From Oceanobacter kriegii DSM 6294 (GTDB lineage: Bacteria > Pseudomonadota > Gammaproteobacteria > Pseudomonadales > Oceanobacteraceae), in contig NZ_AUGV01000003.1 of the NCBI RefSeq assembly GCF_000422845.1, positions 1 through 64,000 on the forward strand: DNA of 64,000 bases, in the 5' to 3' direction. How positions within the stretch are numbered: position 1 is the first letter of the stretch; each line of letters opens with the position of its first letter. Position numbers and translations under genes: made by a program. Positions 1 to 64,000 of the stretch are shown piece after piece. The notes beneath the pieces were generated by a model. It saw only the letters and a list, made by a program, of their open reading frames with translations. It ran no database searches and was not told the DNA's origin.

Positions 1-188
1 CGTAGGGCGTATGCGGTATTAGCAGTCGTTTCCAACTGTTGTCCCCCACTACTGGGCAGATTCCTACGCGTTACTCACCCGTCCGCCGCTCGTCAGCAGA
101 TAGCAAGCTATCTCTGTTACCGCTCGACTTGCATGTGTTAAGCCTGCCGCCAGCGTTCAATCTGAGCCATGATCAAACTCTTCAGTTT
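1..188 (-). rRNA. rrs: 16S ribosomal RNA, 5' end only
   Basis: Read on the minus strand, the sequence begins AAACTGAAGAGTTTGATCAT and continues into the universal 27F primer site. It then runs through the V1 loop and the conserved block around GGCGGACGGGTGAGTAACGC. The mature 5' end is placed by analogy with E. coli, whose 16S starts AAATTGAAGAG. Only about the first 188 nt are present; the rest of the rrn operon lies outside the window. The V1 hairpin and the following block look like a gammaproteobacterium, but this is too short for a genus call. Confidence 0.97.
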
Positions 189-389
189 AAAGTGTTTCGA
201 CCGACGGAATATGTCGATCTAAATCTTGCTCAAGAATAAAACTGTTAACATTCACGTAAATGAATTATCGACGAGTTCTTACTTGATAATTTTTGACTTC
301 AAAATCATCTCAGTAAGCACCCACACGTAATTGTCTAAATTCTTTGTTAAAGAGCGTGCTTCGTTGTTTTCACTCGAAGCGGGCTGCGC
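189..389 (-). other. rrn leader with boxA antitermination site
   Basis: This is the transcribed spacer between the proximal rrn promoter and mature 16S. On the minus strand it carries GCTCTTTAACAA at 344-355, matching the boxA antitermination sequence of rRNA operons. A GTGTGGGTGCTTAC block follows at 315-328 and resembles boxC. The boxA match is nearly exact. RNase III processing stems are expected here but their pairing partner downstream of 16S is outside the window. Confidence 0.8.
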
Positions 390-417
390 ATTCTAAAGAC
401 TTAAATCTCGATGTCAA
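390..417 (-). promoter_or_regulatory. rrn promoter, proximal copy
   Basis: Minus-strand -35 TTGACA (412-417) and -10 TAGAAT (390-395) are separated by 16 bp. The -10 is followed by a GCGC discriminator typical of stringently controlled rRNA promoters. An A6 tract lies just upstream of the -35. It is one of three near-identical modules. Confidence 0.85.
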
Positions 418-481
418 CCACTTTTTTAAAAGTTTTTCGAAGCGCTTTCTGGAAAGCTTTTCGATCAACTTCGAGGCGCGC

Positions 482-509
482 ATTCTAGAGATATTCTCGA
501 GAGTGTCAA
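482..509 (-). promoter_or_regulatory. rrn promoter, middle copy
   Basis: Minus-strand TTGACA (504-509), a 16-bp spacer and TAGAAT (482-487), followed by the same GCGC discriminator. An AAAAAAGAG tract lies upstream of the -35. The architecture is the same as in the other two copies. Confidence 0.85.
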
Positions 510-564
510 CCTCTTTTTTCTTTTGTTTTCAACGCCTTGGAGCGCCTCAACTCAAGTGCCGCGC

Positions 565-592
565 ATTCTACGGATATCCTGCGCGGCGTCAA
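565..592 (-). promoter_or_regulatory. rrn promoter, distal copy at the tyrS stop
   Basis: Minus-strand TTGACG (587-592), a 16-bp spacer and TAGAAT (565-570), again with a GCGC discriminator. The -35 lies only 14 bp past the tyrS stop codon, and no terminator separates them. tyrS transcripts could therefore read into the rrn leader. Confidence 0.8.
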
Positions 593-606
593 CACCTTTT
601 TTGAAA

Positions 607-1905
607 TTATTTCACTTCAAACAGGTGGTACTTCTTCTTGCCCAGTTTCACCAGGAAGAAGCGACCATATAGAGCCTTATCTGCAGCAAAGCTCTCAGCG
701 GTCTTCATGTTGTCCTCAGCACCTTTGGCTTCGCCATTGATCAGAACCGCGTTACGGCCGAGGGCGTCTTTTACTTCACGGCCAGCTTTTACCATGCCGC
801 AGTCTGCAAACAGGCTGGTCATTGGTGTTTCAGCAATCGCTGCCAAATCCAGGTCGCTGGATGGCAGGCCGTCGAGTTTGATCTGTTCCAGCTCAGCTTC
901 GCTCAGCTGGGAGATGTCGCCAGCAAACAAGGCTTCGGTAATGCGCTTGGCAGAAGCCAGTGCTTCATCACCGTGGACCAGACGGGTCACTTCTTCGGCC
1001 AGAATCGGTTGTACGGTCTTACGACCCTGAATCTCGGCATCTTTTTGTTCGATGGCATCGATCTCTTCAACCGGCAAGAAGGTGAAGTATTTAAGGAATT
1101 TGTAGGCGTCAGCGTCGGCGGTATTCATCCAGAACTGGTAGAACGCGTACGGCGACGTCTTACTGGCGTCCAGCCAAATAGTGCCGCTCTCGGTCTTACC
1201 GAACTTGGTGCCATCCGACTTGGTAACCAACGGCATGGTCAGGCCGAATACCTGCTTGCCATACATACGACGAGCCAGGTCGACACCACCAACAATGTTA
1301 CCCCACTGGTCAGAACCACCAATTTGCAGGGTCAGGCCTTCACGCTCGGCCAGCTCGGCGAAATCGAAGGATTGCAGCAACATATAGGTGAATTCGGTAA
1401 AAGAGATACCGGAGCCTTCGCGTTCGATACGCTGCTTCACGGATTCTTTCTGAATCATGTTGTTGACACTGAAGTGCTTGCCAACATCACGCAGGAAGTC
1501 GAGCACGCTCATGTTGCCAACCCAATCGAGGTTGTTCACTACAACCGCGCTGTTGTCGCCGCTATCGAAGTCGATGAACTGGCTTACCTGGGCTTTCAGC
1601 TTATCAACCCAGCCTGCCACCACTTCAGGGCCATTCAGCTTACGTTCCTGAGCCTTGAAGCTTGGGTCACCGATCAGGCCGGTTGCGCCACCTACCAGTG
1701 CGAATGGCTTGTGACCTGCCAGTTGAAAACGCTTCAACATCAGCAACGGCACCAGGCTGCCAATATGCAGACTGTCGGCGGTTGGATCGAAGCCACAATA
1801 CAGAGTGCGCATGCCGCTCTCCAAGTGGTCAATAAGCTCCTGGTCAGCGGTTGCCTGGTTCAGCAAGCCGCGCGCTTTCAAATCTTCGATCAATGCAGCT
1901 GTCAT
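607..1905 (-). CDS. tyrS: tyrosyl-tRNA synthetase
   Basis: Class I aminoacyl-tRNA synthetase that charges tRNA-Tyr with tyrosine in the cytoplasm. The product is 432 aa, close to the 424 aa of E. coli TyrS. The HIGH signature appears as HIGS within DPTADSLHIGSL near residues 40-52. The KMSKS equivalent is KFGKT, which marks the E. coli-type TyrS. The C-terminal stretch, including GREVKDALGRNAVLINGEA, is the S4-like RNA-binding domain. The ATG start is divergent from the M23 peptidase gene with about 140 bp between them. The stop is followed directly by the tandem rrn promoters, an arrangement that could link tyrS transcription to rrn. Confidence 0.97.
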   Translation of the reverse strand: MTAALIEDLKARGLLNQATADQELIDHLESGMRTLYCGFDPTADSLHIGSLVPLLMLKRFQLAGHKPFALVGGATGLIGDPSFKAQERKLNGPEVVAGWVDKLKAQVSQFIDFDSGDNSAVVVNNLDWVGNMSVLDFLRDVGKHFSVNNMIQKESVKQRIEREGSGISFTEFTYMLLQSFDFAELAEREGLTLQIGGSDQWGNIVGGVDLARRMYGKQVFGLTMPLVTKSDGTKFGKTESGTIWLDASKTSPYAFYQFWMNTADADAYKFLKYFTFLPVEEIDAIEQKDAEIQGRKTVQPILAEEVTRLVHGDEALASAKRITEALFAGDISQLSEAELEQIKLDGLPSSDLDLAAIAETPMTSLFADCGMVKAGREVKDALGRNAVLINGEAKGAEDNMKTAESFAADKALYGRFFLVKLGKKKYHLFEVK

Positions 1906-2047
1906 GGCGTGTTTTTGTGTCTAGTAAAAAGGGGCATCGAACATACCTGATCGAGGTGCAAAATCAAGGGACTGCCCACTGGTTAAAATCTCCGCAACCG
2001 CTAAGATGTTGATAAGAGATATACCAGTTCAGGAATTCCTGCCCCTC

Positions 2048-3313
2048 ATGGCACAGACAAGCAGTCCCCTTCAGTACTTCCCCGCCACCCACCTTCTTGG
2101 TGCCGCTATTACCCTTATTCTGATTCTGGTGGCGTTGTTATGGCCCACCCCGGATGACCGCCTGACCACAACATTGACCGTGGCAATCCCGGACAATGCA
2201 GAAGCAGCGGCAGAAGAAGAGACCGTGCAGTGGCACAGCGACAAGGTGCAATCCGGCGACAGTCTGTCGACCCTGTTCTCACGGAATTCGCTGTCGGCGG
2301 TTGATGTGATTGAACTGGCATCACAAGCCCCGAAGGAAGCCATTCGCCTGTACCCGGGCCAGGAGCTGCGTTGGACCACCAACTGGGATAACCGCATTCA
2401 GACCCTTGAGATTCCGATCTCGCCACTGGCGAAGCATGTACTGTCGCGCTCTGAAAAAGGTACTTTCGATTATCAACTGGCCGAGCGCGAAGCGGATCAT
2501 GTGCCTCGCTTTGCCAGCGCCGAGATCAATAACTCGCTGTTTCTGGATGGCGACCGTGCTGGCGTGCCGGAACAGGTATTGATTGAACTGGCTGCCATCT
2601 TCGGCTGGGACATCGACTTCGCCATGGACATTCGCAAGGGCGATTCTTTCAGTCTGATTTACGACGAGATCTATCTTGATGGCGAAAAGATTGGCAACGG
2701 CGACATCAAGATCGCCCGCTTTGTGAATCAGGGCCGTGAGATTACCGCGGTGCGCTACGAAGACGATCAGGGTAATGCCAACTACTACACCCCGGAAGGT
2801 CTGAGCATGCGGAAGGAGTTTCTGCGTAACCCGATCGACTTCTTCCGCATCAGCTCGCGCTTTAACCTGCGACGCAAGCATCCTATCTACAACACCATCC
2901 GCGCCCACAAAGGGACGGATTACGCAGCCCCTACCGGTACACCGGTCAAAGCCGTGGGTGATGGCCGTATTACCTGGGCCAGCCGTAAGGGCACCTACGG
3001 CAACCTGATCATCATCAAACACAACAATCGCTATGAAACCCGTTACGCCCATTTAAACAGCTTTCATCGTTCAACCAAGGTTGGCCGTTACGTGAAGCAG
3101 GGACAGGTGATTGGCTACGTTGGCTCGACCGGTGCTGCCACTGGCCCGCACCTGCACTATGAGTTCCGCGTCGATGGCGTATTCCGCGACTCACTGACCT
3201 TCAAGTTTCCCAAGGCCAAGTCCATTGCCTCCAGCGAGAAAGACGACTTCCTCAAGAAAGCCAATGCCATGCTGATGTGGCTGCATGGCTATCAGGTCAG
3301 TGCACTGCCATGA
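2048..3313 (+). CDS. M23 family peptidoglycan endopeptidase, membrane anchored
   Basis: Probable zinc DD-endopeptidase that cleaves peptidoglycan cross-links in the periplasm. The chosen ATG gives 421 aa and a single N-terminal membrane segment (HLLGAAITLILILVALLWP). An in-frame ATG 42 nt upstream is possible but has no ribosome-binding site. After the anchor comes a LysM/OapA-like region (QSGDSLSTLFSRNSLS). The C-terminal LytM domain carries the zinc motifs H287-KGT-D291 and H368-L-H370. The stop overlaps the anmK start by 4 nt (ATGA), so the two are co-transcribed. This peptidase-anmK pairing next to tyrS also occurs in Pseudomonas. A paralogue lies at 30352-31749. Confidence 0.9.
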   Translation: MAQTSSPLQYFPATHLLGAAITLILILVALLWPTPDDRLTTTLTVAIPDNAEAAAEEETVQWHSDKVQSGDSLSTLFSRNSLSAVDVIELASQAPKEAIRLYPGQELRWTTNWDNRIQTLEIPISPLAKHVLSRSEKGTFDYQLAEREADHVPRFASAEINNSLFLDGDRAGVPEQVLIELAAIFGWDIDFAMDIRKGDSFSLIYDEIYLDGEKIGNGDIKIARFVNQGREITAVRYEDDQGNANYYTPEGLSMRKEFLRNPIDFFRISSRFNLRRKHPIYNTIRAHKGTDYAAPTGTPVKAVGDGRITWASRKGTYGNLIIIKHNNRYETRYAHLNSFHRSTKVGRYVKQGQVIGYVGSTGAATGPHLHYEFRVDGVFRDSLTFKFPKAKSIASSEKDDFLKKANAMLMWLHGYQVSALP

Positions 3314-4422
3314 CCAACACGCTGAATCAGAACAAACACGGGCTTTATATTGGTTTGATGTCCGGTACCAGTGCCGATGGCATGGATGCCGTGTTGTGCG
3401 AGTACATAGGCACCGCCTTTCGTACTCTGGCTTGTGAATCGTTGGACTATTCGCCATCAGAAACACGTTGGCTGCGCGACGCGGCGCTGGCACCGACATT
3501 AGCGGTCAGCGACATCATGTTGATGGACCGCTTTATTGCCGAGCGTTCGGTTGAGCTGGTGCAAACCCTGCTGGAGCAAACACAGCTCAAGCCCAACGGC
3601 ATCTGTGCTGTTGGCAGTCATGGCCATACCCTGCGTCATCAAAGCCAACCTGGCGGCGTTACCTGGCAGATTGGCGACCCATCGTGGATTGCTGAACACA
3701 CCGGCATTTGTTGCGTTGCTGACTTCCGTCGACGGGACGTTGCGGCCGGCGGCCAGGGTGCACCCTTAGTACCGGCGTTTCACCAACAAGTGTTTGGCGG
3801 ATCAGACATCGACACCATGGCGTTAAATATCGGTGGCATCGCCAACATCAGTGTACTGAAAGGCGCTGATACTCTCGGCTTTGATACCGGGCCGGGCAAC
3901 GCCCTGATGGACGAGTATTGCCAGACGCGCTTGCAGCAGTCGTGCGATATGGGCGGCCAGCTGGCCGCTACAGGGAAGGTTGCTGACGAGGTATTGCAGC
4001 AGTGGCTGACGCTCGACTTCCTGCATCAGACGCCACCAAAGAGCACCGGGCGAGAGCTGTTTCGGCTGTCGGCCTTTGAGGGTGACCTGCAAACGCTGTC
4101 TGCCGCCGATGCACTGGCGACGCTGACTGAGTTCACCGCCCGCAGCATTGCAGACGCAGTAAACCGCTATGGCCATTCGCAAGGGGAGCTACTGGTATGC
4201 GGTGGAGGGGCGTTTAATCAGCACTTGATGAATCGACTGGCCGCCTTGTTGCCGCATCATCAGGTTATGGACACCGAACAACGGGGCATTCATCCGCTAT
4301 GGGTGGAAGGGGCCGCGTTCGCCTGGCTGGCCGCTCAGACACTGAATGGCCTGGCAGGAAATTTACCCGCGGTCACAGGTGCCCGCGGCGATCGGATTCT
4401 GGGGGCTGTATACCCAGCCTGA
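3310..4422 (+). CDS. anmK: anhydro-N-acetylmuramic acid kinase
   Basis: Phosphorylates and opens 1,6-anhydro-MurNAc released during wall turnover, giving MurNAc-6-phosphate for recycling in the cytoplasm. The product from the ATG that overlaps the upstream stop is 370 aa, the normal family length. The N-terminal ATP-binding signature GLMSGTSADGMD is at residues 15-26. GFDTGPGNALMDEY and the glycine-rich VCGGGAFN belong to the ASKHA-type kinase core. The translational overlap with the M23 peptidase gene couples wall cleavage with recycling. Confidence 0.97.
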   Translation: MTNTLNQNKHGLYIGLMSGTSADGMDAVLCEYIGTAFRTLACESLDYSPSETRWLRDAALAPTLAVSDIMLMDRFIAERSVELVQTLLEQTQLKPNGICAVGSHGHTLRHQSQPGGVTWQIGDPSWIAEHTGICCVADFRRRDVAAGGQGAPLVPAFHQQVFGGSDIDTMALNIGGIANISVLKGADTLGFDTGPGNALMDEYCQTRLQQSCDMGGQLAATGKVADEVLQQWLTLDFLHQTPPKSTGRELFRLSAFEGDLQTLSAADALATLTEFTARSIADAVNRYGHSQGELLVCGGGAFNQHLMNRLAALLPHHQVMDTEQRGIHPLWVEGAAFAWLAAQTLNGLAGNLPAVTGARGDRILGAVYPA

Positions 4423-4482
4423 CCTAGCTAGCCTGATCTTCGGCGTTTACCCAAAAGGTCTTTGGTTAGGAAAACGCTTGCC

Positions 4483-5007
4483 TCAGAACCAGGCGTAGCC
4501 GGAGGTTTGCAGGCGCTGAACTTCCTGCTCGCCGTTTTCGACGTAGTCGATAAAGGCAGGCAGCTCATCACGATCCAGGTGGTTCTGCACCATCCAACCC
4601 TCGCAAGCCTTGAAGTCGACCACTCCGAAGGCTTCCAGACGGGCGGCGGTATCAATCAGATCCCGATTGGCTTCGTAGTTGTCACGGGTGAACAGGCGCA
4701 GCTCTTCCCCCCGCAATACAAACGCAATCGGCTCGCGGCTGGCGTAACCATCGTAGTTGGTTACCATTTTCTCGGCCCGAAACATCAGGTCGCGTAATTC
4801 GTCGGCGGAATGCAGCTGAATGGCGGCCAGAAAACGGGCGTTGTCGTTAACCACGGGTTCCAACACCGTCGCACTGGCGTGTTCTGCGTGCTGGACGTCA
4901 TTGGCATAGGCCGGTGCCGTGGTGCACAGGGCACTGGCACACAGCGTCAGAAGAGAAAATCGAATTCCTCGCAGAATTCTTGCACTGAGGGAAAAACGTT
5001 GGTGCAT
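4483..5007 (-). CDS. secreted DsrE/DsrF-like protein
   Basis: A 174-aa protein with an N-terminal signal peptide (LLTLCASALCTTAPAYA) and a predicted periplasmic location. The C-terminal half reads like a DsrE/DsrF-like sulfur-relay fold: FVLRGEELRLF, an AARLEAFGVVDFKACEGWM segment with one Cys, and an ending of EVQRLQTSGYAWF. The ATG has a GGGGTG ribosome-binding site; an in-frame GTG 12 nt upstream is less likely. The gene follows erpA after 18 nt, so it is probably in the same transcript. A role in sulfur or thiol chemistry is inferred from fold resemblance and context only. Confidence 0.72.
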   Translation of the reverse strand: MHQRFSLSARILRGIRFSLLTLCASALCTTAPAYANDVQHAEHASATVLEPVVNDNARFLAAIQLHSADELRDLMFRAEKMVTNYDGYASREPIAFVLRGEELRLFTRDNYEANRDLIDTAARLEAFGVVDFKACEGWMVQNHLDRDELPAFIDYVENGEQEVQRLQTSGYAWF

Positions 5008-5025
5008 CTTGCACCCCACTGTTAA

Positions 5026-5370
5026 TCAGACAGAGAAAGAGGAACCGCAACCACACGTTGAGGTTGCGGATGGGTTATGAACCAGAAAACGTGAGCCTTC
5101 CAGGCCCTCCTGGTAGTCAATCACAGAACCCACCAGATAGCTGTAGCTGAGTGAGTCCACCAGCACCCGAACGCCATCACGGCTAATCAGGCTGTCGTCT
5201 TCGGCGCGCTCGTCGTCAAAGGTAAAGCCATACTGAAAGCCGGAACAACCGCCACCGGTTACAAATACCCGCAGACACAGCTCATCGTCTGCTTCTTCAA
5301 GCAGCAGCTCACGCACCTTGGCTTCGGCGTTGCTGGAGAGTTCAATGGGTTCGGCGTTCAATACGGTCAT
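5026..5370 (-). CDS. erpA: iron-sulfur cluster insertion protein ErpA
   Basis: A-type carrier that delivers Fe-S clusters to apoproteins such as IspG/IspH. The protein is 114 aa, the standard length. It carries the three conserved cysteines in the A-type spacing: C42 in [11 protein letters not shown], and C106 and C108 in [11 protein letters not shown]. The gene sits upstream of the DsrE-like gene and downstream of the bactofilin, all on the same strand. The neighbourhood erpA-bactofilin-membrane protein-argC matches conserved gammaproteobacterial synteny. Confidence 0.97.
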
Positions 5371-5425
5371 ATTGGGCTTTCGGGTCCTGTTCAGAGTGGT
5401 TAAATTATGCGTTTACCTGAGCAAA

Positions 5426-5842
5426 TCAGTCAACTTTACTTTCAGAGACAGTCTGTACCGGCTTGCCTTTGGCGGCTTTGCCGTCGGCCTGATGCTTGAG
5501 CTGGCCATTCACCGACGCGCCCATCACCATTTCCATGGCCTTGTAATGCACATCACCTGTGATGCGGGCATCTTTGGCCAATTCAATGTATTCCGATGCA
5601 TAAATATTGCCGTTGATTTCACCATTAATGATGATGTTCGGCGCATGAATGTCGCCTTCAACACGGCCCTTGTTGCTGACGCGCAGTACCGCACTGCCAG
5701 AACCGTCGGCGGTCAGGTTGCCCTTGATCACGCCATCGATATTGACCCCACCCGAAAAACGAACGTCGCCGGTAATTTCAGTTTTGGCAGAAATAACGGT
5801 GTCGTACTGCACATTCGAACTCTTTTCTTTAGCACTGAACAT
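5426..5842 (-). CDS. bactofilin (polymer-forming cytoskeletal protein)
   Basis: A 138-aa protein whose middle is a run of short beta-helix turns, for example TEITGDVRFSGGVNIDGVIKGN, GRVEGDIHAPNIIINGEINGN and DARITGDVHYKAMEMVMGA. This is the bactofilin (DUF583) pattern. The N- and C-termini are short, polar and low in complexity, as usual. Bactofilins self-assemble without nucleotide and act as scaffolds for wall enzymes at the membrane. The gene is 9 bp downstream of the coiled-coil membrane protein, which suggests a functional pair. Confidence 0.92.
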   Translation of the reverse strand: MFSAKEKSSNVQYDTVISAKTEITGDVRFSGGVNIDGVIKGNLTADGSGSAVLRVSNKGRVEGDIHAPNIIINGEINGNIYASEYIELAKDARITGDVHYKAMEMVMGASVNGQLKHQADGKAAKGKPVQTVSESKVD

Positions 5843-5851
5843 GGTGTTACC

Positions 5852-6598
5852 TTACTGGGTTGGCCAATCAAATGTTGCTTCAATTTTACGTGCCTTACGG
5901 CCGGTCGAATCAGCCACCACCAGCACCTTCGATGGTGTGAAGCCCTCCGGCAAGGCGATGGTTCCAGTCGCTTCCTGGAAGTAACGGAAGCGGAATAAAA
6001 TGCCTTCGGACGGCACCGAGTCGCTGAGATCAGACAGAGCATAGCTGACCGTCTGATCGCCCTGACTGCCTTGCAGCGTCACGTGGGCATACCCTTCCAC
6101 CACGGTGCCGTTGTCGCTGACCTGGGTCAGCATGAGGCGATAGCCAGCCTGCTGGCCATCGCCCGGTTGAATGCTCAGACTGTGAATCTTCAGGCCCTTG
6201 GTGACGGCTGCCGGGTCCATGATGCTTTTGTAAAACGCCAGCTCTTCTTCCAAGCCATCCACCTGATCTTCCAGTGAACGAATGGACTCCCGCACGCTGT
6301 CGGCTGCCTGACGATCCACCTGGCCACCTTTTTCAAGAATGCCCACCTGTTGGCTCAGCATATCGATACTGGCCTGATTGTTCTGCAACGACGACTGCAA
6401 GGTGTCACGTTCAGCACGCAGACGTTTGACGGTATCAATGTTGTAGAACCAGGCGGCGGCAAATGCCGCTGCAGCAACCACCACCAAGCTCACCAAACGC
6501 CAGAACAATGCCCTGCGGGCATGCCCGGGGCGATGGCGAACAATCACCAGCTCGTCTTGCTGGCTACCTTGTACAACCGAACCTTTCCTCAGCGTCAT
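5852..6598 (-). CDS. single-pass membrane protein with coiled coil (DUF6776-like)
   Basis: A 248-aa protein. A basic N-terminus (VRHRPGHARRALFWR) precedes one membrane segment near residues 33-50 (LVSLVVVAAAAFAAAWFY). A predicted coiled coil follows at about 58-120 (LRAERDTLQSSLQNNQASID and the repeated LE/VD heptads after it). The C-terminal beta-rich domain would be periplasmic. It resembles the uncharacterised family found between argC and bactofilin genes in Pseudomonas-like genomes. The function is unknown. The tight spacing to the bactofilin gene makes it a candidate membrane partner of that polymer. Confidence 0.8.
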   Translation of the reverse strand: MTLRKGSVVQGSQQDELVIVRHRPGHARRALFWRLVSLVVVAAAAFAAAWFYNIDTVKRLRAERDTLQSSLQNNQASIDMLSQQVGILEKGGQVDRQAADSVRESIRSLEDQVDGLEEELAFYKSIMDPAAVTKGLKIHSLSIQPGDGQQAGYRLMLTQVSDNGTVVEGYAHVTLQGSQGDQTVSYALSDLSDSVPSEGILFRFRYFQEATGTIALPEGFTPSKVLVVADSTGRKARKIEATFDWPTQ

Positions 6599-6625
6599 GA
6601 CAGCAGTCCTTACCCGACAGGCGGC

Positions 6626-7663
6626 TTACGGCATCAAGGCCACGTGGTTCAAACCGGTCAGTTCGTCCAGACCGAACATCAGGTTCATGTTCTGAACCGC
6701 CTGACCCGACGCACCTTTTACCAGGTTGTCGATCACCGACAACACCACAATCTGGCCGGTTTCAACATGACGATGCACAGCAATACGACACATGTTGCTG
6801 CCTTTTACTGAACGGGTCGCCGGGTGGCTGCCAGCTGGCATTACATCGACGAATGGCTCGTTGGCGTAGCGCTGTTCGTACAGGCCTTGCAGATCGAAAT
6901 CGGCAGGCAGGTCCGGAGCAAATGCGTACATGGTGGAGTGAATACCACGGATCATCGGCGTCAGGTGCGGCACAAACGTCAGGCCCACCGGCTTGCCAGC
7001 CATCCAGCCCAGACCCTGCTTGATTTCTGGCAGATGACGGTGACCTTTCACCGCATAGGCCATCATGGATTCGCTGGTTTCACACAACAGCGAACCCACC
7101 TTGGCACCACGGCCAGCACCGGACACACCGGACTTACAGTCGGCAATGATGGTTTGCTCTGGCAGCAGGTTGTTTTCCAGCAGAGGCATCAGGCCCAACT
7201 GGACAGACGTTGGGTAACAGCCCGGAACCGCAATCAGGCGGGCGTTGCGAATGTCGTCACGCTTCAGTTCCGGCAAACCGTAAACGGCTTCCGGCAACAG
7301 ACCACGGGCACCATGCGGCTGGCCGTACCATTTCTCCCATTCATCCGCATCCTGGATACGGAAGTCGGCAGACAGGTCGATCACGCGAGTACCGGTAGCC
7401 AGAATTTCTTCGGCCAGTGAATGCGCGACACCGTGTGGGGTGGCAAAGAACACCACATCACACTCACCAAGGGTGTTGGTATCAGGCACACTGAAGCAAA
7501 TATCGGTGTGGCCGCGCAGGTTCGGGTACATGTCGGCTACCGGCACGCCAGCTTCGCTTCGGGAAGTGATCACGTGCAGTTGCGCTTCCGGATGGTTTAC
7601 CAGAATACGCAGCAGTTCTACGCCTGTGTATCCGGTGCCGCCAACAATACCTACCTTGATCAC
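6626..7663 (-). CDS. argC: N-acetyl-gamma-glutamyl-phosphate reductase
   Basis: NADPH-dependent reduction of N-acetyl-glutamyl-phosphate to the semialdehyde, the third step of arginine synthesis. The protein is 345 aa, which fits the long type 1 enzymes. The Rossmann motif [10 protein letters not shown] is at residues 5-14. The catalytic cysteine is C149 in [13 protein letters not shown]. The conserved HRHLPEI contains the active-site histidine. It is the first gene of the minus-strand run argC - membrane protein - bactofilin - erpA - DsrE-like. About 160 bp separate its start from the inverted-repeat element. Confidence 0.97.
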
Positions 7664-7821
7664 TTCATCACCTCTTATGCCTTGTCTGCCTGCAAAATGG
7701 GGCGGCAGTAAGCCCTGTATTCAAACCGCTTATCATACCGCTTCTTTCGGCTATTTATAGAGCAACTTGCCAACCCGGACTTGCCAAATCCATGCTGTGC
7801 AATGGTCCTTGGGATTGACCT

Positions 7822-8086
7822 GGGACCCTCTGAACAACTCGGTGCCCGCTCTGGATGACAGGGCGAAGCTGAGTCACGAAGCTGATTTGCAGGCCTGACG
7901 GGTCAAGTCAAAAATCAGCGACACAGAGTCAGCAAGGCCCTGCCATCCCCGCAGGGCGCGGCCTGCAGCCCGCCAGAACAGTGTTGGCGAAATTGGAAAG
8001 GGCCAGCCATTCCGCTGCATTCGCCGCCTTGTTCTGACAACCTGCAGGACTCGCGCAGAGCTGTGCAGAGTTATTCAGAGGGTCCC
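7822..8086. mobile_element. 265-bp MITE-like element with 19-bp terminal inverted repeats
   Basis: The left end GGGACCCTCTGAACAACTC (7822-7840) and the right end GAGTTATTCAGAGGGTCCC (8068-8086) are inverted copies matching at 18 of 19 positions. Some further similarity continues inward (GCTCTG on both sides). The interior has no plausible coding sequence and contains a small palindrome, CTGATTT...AAATCAG. No clear target-site duplication is visible at the edges. It fills the gap between argC and the chloride channel gene. The size, the ends and the lack of a transposase fit a non-autonomous element. The parent transposase family is not assigned. Related ends occur at 12593 and 37156. Confidence 0.78.
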
Positions 8087-8206
8087 CTTTTGATTTTTAA
8101 CGATGCCTGTCACCATAGACGGCTGATCACTCCAATACCAAATCGCCCGTTCCGATGACAACGCCTGACCGCGTTATCCGAACGTCGCCACCAGCAGGGA
8201 ATTGCC

Positions 8207-10051
8207 TTGGCTCTGATGCAGAAATGCCAGCACTGGCTCAACCAATTGACCATGTCGGACAACCAACTGGGGCTGTCGATTCTGGCACTGGCGGCGGGTA
8301 TTGCGGCAGCACTGGTCATCACCCTGTTCCGACTGGCGATTGAATGGCCGTTGGAAATTTTCCTGCCGATGAGCAGCGAAGACGATTACGAAGCCCTCGC
8401 GCAACTGACCCGAATCGGTCTACTGGTTACTGGCGGGCTGCTGCTGGTTGCCATTTTTCAGCCCCTGAAGCCGGAACAACGCAGTGTTGGTGTGACCCAC
8501 GTGCTGATTCGGATGGAACGCCATCAGGGCTACATGCCGAAAACCAATTTACTGCTGCAATGGGTGGCGGCGGCGATTGCGCTGTTAAGTGGCCACAGCG
8601 TCGGCCGTGAAGGCCCGGCCATTCATTTGGGAGCGGGAGCTGCCAGCCAGCTGGGGGCCAGCGCCGGAGTTGCCCACCACCGCTTGCGCATTCTGGCGGG
8701 CGCCGGAGTTGCCAGCGCCATTGCCGCGTCGTTCAACACCCCCATGGCGGGGGTCATCTTTGCCATGGAAGTGGTGCTGCTGGAATACAACCTGCGCGGG
8801 TTTATTCCGATCATTCTGGCGTCAGTGGCCGGTGCCGTGATCAGCCAGCTGGTGTTTGGCAGCAACACCGCCTTTGATGTACCGCCACTGGCCATGCACT
8901 CACTGCTGGAGCTGCCTTACGTTATCGCCCTGGGGCTGATTTGCGGCCTGTTATCAGCGGCGTTTATCCTGCTGATGAAGCGCTTCCAGCGGCTGGCGCC
9001 ACAGCCACTGCTGATTAAATGGGGCGGCCTGACGCTGGCCACAGCGGCGGTTGCCTGGTGGCTTCCGGGCATCATGGGCATCGGCTACGACACCGTTAAC
9101 CATGCCCTTGCAGGGGACGTCAGCATGGGGCTGTTTATCGGCTTGCTGCTGGGCAAGCTGGTGCTGGCGGCGTGGGCTGCGGGCGTCGGTTTTCCCGCCG
9201 GATTGATTGGCCCTACCCTGTTTATCGGCGCCCTGGTTGGCGGTGTCATGGGGCAATTTTCGCTGTTGGTGGTGCCCGGTTATCCAGCCGAGATTGGCTT
9301 TTATGTGATGCTGGGCATGGGGGCCATGATGGGGGCTGTATTGCGAGCACCACTGGCTGCGCTGGTCGCCTTGCTGGAGCTGACCGCCAATCCGCACATC
9401 ATCATGCCCGGCATGCTGGCCATTGTGATTGCCACTCTGGTGGCCAGTGAGATCTTCAAACAGCCGTCTATTTTCCGAGCCCAGTTGGGGCAGAACGACC
9501 TCTATCAAGTGCCGCACCCGGTTCAGCAAATGCTGTACAGCACCTGGGTGGCCGAAGCCCTGTCCCGCTCGGTCGCGGTCAGCAGCCGCAAAATCAGTTC
9601 GCAAGGGGCCAGCCAACTGCTGCAATTGGGTACTGACTGGGTGCTGCTGGAGAAAGACAACGTGATCCTTTCCACCGCCGCCTTGGCCGAGGCGTTGAGT
9701 AACAGCCCAGACGATGCGTCCGGTAGCGCTGACACAGGTGGCAGCACAAACACCTCGGCAACAGACTCAGCCACAGCTACAACAACCCGCGCCGGGGTGG
9801 AATTTCCGGCCGACGCCAGCCCGGACATCGACTTGCTGGCCATTCCCGGCGAACGCCATACGGTGGAAGCCATCTCGTTGAAGTACAATTTGCAGGATGC
9901 TCTCGACCTGATGCAAAGCCATGACTTGAACTGGCTGGCGGTGTATCGTCGCGACCCGGATTCACGCAAGGGTGCAGGTCCTTGCGTTGGCCTGGTATCA
10001 CGGGAAATGATCGAACGTCATTACCGCTACCGGCCCCAAACCATACGCTGA
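8207..10051 (+). CDS. ClC-family chloride channel/antiporter with degenerate CBS region
   Basis: Multi-spanning anion transporter of about 614 aa. The selectivity and gating motif GREGP is present with gating Glu at E135 (SGHSVGREGPAIHLG). The second anion-site motif is GVGFPAGLIGP. A cytoplasmic C-terminal half of about 200 aa resembles a CBS pair but is interrupted by a Ser/Thr-rich linker (residues about 500-530). The TTG start is preferred because AGGGA lies 7 nt upstream. The ATG 9 nt further in would give too long a spacing. The gene is preceded by the MITE-like element, so its promoter probably lies in the 120 bp between them. Confidence 0.9.
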   Translation: MALMQKCQHWLNQLTMSDNQLGLSILALAAGIAAALVITLFRLAIEWPLEIFLPMSSEDDYEALAQLTRIGLLVTGGLLLVAIFQPLKPEQRSVGVTHVLIRMERHQGYMPKTNLLLQWVAAAIALLSGHSVGREGPAIHLGAGAASQLGASAGVAHHRLRILAGAGVASAIAASFNTPMAGVIFAMEVVLLEYNLRGFIPIILASVAGAVISQLVFGSNTAFDVPPLAMHSLLELPYVIALGLICGLLSAAFILLMKRFQRLAPQPLLIKWGGLTLATAAVAWWLPGIMGIGYDTVNHALAGDVSMGLFIGLLLGKLVLAAWAAGVGFPAGLIGPTLFIGALVGGVMGQFSLLVVPGYPAEIGFYVMLGMGAMMGAVLRAPLAALVALLELTANPHIIMPGMLAIVIATLVASEIFKQPSIFRAQLGQNDLYQVPHPVQQMLYSTWVAEALSRSVAVSSRKISSQGASQLLQLGTDWVLLEKDNVILSTAALAEALSNSPDDASGSADTGGSTNTSATDSATATTTRAGVEFPADASPDIDLLAIPGERHTVEAISLKYNLQDALDLMQSHDLNWLAVYRRDPDSRKGAGPCVGLVSREMIERHYRYRPQTIR

Positions 10052-10131
10052 CGGCCATGTATCGTCGGCAACCGGCAGTGGCTGCAAGCTGCTGTCAGGC
10101 AACCCCACGATGAGCGACGGAAACCAACACT

Positions 10132-10557
10132 ATGCTGTGGATCAAAGCCTTTCATATCATTGCCGTAATCACCTGGTTTGCAGGCATCTTCTATCTACCA
10201 CGACTGTTCGTTTACCATGCCATGGCAGAAGACGAGGTATCCCGTGAGCGTTTCAAGGTGATGGAGCGCAAGTTATACCGCGGCATCATGGTGCCATCGA
10301 TGCTGGTCGTGATCGCCCTTGGCTTGTGGCTGATCAGCTTCAACATGGAGTACTACCTGGTATCAACTCACTGGATGCACGCCAAATTGACCCTGGTCGC
10401 GCTGCTGATTGGCTACCACCATTACTGCGGTCATCTGGTAAAAGTCTTCCGTGACGACCGCAACACCCGCAGCCATGTCTGGTTTCGTTGGTTCAACGAA
10501 GTGCCAGTGCTGCTGCTGATCGCCATTGTCATTCTGGTGGTGGTAAGACCGTTCTGA
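10132..10557 (+). CDS. hemJ: protoporphyrinogen IX oxidase HemJ
   Basis: A 141-aa integral membrane protein with four hydrophobic segments. Its opening [29 protein letters not shown] is characteristic of HemJ (UPF0093). The conserved histidines in AFHII and the KLTLV segment with nearby HWMHAKL fit the heme-linked active site. It oxidises protoporphyrinogen IX to protoporphyrin IX at the inner membrane. It lies just upstream of hemL on the same strand, so two tetrapyrrole steps are grouped. Confidence 0.93.
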
Positions 10558-10645
10558 TTTGAGTCCGGCGTCCACCGTGACGCCGGACCGCCGTTATACA
10601 TTTGACCACGCCAGCCGCCGCTGGCCTGACGCAAGAGAGACCTTC

Positions 10646-11941
10646 ATGAGCTACAACATCTCCAAGTCCCAGTCGCTGTTTGAAACTGCCCAGAAACACA
10701 TTCCAGGCGGTGTTAACTCGCCGGTTCGTGCGTTCAAGGGCGTTGGCGGCACGCCAATCTTCTTCGACCGTGCCAAGGGTGCCCATGTTTACGATGTGGA
10801 TAACAACCGCTACGTCGACTACGTGGGTTCCTGGGGACCGATGATTCTGGGTCACAGCGCACCACAAATTCTGGATGCCATCCGTGACCGCATGGAGCTG
10901 GGCCTGAGCTTTGGTGCGCCCACCTCCATCGAAGGCGACATGGCCGATGAAGTGTGCAAACTGCTACCATCGATGGACATGGTACGGATGGTGAACTCCG
11001 GCACCGAAGCCACCATGAGTGCGATTCGTCTGGCCCGTGGCTACACCGGCCGCGACAAGATGGTGAAATTCGAGGGCTGCTACCACGGTCACTCCGACTC
11101 ACTGCTGGTAAAAGCCGGTTCCGGCATGATGACTCTGGGCGTACCCACCTCACCGGGCGTACCAGCCAGCGTTGCCGAGCACACAATCACCCTGAACTTC
11201 AACGACCTCGACAACGTGCGCGAGTGCTTTGCCAAAATGGGCGACCAGATTGCCTGTGTGATCGTTGAGCCAGTGGCGGGCAACATGAACTGCATTCCGC
11301 CAAGCAAATCCTTCCTGCAAGGTCTGCGTGAGCTCTGCACCGTGCACGGCATCGTGCTGATCTTCGACGAAGTGATGAGTGGCTTCCGCGTTGCCCTGGG
11401 TGGTGCCCAGGCCTACTACGACATCGTTCCGGACATGACCTGTCTGGGCAAGGTAATCGGCGGCGGCCTGCCTGTTGGTGCCTTCGGTGGCAAGCGTGAA
11501 ATCATGGAACACCTGGCTCCGCTGGGTCCTGTGTATCAGGCCGGTACCCTGTCCGGTAACCCACTGGCAATGGCGGCCGGTCTGGCGATGCTGAAAGAAA
11601 TCCAGCGCGACGGCGTGTACGAGCAGCTGACGGCCCGTGTTGAACAAATGACCGACGGCTTCAAGGCGGTGGCCGACAAGCACGGCATTCCGTTCACCTT
11701 CAACCGCGCTGGCTCCATGTTTGGCCTGTTCTTCACCGAGCTGGACAAGGTCGAGAACTTCCGTCAGGTCGCCGACCAGTGCGATGCCGAACGCTTCGGC
11801 AAGTTCTTCCACGGTATGCTGGAAGAAGGCGTGTATCTGGCACCTTCTGCCTTCGAAGCGGGCTTTATGTCTCTGGCCCACACCGAAGACGACATCGAGT
11901 TCACCATTGCTGCCGCCGACAAGGTTATGGCATCCCTGTGA
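10646..11941 (+). CDS. hemL: glutamate-1-semialdehyde 2,1-aminomutase
   Basis: PLP enzyme that converts glutamate-1-semialdehyde to 5-aminolevulinate, the first committed tetrapyrrole intermediate of the C5 route. The chosen ATG gives 431 aa and the usual start [28 protein letters not shown] with GAGAGA upstream. The reading frame extends further upstream without a credible start. The PLP lysine is K269 in [11 protein letters not shown]. The upstream [11 protein letters not shown] carries the aspartate that contacts the cofactor. Its partner hemJ is upstream on the same strand. Confidence 0.97.
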
Positions 11942-11969
11942 TGCCTGCCCAACCCCGGGAGGAAGTCGC

Positions 11970-12608
11970 TTGATTGAAGTAGTAAGTAGTCTTGCGCTAT
12001 TGCTGGTCGCCGCGGTGGCCAGCTGGCAAAACCGCCCTGCGACCAAAGGCAATGAATGGCCCGGCTCTGCCGCCGGGCGCTTTGCTGCGGCGCTGATGTT
12101 ATTCGGGCTGGGCGTGGTCGATGTACTGGCGCTGCTGATTGGCACCGATGCTAACGACGGCCTTGGCCGTACCCAATTGCTGATGAGCCAGCTGGGACTG
12201 TATGCCGCCTTGCCATTGCTGGTATCAACCCACTTGGCTGAACGCCTGCGTCAACATTGGACCCGCCAGACCTGGGGCCGGATTTTCCTGGGCTGGTGTG
12301 TGGTGTTTGAACTGGGTCGTCGTGGCGACGTGCTCGACAGTGTGGCACTGGTTACCCTGATTGGCGGTGCCGCTACCCTGCTGCTGTGCTGGGCACCGGC
12401 CCGTCTGATCCCCGTATCTGCTGATCAGCCGGGGGCATCGGCGGCCAGCAGCTACTTGCCGCTGCTGTTATGGGCAGCTGCGATACTGTCTTACCTGTAC
12501 GGCGATCACCAGAGTCTGGTGTTGCCACAGGCACTGTCAGCACTGGTGCTGGCTCAGCCTGAGTCCTACCGAATGGCGCAAGCAAAACGCCAGGGGCTCT
12601 CTGAATAA
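11970..12608 (+). CDS. uncharacterised multi-spanning membrane protein
   Basis: About 212 aa, nearly all hydrophobic, with roughly six predicted membrane segments. TTG is chosen as start because GGGAGGAA sits 5-6 nt upstream; the frame extends into hemL, but that extension only overlaps it. I do not recognise a family or catalytic motif. The last codons (GLSE-stop) are encoded by sequence that matches the terminal inverted repeat of the element at 7822-8086. The present C-terminus may therefore have been set by an insertion. It lies between hemL and a chemoreceptor gene; membership of the hemL operon is possible. Confidence 0.68.
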
Positions 12609-12625
12609 CTCAGTTCCCACGCTGG
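12593..12625 (+). repeat. solo end of the MITE-like family, supplying a stop codon
   Basis: GGGGCTCTCTGAATAACTC at 12593-12611 matches the terminal repeat of the 265-bp element at 17 of 19 positions, and both differences are transitions. The next bases (AGTTCCCACGCTGG) also follow the interior of that element's left end (GGTGCCCGCTCTGG). The TAA stop of the preceding membrane protein gene lies inside it. No matching right end is visible before the chemoreceptor start at 12665, so it is a truncated relic or a partial match. Confidence 0.6.
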
Positions 12626-12664
12626 TCTACACTGGGGTTATGTTGTCGCACTCAAGGCTCCCAC

Positions 12665-14170
12665 ATGACCCCGAATTCCTTCACCCAATATTACGCTCAG
12701 ATTGACCGTTTTTTTGCCGTCTGCTGTGCGGCCTTGTTTGTGGTATCGCTACTGCTGGCAAGCTGGCACAACACCTGGACCGAAGCGTTGGTGATCGGTC
12801 TGCCCAGCGCGGTTGTGCCGATTCTGGTATGGCGCGCCATGCCCGGCGCCCGCCTCACCCGCATGACCTTTGCTGCGGCCCTGATGGTGTTTGCGGCACT
12901 GCACATCCACCAGGGCCACGGCCTGATTGAGCTGCACTTCGGCATCTTTGTGCTGCTGGCAGTATTAATGGCCTACCGCGACAGCCTGCCGATTCTGGTC
13001 GCTGCTGGCACCATCGCGGTTCACCATCTGGCCTTTGGCTTGTGGCAGGACAGTGGCTCGTCCGTCTACGTGTTTGAAAGCCACGCCGACCTCGGCATTT
13101 CAGCGCTGGAGCTGGTGCTGCTGCATGCCCTTTATGTGGTGATTGAAACCGGCTGTCTGGTGTACCTGACCGAGAAAAACAAAGCCTCGTTTGTGCAAGG
13201 CATGGAACTGCGCGAACTTGGCGAGCAACTGACCGCCGGTGGCCGCATCAACCTCAGTGTTCATATCGACGACCCCAAAGGCGACATTACCCGCGAATAC
13301 CTGAAGTTCTTCGACAGCGTCAAAACCCTGGTCCGTCAGGCCGATGCCCTCGCAAGCTCGATGGCGCAATCCGGCTACAACTTTGCCCGCCTGTCCAGCA
13401 ATCTGGCCGATGGCACCCGCGAACAACAGCAACAAACCGACATGATCGCCACCGCCACCACCCAGATGACGGCATCGATGGATCAGATTACCGATTACTC
13501 GCGCGAAGCCGCCAACGCCTCTCAGGAAGCCGAAAGCAGTGCCAATCAGGGGGCGTCGTCCATTCAGCAGGCCACCCACACCATCGGCCAACTGGCCAAC
13601 AACATGGCGGCTGCCAACACGGTGATTCAGGACCTCGACGCCGAAACCACCAATATTGGCTCGGTACTGTCGGTGATTCAGGAAATTGCCGAGCAGACCA
13701 ACCTGCTGGCCCTCAACGCTGCCATTGAGGCCGCCCGGGCTGGCGAACAAGGTCGTGGCTTTGCCGTTGTGGCCGATGAAGTAAGAACCCTGGCGTCGCG
13801 TACTCACGAAAGCACTGAAGAAATTCAACGCATGATCGAGCGTTTGCAGAAGGGCTCGGCACAAGCCGTAAGCTCGATGGAAACCAGCCAGAAAGGCGTG
13901 CAGTCGAGCGTGGAGCAGATCGAACAAACCCGTGAAAAACTGCAATACGTTTGCTCACGGGTCAGTGCCATTCATGGCATGAGCCAACAGATTGCCGCTT
14001 CCATCAAGGAACAATCCGGCGCGGTTAGTGAAGTCAGCCAGAACCTCGAAACCATCCGCGCCATCAGTCAGGACGCCGCCAGCCAAAGCAGCGACTCCAA
14101 ACGCCACGCCGACAAACTCAGCCAGGACTCCGACACCTTGCACAACCTGCTGACACGGTTTGATACCTGA
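12665..14170 (+). CDS. methyl-accepting chemotaxis protein with polytopic His-rich sensor
   Basis: Chemoreceptor of 501 aa. Instead of a periplasmic ligand domain, residues 1 to about 170 form about six membrane segments. These hold an unusual density of histidines ([27 protein letters not shown]). A short linker leads to a coiled-coil signalling domain. Its hairpin tip [21 protein letters not shown] begins near residue 339, the standard CheA/CheW contact. There is no C-terminal pentapeptide for CheR docking. The signal could be a membrane-associated or redox cue, but that is inference. The stop directly abuts the stop of the convergent response regulator gene. Confidence 0.9.
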
Positions 14171-14887
14171 TCAAGTCCAGCGAACGTCAACCGTCAGCAT
14201 ATAGCCCATGCCATACACGGTTTTCACCAACCTCGGCGAGCGTGGGTCTTGCTCAATTTTCTTGCGAATGCGGGACATCCGCACGTCAATACTGCGATCA
14301 AAGGCGTCATCATTGCCAGTAAGCAGGGCATCCCGGCTGAGGATCTGCCGTGGCCGCTGTAACAGCTGCAGCAACAAGCGAGCTTCACCGGCACTCAGCT
14401 CCTGCACATGGCCGTCGGTATGTAATAACTGTAAGGTGGCAGCATCGAACTGCCAGTTATCGAAAAAAGCAATGCGAGCTGACTGTTCCGAGCTCATAGG
14501 CGCAGTAGCATCCACCAAACTGACACGCCGCAGAATACTGTTAACGCGGGCCACCAGCTCTCTTGGATCAAACGGTTTGCTGAGGTAATCGTCGGCACCG
14601 AGCTCCAGACCTAACACCCGATCAGGCAAACTATTCCGCCCGGACAGGATCAACACCCCGATATCCTGCCGCTCGGTCAGCTCCCGCACCAGAGCCAGAC
14701 CGTCCATATCAGGCAAGCCCAAATCAATAATGCACAGCCTTGGCGCCTGACGGGCGATAGCAGCGTTCAACAAGGCTCCGGAAGCAAAAGTCTGAACCTT
14801 GTGGGAATAACGCTGCAACTCCTGACTGACCAGCCGGGCGATGTCGGCATCGTCTTCCACCACGTAGATCAATGCTGGTCCTTTCAT
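14171..14887 (-). CDS. OmpR-family response regulator
   Basis: A 238-aa two-component regulator. The receiver domain opens with IYVVEDD, has the phospho-acceptor D55 in CIIDLGLPDMDG, and has the conserved lysine in DYLSKPFDPREL. The C-terminal winged-helix DNA-binding domain reads SAGEARLLLQLLQRP, followed by DVRMSRIRKKI and VYGMGYML. The start is the ATG that overlaps the kinase stop (ATGA); a longer upstream frame exists but lies inside the kinase gene. The overlap indicates translational coupling with the kinase. It probably controls the divergent ABC transporter and acyl-CoA ligase operon. Confidence 0.93.
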   Translation of the reverse strand: MKGPALIYVVEDDADIARLVSQELQRYSHKVQTFASGALLNAAIARQAPRLCIIDLGLPDMDGLALVRELTERQDIGVLILSGRNSLPDRVLGLELGADDYLSKPFDPRELVARVNSILRRVSLVDATAPMSSEQSARIAFFDNWQFDAATLQLLHTDGHVQELSAGEARLLLQLLQRPRQILSRDALLTGNDDAFDRSIDVRMSRIRKKIEQDPRSPRLVKTVYGMGYMLTVDVRWT

Positions 14888-17493
14888 AGTGACTCCGAAT
14901 CCTGACTCAACGACTTCTGGCTGGCCTGCAGCAGCGCCTGATGCAATTGCTTGCGATCGAAAGGTTTTCGCACCAGTGGCCAATGTACAACACCGCTGTG
15001 ATCAGCCGCAGCGGCATCAAAAGCATAACCGCTCATCAGCAGGATCAATAGCTGCGGCTGTTGCTGCCTTAGTCGAGCAGCCAGTTCCGTGCCTTTGATA
15101 TCCCCCGGCATCATCACATCCGACACCACCCCATCCAGCGGGGTGCTGGCCTGTTGCAGGGCCATCGCCAGTTGTAGAGCTTCATCGGCATCAGTGGCCT
15201 CCAGCACGTGGATACCCAGACTAAACAACTGCTGCCGCACTACCTGCCGGACATCGGCGTCGTCCTCCACCAACAAAAACAGCTTGCCTTCAAAGCCACT
15301 GTTGATTGCACTGTTGGCCGTTTTTTCATCAGAATGCGGAACGTTTTCTGAGACTGCAGAAGTGGCTTCAGCGGATACAAAATCGGCCTCTGACTCAGAT
15401 TCGGCGCGACACACAGGCAACAGCACCACAACCCGGGCACCTCCCTGTGGCTGATTGGCCAGCGCCAGATAGCCGTGGGATTGCTTCACAAACCCAAACA
15501 CCATCGACAGTCCCAGGCCGGAGTTGAGTTGGCCCGGCTTGGTGGTGAAAAAGGGTTCCAGTGCCTTGGCCATGGCGTCGTCAGAAAAGCCGCTGCCCTG
15601 ATCCATAAACTGCAGCTGCAGGTAACGGCCGTCCGGCACCGGCTCATCAAACTCAGGTTCTGCCGTATCTGGCTCTGCCGCAGCAACCCGTTCGATCACC
15701 GCCGCCGACAGCGTCAGGGTGCCGCCGTCCGGCATTGCATCGCGGGCATTCAGGCCCAGATTAACCAATGCATTTTCCATCAACCCCGGGTCCAGCCGGG
15801 CCATGCACGAGGCCAGCCCCGGCGCCGCCTGATAACGCAATTGATGGCGACTGGTGAAAGAGCTGGCCAATAGCTCAACGGCTTCGTCGAGCAAGCGTTT
15901 GACCGCCACAGGCTCCGCCTGCAACGGCTGGCGGCGGGCAAACGCCAGCAACCGGTGGGTAATGTCGGCCGACCGCCGCGCGGCCCGTTCGGCCGGAGCC
16001 AACAAGGCATCCAGTTCTGGCTGGTCAGCACCAAAGCGTTCGCGGGCAATCACCAGATTGCCCTGCACAATCGACAGCAGGTTATTGAAATCATGGGCCA
16101 GACCACCAGCCAGCTGGCCAACCGCGCTCATGCGCTGGGCCTGGTTGTGCGACGCCAACAGCTGTTCCGTGCGTTGCCGCACTTCCGCATCGAGGCTGTC
16201 GATGTTATCGCCCAGCCGCTCCACCATGGCATCAAAGCCGGACGCCAGCAGGCCAATCTCGTCATCACGACGCAGCCCGGTGCGTGCTGAAAGGTCGCCC
16301 CCCTTCACCCGTACAGCGGTCTCTGCCAAGCGTTTGAGTGGACGGGTAATGCGGTTCACAAAGAAGTTGGAAATCAGCAACGTGGCCAGCATGGTGATTG
16401 CGGCCAGCACCATGATGCGACTGCTGAGCCGCTCAGAGCTGGATTGCAGCTCGTCCAGATACACCGAAGAGCAGATGTACCAGTCAAAGCCTTCGATATA
16501 GCGCACCAGCGATAGCTTGTCGTAGGCGTAGTTGTCGGGGTCATCAGGCTTGTCCCAGCGATAGTGCAGCTCCTTGCCGGTATCCGCGACCTGCATCAGC
16601 TCCTGATAAATCGGCTTGCCCGACATCGGATTCTGATGACTGATAAAACGCACGCCATCGAGGTTGTCGTTGGGGTGAATCAGCATGTAGCCTCGACTGT
16701 CGAACACATACAGATAACCGGTGCGGGCAATTTTGATTTCCGCCAGCGCCTGGCGCAGTTCCGCCAGCGCCAGCTGTTTGCGCTGCTGCACCTGCTGTTC
16801 CAGATCGTTGAGATACACCCCGGCACCAATTACCAGCCCCCACTTGGGTAACGCCCGTACGTATGACACCTTGTCGAGTTCGTCCGGACCATCCAGCCGC
16901 GGCCAGCGGTAATGGTAGAAACCAGCACCATCCGCACGCGCCTGCTCCACCAGCTGGCGCAGGGTATCGGATTCCCTTGGCGTCAGCGACTCCGGTGCCA
17001 GCTTGCCGTCAAAGCGCGGATCAGGGTGGGACAGCACCCGAATGTCGTAGTCCACCACCCACAGATAGTCGTTATTGCCGAAGCTGAAACGACGCAAATA
17101 ATCAAACGCACTGGCTCGGGCCTGCGCCAGCGGAATCCCGCGGCGAGCGGCGTCTTCCATATGAGAATCCAGAAACGACTCGGCCAGATCCACCACATTG
17201 CGTAAACCGCCTTTCTGGCCCTCCAGCGCCTGCTCGCGGTACTGCTCCACACCGGCGTACATGCGGTCGGCAATTTCATAGACATTGTTCAGCACCAGCC
17301 GCGCCGAATTACGCTCTATCTCGAACACCTTCTGTTTGATCATCGGCACCGTGTACAGATACACGAACACAAACACCACCACCAGAATGCCGCGAATCAG
17401 CAACGACAACTGCCGTGACAAGCGCGCTGGCTGCGGTCGCCAGAGCCGTTGCAGCAAGGAAAAAACGGCCGATTCGGCTTTGGTCTCAGGCAT
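14884..17493 (-). CDS. hybrid sensor histidine kinase with tandem Cache domains
   Basis: An 869-aa inner-membrane sensor. It has an N-terminal membrane segment near residues 31-50. Two consecutive sCache-type periplasmic modules follow ([20 protein letters not shown] ... [10 protein letters not shown], then [19 protein letters not shown] ... [10 protein letters not shown]). A second membrane segment at about 360-378 leads to HAMP, HisKA and HATPase domains. The phospho-acceptor is H467 in [14 protein letters not shown]-terminal receiver domain carries D792 (VVSDVMMP). Cache sensors of this type often bind small carboxylates or amino acids. Its gene is divergent from the ABC transporter operon with a 160-bp shared promoter region, which suggests it senses that transporter's substrate. 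Confidence 0.93.
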
Positions 17494-17654
17494 AACGGGT
17501 CACTGAAATAGTTGGATACATTTGCGACAAAGTCGGGAAAAAGTCTTGCCCTAGTCTGCCGTCAACAACCTCAAAAACAATCCGATCAAGGGCTTAACCC
17601 CAGCCATCGGAACGCCGGTACAGCAATAAAAATAACACTGGAGACCGAGCAACA

Positions 17655-18422
17655 ATGACCGACCTGATATTGCAAACCCGCGACCTGACCCGCGAGTTCA
17701 AGGGCTTTACCGCTGTGGACAAGGTCAACCTCAATGTCCACCGCGGCGACATTCACGCCCTGATCGGCCCCAACGGTGCAGGCAAGACCACGGTGTTCAA
17801 CCTGCTGACCAAATACCTGCCGCCGACCACCGGCAGCATTTATTTCAACGGTGAAGACATCACCCGGGTGGAATCGTCGGCGATTGCCCGCAAGGGCATG
17901 GTGAGATCGTTCCAGATCTCGGCGGTGTTCCCGAAACTGAGCGTGCTCGACAACGTCCGCATTGCCCTGCAACAGCAGCAAGGCAACAGCTTTCATTTCT
18001 GGAAATCCGCGCGGGTGCTGGAACAGCTGAATGAACGGGCAGAGCAACTGCTGGATTCGGTCGGACTGCTGGAATTTGCCCGCGTAACCACCCAGGACCT
18101 GTCTTACGGCCGTAAGCGAGCGTTGGAAATTGCCACCACCCTGGCACTCGACCCCGACATGCTGTTGCTGGACGAACCCACCCAGGGCATGGGCCATGAA
18201 GACGTCGACCGCATTGCCGAGCTGATTCTGTCGATCCGTCACAACCGCACCATCCTGATGGTGGAGCACAACCTGCAAGTGGTGTCGCGGCTGGCCGACC
18301 GCCTAACGGTATTGCAACGCGGCGCCATTCTTACCGAAGGTGACTACGCCACCGTCTCTGCCGACCCTCGTGTACGCGAAGCCTATCTGGGCGTTGCCGC
18401 CGATCAGGAGGTGGCCGCATGA
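17655..18422 (+). CDS. Liv-type ABC transporter ATP-binding protein (LivG-like)
   Basis: A 255-aa ATPase of the branched-chain-amino-acid (HAAT) ABC family. Walker A is GPNGAGKT at residues 38-45 and Walker B is MLLLDEPTQG. The signature region reads LSYGRKRALEIA, with LSYG instead of LSGG, as is common in LivG/UrtD types. The switch histidine is in MVEHNL. It is the first gene of a six-gene operon and overlaps the next start by 4 nt. It powers uptake together with the LivF-like partner. The cargo is more likely a carboxylic acid than an amino acid, given the acyl-CoA ligase in the operon. Confidence 0.93.
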   Translation: MTDLILQTRDLTREFKGFTAVDKVNLNVHRGDIHALIGPNGAGKTTVFNLLTKYLPPTTGSIYFNGEDITRVESSAIARKGMVRSFQISAVFPKLSVLDNVRIALQQQQGNSFHFWKSARVLEQLNERAEQLLDSVGLLEFARVTTQDLSYGRKRALEIATTLALDPDMLLLDEPTQGMGHEDVDRIAELILSIRHNRTILMVEHNLQVVSRLADRLTVLQRGAILTEGDYATVSADPRVREAYLGVAADQEVAA

Positions 18423-19177
18423 ATACCGCCACTGCCGCACTGCAAACACACAGCCAGCACACCCCACACGTGGCTGGCGACGAAAAAATCCGCATCAGCG
18501 ACCTGCATGCCTTTTACGGCGAATCGCACATCCTGCATGGCATCGACCTGTACGTGAACCAGGGCGAACTGGTGACCCTGCTGGGCCGTAACGGCGCCGG
18601 GCGATCCACCACCCTCAAGGCGATCATGAACATGGTTGGCCGCCGCACCGGCAGCATCATGATCAACGGCCGCGAAACCATCGACCTGCCCGCTCACCAG
18701 ATTGCCTGGCTGGGGCTGGGTTTCTGCCCCGAAGAGCGCGGCATTTTCGCCAGCCTGTCGGTGGAGGAAAACCTGCTGCTGCCGCCGGACGTGCGTTCAG
18801 ACGGCATGCCGCTGGAAGAAATCTACCAGATGTTTCCGAACCTGGCCGAACGCCGCAACAGTCAGGGCACCCGCCTGTCCGGTGGCGAACAGCAGATGCT
18901 GGCGCTGGCCCGCATCATGCGCACCGGCGCCAACATCCTGCTGCTGGACGAAATCACCGAAGGCCTGGCGCCAGTGATTGTGCAGCGCCTTGGCGAGGTG
19001 CTGCAGCAGCTCAAACAGCGTGGCCTGACCATTCTGCTGGTTGAACAGAACTTCCATTTCGCCGCGCCGATTGCCGACCGTCATTACGTGATGGAACACG
19101 GCCACATCATCGAAGAAGTGCCGCAGCAGCAATTACATGCGCGGCAGGACCAACTCAACGCCCTGCTGGGTGTGTAA
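18419..19177 (+). CDS. Liv-type ABC transporter ATP-binding protein (LivF-like), Walker A Arg variant
   Basis: A 252-aa partner ATPase. It has an N-terminal extension of about 20 residues before the ATPase core. The P-loop reads GRNGAGRSTT, so the normally invariant lysine is arginine (codon CGA). Walker B ends LLLDEITEGLAP, with Ile in place of the usual Pro. The signature LSGGEQQMLALARI and the switch VEQNF are intact. The variant seems to be tolerated in some LivF-like proteins of carboxylate transporters. ATP hydrolysis may then depend mainly on the other subunit. Its start overlaps the preceding stop. Confidence 0.92.
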   Translation: MNTATAALQTHSQHTPHVAGDEKIRISDLHAFYGESHILHGIDLYVNQGELVTLLGRNGAGRSTTLKAIMNMVGRRTGSIMINGRETIDLPAHQIAWLGLGFCPEERGIFASLSVEENLLLPPDVRSDGMPLEEIYQMFPNLAERRNSQGTRLSGGEQQMLALARIMRTGANILLLDEITEGLAPVIVQRLGEVLQQLKQRGLTILLVEQNFHFAAPIADRHYVMEHGHIIEEVPQQQLHARQDQLNALLGV

Positions 19178-19213
19178 CCCGAACCACTCCAATAACAATA
19201 AAAGAGGTTTTAC

Positions 19214-20437
19214 ATGAACGATCGAATCTCCCGCACACTGTCTTCCGTTGTGCTCGGTAGCGCCCTTGGCCTTGCCGCCCTCAGTGCCCCGGCCAGTCAG
19301 GCCAGTCTCAGTGACGACCGAGTACGCCTTGGTGTGCTGGCCGATATGAGCGGCCCCTATGGCGACCTGTGTGGCAAACACTGCGTCGAAGCCGTCAACA
19401 TGGCGGTGGAAGACTTTGGTGGCCAGGTACTGGGCCAACCAATTGATGTGATTTCCGCCGACGACCAGAACAAGCCCGACCTCGGCTCGGCCAAGGCACG
19501 GGAGTGGATCGAGAGCCAGGGGGTCGATGCCATCAACGGCCTGGTGGCCTCATCGGTGGTGGGTGCCGTGGCGCAAGTAGCCAACAGCGCCGAAAAACCA
19601 ATCCTGATTTCCGGTGCCGGGTCCAACACCTTCACCACCAAAACCTGCTCGCCTTTTAATGCCCACTGGACCTATGACGTGGTGGCATTGGCCCGTGGCA
19701 CCGTGTCACCGCTGGTGAAATCCGGCAAGAAGAAATGGTTCTTCATAACCGCCGACTACGCCTTTGGCCACGCACTGGAAAACGTCGCCACCGGCATTAT
19801 TGAAAGCAACGGTGGCACCGTGGTGGGTTCCGCCAAGGCACCGCTGGGCACCACCGACTACTCCTCGTTTGTGCTGCAGGCCATATCTTCCGGCGCCGAT
19901 GCAGTAGCGCTGGCCAATGCCGGCAAAGACTTCGTCAACTCGCTCAAGGGCGCCAGTGAATTTGGCCTCAGCCAGCAAGCCACCATGGTCGGACTGCTGG
20001 TCTTCGCGTCTGACACCCGTTCTATCGACGCCGACATCATCGGCAACATGCGCCTCACCACCGGCTTCTACTGGGATCGCGACGAGGCCACCCGCGTCTG
20101 GTCAAAACGCTTTATGGAACGCACCGACGGCGCAGTGCCCACCATGGCTCATGCTGGTGCCTATTCCTCCACCCTGCATTACCTGAAAGCCGTGGCCGCC
20201 ACAGGTACAGACGACGGTGCCACGGTGATGAAACATATGAAAGCCAACGCCCCGGACGACATGTTCGCCCGCCACGCCACCCTGCGGGCCGACGGTCGCA
20301 TGGCCTACGACATGTATCAGGTGCGGGTAAAAACCGCCGCCGAGCGCAGCAACCGCAATGACCTGTACGAGATTGAAAACGTGATCCCCGGAGATCAGGC
20401 CTACGCCGCCATGATCCCTGAGTGCGACTTCAAATAA
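19214..20437 (+). CDS. periplasmic ligand-binding protein of Liv-type ABC transporter
   Basis: A 407-aa type I periplasmic binding protein (Peripla_BP_6). A signal peptide ends near the ASQAS segment. The mature domain begins VRLGVLADMSGPYGDLCGKH, and the hinge-domain hallmarks VGAVAQVANSAEKPILISGAGSN and FFITADYAFGH follow. A pair of cysteines (LCGKHC) near the N-terminus could form a disulfide. It delivers the substrate to the permeases encoded just downstream. The family includes binders of aromatic and aliphatic acids as well as amino acids. Confidence 0.92.
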   Translation: MNDRISRTLSSVVLGSALGLAALSAPASQASLSDDRVRLGVLADMSGPYGDLCGKHCVEAVNMAVEDFGGQVLGQPIDVISADDQNKPDLGSAKAREWIESQGVDAINGLVASSVVGAVAQVANSAEKPILISGAGSNTFTTKTCSPFNAHWTYDVVALARGTVSPLVKSGKKKWFFITADYAFGHALENVATGIIESNGGTVVGSAKAPLGTTDYSSFVLQAISSGADAVALANAGKDFVNSLKGASEFGLSQQATMVGLLVFASDTRSIDADIIGNMRLTTGFYWDRDEATRVWSKRFMERTDGAVPTMAHAGAYSSTLHYLKAVAATGTDDGATVMKHMKANAPDDMFARHATLRADGRMAYDMYQVRVKTAAERSNRNDLYEIENVIPGDQAYAAMIPECDFK

Positions 20438-20487
20438 GCAACTGCCAGGGCGACGCCCATGCTGTCGCCCCATTTGAGGATCAGACC

Positions 20488-21375
20488 ATGACAACAATAC
20501 TGGGAATCAACGTCTTTGCGCTGCTGGGGCAGCTGTTGGTCGGCCTGATCAACGGTTCCTTCTATGCGCTGCTGGCGCTCGGGCTGGCAATCATCTTCGG
20601 CCTGCTGCGCATCATCAATTTTGCCCAGGGCGCACTCTATATGCTGGGCGCCTTTCTGGCCTGGCTAGGGCTACAACAACTAGGGCTGAACTACTGGCTG
20701 GCATTGGTACTGGTGCCGCTGGCGGTGGGGGCCATCGGTATCCTGATGGAACGCACCCTGATCCGGCCAATTGCCGGTCAGGATCACCTCTACAGCCTGC
20801 TGCTGACCTTTGGTGTTGCGCTGATCCTGCAAGGCGCCTTCAACCACTGGTTTGGCTCATCCGGCCAGTCCTACCCGATCCCGGACGCCCTCAAGGGCGG
20901 CAACAACCTTGGCTTTATGTACCTGCCGACCTATCGCGGCTGGATCATTCTGGTGTCATTGGTGGTGTGCCTGGCGACCTGGTGGACGATTGAAAAAACC
21001 CGCCTCGGTGCTTACCTGCGTGCCGGAACAGAAAACCCGCAGCTGTTACAGGGCTTCGGCGTCAATGTGCCGGTGATGATCTCGCTGACCTTTGGTTTTG
21101 GCGTCGGCCTGGCGGGCCTCGCGGGTGTGCTGGCAGCGCCAGTGTATTCGGTCAGTGCAGACATGGGCGCCAACCTGCTGATTGTGGTGTTCGCTATCGT
21201 TGTGATCGGCGGCATGGGCTCGATTGGCGGCGCCATCCTCACCGGACTGGCGATGGGCGTGATCGAGGGCCTGACCAAATACTTTTATCCACAGGCATCC
21301 AGCACCGTGATTTTTATGGTGATGGTACTGGTGCTGCTGTTCAAACCTGCCGGGCTGTTCGGCAAGGAGGCCTGA
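20488..21375 (+). CDS. Liv-type ABC transporter permease (LivH-like)
   Basis: A 295-aa inner-membrane permease with about eight hydrophobic segments. The LivH opening is typical: LLVGLINGSFYALLALGLAIIFGLLRIINFAQGALYMLGAF. The ATG is chosen because GAGGA is 7 nt upstream; the frame extends upstream into the binding-protein gene. The conserved EAA-like loop is near GMGSIGGAILTGLAMGVIEGL. It forms the translocation pore with the LivM-like protein. Confidence 0.93.
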   Translation: MTTILGINVFALLGQLLVGLINGSFYALLALGLAIIFGLLRIINFAQGALYMLGAFLAWLGLQQLGLNYWLALVLVPLAVGAIGILMERTLIRPIAGQDHLYSLLLTFGVALILQGAFNHWFGSSGQSYPIPDALKGGNNLGFMYLPTYRGWIILVSLVVCLATWWTIEKTRLGAYLRAGTENPQLLQGFGVNVPVMISLTFGFGVGLAGLAGVLAAPVYSVSADMGANLLIVVFAIVVIGGMGSIGGAILTGLAMGVIEGLTKYFYPQASSTVIFMVMVLVLLFKPAGLFGKEA

Positions 21376-21377
21376 CC

Positions 21378-22376
21378 ATGAATACTCTCGTTCGCAGCGC
21401 GACCGCAGGCCTGCGCCTGCCGCTGTCGCAACCACATCTGGGCAGCGCGCTGTTGCTGCTGGCAGCACTGCTTGCCCCGGCGCTGATTTACCCGGTATTT
21501 CTGATGAAATTCCTCTGTCTGGCGCTGTTTGCCTGTGCCTTCAACCTGATGCTGGGCTTTGTTGGCATGTTGTCGTTTGGCCATGCTGCTTTTCTCAGTA
21601 CCGGCGGCTATGTCACCGGCTACCTGATGATCAACAGCGGCATCACCCCCGAGCTGGGCGTGCTGGCAGGCACCGCAGCATCGGCGCTACTGGGCTTCCT
21701 GTTCGGCAAGTTGTCGGTCAAACGCGAAGGCATCTACTTCGCCATGGTAACGCTGGCCCTGTCGCAGTTGGTGTTCTTCTTCTATTTACAGGCCCCTTTT
21801 ACCGGTGGTGAAAACGGCATGCAGGGCATTCCCCGCGGCCATCTGTTCGGGCTGATCGACCTGTCTGACAACCTCGCCATGTACTACTTCGTGCTGGCAG
21901 TGTTCCTGATCGGCTTCGGCATCATCTTCCGCACCATTCATTCACCGTTCGGGCAGATTCTGACCGCCATCCGCGAGAACGAACCGCGCGCCGTGTCGCT
22001 GGGCTACAACGTGCGCCAATACAAGTTGCTGGCGTTTGTGATCTCGGCAGCGCTGGCGGGCATGGCAGGCGCCACAAAGGCGCTGGTGTTCGAACTCGAA
22101 AGCCTCACCGACGCTCACTGGCATATGTCTGGCGAGGTGGTGCTGATGACCCTGCTGGGCGGCATGGGCACCGTGTTTGGTCCGGTGGTCGGCGCCGCCA
22201 TTCTGGTGGCCATTGCGACGCTGTTCTCGGGCGGCGAGCTGGGCAACTACATCCACATCATCATGGGCTTTATTTTTGTCACCTGCGTACTGGCGTTTCG
22301 CCGTGGCGTGGTCGGCGAATTTGGCCATTTCATGCACAAGAACTTTCCTGCCTCGGGCTTCGGCCGACCGCAGTAA
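21378..22376 (+). CDS. Liv-type ABC transporter permease (LivM-like)
   Basis: A 332-aa permease that starts 2 nt after the LivH-like stop, with its ribosome-binding site (AAGGAGG) inside the previous gene. Conserved LivM stretches include LMLGFVGMLSFGHAAFLSTGGY, the ENEPRAVSLGYNV loop that contacts the ATPases, and the GGMGTVFGPVVGAA segment. About ten membrane segments are predicted. It completes the transporter with the LivH-like subunit. Confidence 0.93.
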   Translation: MNTLVRSATAGLRLPLSQPHLGSALLLLAALLAPALIYPVFLMKFLCLALFACAFNLMLGFVGMLSFGHAAFLSTGGYVTGYLMINSGITPELGVLAGTAASALLGFLFGKLSVKREGIYFAMVTLALSQLVFFFYLQAPFTGGENGMQGIPRGHLFGLIDLSDNLAMYYFVLAVFLIGFGIIFRTIHSPFGQILTAIRENEPRAVSLGYNVRQYKLLAFVISAALAGMAGATKALVFELESLTDAHWHMSGEVVLMTLLGGMGTVFGPVVGAAILVAIATLFSGGELGNYIHIIMGFIFVTCVLAFRRGVVGEFGHFMHKNFPASGFGRPQ

Positions 22377-22421
22377 AGCGTGATTCCAACCACCCTCACG
22401 GATCAGAAACGGGGAAATGCC

Positions 22422-24089
22422 ATGCAAAATATCTACGCGCAAAGCCTCGATGCCGTGGCCGCCAACTATGCGCCACTGACACCGATTTCCTTCCTTGAAC
22501 GCGCCGTCTTTGTGTACCCGGAGCACATCGCTCTGGTGCACGGCGAGCTGCGTCAGAACTGGGCCGACACCTGGCAGCGCTGCCGTCGACTGGCCAGCGC
22601 CCTGCGCCAGCGCGGCGTCGGTGAGGGCGATACCGTGTCGATCATCGCACCCAACACGCCAGCCCATTTTGAAGCCCACTTCGGCGTACCGATGAGCGGC
22701 GCCACGCTGAACTCCATCAATACCCGGCTGGATGCTCCGGCCATCGCCTTTATCCTCCAGCACGCCGAAACCAAGGTGCTGCTGGTCGACTGCGAACTGC
22801 ACCCGGTGGTCGAAAAAGCCCTGCACATGCTGCATCAGCCGCCACTGGTGGTCGACATCAATGACCCGCTGGCCGTCGAAGGCAAAGCCATTGGCCAGCT
22901 CGACTACGAGGCTCTACTGGCTGAGGGTGATCCTGAAGCGCCTTACCACCTGCCCACGGACGAGTGGCAAGCCATCAGTCTCAACTACACCTCCGGCACC
23001 ACCGGCGACCCCAAAGGGGTGGTGTATCACCACCGTGGCGCCTATCTGAACGCCGCTTCCAACGCCATGAGCTGGAATATGCCGGGCCATGCCACCTATC
23101 TGTGGACGCTGCCGATGTTCCATTGCAACGGCTGGTGCTTCCCCTGGACCATGGCCGCCATTGCCGGTACCAGCGTTTGCCTGCGAGCGGTTCGTGGTGA
23201 CGACATCGTCAAACTGATCGTCAATGAAAAAGCCGACCACCTGTGTGGTGCGCCAATCGTTTTGAGCATGATAGCCGGGGTCGACAAAGCCTTGCTGGAT
23301 GGCCTCAGACATACGGTGAAGGTCATGACCGCCGGTGCGCCACCACCAGCGTCGGTAATCCAGAAAATGGAAGAATTGGGCTTTGACGTGACCCAGGTAT
23401 ACGGCCTGACAGAAACCTACGGCCCGTGCGTGGTCTCAGCCTGGAAAGATCAGTGGAACGACCTCAGCATGTCAGAACGTGCCAGCCTCAAGGCCCGTCA
23501 GGGCGTGCGGGTACCGATGCAGGAAGGTCTGATGGTGGTGAATCCGGACACCATGGAGCCGGTATCCCGCAATGGTCAGGAAATTGGTGAAATCGTCATG
23601 CGCGGTAATATCGTCATGAAGGGTTACCTGAAGAATCCTCATACCACCGAGAAATCCTTCGAAGGCGGCTGGTTCCATTCCGGCGACCTGGCGGTCTGGC
23701 ACCCGGACGGTTACGTCGAGATCAAGGATCGCTCGAAAGACATCATCATTTCCGGCGGTGAGAACATCTCCTCCATCGAAGTGGAAGAAGCGCTGTTCCG
23801 TCACCCGGATATTGAAGACGCTGCCGTGGTCGCCCGGCCGGACGAAAGATGGGGCGAGGTGCCTTGCGCAATCGTCAAGGTACGCGATGGAGTCACCCTC
23901 ACCGAAGCGGAAATTGTCGCCTACTGCCGCAGTAGCATGGCGCATTTCAAAGCTCCGAAACGAGTGCTTTTTGGTACTTTACCCCGCACCTCCACCGGTA
24001 AAGTGCAGAAATTTTTACTAAGAGAGTGGGCAAAAGAAGACGCCACTGTCGAAACAGAAAACAACGCTACTGAAGCCAGTAGCAACTGA
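22422..24089 (+). CDS. AMP-dependent acyl-CoA ligase
   Basis: A 555-aa adenylate-forming enzyme that activates a carboxylic acid to its CoA thioester. The P-loop-like A3 motif is LNYTSGTTGDPKGVVYHH. The A5 motif is VYGLTETYGP, the A8 hinge is DRSKDIIISGGENISS, and the catalytic lysine lies in TSTGKVQKF at the C-terminus. The layout resembles short/medium-chain or 3-methylmercaptopropionyl-CoA ligases, but the acid cannot be read from sequence. The ATG has GGGGA upstream and lies 45 nt after the permease stop. Ending the transporter operon, it implies uptake followed by CoA trapping. Confidence 0.9.
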   Translation: MQNIYAQSLDAVAANYAPLTPISFLERAVFVYPEHIALVHGELRQNWADTWQRCRRLASALRQRGVGEGDTVSIIAPNTPAHFEAHFGVPMSGATLNSINTRLDAPAIAFILQHAETKVLLVDCELHPVVEKALHMLHQPPLVVDINDPLAVEGKAIGQLDYEALLAEGDPEAPYHLPTDEWQAISLNYTSGTTGDPKGVVYHHRGAYLNAASNAMSWNMPGHATYLWTLPMFHCNGWCFPWTMAAIAGTSVCLRAVRGDDIVKLIVNEKADHLCGAPIVLSMIAGVDKALLDGLRHTVKVMTAGAPPPASVIQKMEELGFDVTQVYGLTETYGPCVVSAWKDQWNDLSMSERASLKARQGVRVPMQEGLMVVNPDTMEPVSRNGQEIGEIVMRGNIVMKGYLKNPHTTEKSFEGGWFHSGDLAVWHPDGYVEIKDRSKDIIISGGENISSIEVEEALFRHPDIEDAAVVARPDERWGEVPCAIVKVRDGVTLTEAEIVAYCRSSMAHFKAPKRVLFGTLPRTSTGKVQKFLLREWAKEDATVETENNATEASSN

Positions 24090-24116
24090 AGGCGAAAGTC
24101 TGTTCTGACTTCCCTC

Positions 24117-24166
24117 CGGGCTCCACAAGAGCCCGCTTTATGGGCCGGATTTCCCGGCCCTTTTTT
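24117..24166 (+). terminator. tandem hairpin terminator after the ABC/acyl-CoA ligase operon
   Basis: A first stem (CGGGCTC / GAGCCCG, loop CACAA) is followed by a second one, GGGCCGG-ATTT-CCGGCCC-type, at 24142-24160. It ends in a T6 run. The second hairpin is a classical intrinsic terminator. Confidence 0.88.
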
Positions 24167-24181
24167 CTTTTCCCGTCCCGC

Positions 24182-24664
24182 TTACTGCTGATCCAGCGCC
24201 TGCGCCAGCAAACGGTTAATGCGCTGTTGCAGCGCAGTGTCACTGGTGAACAGTAAACCGCGACGCAGCAGTTGTTCGGCCTGTGCAGGCTGACCCATTT
24301 GCAAGCTGGTCCAGCCCTGACGGTAATAAATCGCAGCGTTGCGCGGTTCAATTTGGCGGGCCTGATCCAGATAACTCATCACTTTTGACCACTGGCCAGC
24401 TTCGCGGGCTCGCTGGGCGCGGGTCAGCAGCGCCTTGATGGCCGGATGATGATTGCCTTCATCCAGCCGGGCCAATTCGCCGTATTGCCAGGCGGGCAAG
24501 TCGTCCACACTGCTGTGGCTGCCTTTACTGCCATCGTCCATTGGCACCGAGCTGCAACCTGCCAGTAGCAGTAAAGCGGTCAAGGCTGTGGCCCGGGTCA
24601 GTGACCCAGTGCCTGTGATGTGGGTTTTCCCTGCTGTGTGTGTCAGAACAACCAATCGAACCAT
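24182..24664 (-). CDS. TPR-containing lipoprotein
   Basis: A small protein of up to 160 aa. A lipobox (LLLLAGC) puts the lipidated cysteine near residue 37, so it is probably attached to a membrane on the periplasmic side. The mature part has tetratricopeptide-like helices (WSKVMSYLDQARQIEPRNAA, YYRQGWTSLQMGQPAQAEQLL). The listed start overlaps the end of mrcB by 22 nt. The signal peptide is somewhat long from that ATG, so a start further in is possible. Position directly after mrcB suggests an accessory role for penicillin-binding protein 1B, analogous to LpoB in placement but not in sequence. Confidence 0.78.
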   Translation of the reverse strand: MVRLVVLTHTAGKTHITGTGSLTRATALTALLLLAGCSSVPMDDGSKGSHSSVDDLPAWQYGELARLDEGNHHPAIKALLTRAQRAREAGQWSKVMSYLDQARQIEPRNAAIYYRQGWTSLQMGQPAQAEQLLRRGLLFTSDTALQQRINRLLAQALDQQ

Positions 24665-27171
24665 CCTCCGCGTTTGCTGTTTTTACTGCCGCCGCTATCA
24701 CCACACGCCAACCGGTCTGCGGGAATGGCAGACTCGGGCATCGGCATCATGCGCCCGGCACAGCCATCCTGAAGGATTTCGCCAGCATCATCCACCGGCA
24801 CTTGTGGCAGGCCAGTGGGTTGCAGCGGTTCAACGCCCGCCTGCTGCATCACCGAACGCCAGATCGGCAAGGCACCGGAGCTACCGGCCAACGGCATCGA
24901 CTGGTTGTCATCACGCCCCACCCACACCACTCCCAGATAGCGGTCGTCGAAACCGGCAAACCAGGCATCACGCTGGTCGTCACTGGTGCCGGTTTTACCC
25001 GCCAGCGGGCCGTTGAATGTGTTTTTCAAACGTCGGGCGGTGCCCTGTTCTACCACCTGTTCCATGCCATATCGCAGCCAGTCGAGCTGTTCTGCTGGCA
25101 GGGTTTGCTTGCCATCAATGGCGTAGGACGACAGGGTTTCGCCGCTGTTGGTGGTCACCGCTTCGACCGCCCGCAACGGCATCTGGAAACCACGGGCGGC
25201 GATGGTCTGGTACACCCCGGCAATTTCAAACGGCGATAATTCAATCGACCCCAGCAGCACCGACGGATACGGCGGCACCTTGCGCTTCAGTCCCAGCAAT
25301 CCGAAGGTTTTGGCCACCGGCTCCAATCCCACCTGCATGCCCAGTCGGGCGGTTGCGTGGTTGTAGGAATGGCTGAAAGCGTCGACCATCGGCAAGATGC
25401 CGTGGCTCTGCCCCGAGTAGTTTTTCGGCTGCCACAGCTGACCGTCTTGTCCGGCCACCGTCACCGGGCTGTCGTCCACCAGCGTGCCCCAGTGATAACG
25501 GCCGGTCCGCAAGGCCGACAGATACACCACCGGTTTGGCCAACGAGCCAATCGAGCGGCGGGCGTCCAGCGCGCGGTTGTAGCCAAAGAAATCTACATCC
25601 CGACCGCCAATCATGGCGCGTACTTCGCCGCCGTCCACACTGGTGAACACCCCGGCGGTTTCCAGCTTGCCTTTCAGAGTCGGACGCTGGGCTTCGATGG
25701 TATTGAGGTTTTGCTCGGCACTGGTTTCCAACGCATGCTGCAACCAGGGATCGAGGGTGGTGAAAATATTCAGGCCTTCGGTTTCAAGGTCTTCCTGACG
25801 GTAATCTTGCTGCAACTGCTGCCGCACCAGCTCCAGAAAGGCCGGATACTCACGCTGACTAGCGCGGGTGCTGTCCGCCGTTTGCATCGGCGTATTCGAG
25901 GCCTGAACGTACTGGGCATCGGTAATCGCGCCCTGATCACGCATCAACTCCAGCACCAGATTACGGCGCTCCAGTGCCCGCTGTGGGTGCCTTTTCGGGT
26001 TGTAGTAAGACGCCCCTTTCACCAGCCCCACCAAGGTGGCGACCTCGGCCAGATTCAGTTCTTCCACCGATTTGCCAAAATAGAACCGTGACGCCAAACC
26101 CACCCCATGAATGGCCCGGCGACCGGCCTGACCCAGATACACCTCGTTCAGGTAGGCCTGCAAAATCTGCTCTTTGCTGTAGTGCAGCTCCAGCAGGATC
26201 GCCATCAGGGCTTCCTGTGCCTTACGAGCCAGCGTGCGGTCCTGGGTCAGGAAGAAGTTTTTCACCAGCTGCTGGGTCAGGGTTGAGCCGCCTTGCACAA
26301 AACGCCCCGCCTGAACGTTGGCCACCATGGCGCGGGCAATACCGCGAATAGAGATACCAAAATGGTCGTAGAAGGCTTTGTCTTCGGTAGCGACCAGCGC
26401 ATCGGTCAGGGTTTGTGGCACCTGCGCCAACGTCACCAGCTCACGGTCTTCGTGATGGGCCGGGAAAATACCGCCAACGTACTGAGGCTCCAACCGCACC
26501 AGGGGCTCTTCCGAGCCGTTCACAAACAGGCGGTCGACCCGGCCATTGCTGAGCGTCAGTTCAATCAGGGCATCGGCTTCGCGGCCATCCCAGAAATTCA
26601 CCGAGCGACGGTGAATGCGCCAGCGATGACCACTGCGCTGGTAGCTGCCCGGCTTGGCCAATGAGTTACGTGGTTTGTAGTCTGACCATTGCAGCTCGGC
26701 CTGTAGCTGTTCCGGCGGCAGCAGCTTGCCCGGATACAACAGCAACGGACGGGCATACACCCGGGCGGGCAGTGTCCACTTGTTGCCGTCGAATTGCTTT
26801 TGTACCTGAGCATCCAGAAACACCATCCAGACACCCAGCACCAGAGCGCCCACCAGCCCCAGCTTCCAACCGATCGACCAGATGCGCCGCAGCCAACCGG
26901 CTTTACCTTTTGCTGATTTGGATGGCTTCGCGGGGTTGGACGGCTTTGCGGGGGTGGACGATGTGGGCGGCTTGGACGAAGCGCCTCCTTTTGAAGACTT
27001 GGTAGTCGTCGATGATTTGGACGGCTTCGCGGACGCCGGCTTTTGGGCGCCGGTCGATTTGGATGCCGCTGTTTTTTTGGCCCCAGAGGCTTTAGAGCCA
27101 GCGCTCGTTGCCTTGGCAGGCGCTTTTTTGCCGGTTGAGGAAGTCCCGTCGGATTTGGATTTACCTGCCAT
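24643..27171 (-). CDS. mrcB: penicillin-binding protein 1B (bifunctional)
   Basis: Class A PBP of 842 aa that polymerises and cross-links peptidoglycan. The long N-terminal cytoplasmic tail is rich in Lys/Ser/Ala/Pro low-complexity repeats (residues about 3-100). One membrane segment follows. The transglycosylase domain has E263 in EDKAFYDHFG and the GGSTLTQQLVKN block. The transpeptidase domain has the nucleophile S543 in SLAK, then SYN (SHSYNHA) and KTGTS. The ATG at MAGKSKSDG is chosen because the longer frame upstream has a Cys-rich, non-conserved start. A TPR lipoprotein follows it in the same operon. Confidence 0.95.
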   Translation of the reverse strand: MAGKSKSDGTSSTGKKAPAKATSAGSKASGAKKTAASKSTGAQKPASAKPSKSSTTTKSSKGGASSKPPTSSTPAKPSNPAKPSKSAKGKAGWLRRIWSIGWKLGLVGALVLGVWMVFLDAQVQKQFDGNKWTLPARVYARPLLLYPGKLLPPEQLQAELQWSDYKPRNSLAKPGSYQRSGHRWRIHRRSVNFWDGREADALIELTLSNGRVDRLFVNGSEEPLVRLEPQYVGGIFPAHHEDRELVTLAQVPQTLTDALVATEDKAFYDHFGISIRGIARAMVANVQAGRFVQGGSTLTQQLVKNFFLTQDRTLARKAQEALMAILLELHYSKEQILQAYLNEVYLGQAGRRAIHGVGLASRFYFGKSVEELNLAEVATLVGLVKGASYYNPKRHPQRALERRNLVLELMRDQGAITDAQYVQASNTPMQTADSTRASQREYPAFLELVRQQLQQDYRQEDLETEGLNIFTTLDPWLQHALETSAEQNLNTIEAQRPTLKGKLETAGVFTSVDGGEVRAMIGGRDVDFFGYNRALDARRSIGSLAKPVVYLSALRTGRYHWGTLVDDSPVTVAGQDGQLWQPKNYSGQSHGILPMVDAFSHSYNHATARLGMQVGLEPVAKTFGLLGLKRKVPPYPSVLLGSIELSPFEIAGVYQTIAARGFQMPLRAVEAVTTNSGETLSSYAIDGKQTLPAEQLDWLRYGMEQVVEQGTARRLKNTFNGPLAGKTGTSDDQRDAWFAGFDDRYLGVVWVGRDDNQSMPLAGSSGALPIWRSVMQQAGVEPLQPTGLPQVPVDDAGEILQDGCAGRMMPMPESAIPADRLACGDSGGSKNSKRGGWFDWLF

Positions 27172-27344
27172 GGTGATGGTTCGCTGTGCCCGTGTACTGG
27201 TGAATAAAAAGAACAAACATGAAACTGAACATGAATCGTCGAGGCTGTGACAGCAAGCTGGCCAACAAGTGCAGACCAGATCATGCAGCCGCAAGCCCGG
27301 AGGTTTACACTAACCAGACCGCAGATGAACAAAGTGATCCCGTT

Positions 27345-30326
27345 ATGCAGCCCCTGATGACTGACCGCTGGCACCAGATACAGCAGCAACTGACCGACAC
27401 CGGCGCACGCTTCAATCTCGACTGGCCGGTATTCTGGCAGTCGTTAGAGGAATCGCAACAACAGCGCCTGCAAACTGTGTTGTTGGTCAGCCAATACGTC
27501 GTCGATGCCCTGCCTCGAGACGCCGACTGGTTCAGCCAGGCCATTCAAACCGACACCATCAGCGCGCCACTGGATCGTCTTGCCATCCGCCAGCAACTGA
27601 ACCAGCTGACAGCAGCGGATTTCAGCGACCCAGACAACCTGCCCGATGCCCTACCCGACACCCGACCCAACCCTCTGCCAACCGAAGACCACTGGCTGAA
27701 AGCCCTGCGGGTACTGCGTCGACGGGTGATGGTGCAAACCATCTGGCGCGACCTGCTGCGCATTGCCGACACCCTGACCACCACCCGCACGGTGTCCGAT
27801 CTGGCTGATGAAACCGTCTGTCAGTCGATCAACTACTTCCACCAGCAGCTGGCCAACCGCCACGGCCAACCGATTGGCAAACACAGCAAAACCGAACAAC
27901 GGCTGCTGGTACTGGGCATGGGCAAGCTCGGCGCCTACGAGCTCAACCTCAGCTCCGACATCGACCTGATTTTTTGCTACCCCGAATCCGGTGCCACCAC
28001 AGGTGATGCCAATGGCAGACGCGACCTCAGCAATCAGGAGTTCTTTATCAAGCTGGGGCAAAAGCTGATTGCCGCGCTCGATAACCAAACCATCGATGGC
28101 TTTGTGTTCCGTACCGACATGCGCCTGCGGCCCTACGGCCAAAGTGGCCCGCTGGTGATGAACTTCGACTCCATGGAAGAGTACTACCAGAGTCAGGGCC
28201 GCGACTGGGAACGCTATGCGATGGTGAAAGCCCGCATCATGACCGGCGAGAAAACCGCCGCCGCCAAGGAACTGCTATCGATCCTGCGGCCCTTTACCTA
28301 TCGGGTGTACATCGACTACAGCGCATTTGAATCGCTGCGCTCCATGAAAGCCATGATCAATGCCGAAGTGCGCCGTCGTGGCCTCGACAACAACATCAAA
28401 CTGGGCCCCGGTGGCATTCGTGAAGTCGAATTTACCGTACAGGCGTTTCAGCTGATTCGTGGCGGCCAGGAAAAAGAACTGCAAAACCGCGAACTGGTGC
28501 CAATGCTGGATATTCTGCACCAGTCCGCCTATCTGCCTGCCGCAGCGGTCGCCGAGCTGAAGTCCGGCTACCTGTTCCTGCGTGACGTTGAACATGCTCT
28601 GCAGGCCCTCAACGACGAACAAACCCAGATGCTGCCAGCCGATGAGTTGGAACAGGCGCGGCTGGTGCTGGCCATGGGCTTTGATGACTGGGCCAGCTTT
28701 ATGACCGCCCTCGATCAGCACCGGGCCGCCGTCAAAAGCCACTTTGCCGAAATCGTTCGTGGCGAAGACAGCGATCCTGACGAACAGGAAATCGACCACA
28801 CCTGGGTCGACCTCTGGCATGGCGACCTCGCTGCCGACGTTCGTGAGCGACTGCAAGACCGCTACCCGGAAATGCTCAGCGACGAATTTGCCGAACTGAT
28901 CAACCAGTTCCGCGACTCCCGCGCGGTACTCAGCATGCAGGCCATCGGCCACGACCGGCTGGAAGCCTTCATGCCATTGCTGCTGGAAGAACTCAGCAGC
29001 TGTCCGGCGCCGGTTTCCACCCTCAAACGAGTGATCCCGCTGCTGGAAGCCGTGCTGCGTCGAACCTCCTATCTGGTACTGCTGAAAGAAAATCCCACTG
29101 CGCGCACCCAGCTGGTGAAACTCTGCTGCGCCTCGGAGTGGGTCGCTCAGTACATCACCGCCATGCCGCTGCTGCTGGACGAACTGCTCAACCCGGCCAA
29201 CCTCTATCGTCTGCCCAGCCGACAAGAGCTGGAAGAAGAACTGCGGCTGACCTTACTGCGCATTCCCGAAGACGACCTCGAGCAGCAAATGGAGCAACTG
29301 CGTCAATTTAATCACGCCCACAAACTGCACGCGGCGGCCTCGGAAGTGGTCGGCGCACTGTCGTTGATGAAAATCTCCGACTACCTCACCTGGCTGGCCG
29401 AAGTGTCGCTGGAATGCGTGATGCAACTGGCGTGGCAGCAAATGGTGGCGAAATACGGCTTCCCATCAACCAAAGACAAGGAAGCCGTTACCCAACCGGA
29501 GTTTCTGGTGGTCGGCTATGGCAAGGTCGGCGGTCTGGAGCTGAGCTACAGCTCCGACCTCGATCTGGTGTTCCTTAACGGCGGCTACGCCATGGGCTCA
29601 ACGCTGGCGGATAAAAACGCCGGTCAGCGCAGCATCGACAACAACGTCTTCTACACCCGCATGGGCCAGCGGATGATCCACATCCTCAGCACCACCACCC
29701 GTAACGGTGAACTGTACGAAGTGGACATGCGACTGCGGCCATCCGGCAACTCCGGCATGATCGTCGCCACCATGAAGGCCTTCGAGGTGTACCAACAAGA
29801 ACACGCCTGGACCTGGGAACATCAGGCACTGGTGCGTGCCCGGGTACTCTGTGGCGATGCCCAGCTGGCCAATGAATACCTCGCCATCCGCGCCGACAAC
29901 CTGACCCGCAGCCGGGACAGCGACACCTTGCGAGGGGAAGTGCGCGAGATGCGCCAGAAAATGCGCGACAATTTGGGCGAAAAAGCCGAAGACCAATTCC
30001 ACCTCAAGCAGGACGCTGGCGGCATTGTGGATATTGAATTTCTGGTGCAATACGGCGTACTGAACTGGGCCCACCAACACCCGGAACTGCTGCAAGTTAC
30101 CGACAACATGCGTCTGCTGGACGCCTTTGAAAAGGTCGGCCTACTGGACACCGAAGCCCGCAAAACCCTGCAGGAAATCTATCTGGCCTACCGCGCCGAA
30201 ACCCACCGCCGGGCGCTGCAAAACCAGAATCTGGTACTCGATCAGACCACCGTAGAACGGCTGCGCTTCGACCAGCGCCGCCAGCAAGTAATGGCACTGT
30301 GGGATAAGTGGCTGGCAGCCGATTAA
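27345..30326 (+). CDS. glnE: glutamine synthetase adenylyltransferase/adenylyl-removing enzyme
   Basis: A bifunctional nucleotidyltransferase of about 993 aa that adenylylates and deadenylylates glutamine synthetase in response to nitrogen status via PII. The two catalytic domains are visible as GMGKLGAYELNLSSDIDLIF in the N-terminal half and GYGKVGGLELSYSSDLDLVF in the C-terminal half. Each has the paired aspartates of the superfamily. The helical linkers match the family. The ATG at MQPLMTDRW is chosen; MTDRW four codons on is also possible. The frame upstream of that is not conserved. Confidence 0.96.
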   Translation: MQPLMTDRWHQIQQQLTDTGARFNLDWPVFWQSLEESQQQRLQTVLLVSQYVVDALPRDADWFSQAIQTDTISAPLDRLAIRQQLNQLTAADFSDPDNLPDALPDTRPNPLPTEDHWLKALRVLRRRVMVQTIWRDLLRIADTLTTTRTVSDLADETVCQSINYFHQQLANRHGQPIGKHSKTEQRLLVLGMGKLGAYELNLSSDIDLIFCYPESGATTGDANGRRDLSNQEFFIKLGQKLIAALDNQTIDGFVFRTDMRLRPYGQSGPLVMNFDSMEEYYQSQGRDWERYAMVKARIMTGEKTAAAKELLSILRPFTYRVYIDYSAFESLRSMKAMINAEVRRRGLDNNIKLGPGGIREVEFTVQAFQLIRGGQEKELQNRELVPMLDILHQSAYLPAAAVAELKSGYLFLRDVEHALQALNDEQTQMLPADELEQARLVLAMGFDDWASFMTALDQHRAAVKSHFAEIVRGEDSDPDEQEIDHTWVDLWHGDLAADVRERLQDRYPEMLSDEFAELINQFRDSRAVLSMQAIGHDRLEAFMPLLLEELSSCPAPVSTLKRVIPLLEAVLRRTSYLVLLKENPTARTQLVKLCCASEWVAQYITAMPLLLDELLNPANLYRLPSRQELEEELRLTLLRIPEDDLEQQMEQLRQFNHAHKLHAAASEVVGALSLMKISDYLTWLAEVSLECVMQLAWQQMVAKYGFPSTKDKEAVTQPEFLVVGYGKVGGLELSYSSDLDLVFLNGGYAMGSTLADKNAGQRSIDNNVFYTRMGQRMIHILSTTTRNGELYEVDMRLRPSGNSGMIVATMKAFEVYQQEHAWTWEHQALVRARVLCGDAQLANEYLAIRADNLTRSRDSDTLRGEVREMRQKMRDNLGEKAEDQFHLKQDAGGIVDIEFLVQYGVLNWAHQHPELLQVTDNMRLLDAFEKVGLLDTEARKTLQEIYLAYRAETHRRALQNQNLVLDQTTVERLRFDQRRQQVMALWDKWLAAD

Positions 30327-30351
30327 GCGCTGCCAGTAAAGCGAGGGTAGA

Positions 30352-31749
30352 TCAGCCCTCGCCAGAGTCCAACAAACCCGCCTGACGCTGTAACTGCGGC
30401 ATGTAATTGGCCACTAGCTGTTCAAAGTCATCGCGATCTTTCTTGGCGACGGTGACCAGCGTCGGGATCTCCGCTGTCATCGGGTTTACCGGTTTGCCGT
30501 TGATGTGCAGTTCGTAATGCAGGTGGGCACCGGTCGAACGGCCACTGTTACCCGACAGGGCAATTTTCTGGCCACGGCTGACGCGTTGTCCCCGTTTCAC
30601 CAGCGCCTTGCTGAGGTGTAGAAAACGGGTGCTGAACGGACCGTCGTTATCAATCACCACGTACAAACCGGCGTAGGCGTGTTTCACCACCCGGGTCACA
30701 ATGCCGTCGCCGGTTGCCAGTACCGGCGTGCCAATCGGCGCAGCAAAGTCGGTGCCGTTGTGGGGTGAAATCCGCTTGGTAATAGGATGGTGGCGGAACG
30801 GGTTAAACGACGAACTGATGCGCCAGCGGCGTTTGGTCGGGTAACGCATCAGGGCTGGCGTCAGGCTGTTGCCCTGATCGTCGTAGTAGTTGCCGTCGTC
30901 AAACAGGATGGCAACGTGGTCTTTACCGCGCACGGTCAGTTTGATGGCGTCCAGACGGCGGCTGCCCGTGGCCTGATCGCCCATGTATTCGTCGCTGATC
31001 ACCGCATCAAACATGTCACCCTGGCGCAGTTCGCGTTTGAAATTCACCTTATTCCCCAACAGGTTGGTGATTTCCATGGCATCGCGGTCCGACAGGCCGG
31101 TTTCCAGAATGGTGGCATAGAGGCTGTGTTTCACATCCGCCCGCACCACGTGCTGCTTCCACTCGGTAGGGGTGATGGTTTCGTTGTATACAAAACCATC
31201 GTCCTGCCGTCGGTAAGTCACCAGCCGGTTGATTTCAGGCCGTAAGGACATCGCCTGAAATGCGCCTTCCGGCGAGAACTCAAAAATCAGCTCACTGCCC
31301 GGGCGAATCACATCCACCACCAGATAGGCTTCATCCGCCTGTAGCACGCCGTGCAGATCGTTGTAGGAAATATCAAACTGGCGAAAGATTTTCTCCAGCG
31401 TATCGCCGGACTCAATCAGGTGTTTTTTGATGATCACCGGCGGCGGCGGTGGCGGAGGCGGCCGCAAGGGCTCCAGCTTGGCATCGTCCAGCAGCGGCCA
31501 GGCCGGGTTGGGACGGGGATTCAGAACCGTCAGTTGCAATACCAGTGGAGCAGACGCCTGTGCAATAACAGACGGATCAACACCGGGCTGTTCAACACCG
31601 GACTGTTCAACATCAGATGAAGCAGGCTCCGAGGCCTGCACCGCCATCACACAACAGGCCGAACAAACCAGCCCCAGCAACCAGCGCGAGACTCCAGACA
31701 GGGGACGGCTCCCTGAGAACACAACGCCGTCAGTAGCAATTTTTTTCAC
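30352..31749 (-). CDS. M23 family peptidase with LysM/OapA-like domain and proline tract
   Basis: A 465-aa secreted or membrane-anchored endopeptidase. A basic N-terminus and hydrophobic segment (WLLGLVCSACCVMAVQA) form a signal. A low-complexity stretch follows, with two tandem EQxGV units and a run of eight prolines near residues 97-104. An OapA/LysM-like region (IESGDTLEKIFRQFDIS) precedes the LytM domain. That domain holds the zinc motifs HNGTDFAAP and GAHLHYELH. It is a clear paralogue of the peptidase at 2048-3313. It is convergent with glnE. MepM-type activity on peptidoglycan cross-links is likely. Confidence 0.9.
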   Translation of the reverse strand: MKKIATDGVVFSGSRPLSGVSRWLLGLVCSACCVMAVQASEPASSDVEQSGVEQPGVDPSVIAQASAPLVLQLTVLNPRPNPAWPLLDDAKLEPLRPPPPPPPPVIIKKHLIESGDTLEKIFRQFDISYNDLHGVLQADEAYLVVDVIRPGSELIFEFSPEGAFQAMSLRPEINRLVTYRRQDDGFVYNETITPTEWKQHVVRADVKHSLYATILETGLSDRDAMEITNLLGNKVNFKRELRQGDMFDAVISDEYMGDQATGSRRLDAIKLTVRGKDHVAILFDDGNYYDDQGNSLTPALMRYPTKRRWRISSSFNPFRHHPITKRISPHNGTDFAAPIGTPVLATGDGIVTRVVKHAYAGLYVVIDNDGPFSTRFLHLSKALVKRGQRVSRGQKIALSGNSGRSTGAHLHYELHINGKPVNPMTAEIPTLVTVAKKDRDDFEQLVANYMPQLQRQAGLLDSGEG

Positions 31750-31810
31750 AACAGCACAACAACAACTTCGGCAAAAGAGACAACATGTAAAACCATTGCC
31801 GGGCGCATCT

Positions 31811-31857
31811 GATTCACCAACCCGGTCTGCGTAACAACACAGCCCGGTTAGTGAATC
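31811..31857. repeat. long imperfect inverted repeat upstream of the M23 gene
   Basis: GATTCACCAACCCGG and CCCGGTTAGTGAATC are inverted copies around a 17-nt loop, so a 14-15 bp stem can form in either transcript. It lies about 60 bp upstream of the minus-strand peptidase start. It has no T-run, so a simple terminator is not supported. The rest of the 31750-31975 gap shows no gene. Confidence 0.55.
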
Positions 31858-31975
31858 TTTACTATCAGGAGTTCCTTTACTTACTTTCCTTTAAAGAGTG
31901 TCTGGCCAGCAAGCAACGAGCGTCCGTGAATAACCCGTTAGACGCACCTTACCGTAACGACCAGACAAGATCCCG

Positions 31976-32911
31976 TTATTGCAGCACAGTTTCAGCGCTA
32001 CGCGGCCGTACCACACTGGCGTACAAGCGCGGCAGCAGCAGTCCGGCAATTACAATGGCAATGCCTAACACCTGCAAGGCCGTCACCGTCTGACCAAACA
32101 CCAGCGCCGTCAGTGCTGAAAACACCGGCACAAAGTTGAAGAACAACGAGGCATTGGCAGCCCCCAGCTGTTTGACCCCGGCGATCCACAACAGATACCC
32201 CCCAACCGTCGCCATAATGCCAATAAAGACCACGTCGGCCAGTACCAGTCCGGACGCGGCTTGCAGCTCTTGCAGCGGGTGAACCTCGGCGCTGAACAGG
32301 GTGGCGGTGCCAATCACAGCAACGCCCGCCAGCATGCCGACCGTGGTGTAGGGAATCATCGGCATCCAACGGCCAATGGCCTGACTCTGGTAGGTATAAA
32401 AGCTCCAGCACAACATACCGGCAAGGATCATCTTGTCGCCGTGGTTGAACTCAAAACCCATCAACCGCTGCCAGTCGCCTTTGGTCAGCACCAGCAGCAC
32501 CCCCGTCAGACACACCAACAGACTGAACCCCTGTGAGCCAGTCAACCAACGACGCTGGGCCACACTGGCGATCAGCATGGTTGCCAACGGACTCAGCGCC
32601 ATAATCAGCGCTCCATTATTTGCTTCGGTTTGCGCCAGACCGGTGAACAGGCCCAGGTTCAAACCACCCACGCCCACCAGCGATACTGCCAACACCCAGC
32701 TCCACTGACGCAGCGATAGGCGTGGCATGGCGATGCGCTTCAAACGCATCAAGGCCAACAAACACAGTGACGCCAAGCCGAAGCGACACAGCACCAGCGT
32801 CAGGGCATGTATTTCACCCAGCGCGTGCTTGCCCACCGGAAAGCTGGCTCCCCACAAAAACGCACACAGCAACAGCAACCAAACCGCCGTGATATTGGGT
32901 GATCGGCTCAT
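31976..32911 (-). CDS. EamA/DMT-family exporter
   Basis: A 311-aa inner-membrane protein with about ten hydrophobic segments in two EamA repeats. The first is LLLCAFLWGASFPVGKHAL and the second begins near MILAGMLCWSFYTYQSQAIGR. Conserved family features are VLCRFGLASLCLL and the C-terminal LFFNFVPVFSALTALVFGQ. The family exports amino acids, their derivatives or toxic metabolites. The gene is divergent from a LysR regulator with about 95 bp between, so that regulator probably controls it. Confidence 0.88.
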   Translation of the reverse strand: MSRSPNITAVWLLLLCAFLWGASFPVGKHALGEIHALTLVLCRFGLASLCLLALMRLKRIAMPRLSLRQWSWVLAVSLVGVGGLNLGLFTGLAQTEANNGALIMALSPLATMLIASVAQRRWLTGSQGFSLLVCLTGVLLVLTKGDWQRLMGFEFNHGDKMILAGMLCWSFYTYQSQAIGRWMPMIPYTTVGMLAGVAVIGTATLFSAEVHPLQELQAASGLVLADVVFIGIMATVGGYLLWIAGVKQLGAANASLFFNFVPVFSALTALVFGQTVTALQVLGIAIVIAGLLLPRLYASVVRPRSAETVLQ

Positions 32912-33007
32912 TTTGACCTCCAGTAATTCATTGAATTTTCAAGGAAGCCAGTGTATTAATTTCAAATTCGGAATAAATAGACAACTTCAAAACATCATAT
33001 TTCAAAA

Positions 33008-33892
33008 ATGAAACCAACTTACTCGTTGGACGACATGCGCTGCTTTTGCGCGGTGGCTCGCCTCGGCAGCTACAAACTGGCTTCCGACTGGCTCAACGTG
33101 CCTCACTCCACCCTCAGCCGTCGCATTGCCAAACTGGAACAGGACCTGAAGTTGCGGCTGCTGAACCGCGACGCCCACCGGGTACAGCTGACATCAACCG
33201 GACAACTGTACTTCGACCGATGCCATCACCTGTTCGATGAACTCGACGACATCGCCACCAGCCTGCACACAGACAACCACCACGCCAAAGGCCGTATACG
33301 GGTGGCTGCGCCGGTGAATTTTGGCAGCCATGTGCTAGCCAGCCACTTCAACGCATTTTTGCGCCAGTACCCCGACATTCAGCTGGATGTGCGGTTGGAC
33401 AACCGTCAGATAGATATTGAAGAGGCCGCCATCGATGTGGCGTTTCGGGTCGGAGACCATACCGCAGAACACTGGGTCGGCAGGCAACTGGTCGATATCC
33501 GCTTTCTGGTGTGCGCTCCAGTCAGCCTCAACACCGACGGCATCAGGCATCCCTCCGAGCTGGGCCAGCTACCGCAGATCATCTGTCAGCCCATTTCCCG
33601 CTGGGCCATGGTTAACCTCAAGAGCGGCGATACCTTTACGCACGTACCTCAGCAGCCGCGGCTGGAAGTGGACGATATTTCGGTGCTCACCCGAGCCATC
33701 AAAGACGAGATAGGCATCGGCATGATTCCCGACTACCACGCCCAGCCCTTGATTGAACGTGGCGTCATCAAGCAGATACTGCCTGACTGGAGTAACCAGC
33801 CACGGGGGTGCCAGATGCTCTACCGCGACCGCCAGAACATGCCGCACCGGGTGCGTTTGCTGATTGATTTTATGCTGGAGCGCTTTGTCTGA
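33008..33892 (+). CDS. LysR-family regulator
   Basis: A 294-aa transcription factor. The N-terminal winged helix begins YSLDDMRCFCAVARLGSYKLASDWLNVPHSTLSRRIAKLEQDL. The C-terminal substrate-binding-like domain follows from about residue 90 and matches the LTTR fold (IDVAFRVGD, VDIRFLVCAP). The gene is divergent from the EamA exporter and probably regulates it. The intergenic region is AT-rich and contains LTTR-like T-N11-A motifs such as ATTCATTGAAT. Confidence 0.92.
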   Translation: MKPTYSLDDMRCFCAVARLGSYKLASDWLNVPHSTLSRRIAKLEQDLKLRLLNRDAHRVQLTSTGQLYFDRCHHLFDELDDIATSLHTDNHHAKGRIRVAAPVNFGSHVLASHFNAFLRQYPDIQLDVRLDNRQIDIEEAAIDVAFRVGDHTAEHWVGRQLVDIRFLVCAPVSLNTDGIRHPSELGQLPQIICQPISRWAMVNLKSGDTFTHVPQQPRLEVDDISVLTRAIKDEIGIGMIPDYHAQPLIERGVIKQILPDWSNQPRGCQMLYRDRQNMPHRVRLLIDFMLERFV

Positions 33893-33895
33893 GCA

Positions 33896-33927
33896 CTTTG
33901 CCCGAGCGTCAGTCCGTTCAGGCAAAG
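33896..33927. terminator. hairpin between convergent LysR and sbmA genes
   Basis: CTTTGCC and GGCAAAG form a 7-bp stem around an 18-nt loop in the 57-bp gap between two convergent stops. There is no T-run, so the terminator call is weak. Confidence 0.35.
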
Positions 33928-33949
33928 CGAGCAGGAAAGGCTGGCGGGG

Positions 33950-35179
33950 TTATTCCACTGCGGCGGATTTTTCGAACGCCCGCAGACGCTTGTAGATGGA
34001 TTGCAGTTCCACAATGGTGGTCCATGAGTTGACCAGATACTGGAACGAGCCCTCAACCTGATTAAAGGCGTTGAGGATTCGCTGCATCACACCCAGCGTA
34101 AAGGCACCGGCGATGATCGACGGTGCCAGTGCTATCAGCGGCACAAACTGACCGATGTTCAGATAGCCGTAACGTACCACGTTGAAGTACAGGTAGTTTT
34201 TGTACAGACGGAAGTAGTTCTGACGCACGTTCGAGAACAGCTCGGCCAGCGTGGCCGGGTGAGCACGATCGTGATGATCTTCACCAAACACCAGCTCCTT
34301 ACGGTAGGCCGCTTCGACCTTCTGGTTGTTGAACTCCAGCCCTGGCAACTTGATGCCGGCGATGGCCAGCAAGGCGGTACCAAAGATCGACCAGATGATG
34401 GCCACAAACACCAGCGCCTGTGGCACTTCACCAATCAACGGCAGCGCCGTCACAAACTGCGACAAGCCCCACAGGATCGGCAAGAAAGCAATCAACGTCA
34501 TCACCGACTCCAGCAAGCTCACACCCAGACCCTCCATAATGGACGCAAAGCGCATGGTGTCTTCCTGAATACGCTGCGACGCCCCTTCAATGCCGCGCAC
34601 CTGAGCCCAACGAGCGGTGTAATGCTCGTTCATGGCGGTGCGCCAGCGGAATACGTAATGACTGACGAAAAAGCGGTTAAACACAGCGACCGCCACGGCC
34701 ACCATGATGATCACACCGACCGAAAACAGCTGGGCGTAGTATTCCTCGATTTTAATGCTGCCCGGATTGCTCAGGGTGTTCTGAATCAAATCGTAGAAGG
34801 TGCCATACCACTCGTTCAGCATCACACTGACCTGCACCTGAAACCAGGTAATAAACACAATCAGCGCCGACCCCAGCACCGACCATTTGGCCCACTTATG
34901 GTCACGGCCAAGGTACAACCACGCCCCGATAAACAAGGCATAGGCCAGCGCCATGTACTGATAGAACCAGTTGTCCTGCGCCGACTGCTGGGCCGCTGAA
35001 AACAGCGCCTGAGCAGCTTCATCGGCACCTTCCGGCAAGGCCTCCGGGAACGCCCCAAACAGACTCAGGCTGCTGCCGAGATCCACAAACGCAAAATACC
35101 AGGCCAGCACACACAGCAACGCCCAGCCAGCGAAGCTCAGGAAAAACCACTTGGGTTTAACAAAAAACGACTCGAACAC
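33950..35179 (-). CDS. sbmA: SbmA/BacA-like peptide transporter
   Basis: A 409-aa inner-membrane protein, matching the roughly 406-aa SbmA family. The opening MFESFFVKPKWFFLSF and the motif block YVFRWRTAMNEHYTARW followed by IEGASQRIQEDTMRFA are diagnostic. It takes up proline-rich or other antimicrobial peptides driven by proton motive force; in symbionts BacA has a related role. The start is GTG with a weak GAGAG upstream. It is transcribed alone, with no peptide-related neighbours visible. Confidence 0.94.
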   Translation of the reverse strand: MFESFFVKPKWFFLSFAGWALLCVLAWYFAFVDLGSSLSLFGAFPEALPEGADEAAQALFSAAQQSAQDNWFYQYMALAYALFIGAWLYLGRDHKWAKWSVLGSALIVFITWFQVQVSVMLNEWYGTFYDLIQNTLSNPGSIKIEEYYAQLFSVGVIIMVAVAVAVFNRFFVSHYVFRWRTAMNEHYTARWAQVRGIEGASQRIQEDTMRFASIMEGLGVSLLESVMTLIAFLPILWGLSQFVTALPLIGEVPQALVFVAIIWSIFGTALLAIAGIKLPGLEFNNQKVEAAYRKELVFGEDHHDRAHPATLAELFSNVRQNYFRLYKNYLYFNVVRYGYLNIGQFVPLIALAPSIIAGAFTLGVMQRILNAFNQVEGSFQYLVNSWTTIVELQSIYKRLRAFEKSAAVE

Positions 35180-35351
35180 AATCAGGCTCTCTTCAGGAAA
35201 ACAGCAAGGAAATCATATCGGTTGAACCGGCACAGACCGGCGGCAGGGGGTTATAATTCAACAATTCCAGAGTGATTTAAATGCGTATTGGTTTCATCTG
35301 CTGACAAAATCCGACAACTGGACACTCGAAAGAAAACTCCGGAGCCTGCCC

Positions 35352-36161
35352 ATGTGCGAACTGCTTGGCATGAGTGCCAACACCCCTACCGACCTGTGTT
35401 TCAGCTTTACCGGCCTGACCCGTCGCGGCGGTGAAACCGGGCCGCACAAGGATGGCTGGGGCGTTGCCTTCTACGAACACAAGGGCGTGCGGCTATTCCA
35501 CGACCCGGAACCCTGCGCCACTTCCCCCATTGCCGAATTTGTGGCGCAACTGCCGATCAAAAGCAAAACCGCCATCTGCCATATCCGCCAGGCCAATGTG
35601 GGCAATATCAACCTCGCCAACACCCACCCCTTCGTGCGCGAATTGTGGGGGCTCAACTGGGTGTTCGCCCATAACGGCCAGCTACCGGGCTTCAGCGCCA
35701 ACAGTGGCCTTTATGAAGCCATCGGCGACACCGACAGCGAAGCCATGTTCTGCGACATCATGAACCAGCTGCGCCACACCCTGCCCCGGGACGCTATGCC
35801 AGACCAACTGGCACACACACTGGTAACACTGGCCGAAGGCTACGCCCAACAAGGCGTATTCAACTGCCTGCTCAGCAATGGCGACTGGCTGTTCAGCTTC
35901 TGCACCACCAAAATGGCCAGCATTACCCGCCGGGCGCCGTTTGGCCCAGCGGTGCTGAAAGACGTCGAAGTAGCCGTCGACTTTGCTGCCGAAACCACCC
36001 CCAACGACATCGTCAGCGTGATCGCCACCGAACCGCTGACCAGCGACGAAGCCTGGGACGTATACCAGCGCGGCGAATGGAAGCTGTGGCAACAGGGAGA
36101 AGTGATTGCCTGTGGAAAAGTCGACGTGCCGGTGTATGAGAATGGGCAGCGGGTGGGCTGA
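35352..36161 (+). CDS. class II glutamine amidotransferase (YafJ-like)
   Basis: A 269-aa protein with the class II GATase N-terminal nucleophile cysteine directly after the initiator Met (MCELLGMSANTPTDLCFSF). A conserved oxyanion-hole region (HNGQLPG, with GDTDSEAMF) is also present. It is a stand-alone amidotransferase domain of the YafJ/DUG3-like group. It hydrolyses glutamine or a gamma-glutamyl compound, and the acceptor is unknown. A TATAAT-like box lies about 95 bp upstream. No partner subunit is seen next to it. Confidence 0.88.
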   Translation: MCELLGMSANTPTDLCFSFTGLTRRGGETGPHKDGWGVAFYEHKGVRLFHDPEPCATSPIAEFVAQLPIKSKTAICHIRQANVGNINLANTHPFVRELWGLNWVFAHNGQLPGFSANSGLYEAIGDTDSEAMFCDIMNQLRHTLPRDAMPDQLAHTLVTLAEGYAQQGVFNCLLSNGDWLFSFCTTKMASITRRAPFGPAVLKDVEVAVDFAAETTPNDIVSVIATEPLTSDEAWDVYQRGEWKLWQQGEVIACGKVDVPVYENGQRVG

Positions 36162-36208
36162 GCCCCAAACACAAGGCTCAGTAGGAGTGACTCGTTAGAG
36201 ATCCGCGA

Positions 36209-36958
36209 TCACAGCCCGTAACTTTGCTCCAACGCCACCAGCTCACCTGATTTACGCAATCGATCCAGTGTCGACTGTAGCTTTCTGACGGCCTCTTTTG
36301 GTGTATCAACGCTGATGGCAAGATAGACAGCGTTATTGGTAAACACGAACTTGTTTTCAATATCGGGCATATCTGCCATATCAGATGCCATATATGGCCC
36401 CACGATGGCATCGGATATCCACAGGTCGATCGCACCAATTTTCAAACGCTTCGGGTTTTGTGCGTCAGAGGGTGGCGTATCAATATCAAAGCCTTTGGCA
36501 ATCAGGTACTCCGAAAAGAAATCCCCCCGAAAACCGCCAATACGATATTGCCGGGCATCTTCCAGGTTATCGATCTCAATACTGCTGCCACTGGCAGCAA
36601 ACAGCGCCCCCTTCATTTCGGTAATCGGGCCCACCCACTGAAACAGCTTCTCTCGCTCTGCTGTTCTGACAGTGCAGAACAAGCCGTGGCTGGAACGCTT
36701 CTGCACTCGCTGCATGCCGTATGACCAGTTGCGCAGCCGCATGGTGTAGTCAACATCGGCCTCGGCAAACAGGTGCTTGACGATGGCCGTACACAAGCCG
36801 TCGATATCGCTGGCCTTATGGGCAAACGGCTCGCCACTGGTGGTCATGGTGTAGGGAGGGTATTGGGTTGTAAACAGGCTGATCGACTCCGCCGCCGCAG
36901 CTGCCGAAAAACCGGTTGATATAAGAGTGGAGAGTAATACCGCAGAAAGTGTTTTCAT
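36209..36958 (-). CDS. periplasmic solute-binding-like protein (SBP_bac_3 type)
   Basis: About 249 aa from MKTLSAVLLSTLISTGFSAAAAAE, which is a good signal peptide; the longer frame adds only four residues. The mature part has the type II binding fold pattern (YPPYTMTTSGEPFAHKASDIDGLCTAIVKHLF, EREKLFQWVGPITE). Homologues are the amino-acid-binding-like proteins that often lack a neighbouring transporter. None is visible here, so it may be an orphan sensor or scavenger. The function is otherwise unknown. Confidence 0.78.
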   Translation of the reverse strand: MKTLSAVLLSTLISTGFSAAAAAESISLFTTQYPPYTMTTSGEPFAHKASDIDGLCTAIVKHLFAEADVDYTMRLRNWSYGMQRVQKRSSHGLFCTVRTAEREKLFQWVGPITEMKGALFAASGSSIEIDNLEDARQYRIGGFRGDFFSEYLIAKGFDIDTPPSDAQNPKRLKIGAIDLWISDAIVGPYMASDMADMPDIENKFVFTNNAVYLAISVDTPKEAVRKLQSTLDRLRKSGELVALEQSYGL

Positions 36959-37155
36959 AAGCAGCCCCGACAAGGAACACCAGCATTGGGCTGGGTTAGG
37001 AATTAAATAACTCCCGCTGATTATATCGACGCCATTTTTTTCTTGGTTTTATAAAACGTGGAGCCGAGGTAATGAAATACAAAACAGAGAATCACGCATT
37101 GGCGCTATTTGCTGTATTCATACCCCGGACCTGCGAGCCCCTTTCAATTGGGGTG

Positions 37156-37194
37156 CAACCTGCAGGGCTCACACAGAGTTATGCAGACGCTCTT
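37156..37194 (+). repeat. decayed right end of the MITE-like family
   Basis: CAACCTGCAGGGCTCACACAGAG (37156-37178) aligns to CAACCTGCAGGACTCGCGCAGAG in the 265-bp element. It has 20 of 23 matches and all differences are transitions. After a 10-bp gap in this copy, GAGTTATGCAGACGCTCTT (37176-37194) matches 14 of 19 bases of that element's terminal repeat. It ends at the stop codon of the LysE gene. A possible left end (AATAACTCCCGCTGAT at about 37005-37020) is too weak to call. The rest of the 36959-37155 gap holds no gene. Confidence 0.55.
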
Positions 37195-37811
37195 CAGGAT
37201 TTCGCCAGCTTGTATCCCAGCGCAATAAACAGACCGCCAGTTACCCGGTCCATCATCGATACCACCGTTGGCTTGAACAGCACCTTGCGTAACTGCTTGC
37301 TCAATACAATCAGGGCGCCAAACCACAGTGCCGAAATCAGTGTGTGAACGCAGGCCAGCATAAAGGAGTACACCGCCACATCGGCTCCGGCGGGAATAAA
37401 CTGCGGTAAAAACGATACGTAGAAGATACCGATTTTCGGGTTCAGCAGGTTAGTCACCAACCCTTGCCAGAACGCCTGCATACCAGTCCCCGCAGGCTCA
37501 GCCTGATCACTATCCAGCGCCTTGCGCGGCTTCAGAATCAGATTAATCCCCAGCCACATCAGGTAACCGGCACCGGCCAGCTTGATCGCCATATACATCA
37601 GCTCGGAAGCCTGTAACACCGCACCCAGGCCCAGGGACACTGCGGCCCCCCACGCAATACAGCCCAGCAAAATACCCACCGCTGCGTACAAGGCAGGCGC
37701 CGAGCCATTGGTAATAGACGCTCGTAATACCATCACGGTATCGAGACCAGGCGTCATCGCCAATAACGTTGCCGCAATGGCAAATGAGGCAAACAGAACG
37801 GGATCGAACAT
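37194..37811 (-). CDS. LysE-family amino acid exporter
   Basis: A 205-aa inner-membrane protein with about six segments. The LysE/RhtB hallmark ATLLAMTPGLDTVMVLRASI is near the N-terminus. LAGAGYLMWLGINLIL and FWQGLVTNLLNPKIGIFYVSFLPQF follow. The family exports amino acids such as lysine, homoserine or threonine. It stands alone, with its 3' end at the decayed inverted-repeat sequence. The substrate cannot be predicted. Confidence 0.92.
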   Translation of the reverse strand: MFDPVLFASFAIAATLLAMTPGLDTVMVLRASITNGSAPALYAAVGILLGCIAWGAAVSLGLGAVLQASELMYMAIKLAGAGYLMWLGINLILKPRKALDSDQAEPAGTGMQAFWQGLVTNLLNPKIGIFYVSFLPQFIPAGADVAVYSFMLACVHTLISALWFGALIVLSKQLRKVLFKPTVVSMMDRVTGGLFIALGYKLAKS

Positions 37812-38049
37812 TTCCGGAATTCCAGTGCAAATTAATCAGGAGGCGGATTATATGGCAGCGAGCGCACTCATCAGAATTGAAATTCGCCAAACAGGCAGGT
37901 AGGTCCAGCAAGAAACGTCATTCGGCAGCAATATGTCAAAAAGCGAACATCAGCAGGAAGCCTGCTCGCCCAGGAGTGGTCTTTGAACAGAAAAACCGCA
38001 GGCCCAGTGGGCCTGCGATTGCGCCAATTCAGAAAACGGAGAACTTCTC

Positions 38050-39357
38050 TCAAAACCAGACTTCAGTTTGAGCTCCAAAGCTCAGGCCGCTGGTGCTGTC
38101 TGCGGGCAGGATGCCACCGGAGTTGGCATGCTGACCTGCCTTGTCCCAGGTTGCATAGGTGGCAAAAAATCTCAGCGCCGGGCGAGAGAAGAAACTGCTT
38201 CCCAGAGAAAACTGCTGGGCCACAGTGAGCTTCGTCATGCTGTTGGTCTCATCAGACAGCTTGTCTTCAATACGGTCGTAGCCCACTTCAAACGCCGTAC
38301 TGGTGTAATTGCCCCATTTCAGCACCGGACGCACACCGGCTGAGATCCACGTATGACCAGCAAAGTCCTGGGTACCGTTAACACCATTGAAGGTGTCCTG
38401 ATTCTTGTCTTCGTAGATCACCACGTATTGGGCGTCAACCGTGTCCGAGAAGGATGCAAGACCCGAGTTAATAATGCGGAAAAAGTCGCCTTCAAGCGTA
38501 CCATTCTGGTTACCGGTGCCCTGGCTGGCAATCATGCCGTCACGTGCCTTCTGGATCGTCAGTTTATTGCTGCCACCCAGCACATCGGCAAAATTGATGT
38601 TCAGCGTCATCAACATACCCGAGTTGTTCGCCCCGGAGTAAGAGAACCCATCGCTGTCAGTACCACTGGTTGTACCCATGGTGAGGCCAACCTGAGTAGA
38701 GATCTTGTCTGTCAGGGATATGTCACTGAGCCGGATGTCATAGGTATTGTTGACATAGTTACCGTCCAGACTGCCATCCGCATTGCTGTCCAGATCGACG
38801 GAGTTATTTCGCAACCAGGAGAGGCCCAGCCTGGCAAAACCGACATCAACATTTTTGATGCCGACACCCGGGCCTTTAGGGTCCCAGTAAAAAAAGTCGT
38901 TGATATGAACGTTCTGACGGTCAATATGCTCCTTGCCCACCCAAACCGTTGCACCCGGCAAAGCCTCAATCACATTTGTGGCTGATACATTGAATCGACG
39001 AATTGCCATCTGATCCGGCTTGCTTTCATTCAGAGCTTCATAGTCTCCCGATTGATCAGTCGTATAAATGACATCGGTCAGAACCTTGAACGTCTTGTCA
39101 TCGTCTGTTTTGAATGTTTTTCCGAGCCGTATAGCAGCATAGGTCTCACACTCATTACCCAGACGATATTTGGCCGGTGCGCCTGCCGCCTTGAAGCAAA
39201 CCTGATCGCCACCATCCATCGACGCCCCAACACCGCTTCTCAAATACATATGAAATGGGTTTTCCACAGTTTCTGTTGAAAAACAGGCAGCGCTGGAAGT
39301 CATTCCCATCAATACAGCTGTCGCCTTTAAACAGTTTTTGTGATCAAGAATATTCAT
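38050..39357 (-). CDS. LamB/carbohydrate porin family outer-membrane protein
   Basis: A 435-aa beta-barrel protein with an N-terminal signal-like stretch (LKATAVLMGMTSSAACFS). Maltoporin-like motifs are present, including PFHMYLRSGVGASMDGGDQVCFKAAGAPAKYRLGNECETYA. It ends in an aromatic residue (TEVWF), as outer-membrane barrels do. Cys residues near the N-terminus could form the conserved loop disulfide. The gene is divergent from the TRAP transporter genes across about 263 bp. It most likely passes the same substrate across the outer membrane, which points to a sugar, polyol or sugar acid. Confidence 0.85.
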   Translation of the reverse strand: MNILDHKNCLKATAVLMGMTSSAACFSTETVENPFHMYLRSGVGASMDGGDQVCFKAAGAPAKYRLGNECETYAAIRLGKTFKTDDDKTFKVLTDVIYTTDQSGDYEALNESKPDQMAIRRFNVSATNVIEALPGATVWVGKEHIDRQNVHINDFFYWDPKGPGVGIKNVDVGFARLGLSWLRNNSVDLDSNADGSLDGNYVNNTYDIRLSDISLTDKISTQVGLTMGTTSGTDSDGFSYSGANNSGMLMTLNINFADVLGGSNKLTIQKARDGMIASQGTGNQNGTLEGDFFRIINSGLASFSDTVDAQYVVIYEDKNQDTFNGVNGTQDFAGHTWISAGVRPVLKWGNYTSTAFEVGYDRIEDKLSDETNSMTKLTVAQQFSLGSSFFSRPALRFFATYATWDKAGQHANSGGILPADSTSGLSFGAQTEVWF

Positions 39358-39515
39358 ATTGTTCGCTCTTTATTATTAATATGATTCTGGTCTGAGTTCT
39401 TAGGCTCAAACGTGAGCAAATATTAGCCAGATTAAAAATGAGCTTTCCAATGACAAAACAGAATGTGCAGAACGAAAATGTAATGACGGAAGACCGCACT
39501 GGTTGTGAAGCAGGG

Positions 39516-39532
39516 CTTAACGAATTGTTAAG
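39516..39532. promoter_or_regulatory. LysR-type operator palindrome in the porin/TRAP divergent promoter
   Basis: CTTAAC-GAATT-GTTAAG is a perfect 6-bp inverted repeat with a 5-bp spacer, fitting a T-N11-A LysR box. It continues into AATAT, and the 10-mer TTAAGAATAT recurs upstream of the transketolase genes at 43578-43587. The rest of this 263-bp gap appears non-coding. Confidence 0.6.
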
Positions 39533-39620
39533 AATATGCAATTGAAAAAAAGCCAGCATGCCATGACGATGAAGGTCTGCTTACGGCAGAAACAATAACT
39601 CTAAAAATCAGGTACAAAAT

Positions 39621-40595
39621 ATGAAAACGCCCACCAAGCTCTTTTTGGCTATCTCCATTGCTTGCTCCTCACCCGTCGCCTTCAACCTCGCTCAGGCCGA
39701 TGAATTCGTGCTTGCACATGGCGCGACACCGGGCAATCCACGATACGAAGCAGCCGAGCTTTTCGCCAATCTTGTACCGTCATGTTCCAGTGATTTATCC
39801 GTATCGGTAGCGCCATCTGCAACCATGGGCGACGACGCTGAAATGCTGACGTCGGCCACCGCCGGTATTATCCAGATGAGCGTCAATTCACAAGGTGCTG
39901 TAGCCCAGATCATTCCGGAAGTTGGCGCCATCGGCCTGCCGTTCCTGTTTGAAAATGAAGCCGAAGCATGGCGTGTTCTGGATGGTCCGATCGGCGCCAA
40001 GCTGGATCAAAAAGCGCAACGTGCTGGCCTTAAGATCATCGCGTTTTGGGACAACGGTTTCCGTAACGTGACCCACTCTGAAAAATTCATCACAAAACCT
40101 GCCGATCTCAAAGGCATGAAAATCCGCACACCACCGGATCAAGTAGCGCTCGACATCTTCAAGGAACTGGGCGCCAGCCCTGCTCCATTAGCCTGGAGCG
40201 AACTGCCAACCGCACTACAAAGCGGCACATTTGATGGCCAGGAAAACCCGCTGACCAATATTTATTCCGCCAAACTGCATGAGATTACGCCCTTCATTTC
40301 CATGACGGGACACCAGTATCAAAGCAACCCGGTCGTTGCGAGCCTGATGTGGTGGAATGGTCTGTCTGATAGCGACAAAGCCTGTATCACTGATTCTGCT
40401 GAGCAGGCTGGCTGGTATCAGCGTGGCTCCAACCTGATTGCTAACCAGAAGCTGCGTCAGGTCATCGAAGACGAAGGCGGTAAGTTTGCTGAGGTAGACC
40501 ACGCCGCGTTTGCCAAGGCAACCCAGCCTGTGATTGAAAAGTACCAGAAGAAACTGGGCAGCTTCGTCGATGAACTGAAAGCTTCCGTTCAATAA
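39621..40595 (+). CDS. dctP: TRAP transporter substrate-binding protein (DctP)
   Basis: A 324-aa periplasmic binding protein with a signal peptide ending at AQADEF. The mature domain begins FVLAHGATPGNPRYEAAELFANLV. The carboxylate-binding arginine lies in the typical stretch LKGMKIRTPPDQV, and WSELPTALQSGTFDGQENPLTN is the DctP family core. An Arg there implies an acidic ligand (sugar acid or other carboxylate). It begins the operon dctPQM. The shared promoter with the LamB-like porin suggests outer- and inner-membrane uptake of one compound. Confidence 0.93.
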   Translation: MKTPTKLFLAISIACSSPVAFNLAQADEFVLAHGATPGNPRYEAAELFANLVPSCSSDLSVSVAPSATMGDDAEMLTSATAGIIQMSVNSQGAVAQIIPEVGAIGLPFLFENEAEAWRVLDGPIGAKLDQKAQRAGLKIIAFWDNGFRNVTHSEKFITKPADLKGMKIRTPPDQVALDIFKELGASPAPLAWSELPTALQSGTFDGQENPLTNIYSAKLHEITPFISMTGHQYQSNPVVASLMWWNGLSDSDKACITDSAEQAGWYQRGSNLIANQKLRQVIEDEGGKFAEVDHAAFAKATQPVIEKYQKKLGSFVDELKASVQ

Positions 40596-40612
40596 ATGAC
40601 ACGGGTGATATC

Positions 40613-41176
40613 GTGATTGATTCAACCTTGAACCACACGCGGGAGCCTTTGCGCTCCCGTGTTTCAGCAGCGCTGGCAAAAGCGCTCTCAGTGATCAACC
40701 TGAGCGGTGCAGTCATTGTCGGTGTGACTCTGACGTTAATCTTTCTGGTGATATTCGTGAATGTTATTGCCAGATATTTTTTTGAGAACGGTTTTACATG
40801 GGCCTACGAGGTGCCATCCATACTGTTTCCCTGGGCAGTAGCCGGCGGCATTGTTATGGCTGCGTCACAAGGCCGAAACATATCGGTCGATATGTTTATC
40901 AATGCCCTGCCATCAAAATTTCGAAGAGCAATATACGTGGGAATTAATTTATTCCTGGGGTTCGTTTCTGCCTCAGTGGTTATTTATTCAATGCCAATCG
41001 TGATGTCCTCACGATATAGCCGACTGGCAGAAACTGGAATACCACAAATTTATGGTTATTCCAGCATTATGTACGCATTCTCGTTCGTTTGCCTGGTCAG
41101 CGTCATAACAGCAATCGAATATATGCTGGGGCGAGACGTTTACGACAAATCGCCTTCCGAAAATAATTTCAGCTAG
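40613..41176 (+). CDS. dctQ: TRAP transporter small membrane subunit (DctQ)
   Basis: A 187-aa membrane protein with four hydrophobic segments. The DctQ motif FVNVIARYFFENGFTWAYEVPSILFPWAVAGGIVMAA is near residue 45. The start is GTG, 17 nt after the dctP stop. It forms the translocator with DctM, and energy comes from a sodium gradient in this family. Confidence 0.9.
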   Translation: MIDSTLNHTREPLRSRVSAALAKALSVINLSGAVIVGVTLTLIFLVIFVNVIARYFFENGFTWAYEVPSILFPWAVAGGIVMAASQGRNISVDMFINALPSKFRRAIYVGINLFLGFVSASVVIYSMPIVMSSRYSRLAETGIPQIYGYSSIMYAFSFVCLVSVITAIEYMLGRDVYDKSPSENNFS

Positions 41177-41186
41177 GAGTAAAGTG

Positions 41187-42443
41187 ATGAGCAGCATTAT
41201 TATATGGGTGTTCCCGTTATTACTTCTGATTGCAGTACCGGTAGCGTTTTCGATGATTGGAGCAGCAGGCATTGCTCTGTTTATTGAAGGCAAGCCATTG
41301 GCCGTTATCGCCCAACGGTTGTACACGCCAACGCAAAGCTTCCCGATGCTGGCAATTCCATTTTTTATTCTGGCCGGTAGCCTGATGATGTCGGGGCGCT
41401 TTGGTGAGCACCTGGTTTCATTCGCCAAGCTGCTGGTCGGCCGGTTCCGAGGTGGTCTGTGCCACGTCAGTGTGGTGGGCTCGGTAATGTTTGGTGGCGT
41501 GTCAGGCTCCGCCGTTGCTGATGCATCTGCACTGGGCAATGCACTGATTCCGGTGCAAAAGAAAAATGGCTTTCCTGCCGCATTTGCAGCAGCGGTCAAC
41601 TCAGCCTCTTCAACCGTCTCGGCGTTAATTCCACCGTCGATCCCGCTCATCCTGTACGGCCTGGTTTCCAACACATCCATTATTGATTTGTTCGTCGCCG
41701 GTATCATTCCCGGGGTGCTGTTGGGTGTAGGAATGCTGGCTCTGACATGGTTTGCCGCCCTGCGCCGGGGTTTCCCGAAAGCGGAATTTACCGGAGGGTG
41801 GCAACGCTGGAGCGCCGAACTGAAACATGCGCTTCCCGCCATTGCGATGCCCTTCTTTGTGATAGGCACGTTGAGGTTTGGCATCGCAACGCCGACAGAA
41901 GTCAGTGTGATGGCAGTGGCCTATGCCCTTTTCGTCGGCGTGTTCATTTACAAGGATATGAACTGGTCAGGAATCGTACGGGCGCTGGCCGAAACCGGAG
42001 TTATGCTCGGTGCAGTGATGATCATCATTATGGCGTCGTCAGTGATTCAGTGGATTCTGACACTGGAGCGCGTGCCACAGGAGCTGGCCTCATGGGTCAC
42101 TGGTTCCATCAGTGAGCCGTGGATGGTGATCCTGGCCATGAACGTGATCATGCTGATTGTTGGCAGTTTTCTCGACCTTCCTGCTGCCGTTTTGCTACTG
42201 GGCCCACTCTTTACTGGCATTGCCGCCAGCATTGGTCTGGACCCTGTACAGCTTGGTCTGATGATGGTTGTCAATCTGGCGATCGGTTTGTATACCCCGC
42301 CTGTTGGCACAACCTTGTTTATTTCAACAACCATCGCCAAGGCCAGTATTCCATCCGTGTGCAAGGAGCTACTGCCGTTCTATTTACTGGCGCTCGGCGT
42401 GCTGGCGCTGATCAGTTACGTCCCGGCTCTCACCATGTACTAG
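41187..42443 (+). CDS. dctM: TRAP transporter large membrane subunit (DctM)
   Basis: A 418-aa polytopic protein of about twelve segments. ATG is chosen because AGGAG sits 7 nt upstream; a GTG one codon before is less well placed. Family segments SMIGAAGIALFIEGKPLAVIAQRLYTPTQSFPMLAIPFFILAGSLM and the PPSIPLILYGLVSNTSI block are clear. It carries the transport path of the TRAP system. It is convergent with a LysR gene, with a strong hairpin in the gap. Confidence 0.93.
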   Translation: MSSIIIWVFPLLLLIAVPVAFSMIGAAGIALFIEGKPLAVIAQRLYTPTQSFPMLAIPFFILAGSLMMSGRFGEHLVSFAKLLVGRFRGGLCHVSVVGSVMFGGVSGSAVADASALGNALIPVQKKNGFPAAFAAAVNSASSTVSALIPPSIPLILYGLVSNTSIIDLFVAGIIPGVLLGVGMLALTWFAALRRGFPKAEFTGGWQRWSAELKHALPAIAMPFFVIGTLRFGIATPTEVSVMAVAYALFVGVFIYKDMNWSGIVRALAETGVMLGAVMIIIMASSVIQWILTLERVPQELASWVTGSISEPWMVILAMNVIMLIVGSFLDLPAAVLLLGPLFTGIAASIGLDPVQLGLMMVVNLAIGLYTPPVGTTLFISTTIAKASIPSVCKELLPFYLLALGVLALISYVPALTMY

Positions 42444-42449
42444 CCGGTA

Positions 42450-42482
42450 GCAAGGCCAGTGCTCTGTTGCTACTGGCCTTGC
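42450..42482. terminator. bidirectional hairpin between dctM and LysR
   Basis: GCAAGGCCAGT and ACTGGCCTTGC form a perfect 11-bp stem with an 11-nt loop in the 79-bp gap between convergent genes. There is no long T-run on either side. The stem is strong enough to act as a transcript 3' end for both directions, possibly with Rho. Confidence 0.6.
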
Positions 42483-42522
42483 CTGATTCATGACGTAACG
42501 TCCTTGCTGCGAAAGCCTGCTC

Positions 42523-43509
42523 TCAACGTTTAATCAACGTGCTCTGAAACGCCTGATAGCCATCTTCAATGTCCATCGTCCGGCTGCTCAGGTAATTCGT
42601 GATCAGCTTGTCATGTACGCCCACCTGCTGTTCCATCCACGAGCGGAATATCTTCACCAGTTTCTGCCCCTGGTGCCTGCTGGGGCTAACAATCCAATAG
42701 GCATCGAATCGGACAGCAGGGTACTCGGGAGTCAGTGGAATCAGGCGTCCGTCCAACAGCTCTCTGGCCGCCAGTGTCGTCGACTCAAGAATGACCCCAA
42801 TATTATTAACCGCTTGCTGAATAGCCATCGAAGAGCGATCAAATCTCAGCGCCGCGTTCATACTGGAACGCGAAAGCTGATGCCTGGCGAGCCAGCTATC
42901 CCACTGGATAAAGGTGTTCACACTGTCAATCAGACGGGCATTGGACAGCATCTCTTCCACGGATTCGTACTGTGAGCGCAGCTCCTCGTAGTATTCAGGG
43001 CTACACATTGGAAACACGTAATCCTGCAAAAACGGCGTGCAATGCAGTCCTTCCCAACTGGACGTGCCATAGCGAATATCGAAGTCGATCACTTCGCGCT
43101 CGAAATTGGAGGGGTCCGGGCTGGCATCAACACGCAGGTCCCATTCCGGGTTTTGCTGGATGTAATCCGCCAGTCTGGGGCCGAGCCAGCGCACCGCAAA
43201 GCTGGGCATGGCGCGAATAATCAGCTGGTGTGATTCCCGGCGCCGGGTAATCGATTGCCTCGCATTCCGAATCATCCCCAATGCAGAGGCCACCGATGTA
43301 TAAAGATGCTCGCCTTCAAGCGTCAGGCTGAGCTGTCGACGCTCTCTTCGGAACAGGCTGACACCGAGCATTTCCTCAAGCAGTTTGATTTGCTGGCTGA
43401 CCGCCGACGGCGAAACGCTCAGATCTTCTGCAGCCCTCGAAATACGGCCATTTCTGGCCACCGCTTCAAAATAAATCATGCTGTTGAGACTGGGATCTCG
43501 TGACATCAC
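42523..43509 (-). CDS. LysR-family regulator in the TRAP/transketolase island
   Basis: A 328-aa LTTR. The helix-turn-helix region reads FEAVARNGRISRAAEDLSVSPSAVSQQIKLLEEMLGVSLFRRERRQLSL. The effector domain begins near residue 95. It lies between the TRAP genes and the divergent transketolase genes. The AT-rich gap upstream of it contains TTGTTAAG and TTAAGAATAT motifs shared with the porin/TRAP promoter. It is therefore the first candidate for the island's regulator. Confidence 0.92.
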   Translation of the reverse strand: MMSRDPSLNSMIYFEAVARNGRISRAAEDLSVSPSAVSQQIKLLEEMLGVSLFRRERRQLSLTLEGEHLYTSVASALGMIRNARQSITRRRESHQLIIRAMPSFAVRWLGPRLADYIQQNPEWDLRVDASPDPSNFEREVIDFDIRYGTSSWEGLHCTPFLQDYVFPMCSPEYYEELRSQYESVEEMLSNARLIDSVNTFIQWDSWLARHQLSRSSMNAALRFDRSSMAIQQAVNNIGVILESTTLAARELLDGRLIPLTPEYPAVRFDAYWIVSPSRHQGQKLVKIFRSWMEQQVGVHDKLITNYLSSRTMDIEDGYQAFQSTLIKR

Positions 43510-43550
43510 ACGCTCCTTATCGGCACACCTTCACCCACACGATAATACCC

Positions 43551-43590
43551 ACTTGTTAAGCTCAGGTTAATATTTGATTAAGAATATCTG
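43551..43590. promoter_or_regulatory. operator-like repeats upstream of the transketolase genes
   Basis: TTGTTAAG at 43553-43560 and TTAAGAATAT at 43578-43587 repeat elements of the CTTAAC-N5-GTTAAG-AATAT site at 39516. Both loci continue with ATTGA. This suggests that one LysR protein binds both divergent regions. Confidence 0.5.
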
Positions 43591-43677
43591 ATTGATGAAG
43601 TGACGTTCCGGGAAGAAACTATCTGAGCTCAAGTCATACATTTCAATGTATCTGCAAAAAGAATAAGAGACAGAAAC

Positions 43678-44523
43678 ATGACCGAATCAATCCCCGAAAA
43701 AGGCATAAGCCTGGCGCAACGCGCCTGGAATATACGCCAGAAATCCCTGCTCATGGGGGCCGTACAAAAACAAGGATATGTTGGCCAGGCACTTGGTGTT
43801 GCCGACGTATTGGCTGTTTCTTACTTCCACGCGCTCAGCTATCGCGCCGATGAGCCGGAATGGGAACAGCGCGACCGCTTTCTGCTGTCGATTGGCCATT
43901 ACGCCATTGCCCTTTACGCCGCGCTGCTCGAAGCCAAAGTACTGCCAGAGTTCGAACTGGAAACTTACGGAACCGACAACAGCCGTCTGCCAATGTCCGG
44001 CATGGCTTCCTACACGCCAGGTATGGAGATTACCGGTGGCTCCCTCGGTCACGGCCTTGGTATCGGTGTTGGCATGGCCATGGGGCTGAAGCGCAAGCAA
44101 TCTGCATCGTTTGTCTACAACCTGATGTCCGATGGTGAGTTGGGTGAGGGCTCTACCTGGGAGGCGGCCATGTCGGCAGCACACCAGAAGCTCGACAACC
44201 TGATTTGCCTGGTCGATTTCAATAACCAGCAAGCCGATGGCCCATCGACCGAAATGCTCTCGTCAGAGCCGGTTGACCAGAAATTTGAAGCCTTTGGCTG
44301 GCATGTCCAGCGGGTCGATGGCAACGACATTGATGCTCTGGTCGCGGCGTTTGATAACGCCCGCAACCTCAACGAAGCCAAGCCTCGCGTCATTATTTGC
44401 AACACCAAAATGTGCAAGGGCGTTCGCTTCCTGGAAGAGCGTGAAATTACGCACTTTGTGCGGGTCGATGAAGAAGAGTGGGATCTGGCTCTTAAGGTAT
44501 TGGAAGAGGGTAAGCCAGCATGA
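43678..44523 (+). CDS. transketolase-like N-terminal subunit
   Basis: A 281-aa thiamine-diphosphate-binding half-enzyme. The TPP/Mg motif reads MSDGELGEGSTWEAAMSAAHQKLDNLICLVDFNNQQADG, with SDG where most transketolases have GDG. An N-terminal HALSY and LPMSGMASYTPGMEITGGSLGHGLGIGVGMA match the transketolase first domain. Split subunits occur for transketolase-like enzymes of special sugars, such as apulose-4-phosphate or sulfosugar enzymes. The two halves overlap by ATGA. It probably transfers a two-carbon ketol unit. Confidence 0.9.
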   Translation: MTESIPEKGISLAQRAWNIRQKSLLMGAVQKQGYVGQALGVADVLAVSYFHALSYRADEPEWEQRDRFLLSIGHYAIALYAALLEAKVLPEFELETYGTDNSRLPMSGMASYTPGMEITGGSLGHGLGIGVGMAMGLKRKQSASFVYNLMSDGELGEGSTWEAAMSAAHQKLDNLICLVDFNNQQADGPSTEMLSSEPVDQKFEAFGWHVQRVDGNDIDALVAAFDNARNLNEAKPRVIICNTKMCKGVRFLEEREITHFVRVDEEEWDLALKVLEEGKPA

Positions 44524-45557
44524 GCATGAGCAGAAGAACATCCAAGTGGGAACCACGCCGCCCGGTCGACGCCAGCGAGCGTCAACTGACCTCGGCCATG
44601 ATTGCCTCTCTGGCGGCAGAAGGTTTACCAACAGTATCCGCACCGTTCGGCCACGCTCTGGTTGAAGCTGCGCAAAGCAACGACAAGATCGTTGGTCTGA
44701 CCGCCGACCTTGGCAAATACACCGACCTGCACATCTTCGAAAAAGCCTTCCCGGAACGCTATTACCAAATGGGAATGGCAGAACAGGTATTAATGAGTGC
44801 CGCCGCCGGTCTGGCCAAAGAAGGCTTTGTCCCCTTCGCCACCACTTACGCTGTGTTTGCCTCACGTCGGGCATATGACTTTATCTGCATGGCGATTGCG
44901 GAAGACAATCTGAACGTAAAAATTGTCTGTGGACTGCCCGGACTCACTACCGGCTATGGACCAAGCCATCAGGCAACCGATGATCTGGCCATCTTCCGGG
45001 CCATGCCTAACCTCACCATCGTCGACCCTTGCGATGCACTCGACACCGCCCAGGCAACCCAGGCCATTGCAGAGCATAACGGTCCGGTTTACATGCGCTT
45101 GCTGCGAGGCAAAGTGCCATCGGTCCTGCAGGAACACGAGGATTACCAGTTTGAAATTGGTAAGGCCAAGCTGCTGCGCGAAGGCAACGAAGTGCTCTTT
45201 ATTTCATCCGGTTTCATGACCATGAGAACACTGGAGGCTGCCACTCAGCTTGAAAAAGAAGGCGTACGGGTCGCCATTCTGCACGTGCCAACCATCAAGC
45301 CTCTCGACAAAGCAACGATTCTCAAGCACGCCTCCAAGCCTGGTCGCCTTGTCATTACGGCCGAAAACCACTCAGTGATTGGCGGTCTGGGCGAAGCCGT
45401 CGCCGCAACCTTGATGCGCAATGGCGTTACACCAGCATTCCGCCAGATTGCCCTGCCGGATGAGTTCCTCGACGCCGGGGCTCTGCCAGTGCTGCACGAC
45501 CAGTACGGAATTTCCACCGAGGCGATCATTGCCCAGACCAAGTCCTGGCTTGCGTAA
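44520..45557 (+). CDS. transketolase-like C-terminal subunit
   Basis: A 345-aa partner subunit carrying the pyrimidine-binding and C-terminal domains. The catalytic glutamate that activates TPP is expected in YYQMGMAEQVLMSAAAGLA. The histidine-containing loop GLPGLTTGYGPSHQATDD is present, and RPGLVITAENHSVIGGLG-like sequence is in the C-terminal domain. It is translationally coupled to the N-terminal subunit. Together they equal one transketolase of about 626 aa. The substrate is unassigned. Confidence 0.9.
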   Translation: MSMSRRTSKWEPRRPVDASERQLTSAMIASLAAEGLPTVSAPFGHALVEAAQSNDKIVGLTADLGKYTDLHIFEKAFPERYYQMGMAEQVLMSAAAGLAKEGFVPFATTYAVFASRRAYDFICMAIAEDNLNVKIVCGLPGLTTGYGPSHQATDDLAIFRAMPNLTIVDPCDALDTAQATQAIAEHNGPVYMRLLRGKVPSVLQEHEDYQFEIGKAKLLREGNEVLFISSGFMTMRTLEAATQLEKEGVRVAILHVPTIKPLDKATILKHASKPGRLVITAENHSVIGGLGEAVAATLMRNGVTPAFRQIALPDEFLDAGALPVLHDQYGISTEAIIAQTKSWLA

Positions 45558-45592
45558 AACCAACAACAAACATTCAAATACAAGGATTTAAA

Positions 45593-46345
45593 ATGGGTAT
45601 TTTATCGGGTAAATACGCGATCGTTACCGGCGCAGCTTCCGCCAATGGGCTGGGTAAATCGACGGCAAAACTGTTTGCCGAGCACGGTGCCACCGTAGCA
45701 ATTCTGGATCTGGACGAAGCGGCAGCGAAATCTGCGGCCAAGGATCTGGGTGATCAACACATTGGTCTGGCATGCAATGTGACTGACAAACAGGCGTGCG
45801 ACAGCGCTGTTCAAGCGTTGATCCAGCAGTGGGGAAGCGTTGATATTCTGGTGAATAACGCGGGGATTACCCAACCAATCAAACTGTTGGACGTCACCGC
45901 TTCCAACTACGACGCCGTTCTGGACGTCAATCTGCGTGGCACCCTGTACATGAGCCAGGCCGTATTGCCTTTCATGAAAGAAAAGCAGTCCGGCTCCATT
46001 GTGAATATTTCATCCGTGTCCGCACAGCGCGGCGGCGGTGTCTTTGGCGGCCCACATTACTCTGCGGCGAAAGCCGGTGTATTGGGATTGACCAAGGCAT
46101 CTGCTCGTGAAATGGCGCCATTCAATATTCGGGTCAATGCCATTTGCCCGGGCTTTATCGCCACCGACATCACCGCAGGCAAAATGACCGACGAGATGAT
46201 GACAACGGTACTGTCCGGGATTCCAATGGGCCGGGCAGGCAAAGCCGAAGAAGTGGCTGGCTGCTGTCTGTTCCTTGCATCAGAACTCTCCAGCTATGTC
46301 ACCGGGTCTGAAGTCGACGTCAACGGTGGCTCGCTGATTCACTGA
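45593..46345 (+). CDS. SDR-family dehydrogenase
   Basis: A 250-aa classical short-chain dehydrogenase. The cofactor motif TGAASANGLGKSTA is slightly longer than TGxxxGxG. NNAG is present. The catalytic triad is SVSAQRGGGVFGGPHYSAAKAG with Tyr and Lys intact. It lies 35 nt after the transketolase C-subunit and is almost certainly co-transcribed. It could oxidise the imported polyol, or reduce the aldehyde product of the transketolase; either direction fits. Confidence 0.92.
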   Translation: MGILSGKYAIVTGAASANGLGKSTAKLFAEHGATVAILDLDEAAAKSAAKDLGDQHIGLACNVTDKQACDSAVQALIQQWGSVDILVNNAGITQPIKLLDVTASNYDAVLDVNLRGTLYMSQAVLPFMKEKQSGSIVNISSVSAQRGGGVFGGPHYSAAKAGVLGLTKASAREMAPFNIRVNAICPGFIATDITAGKMTDEMMTTVLSGIPMGRAGKAEEVAGCCLFLASELSSYVTGSEVDVNGGSLIH

Positions 46346-46395
46346 CACCAGCAAGACCCTGGTAGCTCTCTGACCAGTCTTTGTCGATATGACAC

Positions 46396-46424
46396 GCCCC
46401 TGAACAGGGGCCTTTTTCTGTTTT
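46396..46424 (+). terminator. intrinsic terminator after the SDR gene
   Basis: GCCCCTG-AA-CAGGGGC followed by CTTTTTCTGTTTT forms a short strong hairpin with a T-rich tail. It ends the transketolase-SDR operon ahead of the next LysR gene. Confidence 0.88.
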
Positions 46425-46455
46425 CGATGCAACTAAAATAACAAGAGCATTGGTC

Positions 46456-47385
46456 ATGATTAATAACCGCATCAAATTCCGTCATCTTCAGTGTTTCACC
46501 GAAGTGGTGAACCAGGCCGGTATGGGCAGGGCCGCCTGCAATCTCTCTCTGACACAGCCAGCGGTCTCTCGTCGGATCAAGGAGCTGGAGGAGATTCTGG
46601 ATGTTCAACTTCTGAACCGTACCAACCAGGGAGTATTCCCCACCGAAGCAGGCCAGGTATTTTTTGAGCACGTTCAAAGAAGCCTGTTATCGATCTCCGA
46701 AGGTATCAACACCCTCAAAGAGAACTCATCTGCGAGAGAAATTTCACTGACTATCGGTATCGGTCTGAGCATCAACTGGGAGGTTCTTTCCCAGGTAATC
46801 AACACCATCAAGAATGAATTCCAGAATGTGAAAATACGCATTCTGAGAGGCTACAACGGAACCATTTATAGCAAAGAGCAAATCGAGGACTACGACTTCT
46901 TTATTGGCTATATCAACGAAAGCGAACCTCACAAAGAACTTGGCTACCGCAAATTACATGAAGATGAGATTTACCTGATAGCAAGAGAGAACCATCCATT
47001 GTCTGACTCAAACAACGTTTCCATGGAGGACTTGAAGGACTTCGAGATGGTACTGCCTTCCGATCACTCGGAAATCAGCAACAGGATTTCAGAAATTCAT
47101 GAACAGATGAAAGATTCCGCTACCGGGATCACACAATCGTTTTCCGATGAATTCTCAATCAACTACTGTGAATACTCAGACGCTATTTGCATCGTCAAAA
47201 AGTCCACCCTGCTGGGCATGGAGAAACCCGCAAGCGTCACAATCCTCAGCAATGCCATACTGGAAAGTGGGCTTGATGTTGCCCTGATCTGGAAAAGCAC
47301 CCCATCCCAGAGCAACAAGGAAAAGCGAATCAGTCGGCGCTTTATCGAACTGTTCGACTTTCACTGGAGCCAGACCTTACAGTAA
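46456..47385 (+). CDS. LysR-family regulator
   Basis: A 309-aa LTTR. The helix-turn-helix region reads HLQCFTEVVNQAGMGRAACNLSLTQPAVSRRIKELEEILDVQLLNRTNQGVF. ATG at MINNRIKF is taken; a TTG six nucleotides earlier is possible. The effector domain is more AT-rich and polar than neighbouring genes. This fits the pcaQ/cbl-like group that follows catabolic operons. It lies after the terminator of the SDR gene and is the second regulator candidate for the island. Confidence 0.88.
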   Translation: MINNRIKFRHLQCFTEVVNQAGMGRAACNLSLTQPAVSRRIKELEEILDVQLLNRTNQGVFPTEAGQVFFEHVQRSLLSISEGINTLKENSSAREISLTIGIGLSINWEVLSQVINTIKNEFQNVKIRILRGYNGTIYSKEQIEDYDFFIGYINESEPHKELGYRKLHEDEIYLIARENHPLSDSNNVSMEDLKDFEMVLPSDHSEISNRISEIHEQMKDSATGITQSFSDEFSINYCEYSDAICIVKKSTLLGMEKPASVTILSNAILESGLDVALIWKSTPSQSNKEKRISRRFIELFDFHWSQTLQ

Positions 47386-47442
47386 CTTGCCAGTAACCGA
47401 ATGGGCGCTATGAGACTGATCACAGCAGCAAAAGCATCAGTT

Positions 47443-48672
47443 TCAGGCCGCAACAGCCTGTCGGTGCCGATAAACCTGAACGTAGGCAAACAACGCCAGT
47501 ACCAGTGGCACGAAAGACACCCACAATACCGCTGACCAGCCCCAGGCCGTCAGCACCCCACCCGACGAAAACGAACCCACGGCCATCAGTCCAAAAACGA
47601 TGAAGTCATTGAGCGACTGAACCCGGGTTTTCTCTTCCGGACGGTGGCATTCCAGTACCAACGCCGAGGCCCCCAGGAAACCGAAGTTCCAGCCCAGCCC
47701 CAGCACAATCAGCATGCCCCAGAAATGGAACAGGTCGAGGCCAGCCAAGCCAATCGCCGCAGAAATACCCGTTAATGCCAGCCCCAGGCCTGCCACTTTC
47801 ACAGCACCGAACTTTTCGATCAGTCGTCCGGTGAAGAAGCTGGGGCCGTACATGGCGATGACGTGCCACTGCAATCCGGTATTGGCGGATGCCTGGGTAT
47901 GGCCACACAGGTGCATTGCCAGTGGCGCTGCGGTCATCAGGAAGTTCATCAGGGTATAAGACACCGCACCACACAACACGGCTGCGATGAACAGCGGCTG
48001 GCGGGCTATTACGCCTAACGGTCGTCCACCCTGTTGTTCAGCCACTGTTGGCGGCGGCAGTTTTACCCCGGCCAGAATAATACCCGACAGCACCGCCACT
48101 AACGCCTGTACCAGAAACGTGCCGGCAAAGGTCTGGGCAGGCCACAAGTCCATGGTCCAGGTCACTAATTGCGGCCCCAATACACCGGCGGCAATCCCGC
48201 CCCCCATCACCAACGACAGCGCTCGGGCGCGTTTCTCGGGTGCCACGCCATCGGCGGCAGCGAAGCGGAACGACAGCACCACCGCGGCATAGGCACCGCC
48301 AAAAAAGGTGGCCAGACAAAATAGCCAGAACGAATGGTTCATCACCGCCAGCAATGCCACTAACCCGGCCAGCACTCCGGTACTGGTACCGGCCTGAAAC
48401 GCGACCAGTCGGCCAAAACGTCGGGCCAGCCATCCTGCAGGCCAGATACAGGCCGCCATACCAACGACAAAAATCGAGATGGGCAGCGTGGCCAAAGCCT
48501 GCGACGGCGCAAAGGTATTGCCAATAATGGCACCTGTGGCATAAATCACAATGGCGTTCGCCCCGGCCAGCGCCTGAGCCAACGTCAGTCGCCAGATGTT
48601 GCTGCGCTGAACCGACTCGGTCAGTTCAATCGGACGATGCTTACGATCCGTTGCGTTCGTTCGGGTATTCAT
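47443..48672 (-). CDS. MFS transporter
   Basis: A 409-aa major facilitator with about twelve segments and the cytoplasmic motif GWLARRFGRLVAFQAGTSTG after the second segment. The start overlaps the stop of the upstream dehydrogenase gene (ATGA). Together with the dehydrogenase, cupin and ABM-like genes it forms a minus-strand operon opposite a LysR gene. The direction of transport cannot be read from sequence. Confidence 0.88.
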   Translation of the reverse strand: MNTRTNATDRKHRPIELTESVQRSNIWRLTLAQALAGANAIVIYATGAIIGNTFAPSQALATLPISIFVVGMAACIWPAGWLARRFGRLVAFQAGTSTGVLAGLVALLAVMNHSFWLFCLATFFGGAYAAVVLSFRFAAADGVAPEKRARALSLVMGGGIAAGVLGPQLVTWTMDLWPAQTFAGTFLVQALVAVLSGIILAGVKLPPPTVAEQQGGRPLGVIARQPLFIAAVLCGAVSYTLMNFLMTAAPLAMHLCGHTQASANTGLQWHVIAMYGPSFFTGRLIEKFGAVKVAGLGLALTGISAAIGLAGLDLFHFWGMLIVLGLGWNFGFLGASALVLECHRPEEKTRVQSLNDFIVFGLMAVGSFSSGGVLTAWGWSAVLWVSFVPLVLALFAYVQVYRHRQAVAA

Positions 48673-49718
48673 GAAGCTTCCATATTCATTCGGGTAGTCA
48701 TATCCATTACTTGCCTGAACATCGGAGCTCCTTCTCTCAGGCGCGCCATGCCCGACAATAATTCTTCAAAAGCGATCAGCTCAATCATGGGTTCGGCTTC
48801 GGTCAGGGCGGTAAAGTGCAGCGCCCGTTCGGCATCGTGTGGCGTGCCTGTCATGGAGCCGATCAGTTGCCTCTCACCACCGACCAGCAAGCCAGCCTTC
48901 AATGGCAGTGGCTCCGGTGCCGGATTCAATGTCACCATGCGGCCCTGTGGTACTAGCCCCGCGACCAGTTCGGCCACCTGGGCGGATGCCGCCACCGTAT
49001 TAATGATGGCCTGGACGCCGCCCAGAGCTTGCAAGGCCGCTACCGCGTCATGCCGGTTGGTATCGATGTAGTGGTGTGCCCCAAGGGATCTGACGGTTTT
49101 GGCAATATCATCACCACGGCCGACAGCGACCACCTCAAACCCCATACGTTCGGCATATTGCAATGCCATGTGCCCCAGGCCACCAATACCAAACACCGCC
49201 ACCTTGTCTCCGGCGCTTGCACCGCATTTGCGAAGCGCATTGAAGGTCGCCAGTCCGGCACACAACACCGGGGCAGCGTGTACCGAATCCAGTTGTTCCG
49301 GAATCGCCACCAGACCACCAACCGGCAGGCACACAAATTCGCCATATCCGCCATCCAACTGACGGCCAACGACCCGTTGATTTGAACATAAGTTGAACGC
49401 CCCGCGGCGACAACCGTCACATTCCAGACAAGGGCCTGCCAGTCTGCCGACGCCAACCCGCTGGCCTGTTTGCCAGCGGCTGCCTGATTGTTCGCCCAGC
49501 GCCACAATGCGCCCAACAATTTCATGGCCGGGTACGCGTGGAAGCTCTGCTTCCAGAGGTCGCTCGATATCCGCAATATCGGCACCGCACAGGCCACACG
49601 CTTCGACCTGAATCAGGGCTTCGTGAGCCCCCGGATGCGGTAATTCCCGCTCGGCCAATTCCAGTTCACCCGGACGTACAACCTGCATAACGCGATAACG
49701 TTGTGGCAATGCTGCCAT
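48669..49718 (-). CDS. zinc-dependent alcohol dehydrogenase family protein
   Basis: A 349-aa medium-chain dehydrogenase. The catalytic-zinc region is CGLCGADIADIERPLEAELPRVPGHEIVG. The structural-zinc cysteines are in CLECDGCRRGAFNLCSN. The nucleotide-binding motif is GIGGLGHMALQYA. NAD(P)-dependent oxidation of an alcohol, or reduction of an aldehyde, is expected. It sits between MFS and cupin genes in a small catabolic or detoxification operon. Confidence 0.92.
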   Translation of the reverse strand: MAALPQRYRVMQVVRPGELELAERELPHPGAHEALIQVEACGLCGADIADIERPLEAELPRVPGHEIVGRIVALGEQSGSRWQTGQRVGVGRLAGPCLECDGCRRGAFNLCSNQRVVGRQLDGGYGEFVCLPVGGLVAIPEQLDSVHAAPVLCAGLATFNALRKCGASAGDKVAVFGIGGLGHMALQYAERMGFEVVAVGRGDDIAKTVRSLGAHHYIDTNRHDAVAALQALGGVQAIINTVAASAQVAELVAGLVPQGRMVTLNPAPEPLPLKAGLLVGGERQLIGSMTGTPHDAERALHFTALTEAEPMIELIAFEELLSGMARLREGAPMFRQVMDMTTRMNMEAS

Positions 49719-49786
49719 AGAGATTCCTTTTTACGTTCATCCAGACGGTCATCCCGTCCCGTTGTCTGCGCATGGCACTGCCACGA

Positions 49787-50497
49787 CTACGAGACCGCAC
49801 CATCCAGAACCAGATGGCCACTTTTCACAAATACGGCCGTGTTGTGTTCATGAGCAAACCAGCGGCTGGTGTCCCCGGCTGGCAAGCGAATCCAGCTCCC
49901 CGATGGATAGCGTTTCTCCCTACCCTGCTGCTCGCTGCACAACGCACCTTGCAACACCAACAACTCCCGGCCACCAGCAGCGCTGATCGACAATTCTGCA
50001 TGCTGATGCAACCGTCTCAGCAGTACCTGCTCTCGCCCAACCGCCGTGCCGGAGCAATCCACCACGGGGCCATCAAACAAAGGGCAAATGGCGCCGTCCG
50101 ACAACGTTCGCCACTGGTTCGGATCATTGGTATTGATGCGCACCCGAGCACGGTCATCGCGCTGCATCTGGCACAGTTTGACGAATATCAGGGCACCATC
50201 GCTGGCATCCGGCTGATGCCAGGAGCCCGGTGGATTGCGCATGTACCAGCCTTTGGGGTGCAGGTTACTGCCTTCGTTAAAGCTGCCTTCCAGTACCAGA
50301 ATTTCTTCGCCACCTGGATGCTGATGACGGGGAAAGGATGCCCCCTTGGCAAACCGCACCAGGGTCGTCGCACGACCGCTTTCCTCTCCCATGCGGTCGA
50401 GCATCATGCGTTCGACACCCGCCGCCGGTGAGGCTACCCAGTGGTAGTCTTGTGGCCGTTGTTCAGCTCGTTGACTCAGGTCGGCATGAATCTGCAT
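49787..50497 (-). CDS. double-cupin ChrR-like protein
   Basis: A 236-aa protein with two cupin halves. The first has the metal-binding set FPRHQHPGGEEILVLEGSF ... WHQP, with histidines and glutamate typical of the ChrR cupin. The second (LRRLHQHAELSISAAGGRELLVLQGALC) is less complete. There is no anti-sigma N-terminal domain, so it is not a complete ChrR. It may be a dioxygenase-like or isomerase-like cupin acting on the cluster's substrate; this is inference. Confidence 0.82.
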   Translation of the reverse strand: MQIHADLSQRAEQRPQDYHWVASPAAGVERMMLDRMGEESGRATTLVRFAKGASFPRHQHPGGEEILVLEGSFNEGSNLHPKGWYMRNPPGSWHQPDASDGALIFVKLCQMQRDDRARVRINTNDPNQWRTLSDGAICPLFDGPVVDCSGTAVGREQVLLRRLHQHAELSISAAGGRELLVLQGALCSEQQGREKRYPSGSWIRLPAGDTSRWFAHEHNTAVFVKSGHLVLDGAVS

Positions 50498-50527
50498 GGC
50501 ATCCTCAATGGTGTGCTGGCGAGTCGG

Positions 50528-50821
50528 TCAGCCCACTTCTGCCAGTTGGTAAATACGAACGTCCGGAGCGGCCGCTAACAGGGGTTTCAAGGCTTCCACC
50601 ACATCGGCATTAAATAACTCCGACTGCAAATAGGCGTTGGCGTCATCAACATTGACGAAGCCATGCAGCACCTGCACATCCTCATCACGCAGCAGCAATT
50701 CCTTGGAGATGGCACCCTCAATGGTGTCCAGGAATGGGGCCTTGTATTGCAAGTAGACGCCAACGGCTTCACTGCGTTTGGCCTCGTCAATGGTCAAGGT
50801 AATTTGCAAATAAGCAGGCAT
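50528..50821 (-). CDS. small ABM/Dabb-like protein
   Basis: A 97-aa protein. ATG at MPAYLQITLTID is preferred over a longer frame with a basic, non-conserved extension. The pattern AYLQITLTIDEAKRSEAVGVYLQYKAPFLDTIEGAISKELL fits a ferredoxin-like ABM (antibiotic biosynthesis monooxygenase) fold. It is the first gene of the minus-strand cupin-dehydrogenase-MFS operon. The function is unknown. Confidence 0.7.
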   Translation of the reverse strand: MPAYLQITLTIDEAKRSEAVGVYLQYKAPFLDTIEGAISKELLLRDEDVQVLHGFVNVDDANAYLQSELFNADVVEALKPLLAAAPDVRIYQLAEVG

Positions 50822-50991
50822 ATCAGTCTCTCCATGATGATCTATATGGTGTGCTGACAGCCGCCGCCGAAACGTCTCCAGTGACAAAAGAATTTCTTTG
50901 ATGATCTGTCAGCAACCGGGCCATAATCCAACTTATTCAAAAGCCCAACAAACCATCTATTCTTTCCATCGACAAAGAAAATCTTTATCGA

Positions 50992-51963
50992 ATGAACACA
51001 CCACAACACCTCAACGCGCTGCGGGCGTTTGAAGCCAGCGCCCGGCACCAGAGCTTTGCCGCCGCCGCCAACGAACTGAACGTCACCTCTGCTGCGGTGG
51101 GACAACTGGTACGAGGGCTGGAGGAGTGGCTTGGCGTCACGCTGTTTGTTCGCAGCCATTCCGGCAGGCATCGGCTGCAACCAACCGACACCGCTTTGAG
51201 GGCTTTGCCTGTCATCCAATCCGGTATGAATCAGCTCAAGCAGGGCCTCGACATGCTGGCTCAAGATCCGACCGCTGGCGTCCTCACGGTGACAGTGAGT
51301 CCGGCGTTTGCCGCCAAGTGGCTGCTGCCCAGACTGGACCGCTTTCAGGCAACGTGTCCGGATACCGACCTGCGGCTGGAAACCAGTCTCAAACCGGCGG
51401 ATTTTCAGGCCCAGCAAATTGATATTGGTGTTCGCTATGGTGCGGGACATTGGCCAGGTCTGGTGGCCGAGAAATTGATGGATGAAGAGATTTACCCGGT
51501 CTGCTCACCTGCCTTTTTACAACGCCACCCGATGTTGCAAGCCAGTGACCTGTACGCGGCTCAATTGCAGGAGCTACCATTGATTCACGACTTGTCGATG
51601 GACAGCCACAGTGGCTTTGCCAACTGGGAGGGCTGGTTTGACGCAGCAGGGGCTGCGTCTGTGGAACCATTAGCACAACCAGTACAGCCACTGTCGCAGC
51701 AGGCGGGCGACAAACGACGCATCCGCATCAATAACTCGGCGGCGGTGCTGCAAGCCGCCGCCGATGGTCAGGGGATTGCACTGGCGCGCAGTGTGATGGC
51801 CCAGGATGACATCCGTAGTGGACGATTGGTTCGACTACTGCCGCACATCCATTGGCACACCCCGCTGGCGTATTATCTGGTGTATCGCAGTAGCAGTGCC
51901 AACCTGCCTGCTTTACTGGCATTCAGGCAGTGGATTCAGGAAGAAGCCACCAGACAGCACTGA
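50992..51963 (+). CDS. LysR-family regulator (GcvA-like)
   Basis: A 323-aa LTTR. The N-terminus LNALRAFEASARHQSFAAAANELNVTSAAVGQLVRGLEEWLGVTLFVR is of the GcvA/AmpR subgroup. The effector domain starts near TPAGVLTVTVSPAFAAKWLLPRL-type sequence at about residue 95. It is divergent from the ABM-cupin-dehydrogenase-MFS operon with about 170 bp between, so that operon is its likely target. Confidence 0.92.
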   Translation: MNTPQHLNALRAFEASARHQSFAAAANELNVTSAAVGQLVRGLEEWLGVTLFVRSHSGRHRLQPTDTALRALPVIQSGMNQLKQGLDMLAQDPTAGVLTVTVSPAFAAKWLLPRLDRFQATCPDTDLRLETSLKPADFQAQQIDIGVRYGAGHWPGLVAEKLMDEEIYPVCSPAFLQRHPMLQASDLYAAQLQELPLIHDLSMDSHSGFANWEGWFDAAGAASVEPLAQPVQPLSQQAGDKRRIRINNSAAVLQAAADGQGIALARSVMAQDDIRSGRLVRLLPHIHWHTPLAYYLVYRSSSANLPALLAFRQWIQEEATRQH

Positions 51964-52007
51964 ATACTATCCCACTGAATACTGCGCCCACTGACAACAG
52001 CAGCGCA

Positions 52008-52910
52008 CTAACGGGCCAGGGCTTCCGGTGCAACAGGAGCCGCCTTTCGACTGGACACCAACAACCAGCAGCCCCAGCTCAGCGGCACACAGCCCAGCCA
52101 TTGATACCAGGCCGCCGGTTCGCTCAGCAGCCACCAGGCGGTGGCCAGCGTCACCAATGGTGCCAGTGAGTTCATGGCGACGGCTTTGGAAATGGGAATA
52201 AAGCGCACGGATTCAATAAACAGCACTTTGGACACGCCAAACAGCAGCACACCGTTGATCAGCACCCACGGCATGGCCGACCACAGCGAGTCAGAGGAAG
52301 GCATGGACTCCAGCGATACCGCGACGGCCAGCAGCATCAGGAAGCTGATGGTGCTGCGCACAAACATGATACTGGAGACACCCACCAGCTGGCGGGCTTT
52401 CTGCATCTGACGGTTGGCTAACGGTGGTACAGCGGCGGCCAGCAGGATAATCAGCTCGCCCAAACCAAAGTCGTCGATGGAGTCTGGCGCCAGTACCAGA
52501 ATCGCCCCGACCACCATCACCAACGCGCCCATCACCTGTCGGCGGGTCAGCTGTTCGTTGCCAAACAATCGCAACAACAGCATGGAGAAGAACACTTCCA
52601 TCAATAGCAGCACACTGGTGCTACTGGCAGGCACCATCGACTGGCCCCAGAACACCAGACCGTAGAACACCACACCAATGCCCAGCGCCGAGATCAGCGA
52701 GCTGGCCAACGCCTCGCGGCACAATACATCGCGCCATTCACCTCGAACGGTCGTAAGAAAGGCAAAAAACAGCGCCGCCGACAGCGCACTCAGCGCCGCA
52801 CACACCATCACCGGAATGTGTTCGTAAGCCTGTTTTGATACCACCGGGAGCAATCCCCACAAGCCAGCGGCGCCAGCCATGTAGAGTTCACCTCGTCGTT
52901 GCGCTTGCAT
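52008..52910 (-). CDS. EamA/DMT-family transporter
   Basis: A 300-aa protein with about ten segments in two EamA repeats (YMAGAAGLWGLLPVVSKQAYEHI; LGELIILLAAAVPPLANRQMQKA). It is a second, only distantly similar paralogue of the transporter at 31976-32911. It is the last gene of the hydroxyproline region and lies 35 bp after the GntR gene. It could export an amino-acid by-product. Confidence 0.86.
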   Translation of the reverse strand: MQAQRRGELYMAGAAGLWGLLPVVSKQAYEHIPVMVCAALSALSAALFFAFLTTVRGEWRDVLCREALASSLISALGIGVVFYGLVFWGQSMVPASSTSVLLLMEVFFSMLLLRLFGNEQLTRRQVMGALVMVVGAILVLAPDSIDDFGLGELIILLAAAVPPLANRQMQKARQLVGVSSIMFVRSTISFLMLLAVAVSLESMPSSDSLWSAMPWVLINGVLLFGVSKVLFIESVRFIPISKAVAMNSLAPLVTLATAWWLLSEPAAWYQWLGCVPLSWGCWLLVSSRKAAPVAPEALAR

Positions 52911-52945
52911 TCAAAGCCTCCCGGAATCCCAAGGGGAGTGCGGCG

Positions 52946-53644
52946 TTAGCCCAGCTCCATGCCTTTGGTCAGGTTCAGTTGCATGTAGTCCAGAAAGCGG
53001 GTCTGGAACAGCATGGTATGTTCGTGTGCAGCACGGTCTGCGGCATCGGCATCCCGGCGATCAATCGCGTTCACCAGCTCGTCGTGATCACGGCCCAGTC
53101 GATGGTTGCCTGCCGAGTGCACTACGTGGTCGTAGTGCAGGTGCAGCAACCGCTGGCCTTCTCCCAACAAGCGTTCGTAGTAGCTGGTGAAGTACGGATT
53201 ATGCCCGGCTCGGGCGATGGCCATGTGCAACTCTTTGTTCAACTCGGTCATGCGCTGGAAATCCGCCTTGGTGATGGAGTCCAGATAAGCATCGTCGATC
53301 TCACGAATCTGCTGCATTTCCTCGTCGGTGCGGTTCATCGCCGCCAGCCGACTGACCGCTCGCTGAACCAGGTCCAGTGCCGCCACGTAGTTGGGAAACT
53401 CGGCAATTTCGAACGGCGTCACCAGCGTGGTGCGGTTCGGCAGAATCGTCACCAGGCCTTCGCTGACCAGTCGTGCCAGAGCGTTACGAACCGGCGAACG
53501 GGACAAGCCGAACTGATTGGCCAGCGATACTTCATCGAGAGGTTCGCCGGGTTTGAGCTTGAGTGTCAGAATCTGCTGGCGCAATTCCTCATAAATAAAC
53601 TGGCCACTGTGTTGGCGGCCGGATTTGGTGCTGGTTGCTGGCAT
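52946..53644 (-). CDS. GntR-family regulator with FCD domain
   Basis: A 232-aa transcription factor starting at MPATSTKSGRQ. The N-terminal winged helix has IYEELRQQILTLKLKPGEPLDEVSLANQFGLSRSPVRNALARLVSEGLV. The C-terminal FCD effector domain has metal-binding candidates (ELHMAIARAGHNP, HDELVNAIDRRDADAADRAAHEHT). FCD GntR proteins often respond to small organic acids. It lies at the end of the hydroxyproline operon and probably regulates it. A longer upstream frame has no conserved content. Confidence 0.92.
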   Translation of the reverse strand: MPATSTKSGRQHSGQFIYEELRQQILTLKLKPGEPLDEVSLANQFGLSRSPVRNALARLVSEGLVTILPNRTTLVTPFEIAEFPNYVAALDLVQRAVSRLAAMNRTDEEMQQIREIDDAYLDSITKADFQRMTELNKELHMAIARAGHNPYFTSYYERLLGEGQRLLHLHYDHVVHSAGNHRLGRDHDELVNAIDRRDADAADRAAHEHTMLFQTRFLDYMQLNLTKGMELG

Positions 53645-53785
53645 ATTATGTGTTCTTCTTCGATATCGGCTGGACTCAGGCGGGGCTGCTTTGCCCTCGT
53701 GCCTATTCCAGTGGCTGTTTGAATGGTTCGAACCAGGTAATGGACTCCACTTTACACGCAAAACGACTGCCAATATTGGATTTGT

Positions 53786-53813
53786 GTATCCGGAGTCTCT
53801 CAGCTCCGGATAC
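53786..53813. repeat. hairpin after the hydroxyproline epimerase gene
   Basis: GTATCCGGAG and CTCCGGATAC form a perfect 10-bp stem around an 8-nt loop, 17 bp past the epimerase stop and within the 185-bp gap before the GntR start. No T-run follows on either strand. It may stabilise the upstream mRNA or serve as an inverted binding site. Confidence 0.55.
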
Positions 53814-53829
53814 CCCCTGGCTGCGGCTC

Positions 53830-54849
53830 TCAGCCCTTGCCCCAAGTGTCGCTCAGCATAAAACCGTCGATCATCGGGTCGCTGGGGTCGATGCCCAGTT
53901 GCTGGATACCGTACAACCAGGCGCGGCCGCTGATGCGAGGCAAGACCGCAGGCTTACCCGCCACCAGTGCTTCGCCAATCAATTCGATCTGGAACTCACC
54001 GTTAATGGTCGAGCGCGAGGTCAGGCGGTCGCCCACTTGCACCGTGCCGCGGGCATGCTGACAGGCCAAATTGGCCGAGCTGCCAGTACCGCAAGGTGAA
54101 CGGTCGACCCGACCCGGTGGCAAGGTGGTGCAGGTTTGCCAGACACCGCCATCAAGACGGTTGCGGAACATCACGTAGGCAATGCCGTTGAGGTCGGCGA
54201 TTTCCGGGTGTTGCACCTGAAACTGCTCGTTCATCAGTTTGCGCAACTGCACCCCGGTTTCGGCCAGATCCCGGGCGCATTCCGGGGCGATATCCAGCCC
54301 CACCTGCTCAACATCCACCAGCCCGTAGAACACACCGCCAAAGGCGATATCAGCCTTGATAGCTCCGAACTCAGGAGTCTGAACCTCGACATCGAGGGCG
54401 TGAACAAAACTAGCGACGTTATCCAGTGTGACCCGTTCGCAGCGGCCATTGCGGCATTCCGCCACCGCAGTGATCAGGCCGGCTGGAGTGTCCAGCGTGA
54501 CGCGGGTAAATGGCTCCTGCATGGGCAGAATGCCAAGCTCCAGCAAGGCGGTGGTCACACAAATGCAGTTGCTGCCCGACATGGCGTGGGCCTTGTCGGC
54601 CTGCAACACAATGAAGCCGGCATCCGCTTGAGGGTTGCACGGCGGCAACAGCAGGTTAACCGACTGTTGCAGGCACCCTCGCGGCTCCATCATCACCCAG
54701 CGACGCAGGCTGTCGTCGACCTCGTTGATGTAGTTCATCTTGTCGAGCATGGTAGCGCCGGGAATGTTCAGCACCCCGGAGGTGATGACCTTACCGATTT
54801 CGCCTTCGCAGTGCACTTCTGCCAATTGCAGGGTTTTGTTCCACAACAT
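53830..54849 (-). CDS. proline racemase family enzyme with Ser/Cys pair, hydroxyproline 2-epimerase or 3-hydroxyproline dehydratase
   Basis: A 339-aa member of the proline racemase superfamily. The second catalytic motif DRSPCGTGSSAN keeps C253. The first motif, usually MCGHGT, reads MSGSNCICV, so a serine (S91) replaces the cysteine. Ser/Cys members of this superfamily have been linked to hydroxyproline metabolism. The operon with D-amino-acid oxidase-type, DapA and aldehyde dehydrogenase genes supports a trans-4-hydroxy-L-proline 2-epimerase or a trans-3-hydroxyproline dehydratase. ATG at MLWNKTLQLAEVHCEGEIGKV fits the family start. A structured leader precedes it. Confidence 0.88.
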   Translation of the reverse strand: MLWNKTLQLAEVHCEGEIGKVITSGVLNIPGATMLDKMNYINEVDDSLRRWVMMEPRGCLQQSVNLLLPPCNPQADAGFIVLQADKAHAMSGSNCICVTTALLELGILPMQEPFTRVTLDTPAGLITAVAECRNGRCERVTLDNVASFVHALDVEVQTPEFGAIKADIAFGGVFYGLVDVEQVGLDIAPECARDLAETGVQLRKLMNEQFQVQHPEIADLNGIAYVMFRNRLDGGVWQTCTTLPPGRVDRSPCGTGSSANLACQHARGTVQVGDRLTSRSTINGEFQIELIGEALVAGKPAVLPRISGRAWLYGIQQLGIDPSDPMIDGFMLSDTWGKG

Positions 54850-55024
54850 ATCAATGGACTCTTTTATTCTTACGCTTGTTATATAGAGCCACAAAACCCG
54901 CCCGTTGAGGTCTGTATCGAGGGAGTTTTCCCTTTAACAAGACCACAGCCGGACGGGCTTCTGTGTCATTCGCGGAACAGCACTGCCCCGCGTCCTTGAC
55001 GACCTCCGTTAAGAGGCCAACCGC
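54850..55024 (-). other. structured spacer upstream of the epimerase gene
   Basis: A 175-nt gap inside the operon that can fold on the minus strand. The outer arms GCCCGT (54958-54953) and ACGGGC (54905-54900) pair. Between them are GGTCT/AGACC and AGGGA/TCCCT stems, so a branched structure of about 60 nt is possible. A TATATAA box follows, before the epimerase start. No known riboswitch class is recognised. No ORF is seen. Confidence 0.45.
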
Positions 55025-56506
55025 TTACTTGATGTACCAGCCCCACGGCTCATCGCTGTTGAAGGCGGTGATTTGCTTGGTTTCGAGGTAGTTGTTCAAG
55101 CCCCAGACACCCAGCTCGCGGCCGATGCCACTGTGCTTGTAACCACCCCAAGGAGCTTCGCTGAAGGTCGGCTGCGAGCAGTTGATCCAGATAATGCCCG
55201 CCCGCAGCTTGCGCGCTACGCGGTTGCAACGGTCGATGTCCTTCGACATCACTGCTCCGGCCAGACCAAAACGGCTGTCGTTCGACAGCTGCACCGCTTC
55301 GGCTTCGTCGCTGAACTTGCGAATGCACACCACCGGGCCAAAGATTTCTTCAGTCCATACGGTGCTGTCGTCTGGCACATCCACAAAAATGGTTGGCTGC
55401 AGGTAGTAACCCTTGTCGAAACCGTCCGGGCGCTGGCCACCGCACAGCAGCGTCGCACCTTCCTGTACGCCTTGGGCAATCATAGCGGTGACTTTTTCAT
55501 ACTGGCTGGCATTCACCAGTGGCCCCATCAGCACGCCATCCTGCATGCCGTTGCCAATGGTGATCTTGCGGGTTTCTTCTTCCAGACGCGCCATCAGCTG
55601 GTCGTAGATGCCATCCTGAATCAGCACGCGGGAGGTGGCCGAGCACACTTCGCCTTTGTTCCAGAAGATACCGAACAGAATCCACTCCACCGCTTCGTCG
55701 ATGTTGGCATCGTCGAAAATAATGAACGGCGACTTGCCACCCAGCTCCAGCGATACGTTTTTCAGATCGCGGGCTGCGGCCTGCATGATGCGGCTACCAG
55801 TTGGCACACTGCCGGTGAAGGCGATCTTGTCGACTAACGGGTGTTCGCTCAGTGGCGCACCGGCGTCCGGGCCCATGCCGGTGACCAGATTGAAGACACC
55901 GGCAGGCACACCGGCCTTGTCGATGATGTCGGCCAGTTCCATGGCGGTCAGTGGCGTGACTTCAGAAGGCTTCAACACAATGGTGCAACCTGCTGCAAGT
56001 GCCGGAGCCACTTTCCAGGACGCCATCAGTACCGGGAAATTCCACGGAATAATGGCCGCGGCGACGCCCGCCGGCTCCTTGATCACTTCGCAGCTGAAAC
56101 GGTCGTCGCCCAGTGCCACCGCGGTGCTGTTGTTGTCGTCCAGCTCTTCGGCGAGGTCGGCGTACATATCAAAGGTACCGGCGGTATCTTCGATGTCCCA
56201 CACGGCTTCTGGCAGTGGCTTGCCGTTGTCTTTTACTTCCAGTGCCGCCAGATGATCAATGCGTTCACGAATACCCTCGGCGATTTTACGCAGGTACACC
56301 GCGCGCTCCTTGCCGCTCAGGCCAGACCAGCTGCCGTCGTCGAAGGCATTGCGGGCGGATTTGACTGCCAGATCGACGTCTTCGGCGGTGGCCGCAGCAA
56401 CGCGGGTAATCACGCTTTCGTCACTCGGGTCGATAGTCTCGAAAGTGCCGCCCTTGGCCGGAGTGATCCAGTCGCCATTGATGTAAAGCTTGTTGTAGGA
56501 ATCCAT
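55025..56506 (-). CDS. NAD-dependent aldehyde dehydrogenase, probably alpha-ketoglutaric semialdehyde dehydrogenase
   Basis: A 493-aa aldehyde dehydrogenase. The general base glutamate is in VSLELGGKSPFIIF and the catalytic cysteine is in KGEVCSATSRVLI. The C-terminal block SEAPWGGYKHSGIGRELGVWGLNNYLETK is typical of the family. In bacterial hydroxyproline degradation the last step oxidises 2,5-dioxopentanoate (alpha-ketoglutaric semialdehyde) to 2-oxoglutarate. The gene order makes that the best assignment, though the sequence itself only gives the superfamily. Confidence 0.88.
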   Translation of the reverse strand: MDSYNKLYINGDWITPAKGGTFETIDPSDESVITRVAAATAEDVDLAVKSARNAFDDGSWSGLSGKERAVYLRKIAEGIRERIDHLAALEVKDNGKPLPEAVWDIEDTAGTFDMYADLAEELDDNNSTAVALGDDRFSCEVIKEPAGVAAAIIPWNFPVLMASWKVAPALAAGCTIVLKPSEVTPLTAMELADIIDKAGVPAGVFNLVTGMGPDAGAPLSEHPLVDKIAFTGSVPTGSRIMQAAARDLKNVSLELGGKSPFIIFDDANIDEAVEWILFGIFWNKGEVCSATSRVLIQDGIYDQLMARLEEETRKITIGNGMQDGVLMGPLVNASQYEKVTAMIAQGVQEGATLLCGGQRPDGFDKGYYLQPTIFVDVPDDSTVWTEEIFGPVVCIRKFSDEAEAVQLSNDSRFGLAGAVMSKDIDRCNRVARKLRAGIIWINCSQPTFSEAPWGGYKHSGIGRELGVWGLNNYLETKQITAFNSDEPWGWYIK

Positions 56507-56533
56507 AGGGTTCTCCTGAAATCGTGTCTTGGC

Positions 56534-57790
56534 TCAGAATCGGTTGGCGCGGAACGGCACGACCGACTGGGCAGGGGTTCGTTTGTGCAGCAGGTCGGCA
56601 ACCAGTCGACCGGATGTTGCGCCCAGCGTCAGGCCAAGCTGGCCGTGGCCACAGCAAATGGCGACGTTGGACAATCGCGGCGACACATCAATCACGGGTT
56701 TGGTGTCGGGCAGGAACGGACGAATACCAATGCCGTATTCCTTATGGCTGACATCCAGTTGCGGCAGAATCCTGCGCGCTTTTTCCAGAATGATGTCGCT
56801 GCGCTTGAAGTTGGGTTCGGCGTCGGCACCGGAAAACTCAATGGTGCCGCCAATTTGCAAACCGCGATCCATGGGTGCAAATACAAAGCCACCGTCGGCG
56901 TAAATCACTGAATGAGTGAATTCCACCCCCGCTTGTGGCAATACCACCTGATATCCGGCAATGCCTTGCAGCGGGATGTTGACGCCCAATTGCTTGAAGA
57001 ACCGGCGCGAACCATTGCCCGCCGCCACCACCACGTGGTCGGCCGCCAAGGTTTGGCCATCGCTCAGACGCACGCCAGTAGCACGCCCCTGTTGCTCGGT
57101 GATGGCATCGGCCGCCACCTGAATGCGCTGGCCGCCGTTGGCCAGAAACTGCGCCGTCAGCGCCTGAATAAAGCCTTCGGTGTCGCGCACAAAGCGCCAG
57201 TCACCAAAGCGCAAACCATGCTGGAATTTACCCGCCAGCGCAGGCTCCAGGTCGGCAATGTCGTCACCGTTCAGGCGTTCGGCGTTGAATCCCAGCTGTT
57301 CTCGCAGCGCCAGCCACTCGGACTCTTCTTCAATGCCGTCGGCATGATCAAACACCTCAAGTACCGGGCGGTTGATCAGCAATTGTTTATCGTCACAGGC
57401 GTCGAGTAACACCTGATAGTCCTGATACACCTGTTGGGTCAGATCGCTCAGCTCATCGGCAATTTGCAAAATGTTGCTGTGACGGGCGTTCAGCAGGAAA
57501 CGCACAAACCAGGGCAGCAAGGTCGGCAGTGCACCAGGACGAAGCGCCAATGGCCCCTTTTGATCCATCAACCAGCCCGGAATCTTTTTCAGAATGCCGG
57601 GTTTCGACAAAGGCACCACTTCGCCAATGGCCATCTGGCCACAGCTCCATTTGGCGGTGCTGTCGCCAGCCACTGCCGGGTCCACCAGACTCACCTGATG
57701 GCCTTCGCGTTGCAGATACAAGGCGCAACATACGCCGACAATGCCACCGCCAATGACGACGGCGTGCTGCTTGGGTTTGAGCTGTTGCAT
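56534..57790 (-). CDS. FAD-dependent D-amino acid dehydrogenase (D-hydroxyproline dehydrogenase candidate)
   Basis: A 418-aa DadA-like flavoprotein. The N-terminal Rossmann motif VVIGGGIVGVCCALYLQREG is at residues 11-30. GVRLSDGQTLAADHVVVAAGNGS and the C-terminal CCGHGQLGLTLGATSGRLVADL bind FAD. In this operon it would oxidise cis-4-hydroxy-D-proline, made by the epimerase, to delta-1-pyrroline-4-hydroxy-2-carboxylate. The single-subunit form is shared with many DadA-like hydroxyproline oxidases. Confidence 0.9.
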   Translation of the reverse strand: MQQLKPKQHAVVIGGGIVGVCCALYLQREGHQVSLVDPAVAGDSTAKWSCGQMAIGEVVPLSKPGILKKIPGWLMDQKGPLALRPGALPTLLPWFVRFLLNARHSNILQIADELSDLTQQVYQDYQVLLDACDDKQLLINRPVLEVFDHADGIEEESEWLALREQLGFNAERLNGDDIADLEPALAGKFQHGLRFGDWRFVRDTEGFIQALTAQFLANGGQRIQVAADAITEQQGRATGVRLSDGQTLAADHVVVAAGNGSRRFFKQLGVNIPLQGIAGYQVVLPQAGVEFTHSVIYADGGFVFAPMDRGLQIGGTIEFSGADAEPNFKRSDIILEKARRILPQLDVSHKEYGIGIRPFLPDTKPVIDVSPRLSNVAICCGHGQLGLTLGATSGRLVADLLHKRTPAQSVVPFRANRF

Positions 57791-57856
57791 GCGTGTTTAC
57801 TCCTGACACAACAGGCTTGCGAAACGGCCCTGCTTGCCGCAGGGCCGGTGGTCTTG

Positions 57857-58735
57857 TTAGCCGTTGATGGCTTCAAATGCGGCACGGAAACGACGCTTTT
57901 CATCGTCGGTCAGTGGCAGCAGTGGCGCGCGGCAGCCACCCGGGTTGAAGCCAGCCAGTTCACAGCCGTACTTCACTTTCTGGATGAACTTGCCTTCTTC
58001 CATCTGGGCAATCACCGGGAACAGCGACTGCATGATGGCCTGGGCACCATCGCGGTCACCGGCGGTGAAACGACGGTAGAACTCACAGATCTGATCCGGG
58101 AAGCAGTTGGCCGGGCCACAGATCCAGGAAGTCGCGCCCCAGATAAAGAAGTCGAACGCCTGATCGTCAGAACCACAGGACAGCTGGTAGTTGTCCTTGT
58201 AGTCGGTACCAATACGAATACCGCGCAGCAGGTCGCCGGAGCTTTCCTTGATGCCAATCACGCGCTCGTGATCCTTGAAGGTCTCCAGTACGTCGTAACC
58301 CACTTCGACGTTGGTGCGAACCGGGTAGTTGTACAGTACAACGTTGATGTCCTGAACGGCTTCCAGAATTTGCTCGTAGTGGTTGATCAGCTCTTCCTGG
58401 GACGGCAGCGCGTAGTACGGTGGAGCCACCAGAATGTTGGTGTAACCGGTGTCACGAACGGCCTTGATACGGTCGATCACTTCGCTGGTGCAACCGCCGT
58501 TGGCACCGGCAATCAGGGTGCCACGGTCGCCTACGGTTTCACGCAGAAAGCCCAGTACCTGCAAGCGCTCGTCGTCGCTGAGCGCGTAGTTTTCGCCTGT
58601 GGTACCCATGCCCACAAAACCGGATACACCGGCTTTCAGTTGGTGTTCAATAATATCGGCCATGGCATCAAAATTGATGTTATTTGATGCATCGAATGGC
58701 GTTACCAGCGCAGGAAGTACACCTTGCAGTTTCAT
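57857..58735 (-). CDS. DapA-family lyase, probably pyrroline-4-hydroxy-2-carboxylate deaminase
   Basis: A 292-aa TIM-barrel Schiff-base enzyme. The Schiff-base lysine is K163 in VIGIKESSGD. The proton-relay tyrosine is Y135 in VVLYNYP. GTTGE at residues 44-48 binds the substrate carboxylate. In the hydroxyproline pathway a DapA relative removes ammonia from delta-1-pyrroline-4-hydroxy-2-carboxylate, giving alpha-ketoglutaric semialdehyde. The neighbouring D-amino-acid dehydrogenase and aldehyde dehydrogenase complete that route. Confidence 0.9.
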   Translation of the reverse strand: MKLQGVLPALVTPFDASNNINFDAMADIIEHQLKAGVSGFVGMGTTGENYALSDDERLQVLGFLRETVGDRGTLIAGANGGCTSEVIDRIKAVRDTGYTNILVAPPYYALPSQEELINHYEQILEAVQDINVVLYNYPVRTNVEVGYDVLETFKDHERVIGIKESSGDLLRGIRIGTDYKDNYQLSCGSDDQAFDFFIWGATSWICGPANCFPDQICEFYRRFTAGDRDGAQAIMQSLFPVIAQMEEGKFIQKVKYGCELAGFNPGGCRAPLLPLTDDEKRRFRAAFEAING

Positions 58736-58759
58736 ATTTATAACTCCGATTTAAAGTTT

Positions 58760-58816
58760 GGAGCCGCAGCAAACCCGCCAATATCCTTTTGAGATATCAG
58801 CTGGTTTAAAGGCTCC
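58760..58816. repeat. inverted-repeat spacer between DapA-like and permease genes
   Basis: GGAGCC (58760-58765) and GGCTCC (58811-58816) are the outer arms. The inner GATAT/ATATC pair forms a second short stem. It occupies most of the 87-bp spacer in the middle of the operon. Like the other hairpins in this operon, it may set relative mRNA stability. Evidence is structural only. Confidence 0.4.
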
Positions 58817-58822
58817 GGGTTT

Positions 58823-59488
58823 TTATATTGCGTAACGCGTTAGCATTCGCGATTCGACATAACCCACCAAACGGGTGAGCGGGAAAGCCACAACAAAATA
58901 GATAATGGCCACGGTGGTCAGGAATTCGACCGGGTGCGCCGTACTATTGGAAATGTTTTGGCCAATAAACATCAGATCGGCAATACCGACGGATGAAATA
59001 AGTGCAGACTCTTTAAACAGGCTGACGATATTCGACAGCAGTGGCGGAATAGCACGCAACAAAGCCTGTGGAAAAATAATATAAATCACCTTGGTGCTGT
59101 GCTTCAGACCCAGCGCGGTACAGGCATCGTGCTGCTCCTGTTCGATCGATTTCAGCGAGCCACGGAAGGTTTCACTGGTGATCGCTCCCATGTACAGGGT
59201 CAGCGAGATAATCACCGACACGTACGGCGGGATGGAAATACCCAATACCACCGGAAAGCAGAAGAAGATCCAGAACAGCTGAATCAGCAGCGGCGTACCG
59301 CGGAAAAACTCGACGTACAGTTTCAGTGCGCCACTTACCAGCACGTTGTTCACCATACGGCCCAGGCTAACCACAAAGCCCAGCAGGCTACCGGCAATGG
59401 CGCAGCCCAGCGTAATGGCCACCGTGACCCACAGGCCCTGCATCAGTACCGGCATGTAAGGCCAGATAATTGAAAAATCGATTTCCAT
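58823..59488 (-). CDS. polar amino acid ABC transporter permease
   Basis: A 221-aa HisM/GlnP-type permease with about five segments. The start is ATG at MEIDFSIIWPYMPVLMQGLWVTVAITLGC; the longer frame lacks an independent start region. The EAA loop that contacts the ATPase is DACTALGLKHSTKVIYIIFPQALLRAIPPL. It pairs with the second permease 13 bp upstream. Together they move hydroxyproline or a related amino acid. Confidence 0.92.
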   Translation of the reverse strand: MEIDFSIIWPYMPVLMQGLWVTVAITLGCAIAGSLLGFVVSLGRMVNNVLVSGALKLYVEFFRGTPLLIQLFWIFFCFPVVLGISIPPYVSVIISLTLYMGAITSETFRGSLKSIEQEQHDACTALGLKHSTKVIYIIFPQALLRAIPPLLSNIVSLFKESALISSVGIADLMFIGQNISNSTAHPVEFLTTVAIIYFVVAFPLTRLVGYVESRMLTRYAI

Positions 59489-59501
59489 CTTCAATCCTCT
59501 C

Positions 59502-60173
59502 TCAACGCTGCATGGCGGCGTCTTGCCGACGTTCAAATACATTAACCAGATGCGAAATCGGCAGCGCCATCAGGAAATAGATCAGCGCGATCAACGAGTA
59601 GGTTTCCAGCGGACGGTAGGCGTCCACGGCAATGCTTTTGCCCATGTACATCAGGTCGGACACCGCTACGATGGCCACCAGTGCGCTCTGCTGCATCAGC
59701 GAAATACCGTTGGTCAGCAACACTGGCATGGCGGTGCGCAGCGACTGCGGCAACACCACGTACAGTGTCTGCTGCCAGGACTTCAGCCCCAGCGCCACAC
59801 AGGCATCAAAGTGTGCCTTCGGCACCGACTGAATACCGGCACGGTAAGCTTCGGCGTTGAATGCGGTCAGGTTCAGGCCCAGTGCCAGCACGCCCATGGT
59901 GATTGGGTCGATGTACACCTGGAACAGAATCGGAATGCAGTAGAAGAACCACACGATCTGCAGCAACACCGGGGTACAGCGGAAAAATTCAATAAACAGC
60001 TGGCATGGCCAGCGCAGCATGCGGAACTTGCTCATCGCCATCAGACACAGCACAAACCCCAATACTACGCCCATGGCGTTGGCATAGAGAGTCAGCTGCA
60101 GGGTGACCCAAAGGCCCTCCAGCAACATGTCGGCCTTGCCGGTGAGAAAGTGAAAATCAAATTGGTAATCCAT
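59502..60173 (-). CDS. polar amino acid ABC transporter permease
   Basis: A 223-aa permease of the HisM/GlnP family, with EAA loop FDACVALGLKSWQQTLYVVLPQSLRTAMPVLLTN. ATG at MDYQFDFHF is chosen because GAGG lies about 9 nt upstream. A GTG two codons earlier is too close to that site. It follows the ATPase gene directly. Confidence 0.9.
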   Translation of the reverse strand: MDYQFDFHFLTGKADMLLEGLWVTLQLTLYANAMGVVLGFVLCLMAMSKFRMLRWPCQLFIEFFRCTPVLLQIVWFFYCIPILFQVYIDPITMGVLALGLNLTAFNAEAYRAGIQSVPKAHFDACVALGLKSWQQTLYVVLPQSLRTAMPVLLTNGISLMQQSALVAIVAVSDLMYMGKSIAVDAYRPLETYSLIALIYFLMALPISHLVNVFERRQDAAMQR

Positions 60174-60183
60174 CGCCACGGCC

Positions 60184-60993
60184 TCAGTTCAGGTGCAGAA
60201 CTTTGTCGAGAAACTCGCGGGTACGGGCTTCTTTGGGGTTACCGAACACTTCGTCCGGGGTGCCTTGCTCGACGATTTTGCCACCGGCGCAGAACACCAC
60301 CCGGGTGGCGATTTCGCGAGCAAAATGCATGTCGTGCGTGACAATGATCATGGCCATTTTCTGCTCGGCCAGCTGCATCATGACGTTCTGCACCTCGGTG
60401 ACCATTTCCGGGTCGAGGGCGGAAGTCACTTCGTCGAACAACATCAGCTCGGGCTCCAGCATCAGTGCCCGGGCAATGGCTACCCGCTGCTTCTGACCGC
60501 CAGACAGCTGGCTCGGGTAATAATCCACCTTGTCTTCCAGACCCAGTCGCGCCAGTAGCTCGCGGCCTTTTGCAATACAGGATTGCTTGTCCTTGCCGTG
60601 TACTTTCATTGGCGCCAGGATCAGGTTGCCCATCACCGTCAGATGCGGGAACAGGGTGTAATGCTGGAACACCATGCCAACGCGGGAGTGCAGCTCATCA
60701 CTGACAACCTTGCTGTCGTTGTTTTCACTTTTGATATAAGGCTGGCCATGAAAATTGATATCACCACCCTGAATACCTTCCAATCCCATTAATACACGCA
60801 GCAATGAGCTTTTACCGCTACCACTGGGACCAATAATCACCAAACGATCATCGGCACGCATATCCAGGTTCATTCCATCCATAACAACCAGTTCGTTGTT
60901 ATAGGCCTTGAATACGTTATCCAGTTGAATAAATTGACCAGCTTCCATGGCGTTTGCCGGTGGCATGTTAACCACGACTTCTGCTGTATTCAT
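60184..60993 (-). CDS. polar amino acid ABC transporter ATP-binding protein
   Basis: A 269-aa ATPase of the GlnQ/HisP type. Walker A is GPSGSGKSS, the Q-loop is MVFQHYTLFPHLTV, the signature is LSGGQKQRVAIARAL, and Walker B runs LMLFDEVTSALDPEM. The switch histidine is in VTHDM. An N-terminal extension of about 20 residues precedes the core. It sits between the binding-protein gene and the permeases. Confidence 0.95.
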   Translation of the reverse strand: MNTAEVVVNMPPANAMEAGQFIQLDNVFKAYNNELVVMDGMNLDMRADDRLVIIGPSGSGKSSLLRVLMGLEGIQGGDINFHGQPYIKSENNDSKVVSDELHSRVGMVFQHYTLFPHLTVMGNLILAPMKVHGKDKQSCIAKGRELLARLGLEDKVDYYPSQLSGGQKQRVAIARALMLEPELMLFDEVTSALDPEMVTEVQNVMMQLAEQKMAMIIVTHDMHFAREIATRVVFCAGGKIVEQGTPDEVFGNPKEARTREFLDKVLHLN

Positions 60994-61067
60994 GTGCGTT
61001 ACTCCTGCTGCGGCTAATAAGAGGGCTATATCCGCATATCAAATAGGTAATTGGTACTGCTGAATTA

Positions 61068-61109
61068 AATCCGGATATCGGCCAATTGGAGAATATTGAT
61101 ATCCGGATT
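61068..61109. repeat. 12-bp stem hairpin between binding-protein and ATPase genes
   Basis: AATCCGGATATC and GATATCCGGATT are perfect 12-bp inverted arms around an 18-nt loop that contains CCAATTGG. It lies 14 bp after the stop of the binding-protein gene on the minus strand, with no T-run. Such hairpins often protect the binding-protein mRNA so that it outnumbers the transporter subunits. Confidence 0.7.
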
Positions 61110-61123
61110 AAGAAGGTTATTGC

Positions 61124-61966
61124 TTATTTTTGTCTCGCCAAAACCTCACGGGAGGCATCGTCGATCAGCTGCTGCACCACGCCGGTGTCGCGCAGTTCGG
61201 TCAGGTAGATGTCCAGTACGCTCTTGTCCTGGTAGCTGATATCGCGATTCATACCGAACGATACGCCCTGGTTCGCCAGCATTGGCTCAGGGAACACTTC
61301 GCGGGCCCACTTTTCGTTCGACAGCGCGAACAGGTGGTTACTGTCGCTGGCATCCACCATCACATCAGCACGGTTGGACATCAGCGCCAGACGCATTTCG
61401 TCCATGCCCGGCAAGCGGATGATCTTGGCGTTCTTCATCGCCTTGGTAATGGCTTTTTCTGCGGCACTGCCCGACATCACAGCCATCGAGATGTCTTTGC
61501 GGTCGTAGTCGGCCAGGTTGTTACCCAGGCCATTTACTTTCGGGTTCTTGGCGTTGGTCACGAATGAAATCTGGTAATCCATGGCCGAGGTAGAGAAGGC
61601 AACCGCCAGCGCGCGGCTAGGCGTCTGGTTCAGTGCCATGCCGAGATCCCACTTCTTGCTCTGGATACCGGCCACCAGGTTTTCCCAGCTGGTGTCGACA
61701 AACTCAACCTCAACGTTGAGTACTTTTTCACCGAAATCCTTGCACAGTTCCACGAAGAAACCGCTGTAGTCGCCGGAAATCACGTCTTTCATCACGTACG
61801 GGGCCGCAACCGCCGCGCCGCAACGCAAGGTGCCGCGTTCCTGAACTTCTTTCCAGATGTCGTAGTTTGCAGCCTGTGCGGCAGTGGCCGACAGCAAGCT
61901 GGTGCAGATGGCAGCACCAGCTACCAGTGTTTTAAGTCCACGGGACAGGAAGTTATACCGAGCCAT
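61124..61966 (-). CDS. periplasmic amino-acid-binding protein
   Basis: A 280-aa type II solute-binding protein with signal peptide TLVAGAAICTSLLSATAAQAA. The mature domain starts ANYDIWKEVQERGTLRCGAAVAAPYVMKDVISGDYSGFFVEL. The family block WDLGMALNQTPSRALAVAFS and the C-terminal YLTELRDTGVVQQL are typical of HisJ/GlnH-like proteins. It is the first gene of the hydroxyproline transport and catabolic operon. A good promoter and repeated operator-like half-sites lie just upstream. Confidence 0.93.
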   Translation of the reverse strand: MARYNFLSRGLKTLVAGAAICTSLLSATAAQAANYDIWKEVQERGTLRCGAAVAAPYVMKDVISGDYSGFFVELCKDFGEKVLNVEVEFVDTSWENLVAGIQSKKWDLGMALNQTPSRALAVAFSTSAMDYQISFVTNAKNPKVNGLGNNLADYDRKDISMAVMSGSAAEKAITKAMKNAKIIRLPGMDEMRLALMSNRADVMVDASDSNHLFALSNEKWAREVFPEPMLANQGVSFGMNRDISYQDKSVLDIYLTELRDTGVVQQLIDDASREVLARQK

Positions 61967-62029
61967 ACTGACCTCTCTTGATGGTTTTTATGTTTTGAGC
62001 AATGTGCAGCAACCGGTTTTGCGTATCGC

Positions 62030-62078
62030 TGTATCCAACGATGTATCCAGAATAAAACTCAGGAAATTTTCTTGTCAA
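62030..62078 (-). promoter_or_regulatory. promoter and repeated operator-like site for the hydroxyproline operon
   Basis: Minus-strand TTGACA (62073-62078), an 18-bp spacer and TATTCT (62049-62054) form a credible sigma-70 promoter. Two direct copies of TGGATACA (62042-62049 and 62030-62037, 12 bp apart) begin at the -10 and run into the start of the transcript. They are a plausible binding site for the GntR/FCD or LysR regulator. Confidence 0.65.
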
Positions 62079-62127
62079 CAGGGCAAAGGCGCCAAAAAAA
62101 ACCGGCTGACCAGTAAACGACAGGCAC

Positions 62128-62155
62128 AAAAAAACCTCCCGCAGGAGGTTTTTTT
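62128..62155. terminator. bidirectional intrinsic terminator
   Basis: An A7 run, CCTCC-CGCA-GGAGG, and a T7 run make a terminator usable from either strand. It lies downstream of the LysR gene (minus strand) and upstream of the operon promoter, which it insulates. The remaining bases of the 61967-62222 gap hold that promoter and no gene. Confidence 0.9.
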
Positions 62156-62222
62156 GACAATTTGCGACTGTAAATTCGACGCTTTCAGTACAAAGTTAAT
62201 GGCCCGCCAGCGCCCGCTGGGC

Positions 62223-63122
62223 CTAGAGTGCTGCGAGGAAGGTTTCCAGAATCAGGTTGGGACGACGGCCCTTGCGGGTGATGGTGGCCAAGCGCGTGTG
62301 GAAAAAGAGTTCATCGGGATTAATTTTTCTCATCTGGCCTGAATTGACCCATTTGTCCGCAAAATGGTCAGGAAGGAAGCCAAGATACTTGCCTGTCAGC
62401 ACCAAAAATGCCAAGCCCTCACGATCGGAAGCCGTCGCCCCACAACGCAACAACTGGTGCAAGCCAATGGCCTCTGCGGTCATACGGTAGCTGGGAATCA
62501 CCGCATCGACGGTATGCAGCTGGTCCCGCTCAATGGCATCGCTGTGCTCAAAAAACGGGTGCTCCGCACTGCAGTACAGGTTCGATTTTTCTTCGTACAG
62601 CAAGTCGTACTCAAGCCCGGAAACCTGAGTGTTCATGGGCACCACACCGATGTGGAGGCGGCCATCAATGACACCACGTTCGATCTCGCTGGGGGTGCTC
62701 ATGCTGATGTTGATGCTGACCCCGGGGCCCTGATTCTTGAGTGCCTTGAGGGCATTGGTAATGCGCATCTGTGGCTGGGTCACCAGGCTGTTCATAAGGC
62801 CAATGTTCAGCTCACCCCGCAGCTCGCTGTTGATTTCATTGACCTCGCTGCGGAAATCCTCAATCGCCATCAGCATCGCTTCGGTAGCCTGCAACACCTG
62901 GGCACCCTCGTCGGTAAGCGAAAAACCACCGCGGCCGCGCTGGCACAAACGCATGCCCAGACGCTTCTCCAGATCGCTCATGTGAATGCTGATGGCCGAG
63001 CGACTGATACCCAGCACACTCTCGGCAGCGGAAAATCCGCCAGACTCCGACACGGTCTTGAACAGCCGTATCAGTTTGAGATCGAAATCGGTGACCTGAC
63101 CCAACACCTGCTTGGTTTTCAT
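62223..63122 (-). CDS. LysR-family regulator
   Basis: A 299-aa LTTR. The helix-turn-helix is DFDLKLIRLFKTVSESGGFSAAESVLGISRSAISIHMSDLEKRLGMRLCQRGRGGFSL. The effector domain follows from about residue 95. It is divergent from the SDR gene and upstream of the hydroxyproline operon, with a terminator in between. Its targets could be the SDR gene, the operon or both. Confidence 0.92.
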   Translation of the reverse strand: MKTKQVLGQVTDFDLKLIRLFKTVSESGGFSAAESVLGISRSAISIHMSDLEKRLGMRLCQRGRGGFSLTDEGAQVLQATEAMLMAIEDFRSEVNEINSELRGELNIGLMNSLVTQPQMRITNALKALKNQGPGVSINISMSTPSEIERGVIDGRLHIGVVPMNTQVSGLEYDLLYEEKSNLYCSAEHPFFEHSDAIERDQLHTVDAVIPSYRMTAEAIGLHQLLRCGATASDREGLAFLVLTGKYLGFLPDHFADKWVNSGQMRKINPDELFFHTRLATITRKGRRPNLILETFLAAL

Positions 63123-63284
63123 TTGTTTAATACCAGCTCAACTTAGCGTTATTAAATAGATATTTATCTAACCTTATGCCTTCCTGCAAGCTGGCAAACA
63201 TAGCAATTGCTGAAACCAATGGCTTCAGTCCTTAACGGTGACAGCAGCGAATACCTTGCCGATGGATCAGGAATGGAGATCACC

Positions 63285-63998
63285 ATGACCAACCCGAACA
63301 CCCAGAAAGTGGCCTTGATCGTTGCCGGTGGCAGTGGCCTGGGTGCCGCAGCTGCACAGGAATTGCACCAGCGCGGTTTTCGCATTGCGATTCTGTCGTC
63401 GTCCGGTAAGGGCGAGGCACTGGCCCGGTCTTACGATGGCATCGGCTTCACAGGCTCCAACCTGGACAATCAGGACCTGAGCGCCTTTGTGGATAAGGTG
63501 ATGTCGGCGTGGGGACGCATTGATGTGGTGGTCAGCAGCTCAGGGCATGGTCCCAAAGGCGACCTGCTGGAGATTGCTGATGAAGATTGGGGGCTGGCAA
63601 TGGATTACTACCTGCTGAACGTGGTGCGCGTAGCCCGTCTGGTAACGCCCATCATGGAGCAGCAAGGTGGCGGTACCTTCCTGAATATTTCGACCTACGC
63701 AGTGTTTGAACCTGACCCGCTGTTTCCAACTTCCAGCGTAATGCGTGCCGGACTGGCCAGCTTCTCGAAGCTGTTTGCCGACCGCTACGCCGCCGCCAAC
63801 ATTCGCATGAACAACATACTGCCGGGCTTTATCGACAGCTTGCCGGTGAAAGAAGAGCGTCTGAACCGTATTCCGATGGAGCGCTACGGCAAAATGCGCG
63901 AAGTTGCTGGCCTGATTGGCTATCTGGCGTCGGACGAAGGCGGTTACATCACCGGCCAGAATATTTGTGTGGACGGCGGCCTGACCCGCTCCATCTGA
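63285..63998 (+). CDS. SDR-family protein lacking the canonical Tyr-Lys pair
   Basis: A 237-aa short-chain dehydrogenase fold. The nucleotide motif GGSGLGAAAAQEL and the C-terminal YLASDEGGYITGQNICVDGG are standard. Where YxxxK is expected, the sequence reads PTSSVMRAG, so Tyr is Ser and Lys is Arg. NNAG is replaced by SSSGHG. The ATG with GGAG 6 nt upstream is chosen; a longer TTG-initiated frame is unlikely. It may belong to a distinct SDR subfamily that uses a different catalytic strategy. It is divergent from the LysR regulator. The stop is at the window edge. Confidence 0.85.
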   Translation: MTNPNTQKVALIVAGGSGLGAAAAQELHQRGFRIAILSSSGKGEALARSYDGIGFTGSNLDNQDLSAFVDKVMSAWGRIDVVVSSSGHGPKGDLLEIADEDWGLAMDYYLLNVVRVARLVTPIMEQQGGGTFLNISTYAVFEPDPLFPTSSVMRAGLASFSKLFADRYAAANIRMNNILPGFIDSLPVKEERLNRIPMERYGKMREVAGLIGYLASDEGGYITGQNICVDGGLTRSI

Positions 63999-64000
63999 TG

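Follow-up and report, generated by a model that had tools for sequence, protein, structure and literature searches.

A widespread split transketolase gene set, usually free of a sugar kinase, suggests a route for the breakdown of unphosphorylated sugar acids

A gene set that is widespread and mobile among bacteria brings together a short-chain dehydrogenase (SDR), a transketolase split over two subunits and an acid transporter, and suggests an undescribed route by which unphosphorylated sugar acids would be degraded with no sugar kinase involved. What is new is the transketolase itself, whose phosphate and substrate residues appear from the sequences to be reprogrammed. In a literature search restricted to openly licensed papers, no title or listed abstract described such a gene set. 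The island studied here lies in a window of 64,000 nucleotides from Oceanobacter kriegii DSM 6294, where nine genes, all of them open reading frames, occupy positions 38050-47385.

Gene identities were assigned with Pfam and NCBIfam profiles, several of the NCBIfam matches falling below curated cut-offs. A LamB-family porin (38050-39357, minus strand; Pfam LamB 345 bits, PRK09360 maltoporin 383 bits against a cut-off of 394) diverges from the plus-strand TRAP genes, which encode the solute-binding protein DctP (39621-40595; TIGR00787, 234 bits, above cut-off), the small permease DctQ (40613-41176; Pfam DctQ, 80 bits) and the large permease DctM (41184-42443; TIGR00786, 419 bits, above cut-off). 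A GcvA-like LysR regulator (42523-43509, minus strand; PRK11139, 256 bits against a cut-off of 288) is divergent from the transketolase operon. The latter starts with the thiamine-diphosphate-binding subunit of the split transketolase-like enzyme, TK-N (43678-44523, plus strand), whose reading frame overlaps by 4 bp that of TK-C (44520-45557, plus strand), the subunit with the pyrimidine-binding and C-terminal domains. The SDR gene, predicted to be of the NAD type (45593-46345, plus strand; Pfam adh_short_C2), and a second, PcaQ-like LysR regulator (46450-47385, plus strand; TIGR02424, 167 bits against a cut-off of 304) complete the island. This gene order is exactly that of the initial annotation, which had also remarked on the missing kinase and isomerase or aldolase; profile searches indeed found none of the three among the nine genes.

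No orthologs were found in 54 sampled relatives. The initial annotation had put forward dctPQM, both transketolase subunits and the SDR as a conserved set, and a genome search for it showed that a core of SDR, split transketolase and acid transporter recurs in Alpha-, Beta- and Gammaproteobacteria and in Actinomycetota, with TK-N identities of 58-85%. We compared 82 ortholog loci, each taken with as much as 10 kb of flanking sequence on either side. An SDR lies at most four genes from TK-N in about 76 of the 82, a count that is approximate because the gene caller behind some neighbourhood counts overlooked two genes of the window itself, DctQ and the first LysR. Minimal sets of the form SDR-MFS-TKN-TKC were found in Pantoea, Paraburkholderia, Caballeronia, Acinetobacter and Arthrobacter, and their adjoining genes include no annotated or recognised sugar kinase. 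The GcvA-like regulator is matched at 40% or more in 55/82 loci, the window counted. The PcaQ-like one is local: none of the 81 remaining loci matches it above 45%. The porin, first taken for a part of the system, was matched by tblastn in the window only of the 82 loci; we rule it out as a component and regard it as a local addition.

The transketolase has the architecture of the split superfamily, with Pfam Transketolase_N on one chain and Transket_pyr plus Transketolase_C on the next, and the best PDB matches of TK-N and TK-C are 6yak and 6yaj respectively, both from the split transketolase of Carboxydothermus hydrogenoformans. In an alignment of 87-88 orthologs, numbered after E. coli TktA, the thiamine diphosphate, metal and catalytic residues E411, D155, N185, H473, H66 and H261 are kept throughout (87/87 or 88/88). 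A large part of the residues contacting phosphate and polyol groups has been lost. The canonical substrate contacts are replaced, H100 by Ser in 88/88, H26 by Tyr in 87/88 (one gap) and D469 by Tyr in 87/87, and four of the five positions of the canonical sugar-phosphate motif R358/S385/F434/H461/R520 are altered: R358 is absent in 87/87, F434 is Tyr in 87/87, and in registers set against 6yaj KYT stands at S385 in 86/87 and LPGL at H461 in 87/87. R520, one phosphate contact, is the single motif position retained (87/87). This pattern suggests that the usual phosphate-gripping residues are largely gone and that the active site has been rebuilt in a way fitting unphosphorylated substrates. H26 and H100 are ketol contacts, and without them the enzyme might equally use another donor.

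Ser replaces the first Gly (G154) of the GDG motif in all 88 aligned orthologs. The resulting SDG was present as initially annotated but turned out not to be unusual: 12 of 25 other split transketolases in our residue table carry it, a count that leaves out one row (L031) broken by unread bases, and we rejected it as a special mark of the family. A tree with 18 of the 88 family members gave a 22-member transketolase clade with a support of 100 that excludes AptAB, the apulose-4-phosphate transketolase. Several of the fixed changes have counterparts in engineered enzymes. Excerpts of one study report that E. coli transketolase D469Y has 8 times the wild-type activity on propionaldehyde with 68% R product, and that H26Y gives 88% R product (PMC3657141); passages of another describe an S385Y/D469T/R520Q variant evolved away from phosphorylated acceptors (PMC5073344).

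The carriers of the core appear from their sequences to be acid transporters. Arg148, Arg169 and Asn209 are invariant in 41/41 aligned DctPs, and their spacing matches the carboxylate triad R152/R173/N213 of 4P47, as in TRAP carboxylate importers. The predicted DctP model (pLDDT 91.5) has 4nq8, 7bbr, 4pdh and 4xeq as its nearest structures in a Foldseek comparison with the PDB. According to PMC11668362, in its own set of homologs 7BBR holds 2-keto-3-deoxygluconate, 4P47 is open, and others, not singled out, have pantoate or erythronate bound, mostly co-purified. The MFS carriers of the Acinetobacter and Pantoea loci are nearest to the D-galactonate transporter subfamily (337 and 347 bits against a cut-off of 395). 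The SDR is close to PDB 7krk/7krm, deposited as FabG (317 bits for 7krk versus 182 for the next PDB chain), and falls short of the FabG equivalog cut-off (best model PRK05653.1-3, 268 bits versus 296). Its relatives keep Asp39 (82/83), Ser143 (82/83), Tyr156 (83/83) and Lys160 (83/83), and the acidic Asp39 suggests that the enzyme uses NAD(H).

We infer what class of substrate the pathway takes, which way the SDR works and what the products are, as follows. The island would have been acquired as a module for the catabolism of a polyhydroxy-carboxylate (aldonate), the acid being imported by the TRAP system. The NAD-type SDR would oxidise the hydroxyl adjoining the terminal CH2OH, and the product would be an unphosphorylated alpha-hydroxy-beta-keto acid, HOCH2-CO-C(OH)R-COO-, from which the split transketolase-like enzyme would take a two-carbon ketol by thiamine diphosphate chemistry. 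What is left would be glyoxylate if the acid was a tetronate (R = H) and hydroxypyruvate if it was a branched acid of the apionate type (R = CH2OH); either would pass into central metabolism, and a sugar kinase would be unneeded. To this kinase-free module, in which the SDR forms the keto acid and the transketolase removes its C2 ketol, we give a chance slightly short of even. Glyceraldehyde 3-phosphate, the textbook ketol acceptor, is doubtful here because the phosphate site is altered. A more specific version is possible, if rather unlikely: on a tetronate/apionate-type acid route the SDR would form the unphosphorylated 3-oxo acid, and a transketolase of inverted stereopreference (Y26, Y469) would hand the ketol to a phosphate-free acceptor, releasing glyoxylate or hydroxypyruvate, with a second, single-chain transketolase alongside. 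The latter is found in 22/82 loci and has its own fixed change D469N, with R358 lost. If the behaviour of the E. coli mutants carries over, inverted stereopreference would fit the C2-epimers not taken by the LtnD/DenD-OtnK route. The initial annotation had already proposed that the transketolase acts on an unphosphorylated keto sugar or sugar acid, and here the usual absence of a kinase and the compatible changes of the active site agree with it, the porin and the SDG mark being the parts that fell away.

The 82 neighbourhoods support the view that this gene family is typically kinase-free; we counted genes of recognised families there, so that all numbers are lower bounds. Recognised kinases were found in at least 25/82 stretches (24 listed plus L115, a DAK-type match) and inside the transketolase operon in at least 9/82 loci. 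Kinase and isomerase-type genes together reach at least 29/82, and the possibility that most islands contain a full kinase or isomerase, which by the initial annotation's own criterion would have refuted its reading, was rejected. In the minority of loci that have accessory genes, these point to one type of intermediate, HOCH2-CO-C(OH)R-COO-. Genes for 3-oxo-tetronate kinase/decarboxylase are found at L103, L120, L098 and L068, and tetronate-pathway genes lie directly upstream of the transketolase pair at L098, L103 and L120. The tetronate pathway itself (L-threonate/D-erythronate; LtnD/DenD-OtnI-OtnK-OtnC) is a kinase plus decarboxylase route whose genes are absent from the window. The D-apionate pathways that Carter et al. 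reportedly described in 2018 use OiaK/OiaX, OiaC and erythrulose kinase. No homologs of these were found in the window; OiaX-like and OiaK-like genes are present at L101 (456 and 449 bits versus equivalog cut-offs of 700) and an OiaX-like gene at L068, and TIM-barrel plus DAK gene sets at some other loci, where L099 also has a D-erythrulose-4-phosphate isomerase and L092/L093 have its relatives. Genes resembling hydroxypyruvate/glyoxylate reductase, aminotransferase genes or glycerate kinase genes occur at 19/82 loci. The O. kriegii genome has neither the 3-oxo-tetronate kinase OtnK (0/1) nor a MOFRL glycerate kinase, so that an accessory set like that of other loci is not available there. We count against the pathway that the accessory genes are a minority and, as neighbours, can belong to other pathways, as well as the below-cut-off OiaX- and OiaK-like scores and the retained R520.

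A conventional split transketolase, served by a kinase and isomerase located elsewhere and, like AptAB, using a sugar phosphate as ketol donor and glyceraldehyde 3-phosphate as acceptor, is an improbable reading of the island. Characterised split transketolases act in this way (on apulose-4-phosphate, PMC13001218), and R520 and the recognised kinases near at least 25 loci are in its favour. Against it, the phosphate motif, named RSFHR in portions of PMC11659671 and kept according to them by the Carboxydothermus enzyme (6yak/6yaj), is altered in the island family, and minimal sets with no recognised kinase recur across distant classes. AptAB, of the D-apiose pathway of E. coli SE15, is likewise a split transketolase in a plant-sugar catabolic cluster, but it keeps H26, H100 and GDG and has an FGGY kinase and a sugar ABC transporter in its cluster, whereas profile searches of the window found no FGGY apulose kinase beside the transketolase. 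We rejected membership in AptAB given these residues and its separate branch in the tree. The 6-deoxy-6-sulfofructose transketolase SqwGH is also split and has a phosphate motif altered for a non-phosphate substrate (PMC11659671, in part); compared by published motif only, its RAFDR differs from the S/A/P-Y-Y-L-R of the island family, and the window has no SQ isomerase-type gene. The initial annotation had named clustering with a characterised family as grounds for refutation; in the tree the pair did not group with AptAB. The published Rhodobacteraceae D-apiose cluster, as covered in openly licensed literature, comes with no mention of a transketolase. The bacteria with the sulfo-transketolase reduce the released sulfoacetaldehyde (excerpts of PMC11659671), and the island SDR might similarly run in reverse, reducing the aldehyde or keto acid that the transketolase sets free, the imported acid being already a keto acid. 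Asp39 would be compatible with either direction; separate reductase-like genes beside the SDR at 10/82 loci, an approximate count for the same gene-calling reason, would then be redundant, and we hold this to be unlikely.

The closest parallel in layout is the steroid-17,20-desmolase operon desEAB/desABCD of Clostridium, Butyricicoccus and Propionimicrobium, where parts of PMC5408610 describe a lysR by an SDR, TK N, TK C and a transporter. There, partly on our own reading of PMC5408610, the future ketone carbon of the transketolase substrate has its oxidation state set by the dehydrogenase. Island-type loci have the same lysR-SDR-TKN-TKC-transporter arrangement, a likeness of gene order that we also count in favour of the proposed module. 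By analogy with DesAB and its hydroxysteroid dehydrogenase, the island enzyme could be a side-chain lyase for a non-sugar alpha-hydroxyketone, and its aromatic pocket residues recall the engineered transketolase that accepts aromatics. The desmolase substrate is a steroid, whereas the carriers of the island family are of the carboxylate or sugar-acid type and a number of the accessory genes that can be recognised belong to sugar-acid metabolism, which makes this quite improbable. Hydroxypyruvate could also be the donor, formed from glycerate by the SDR and decarboxylated by the transketolase onto an aldehyde. It is the standard laboratory donor and some loci have hydroxypyruvate-reductase-like and glycerate kinase genes nearby, but the OtnK/OtnC, OiaK/OiaX-like and TIM-barrel/DAK neighbours would be left unexplained and we consider it very improbable.

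If the kinase-free module is correct, soil, plant-associated, marine and clinical genera have a further, transketolase-based route of sugar-acid catabolism with no phosphorylation step, and it would account for gene sets at present labelled generic transketolase plus FabG. For engineers these are natural enzymes carrying Y26 and Y469, residues that had been introduced into E. coli transketolase so as to reverse the configuration of the product and to shift preference towards acceptors without phosphate, and the partner dehydrogenase is already solved (7krk/7krm) under a fatty-acid label.

Some neighbours suggest a different sugar-acid route: L087 and L121 have sugar-acid dehydratase-like and 2,4-didehydro-3-deoxyrhamnonate-hydrolase-like genes nearby (372 bits for the latter, below 500), and a hydrolase-like gene of this kind is also present at L101 and L098. 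At some loci fucono-lactonase-like genes and sugar ABC transporters adjoin the core, and the natural input there may be a neutral sugar or lactone.

The gene set and order that the initial annotation had assigned to 38050-47385 were borne out: a LamB porin gene (minus strand) is followed by dctP, dctQ and dctM (plus), a GcvA-like LysR gene (minus), the two subunits of a split transketolase (TK-N and TK-C) with a short-chain dehydrogenase (SDR) gene (all plus), and a second, PcaQ-like LysR gene (plus). The reading frames of TK-N and TK-C share 4 bp, and 35 bp separate TK-C from the SDR gene. The window sits on contig 2 of a 4.5 Mb genome in 36 contigs, and the G+C content of the island is 51.7%, below both the value of the window (56.3%) and that of the 10 kb on the island's right (58.2%). 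Among 55 genomes searched (its own plus 6 from the genus, 27 from the family and 21 from the order) the TK-N ortholog was confined to its own genome, the next match being 40% identical, and a class-level sample of 369 genomes including its own gave one further ortholog (65% identity). The island is therefore accessory in this genome, which encodes one other transketolase, with a canonical motif.

To the family of TK-N and TK-C orthologs we applied E. coli TktA as residue reference, with positions checked. H26 is replaced by Y in 87/88 sequences (one gap), H100 and G154 by S in 88/88, and F434 by Y in 87/87, and R358 is lost in 87/87, while E411, D155, N185, H66, H261, H473 and R520 are kept. 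D469 is replaced by Y in 87/87, at a site where HMMER places a gap at Asp469 with Tyr beside it and MAFFT places Tyr at 469, with the same spacing to H473; the loop preceding G470 is one residue shorter in the family. The columns of S385 and H461 shift with gap placement in TktA alignments, and in an ungapped alignment to the split transketolase 6yaj these positions are Y and L; the motifs A-D-L-x-K-Y-T (S385 region) and L-P-G-L...G-Y-G-P-S-H-Q (H461 region) are kept in 86/87 and 87/87. RSFHR is described as the phosphate-orienting motif of ordinary transketolases, being RAFDR in sulfofructose transketolase (PMC11659671). In the E. coli enzyme D469Y was reported to give 68% R product and 8-fold specific activity on propionaldehyde, and H26Y is cited there with 88% R (PMC3657141); S385Y/D469T/R520Q was described as evolved from phosphorylated toward aromatic acceptors (PMC5073344); R520 is unchanged in the family. 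By analogy, the natural residues may act like the same mutations in E. coli transketolase.

Joined alignments of the two subunits from 53 entries, 18 of the 88 family members among them, gave a tree in which the family is a clade (support 97) nested in a 22-member clade bearing Y26 (support 100), with the apulose-4-phosphate transketolase AptAB and other split transketolases outside the latter. The pair belongs to none of the characterised split-transketolase families that the analysis could test. The sister loci L023, L029, L033 and L035 share Tyr at 26 and lack Ser at 100. Three further Tyr26 TK-N genes (L139, L140, L141) carry Q or H at 66 and I at 100, apparently with no adjoining SDR gene in the stretches read by eye.

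The window SDR falls below the FabG equivalog cut-offs, and its best PDB match was 7krk (317 bits; next chain 182). Since 7krk and the SDR encoded in the Acinetobacter baumannii island (L130:4819-5568) are identical at all but 5 of 249 residues, counted from the alignment, 7krk, deposited as a 3-oxoacyl-ACP reductase, appears by sequence to be this island's SDR or nearly so, and that label on 7krk/7krm is probably wrong. Conserved in the SDR relatives are Asp39 (82/83, one gap), Ser143 (82/83), Tyr156 and Lys160 (both 83/83). Asp39 lies after the second strand, where an acidic residue favours NAD(H).

For the transporter, R148, R169 and N209 of DctP are invariant across a chosen set of 41 aligned DctPs, with a spacing matching the 4P47 triad described in PMC11668362, and TRAP binding proteins are reported to require a carboxylate (PMC4646407). 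Among solved structures, the closest are 4nq8, 7bbr (a sugar-acid binder), 4pdh, 4xeq, 4p9k and 4p47; in the homolog set of PMC11668362 the ligand is 2-keto-3-deoxygluconate in 7BBR and pantoate or erythronate in most of the others, often co-purified.

The gene set is real, conserved and mobile. Across 82 loci (the window, L044 and L045-L124), a sample biased toward the window's kin as the loci examined most are those closest to it, TK-C is present in 81 and a family SDR lies within 4 genes of TK-N in 76; contig ends truncate two of the other six (L057, L071). By tblastn (at least 40% identity over at least 60% of length), and counting the window, DctM was matched in 54, DctP in 52 and the GcvA-like LysR in 55. 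The gene orders seen most often are TKN-TKC-SDR-dctPQM (23), TKN-TKC-SDR (13) and SDR-TKN-TKC-dctPQM (5). Pantoea, Paraburkholderia, Caballeronia, Acinetobacter and Arthrobacter have SDR-MFS-TKN-TKC, the MFS being nearest the D-galactonate transporter subfamily in Acinetobacter (337 bits) and Pantoea (347), below the cut-off of 395, and nearest a different group, metabolite/H+ symporters, in Arthrobacter (344 bits, below 443). A sugar ABC transporter is added in Rhizobium etli, Phyllobacterium and Aminobacter, with an amidohydrolase in R. etli and Aminobacter, the latter copy fucono-lactonase-like (104 bits, cut-off 400). On the sister branch, L138:7420-9955 has an SDR gene between two split-transketolase genes and a TctC-like binding protein nearby, both labelled by eye. 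A scan of named genomes confirmed at least 584 of 594 candidate stretches, the best 80 having 69-85% identity, mostly in Alphaproteobacteria. The family of the actinobacterial Enemella locus has the ortholog in 8/41 genomes (69-78% identity). Plasmid records numbered 193 at E <= 1e-40, 188 of them with 60-80% identity, with Pantoea (49) and Rhizobium (34) the top genera. The TK-N family looks well bounded because, among the 60 matches listed of 358 records in a wider plasmid search, identity steps from 59.5% (Arthrobacter) to 42% or less.

In the mechanism we propose, the substrate would be imported, oxidised by the SDR with NAD+ and relieved of a ketol by the transketolase, acting on a keto acid HOCH2-CO-C(OH)R-COO-. 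The steroid desmolase operon desEAB, described as lysR-SDR-TKN-TKC plus transporter with dehydrogenase and transketolase-type desmolase working on one ketone (PMC5408610), is one precedent for the mechanism, and another is the proposed cleavage of 5-keto-gluconate by a transketolase (PMC7970118). The island is a new version of the SDR and split-transketolase catabolic operon; we found no description of the gene set in openly licensed literature, which is not proof of novelty. The ketol acceptor is the weak point, glyceraldehyde 3-phosphate being doubtful because the pocket is rebuilt.

Several accessory sets, read together, would make or consume this keto acid or its cleavage products. At L103 and L120, TK-N is directly preceded by genes for L-threonate dehydrogenase, 3-oxo-tetronate kinase, a decarboxylase and a 2-oxo-tetronate-isomerase-like protein; at L103 the first three exceed their NCBIfam cut-offs (398/350, 529/350, 280/250) and the last is below (256/325). 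L098 has the same genes plus DenD-like and dehydratase genes, without an SDR, and L068 has tetronate genes downstream with an OiaX-like protein 45% identical to that of L101, where OiaX-like (456 bits) and OiaK-like (449) proteins are below cut-offs of 700. DAK-type kinases occur at 14 loci and TIM-barrel (SPI) genes at 13, 11 of which have DAK also; D-erythrulose-4-phosphate isomerase is at L099 (242 bits, cut-off 240), with relatives at L092 and L093. Hydroxypyruvate-reductase-like (10 loci), glycerate-kinase-like (6) and aminotransferase (9) genes cover 19 distinct loci. A second, full-length transketolase stands beside the split one at 24 loci (e.g. L052:6821-8788, L087:5253-7211, the latter actinobacterial, and L101:1716-3686), with D469N and loss of R358 in 22 and canonical residues at L084 and L099. 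However, every accessory set is found at a minority of loci, and didehydro-deoxy-rhamnonate-hydrolase-like genes (L087, L098, L101, L121; L101 copy 372 bits, cut-off 500) and dehydratase-like genes (also at L087 and L121) speak of another sugar-acid route. A search of the island's own genome found no 3-oxo-tetronate kinase and no MOFRL glycerate kinase.

Directly upstream of TK-N on the opposite strand, L085, L087, L101, L109 and L121 carry a DRL-type oxidoreductase (Pfam DRL_cat), which is of the same family as the Brucella DXR-like enzyme and might serve to form or break down a branched acid. Adjoining the island, window 47443-51963 holds an MFS exporter-like gene, a zinc-type alcohol dehydrogenase, a small monooxygenase-like protein, another LysR and a cupin gene, ChrR-like by eye.
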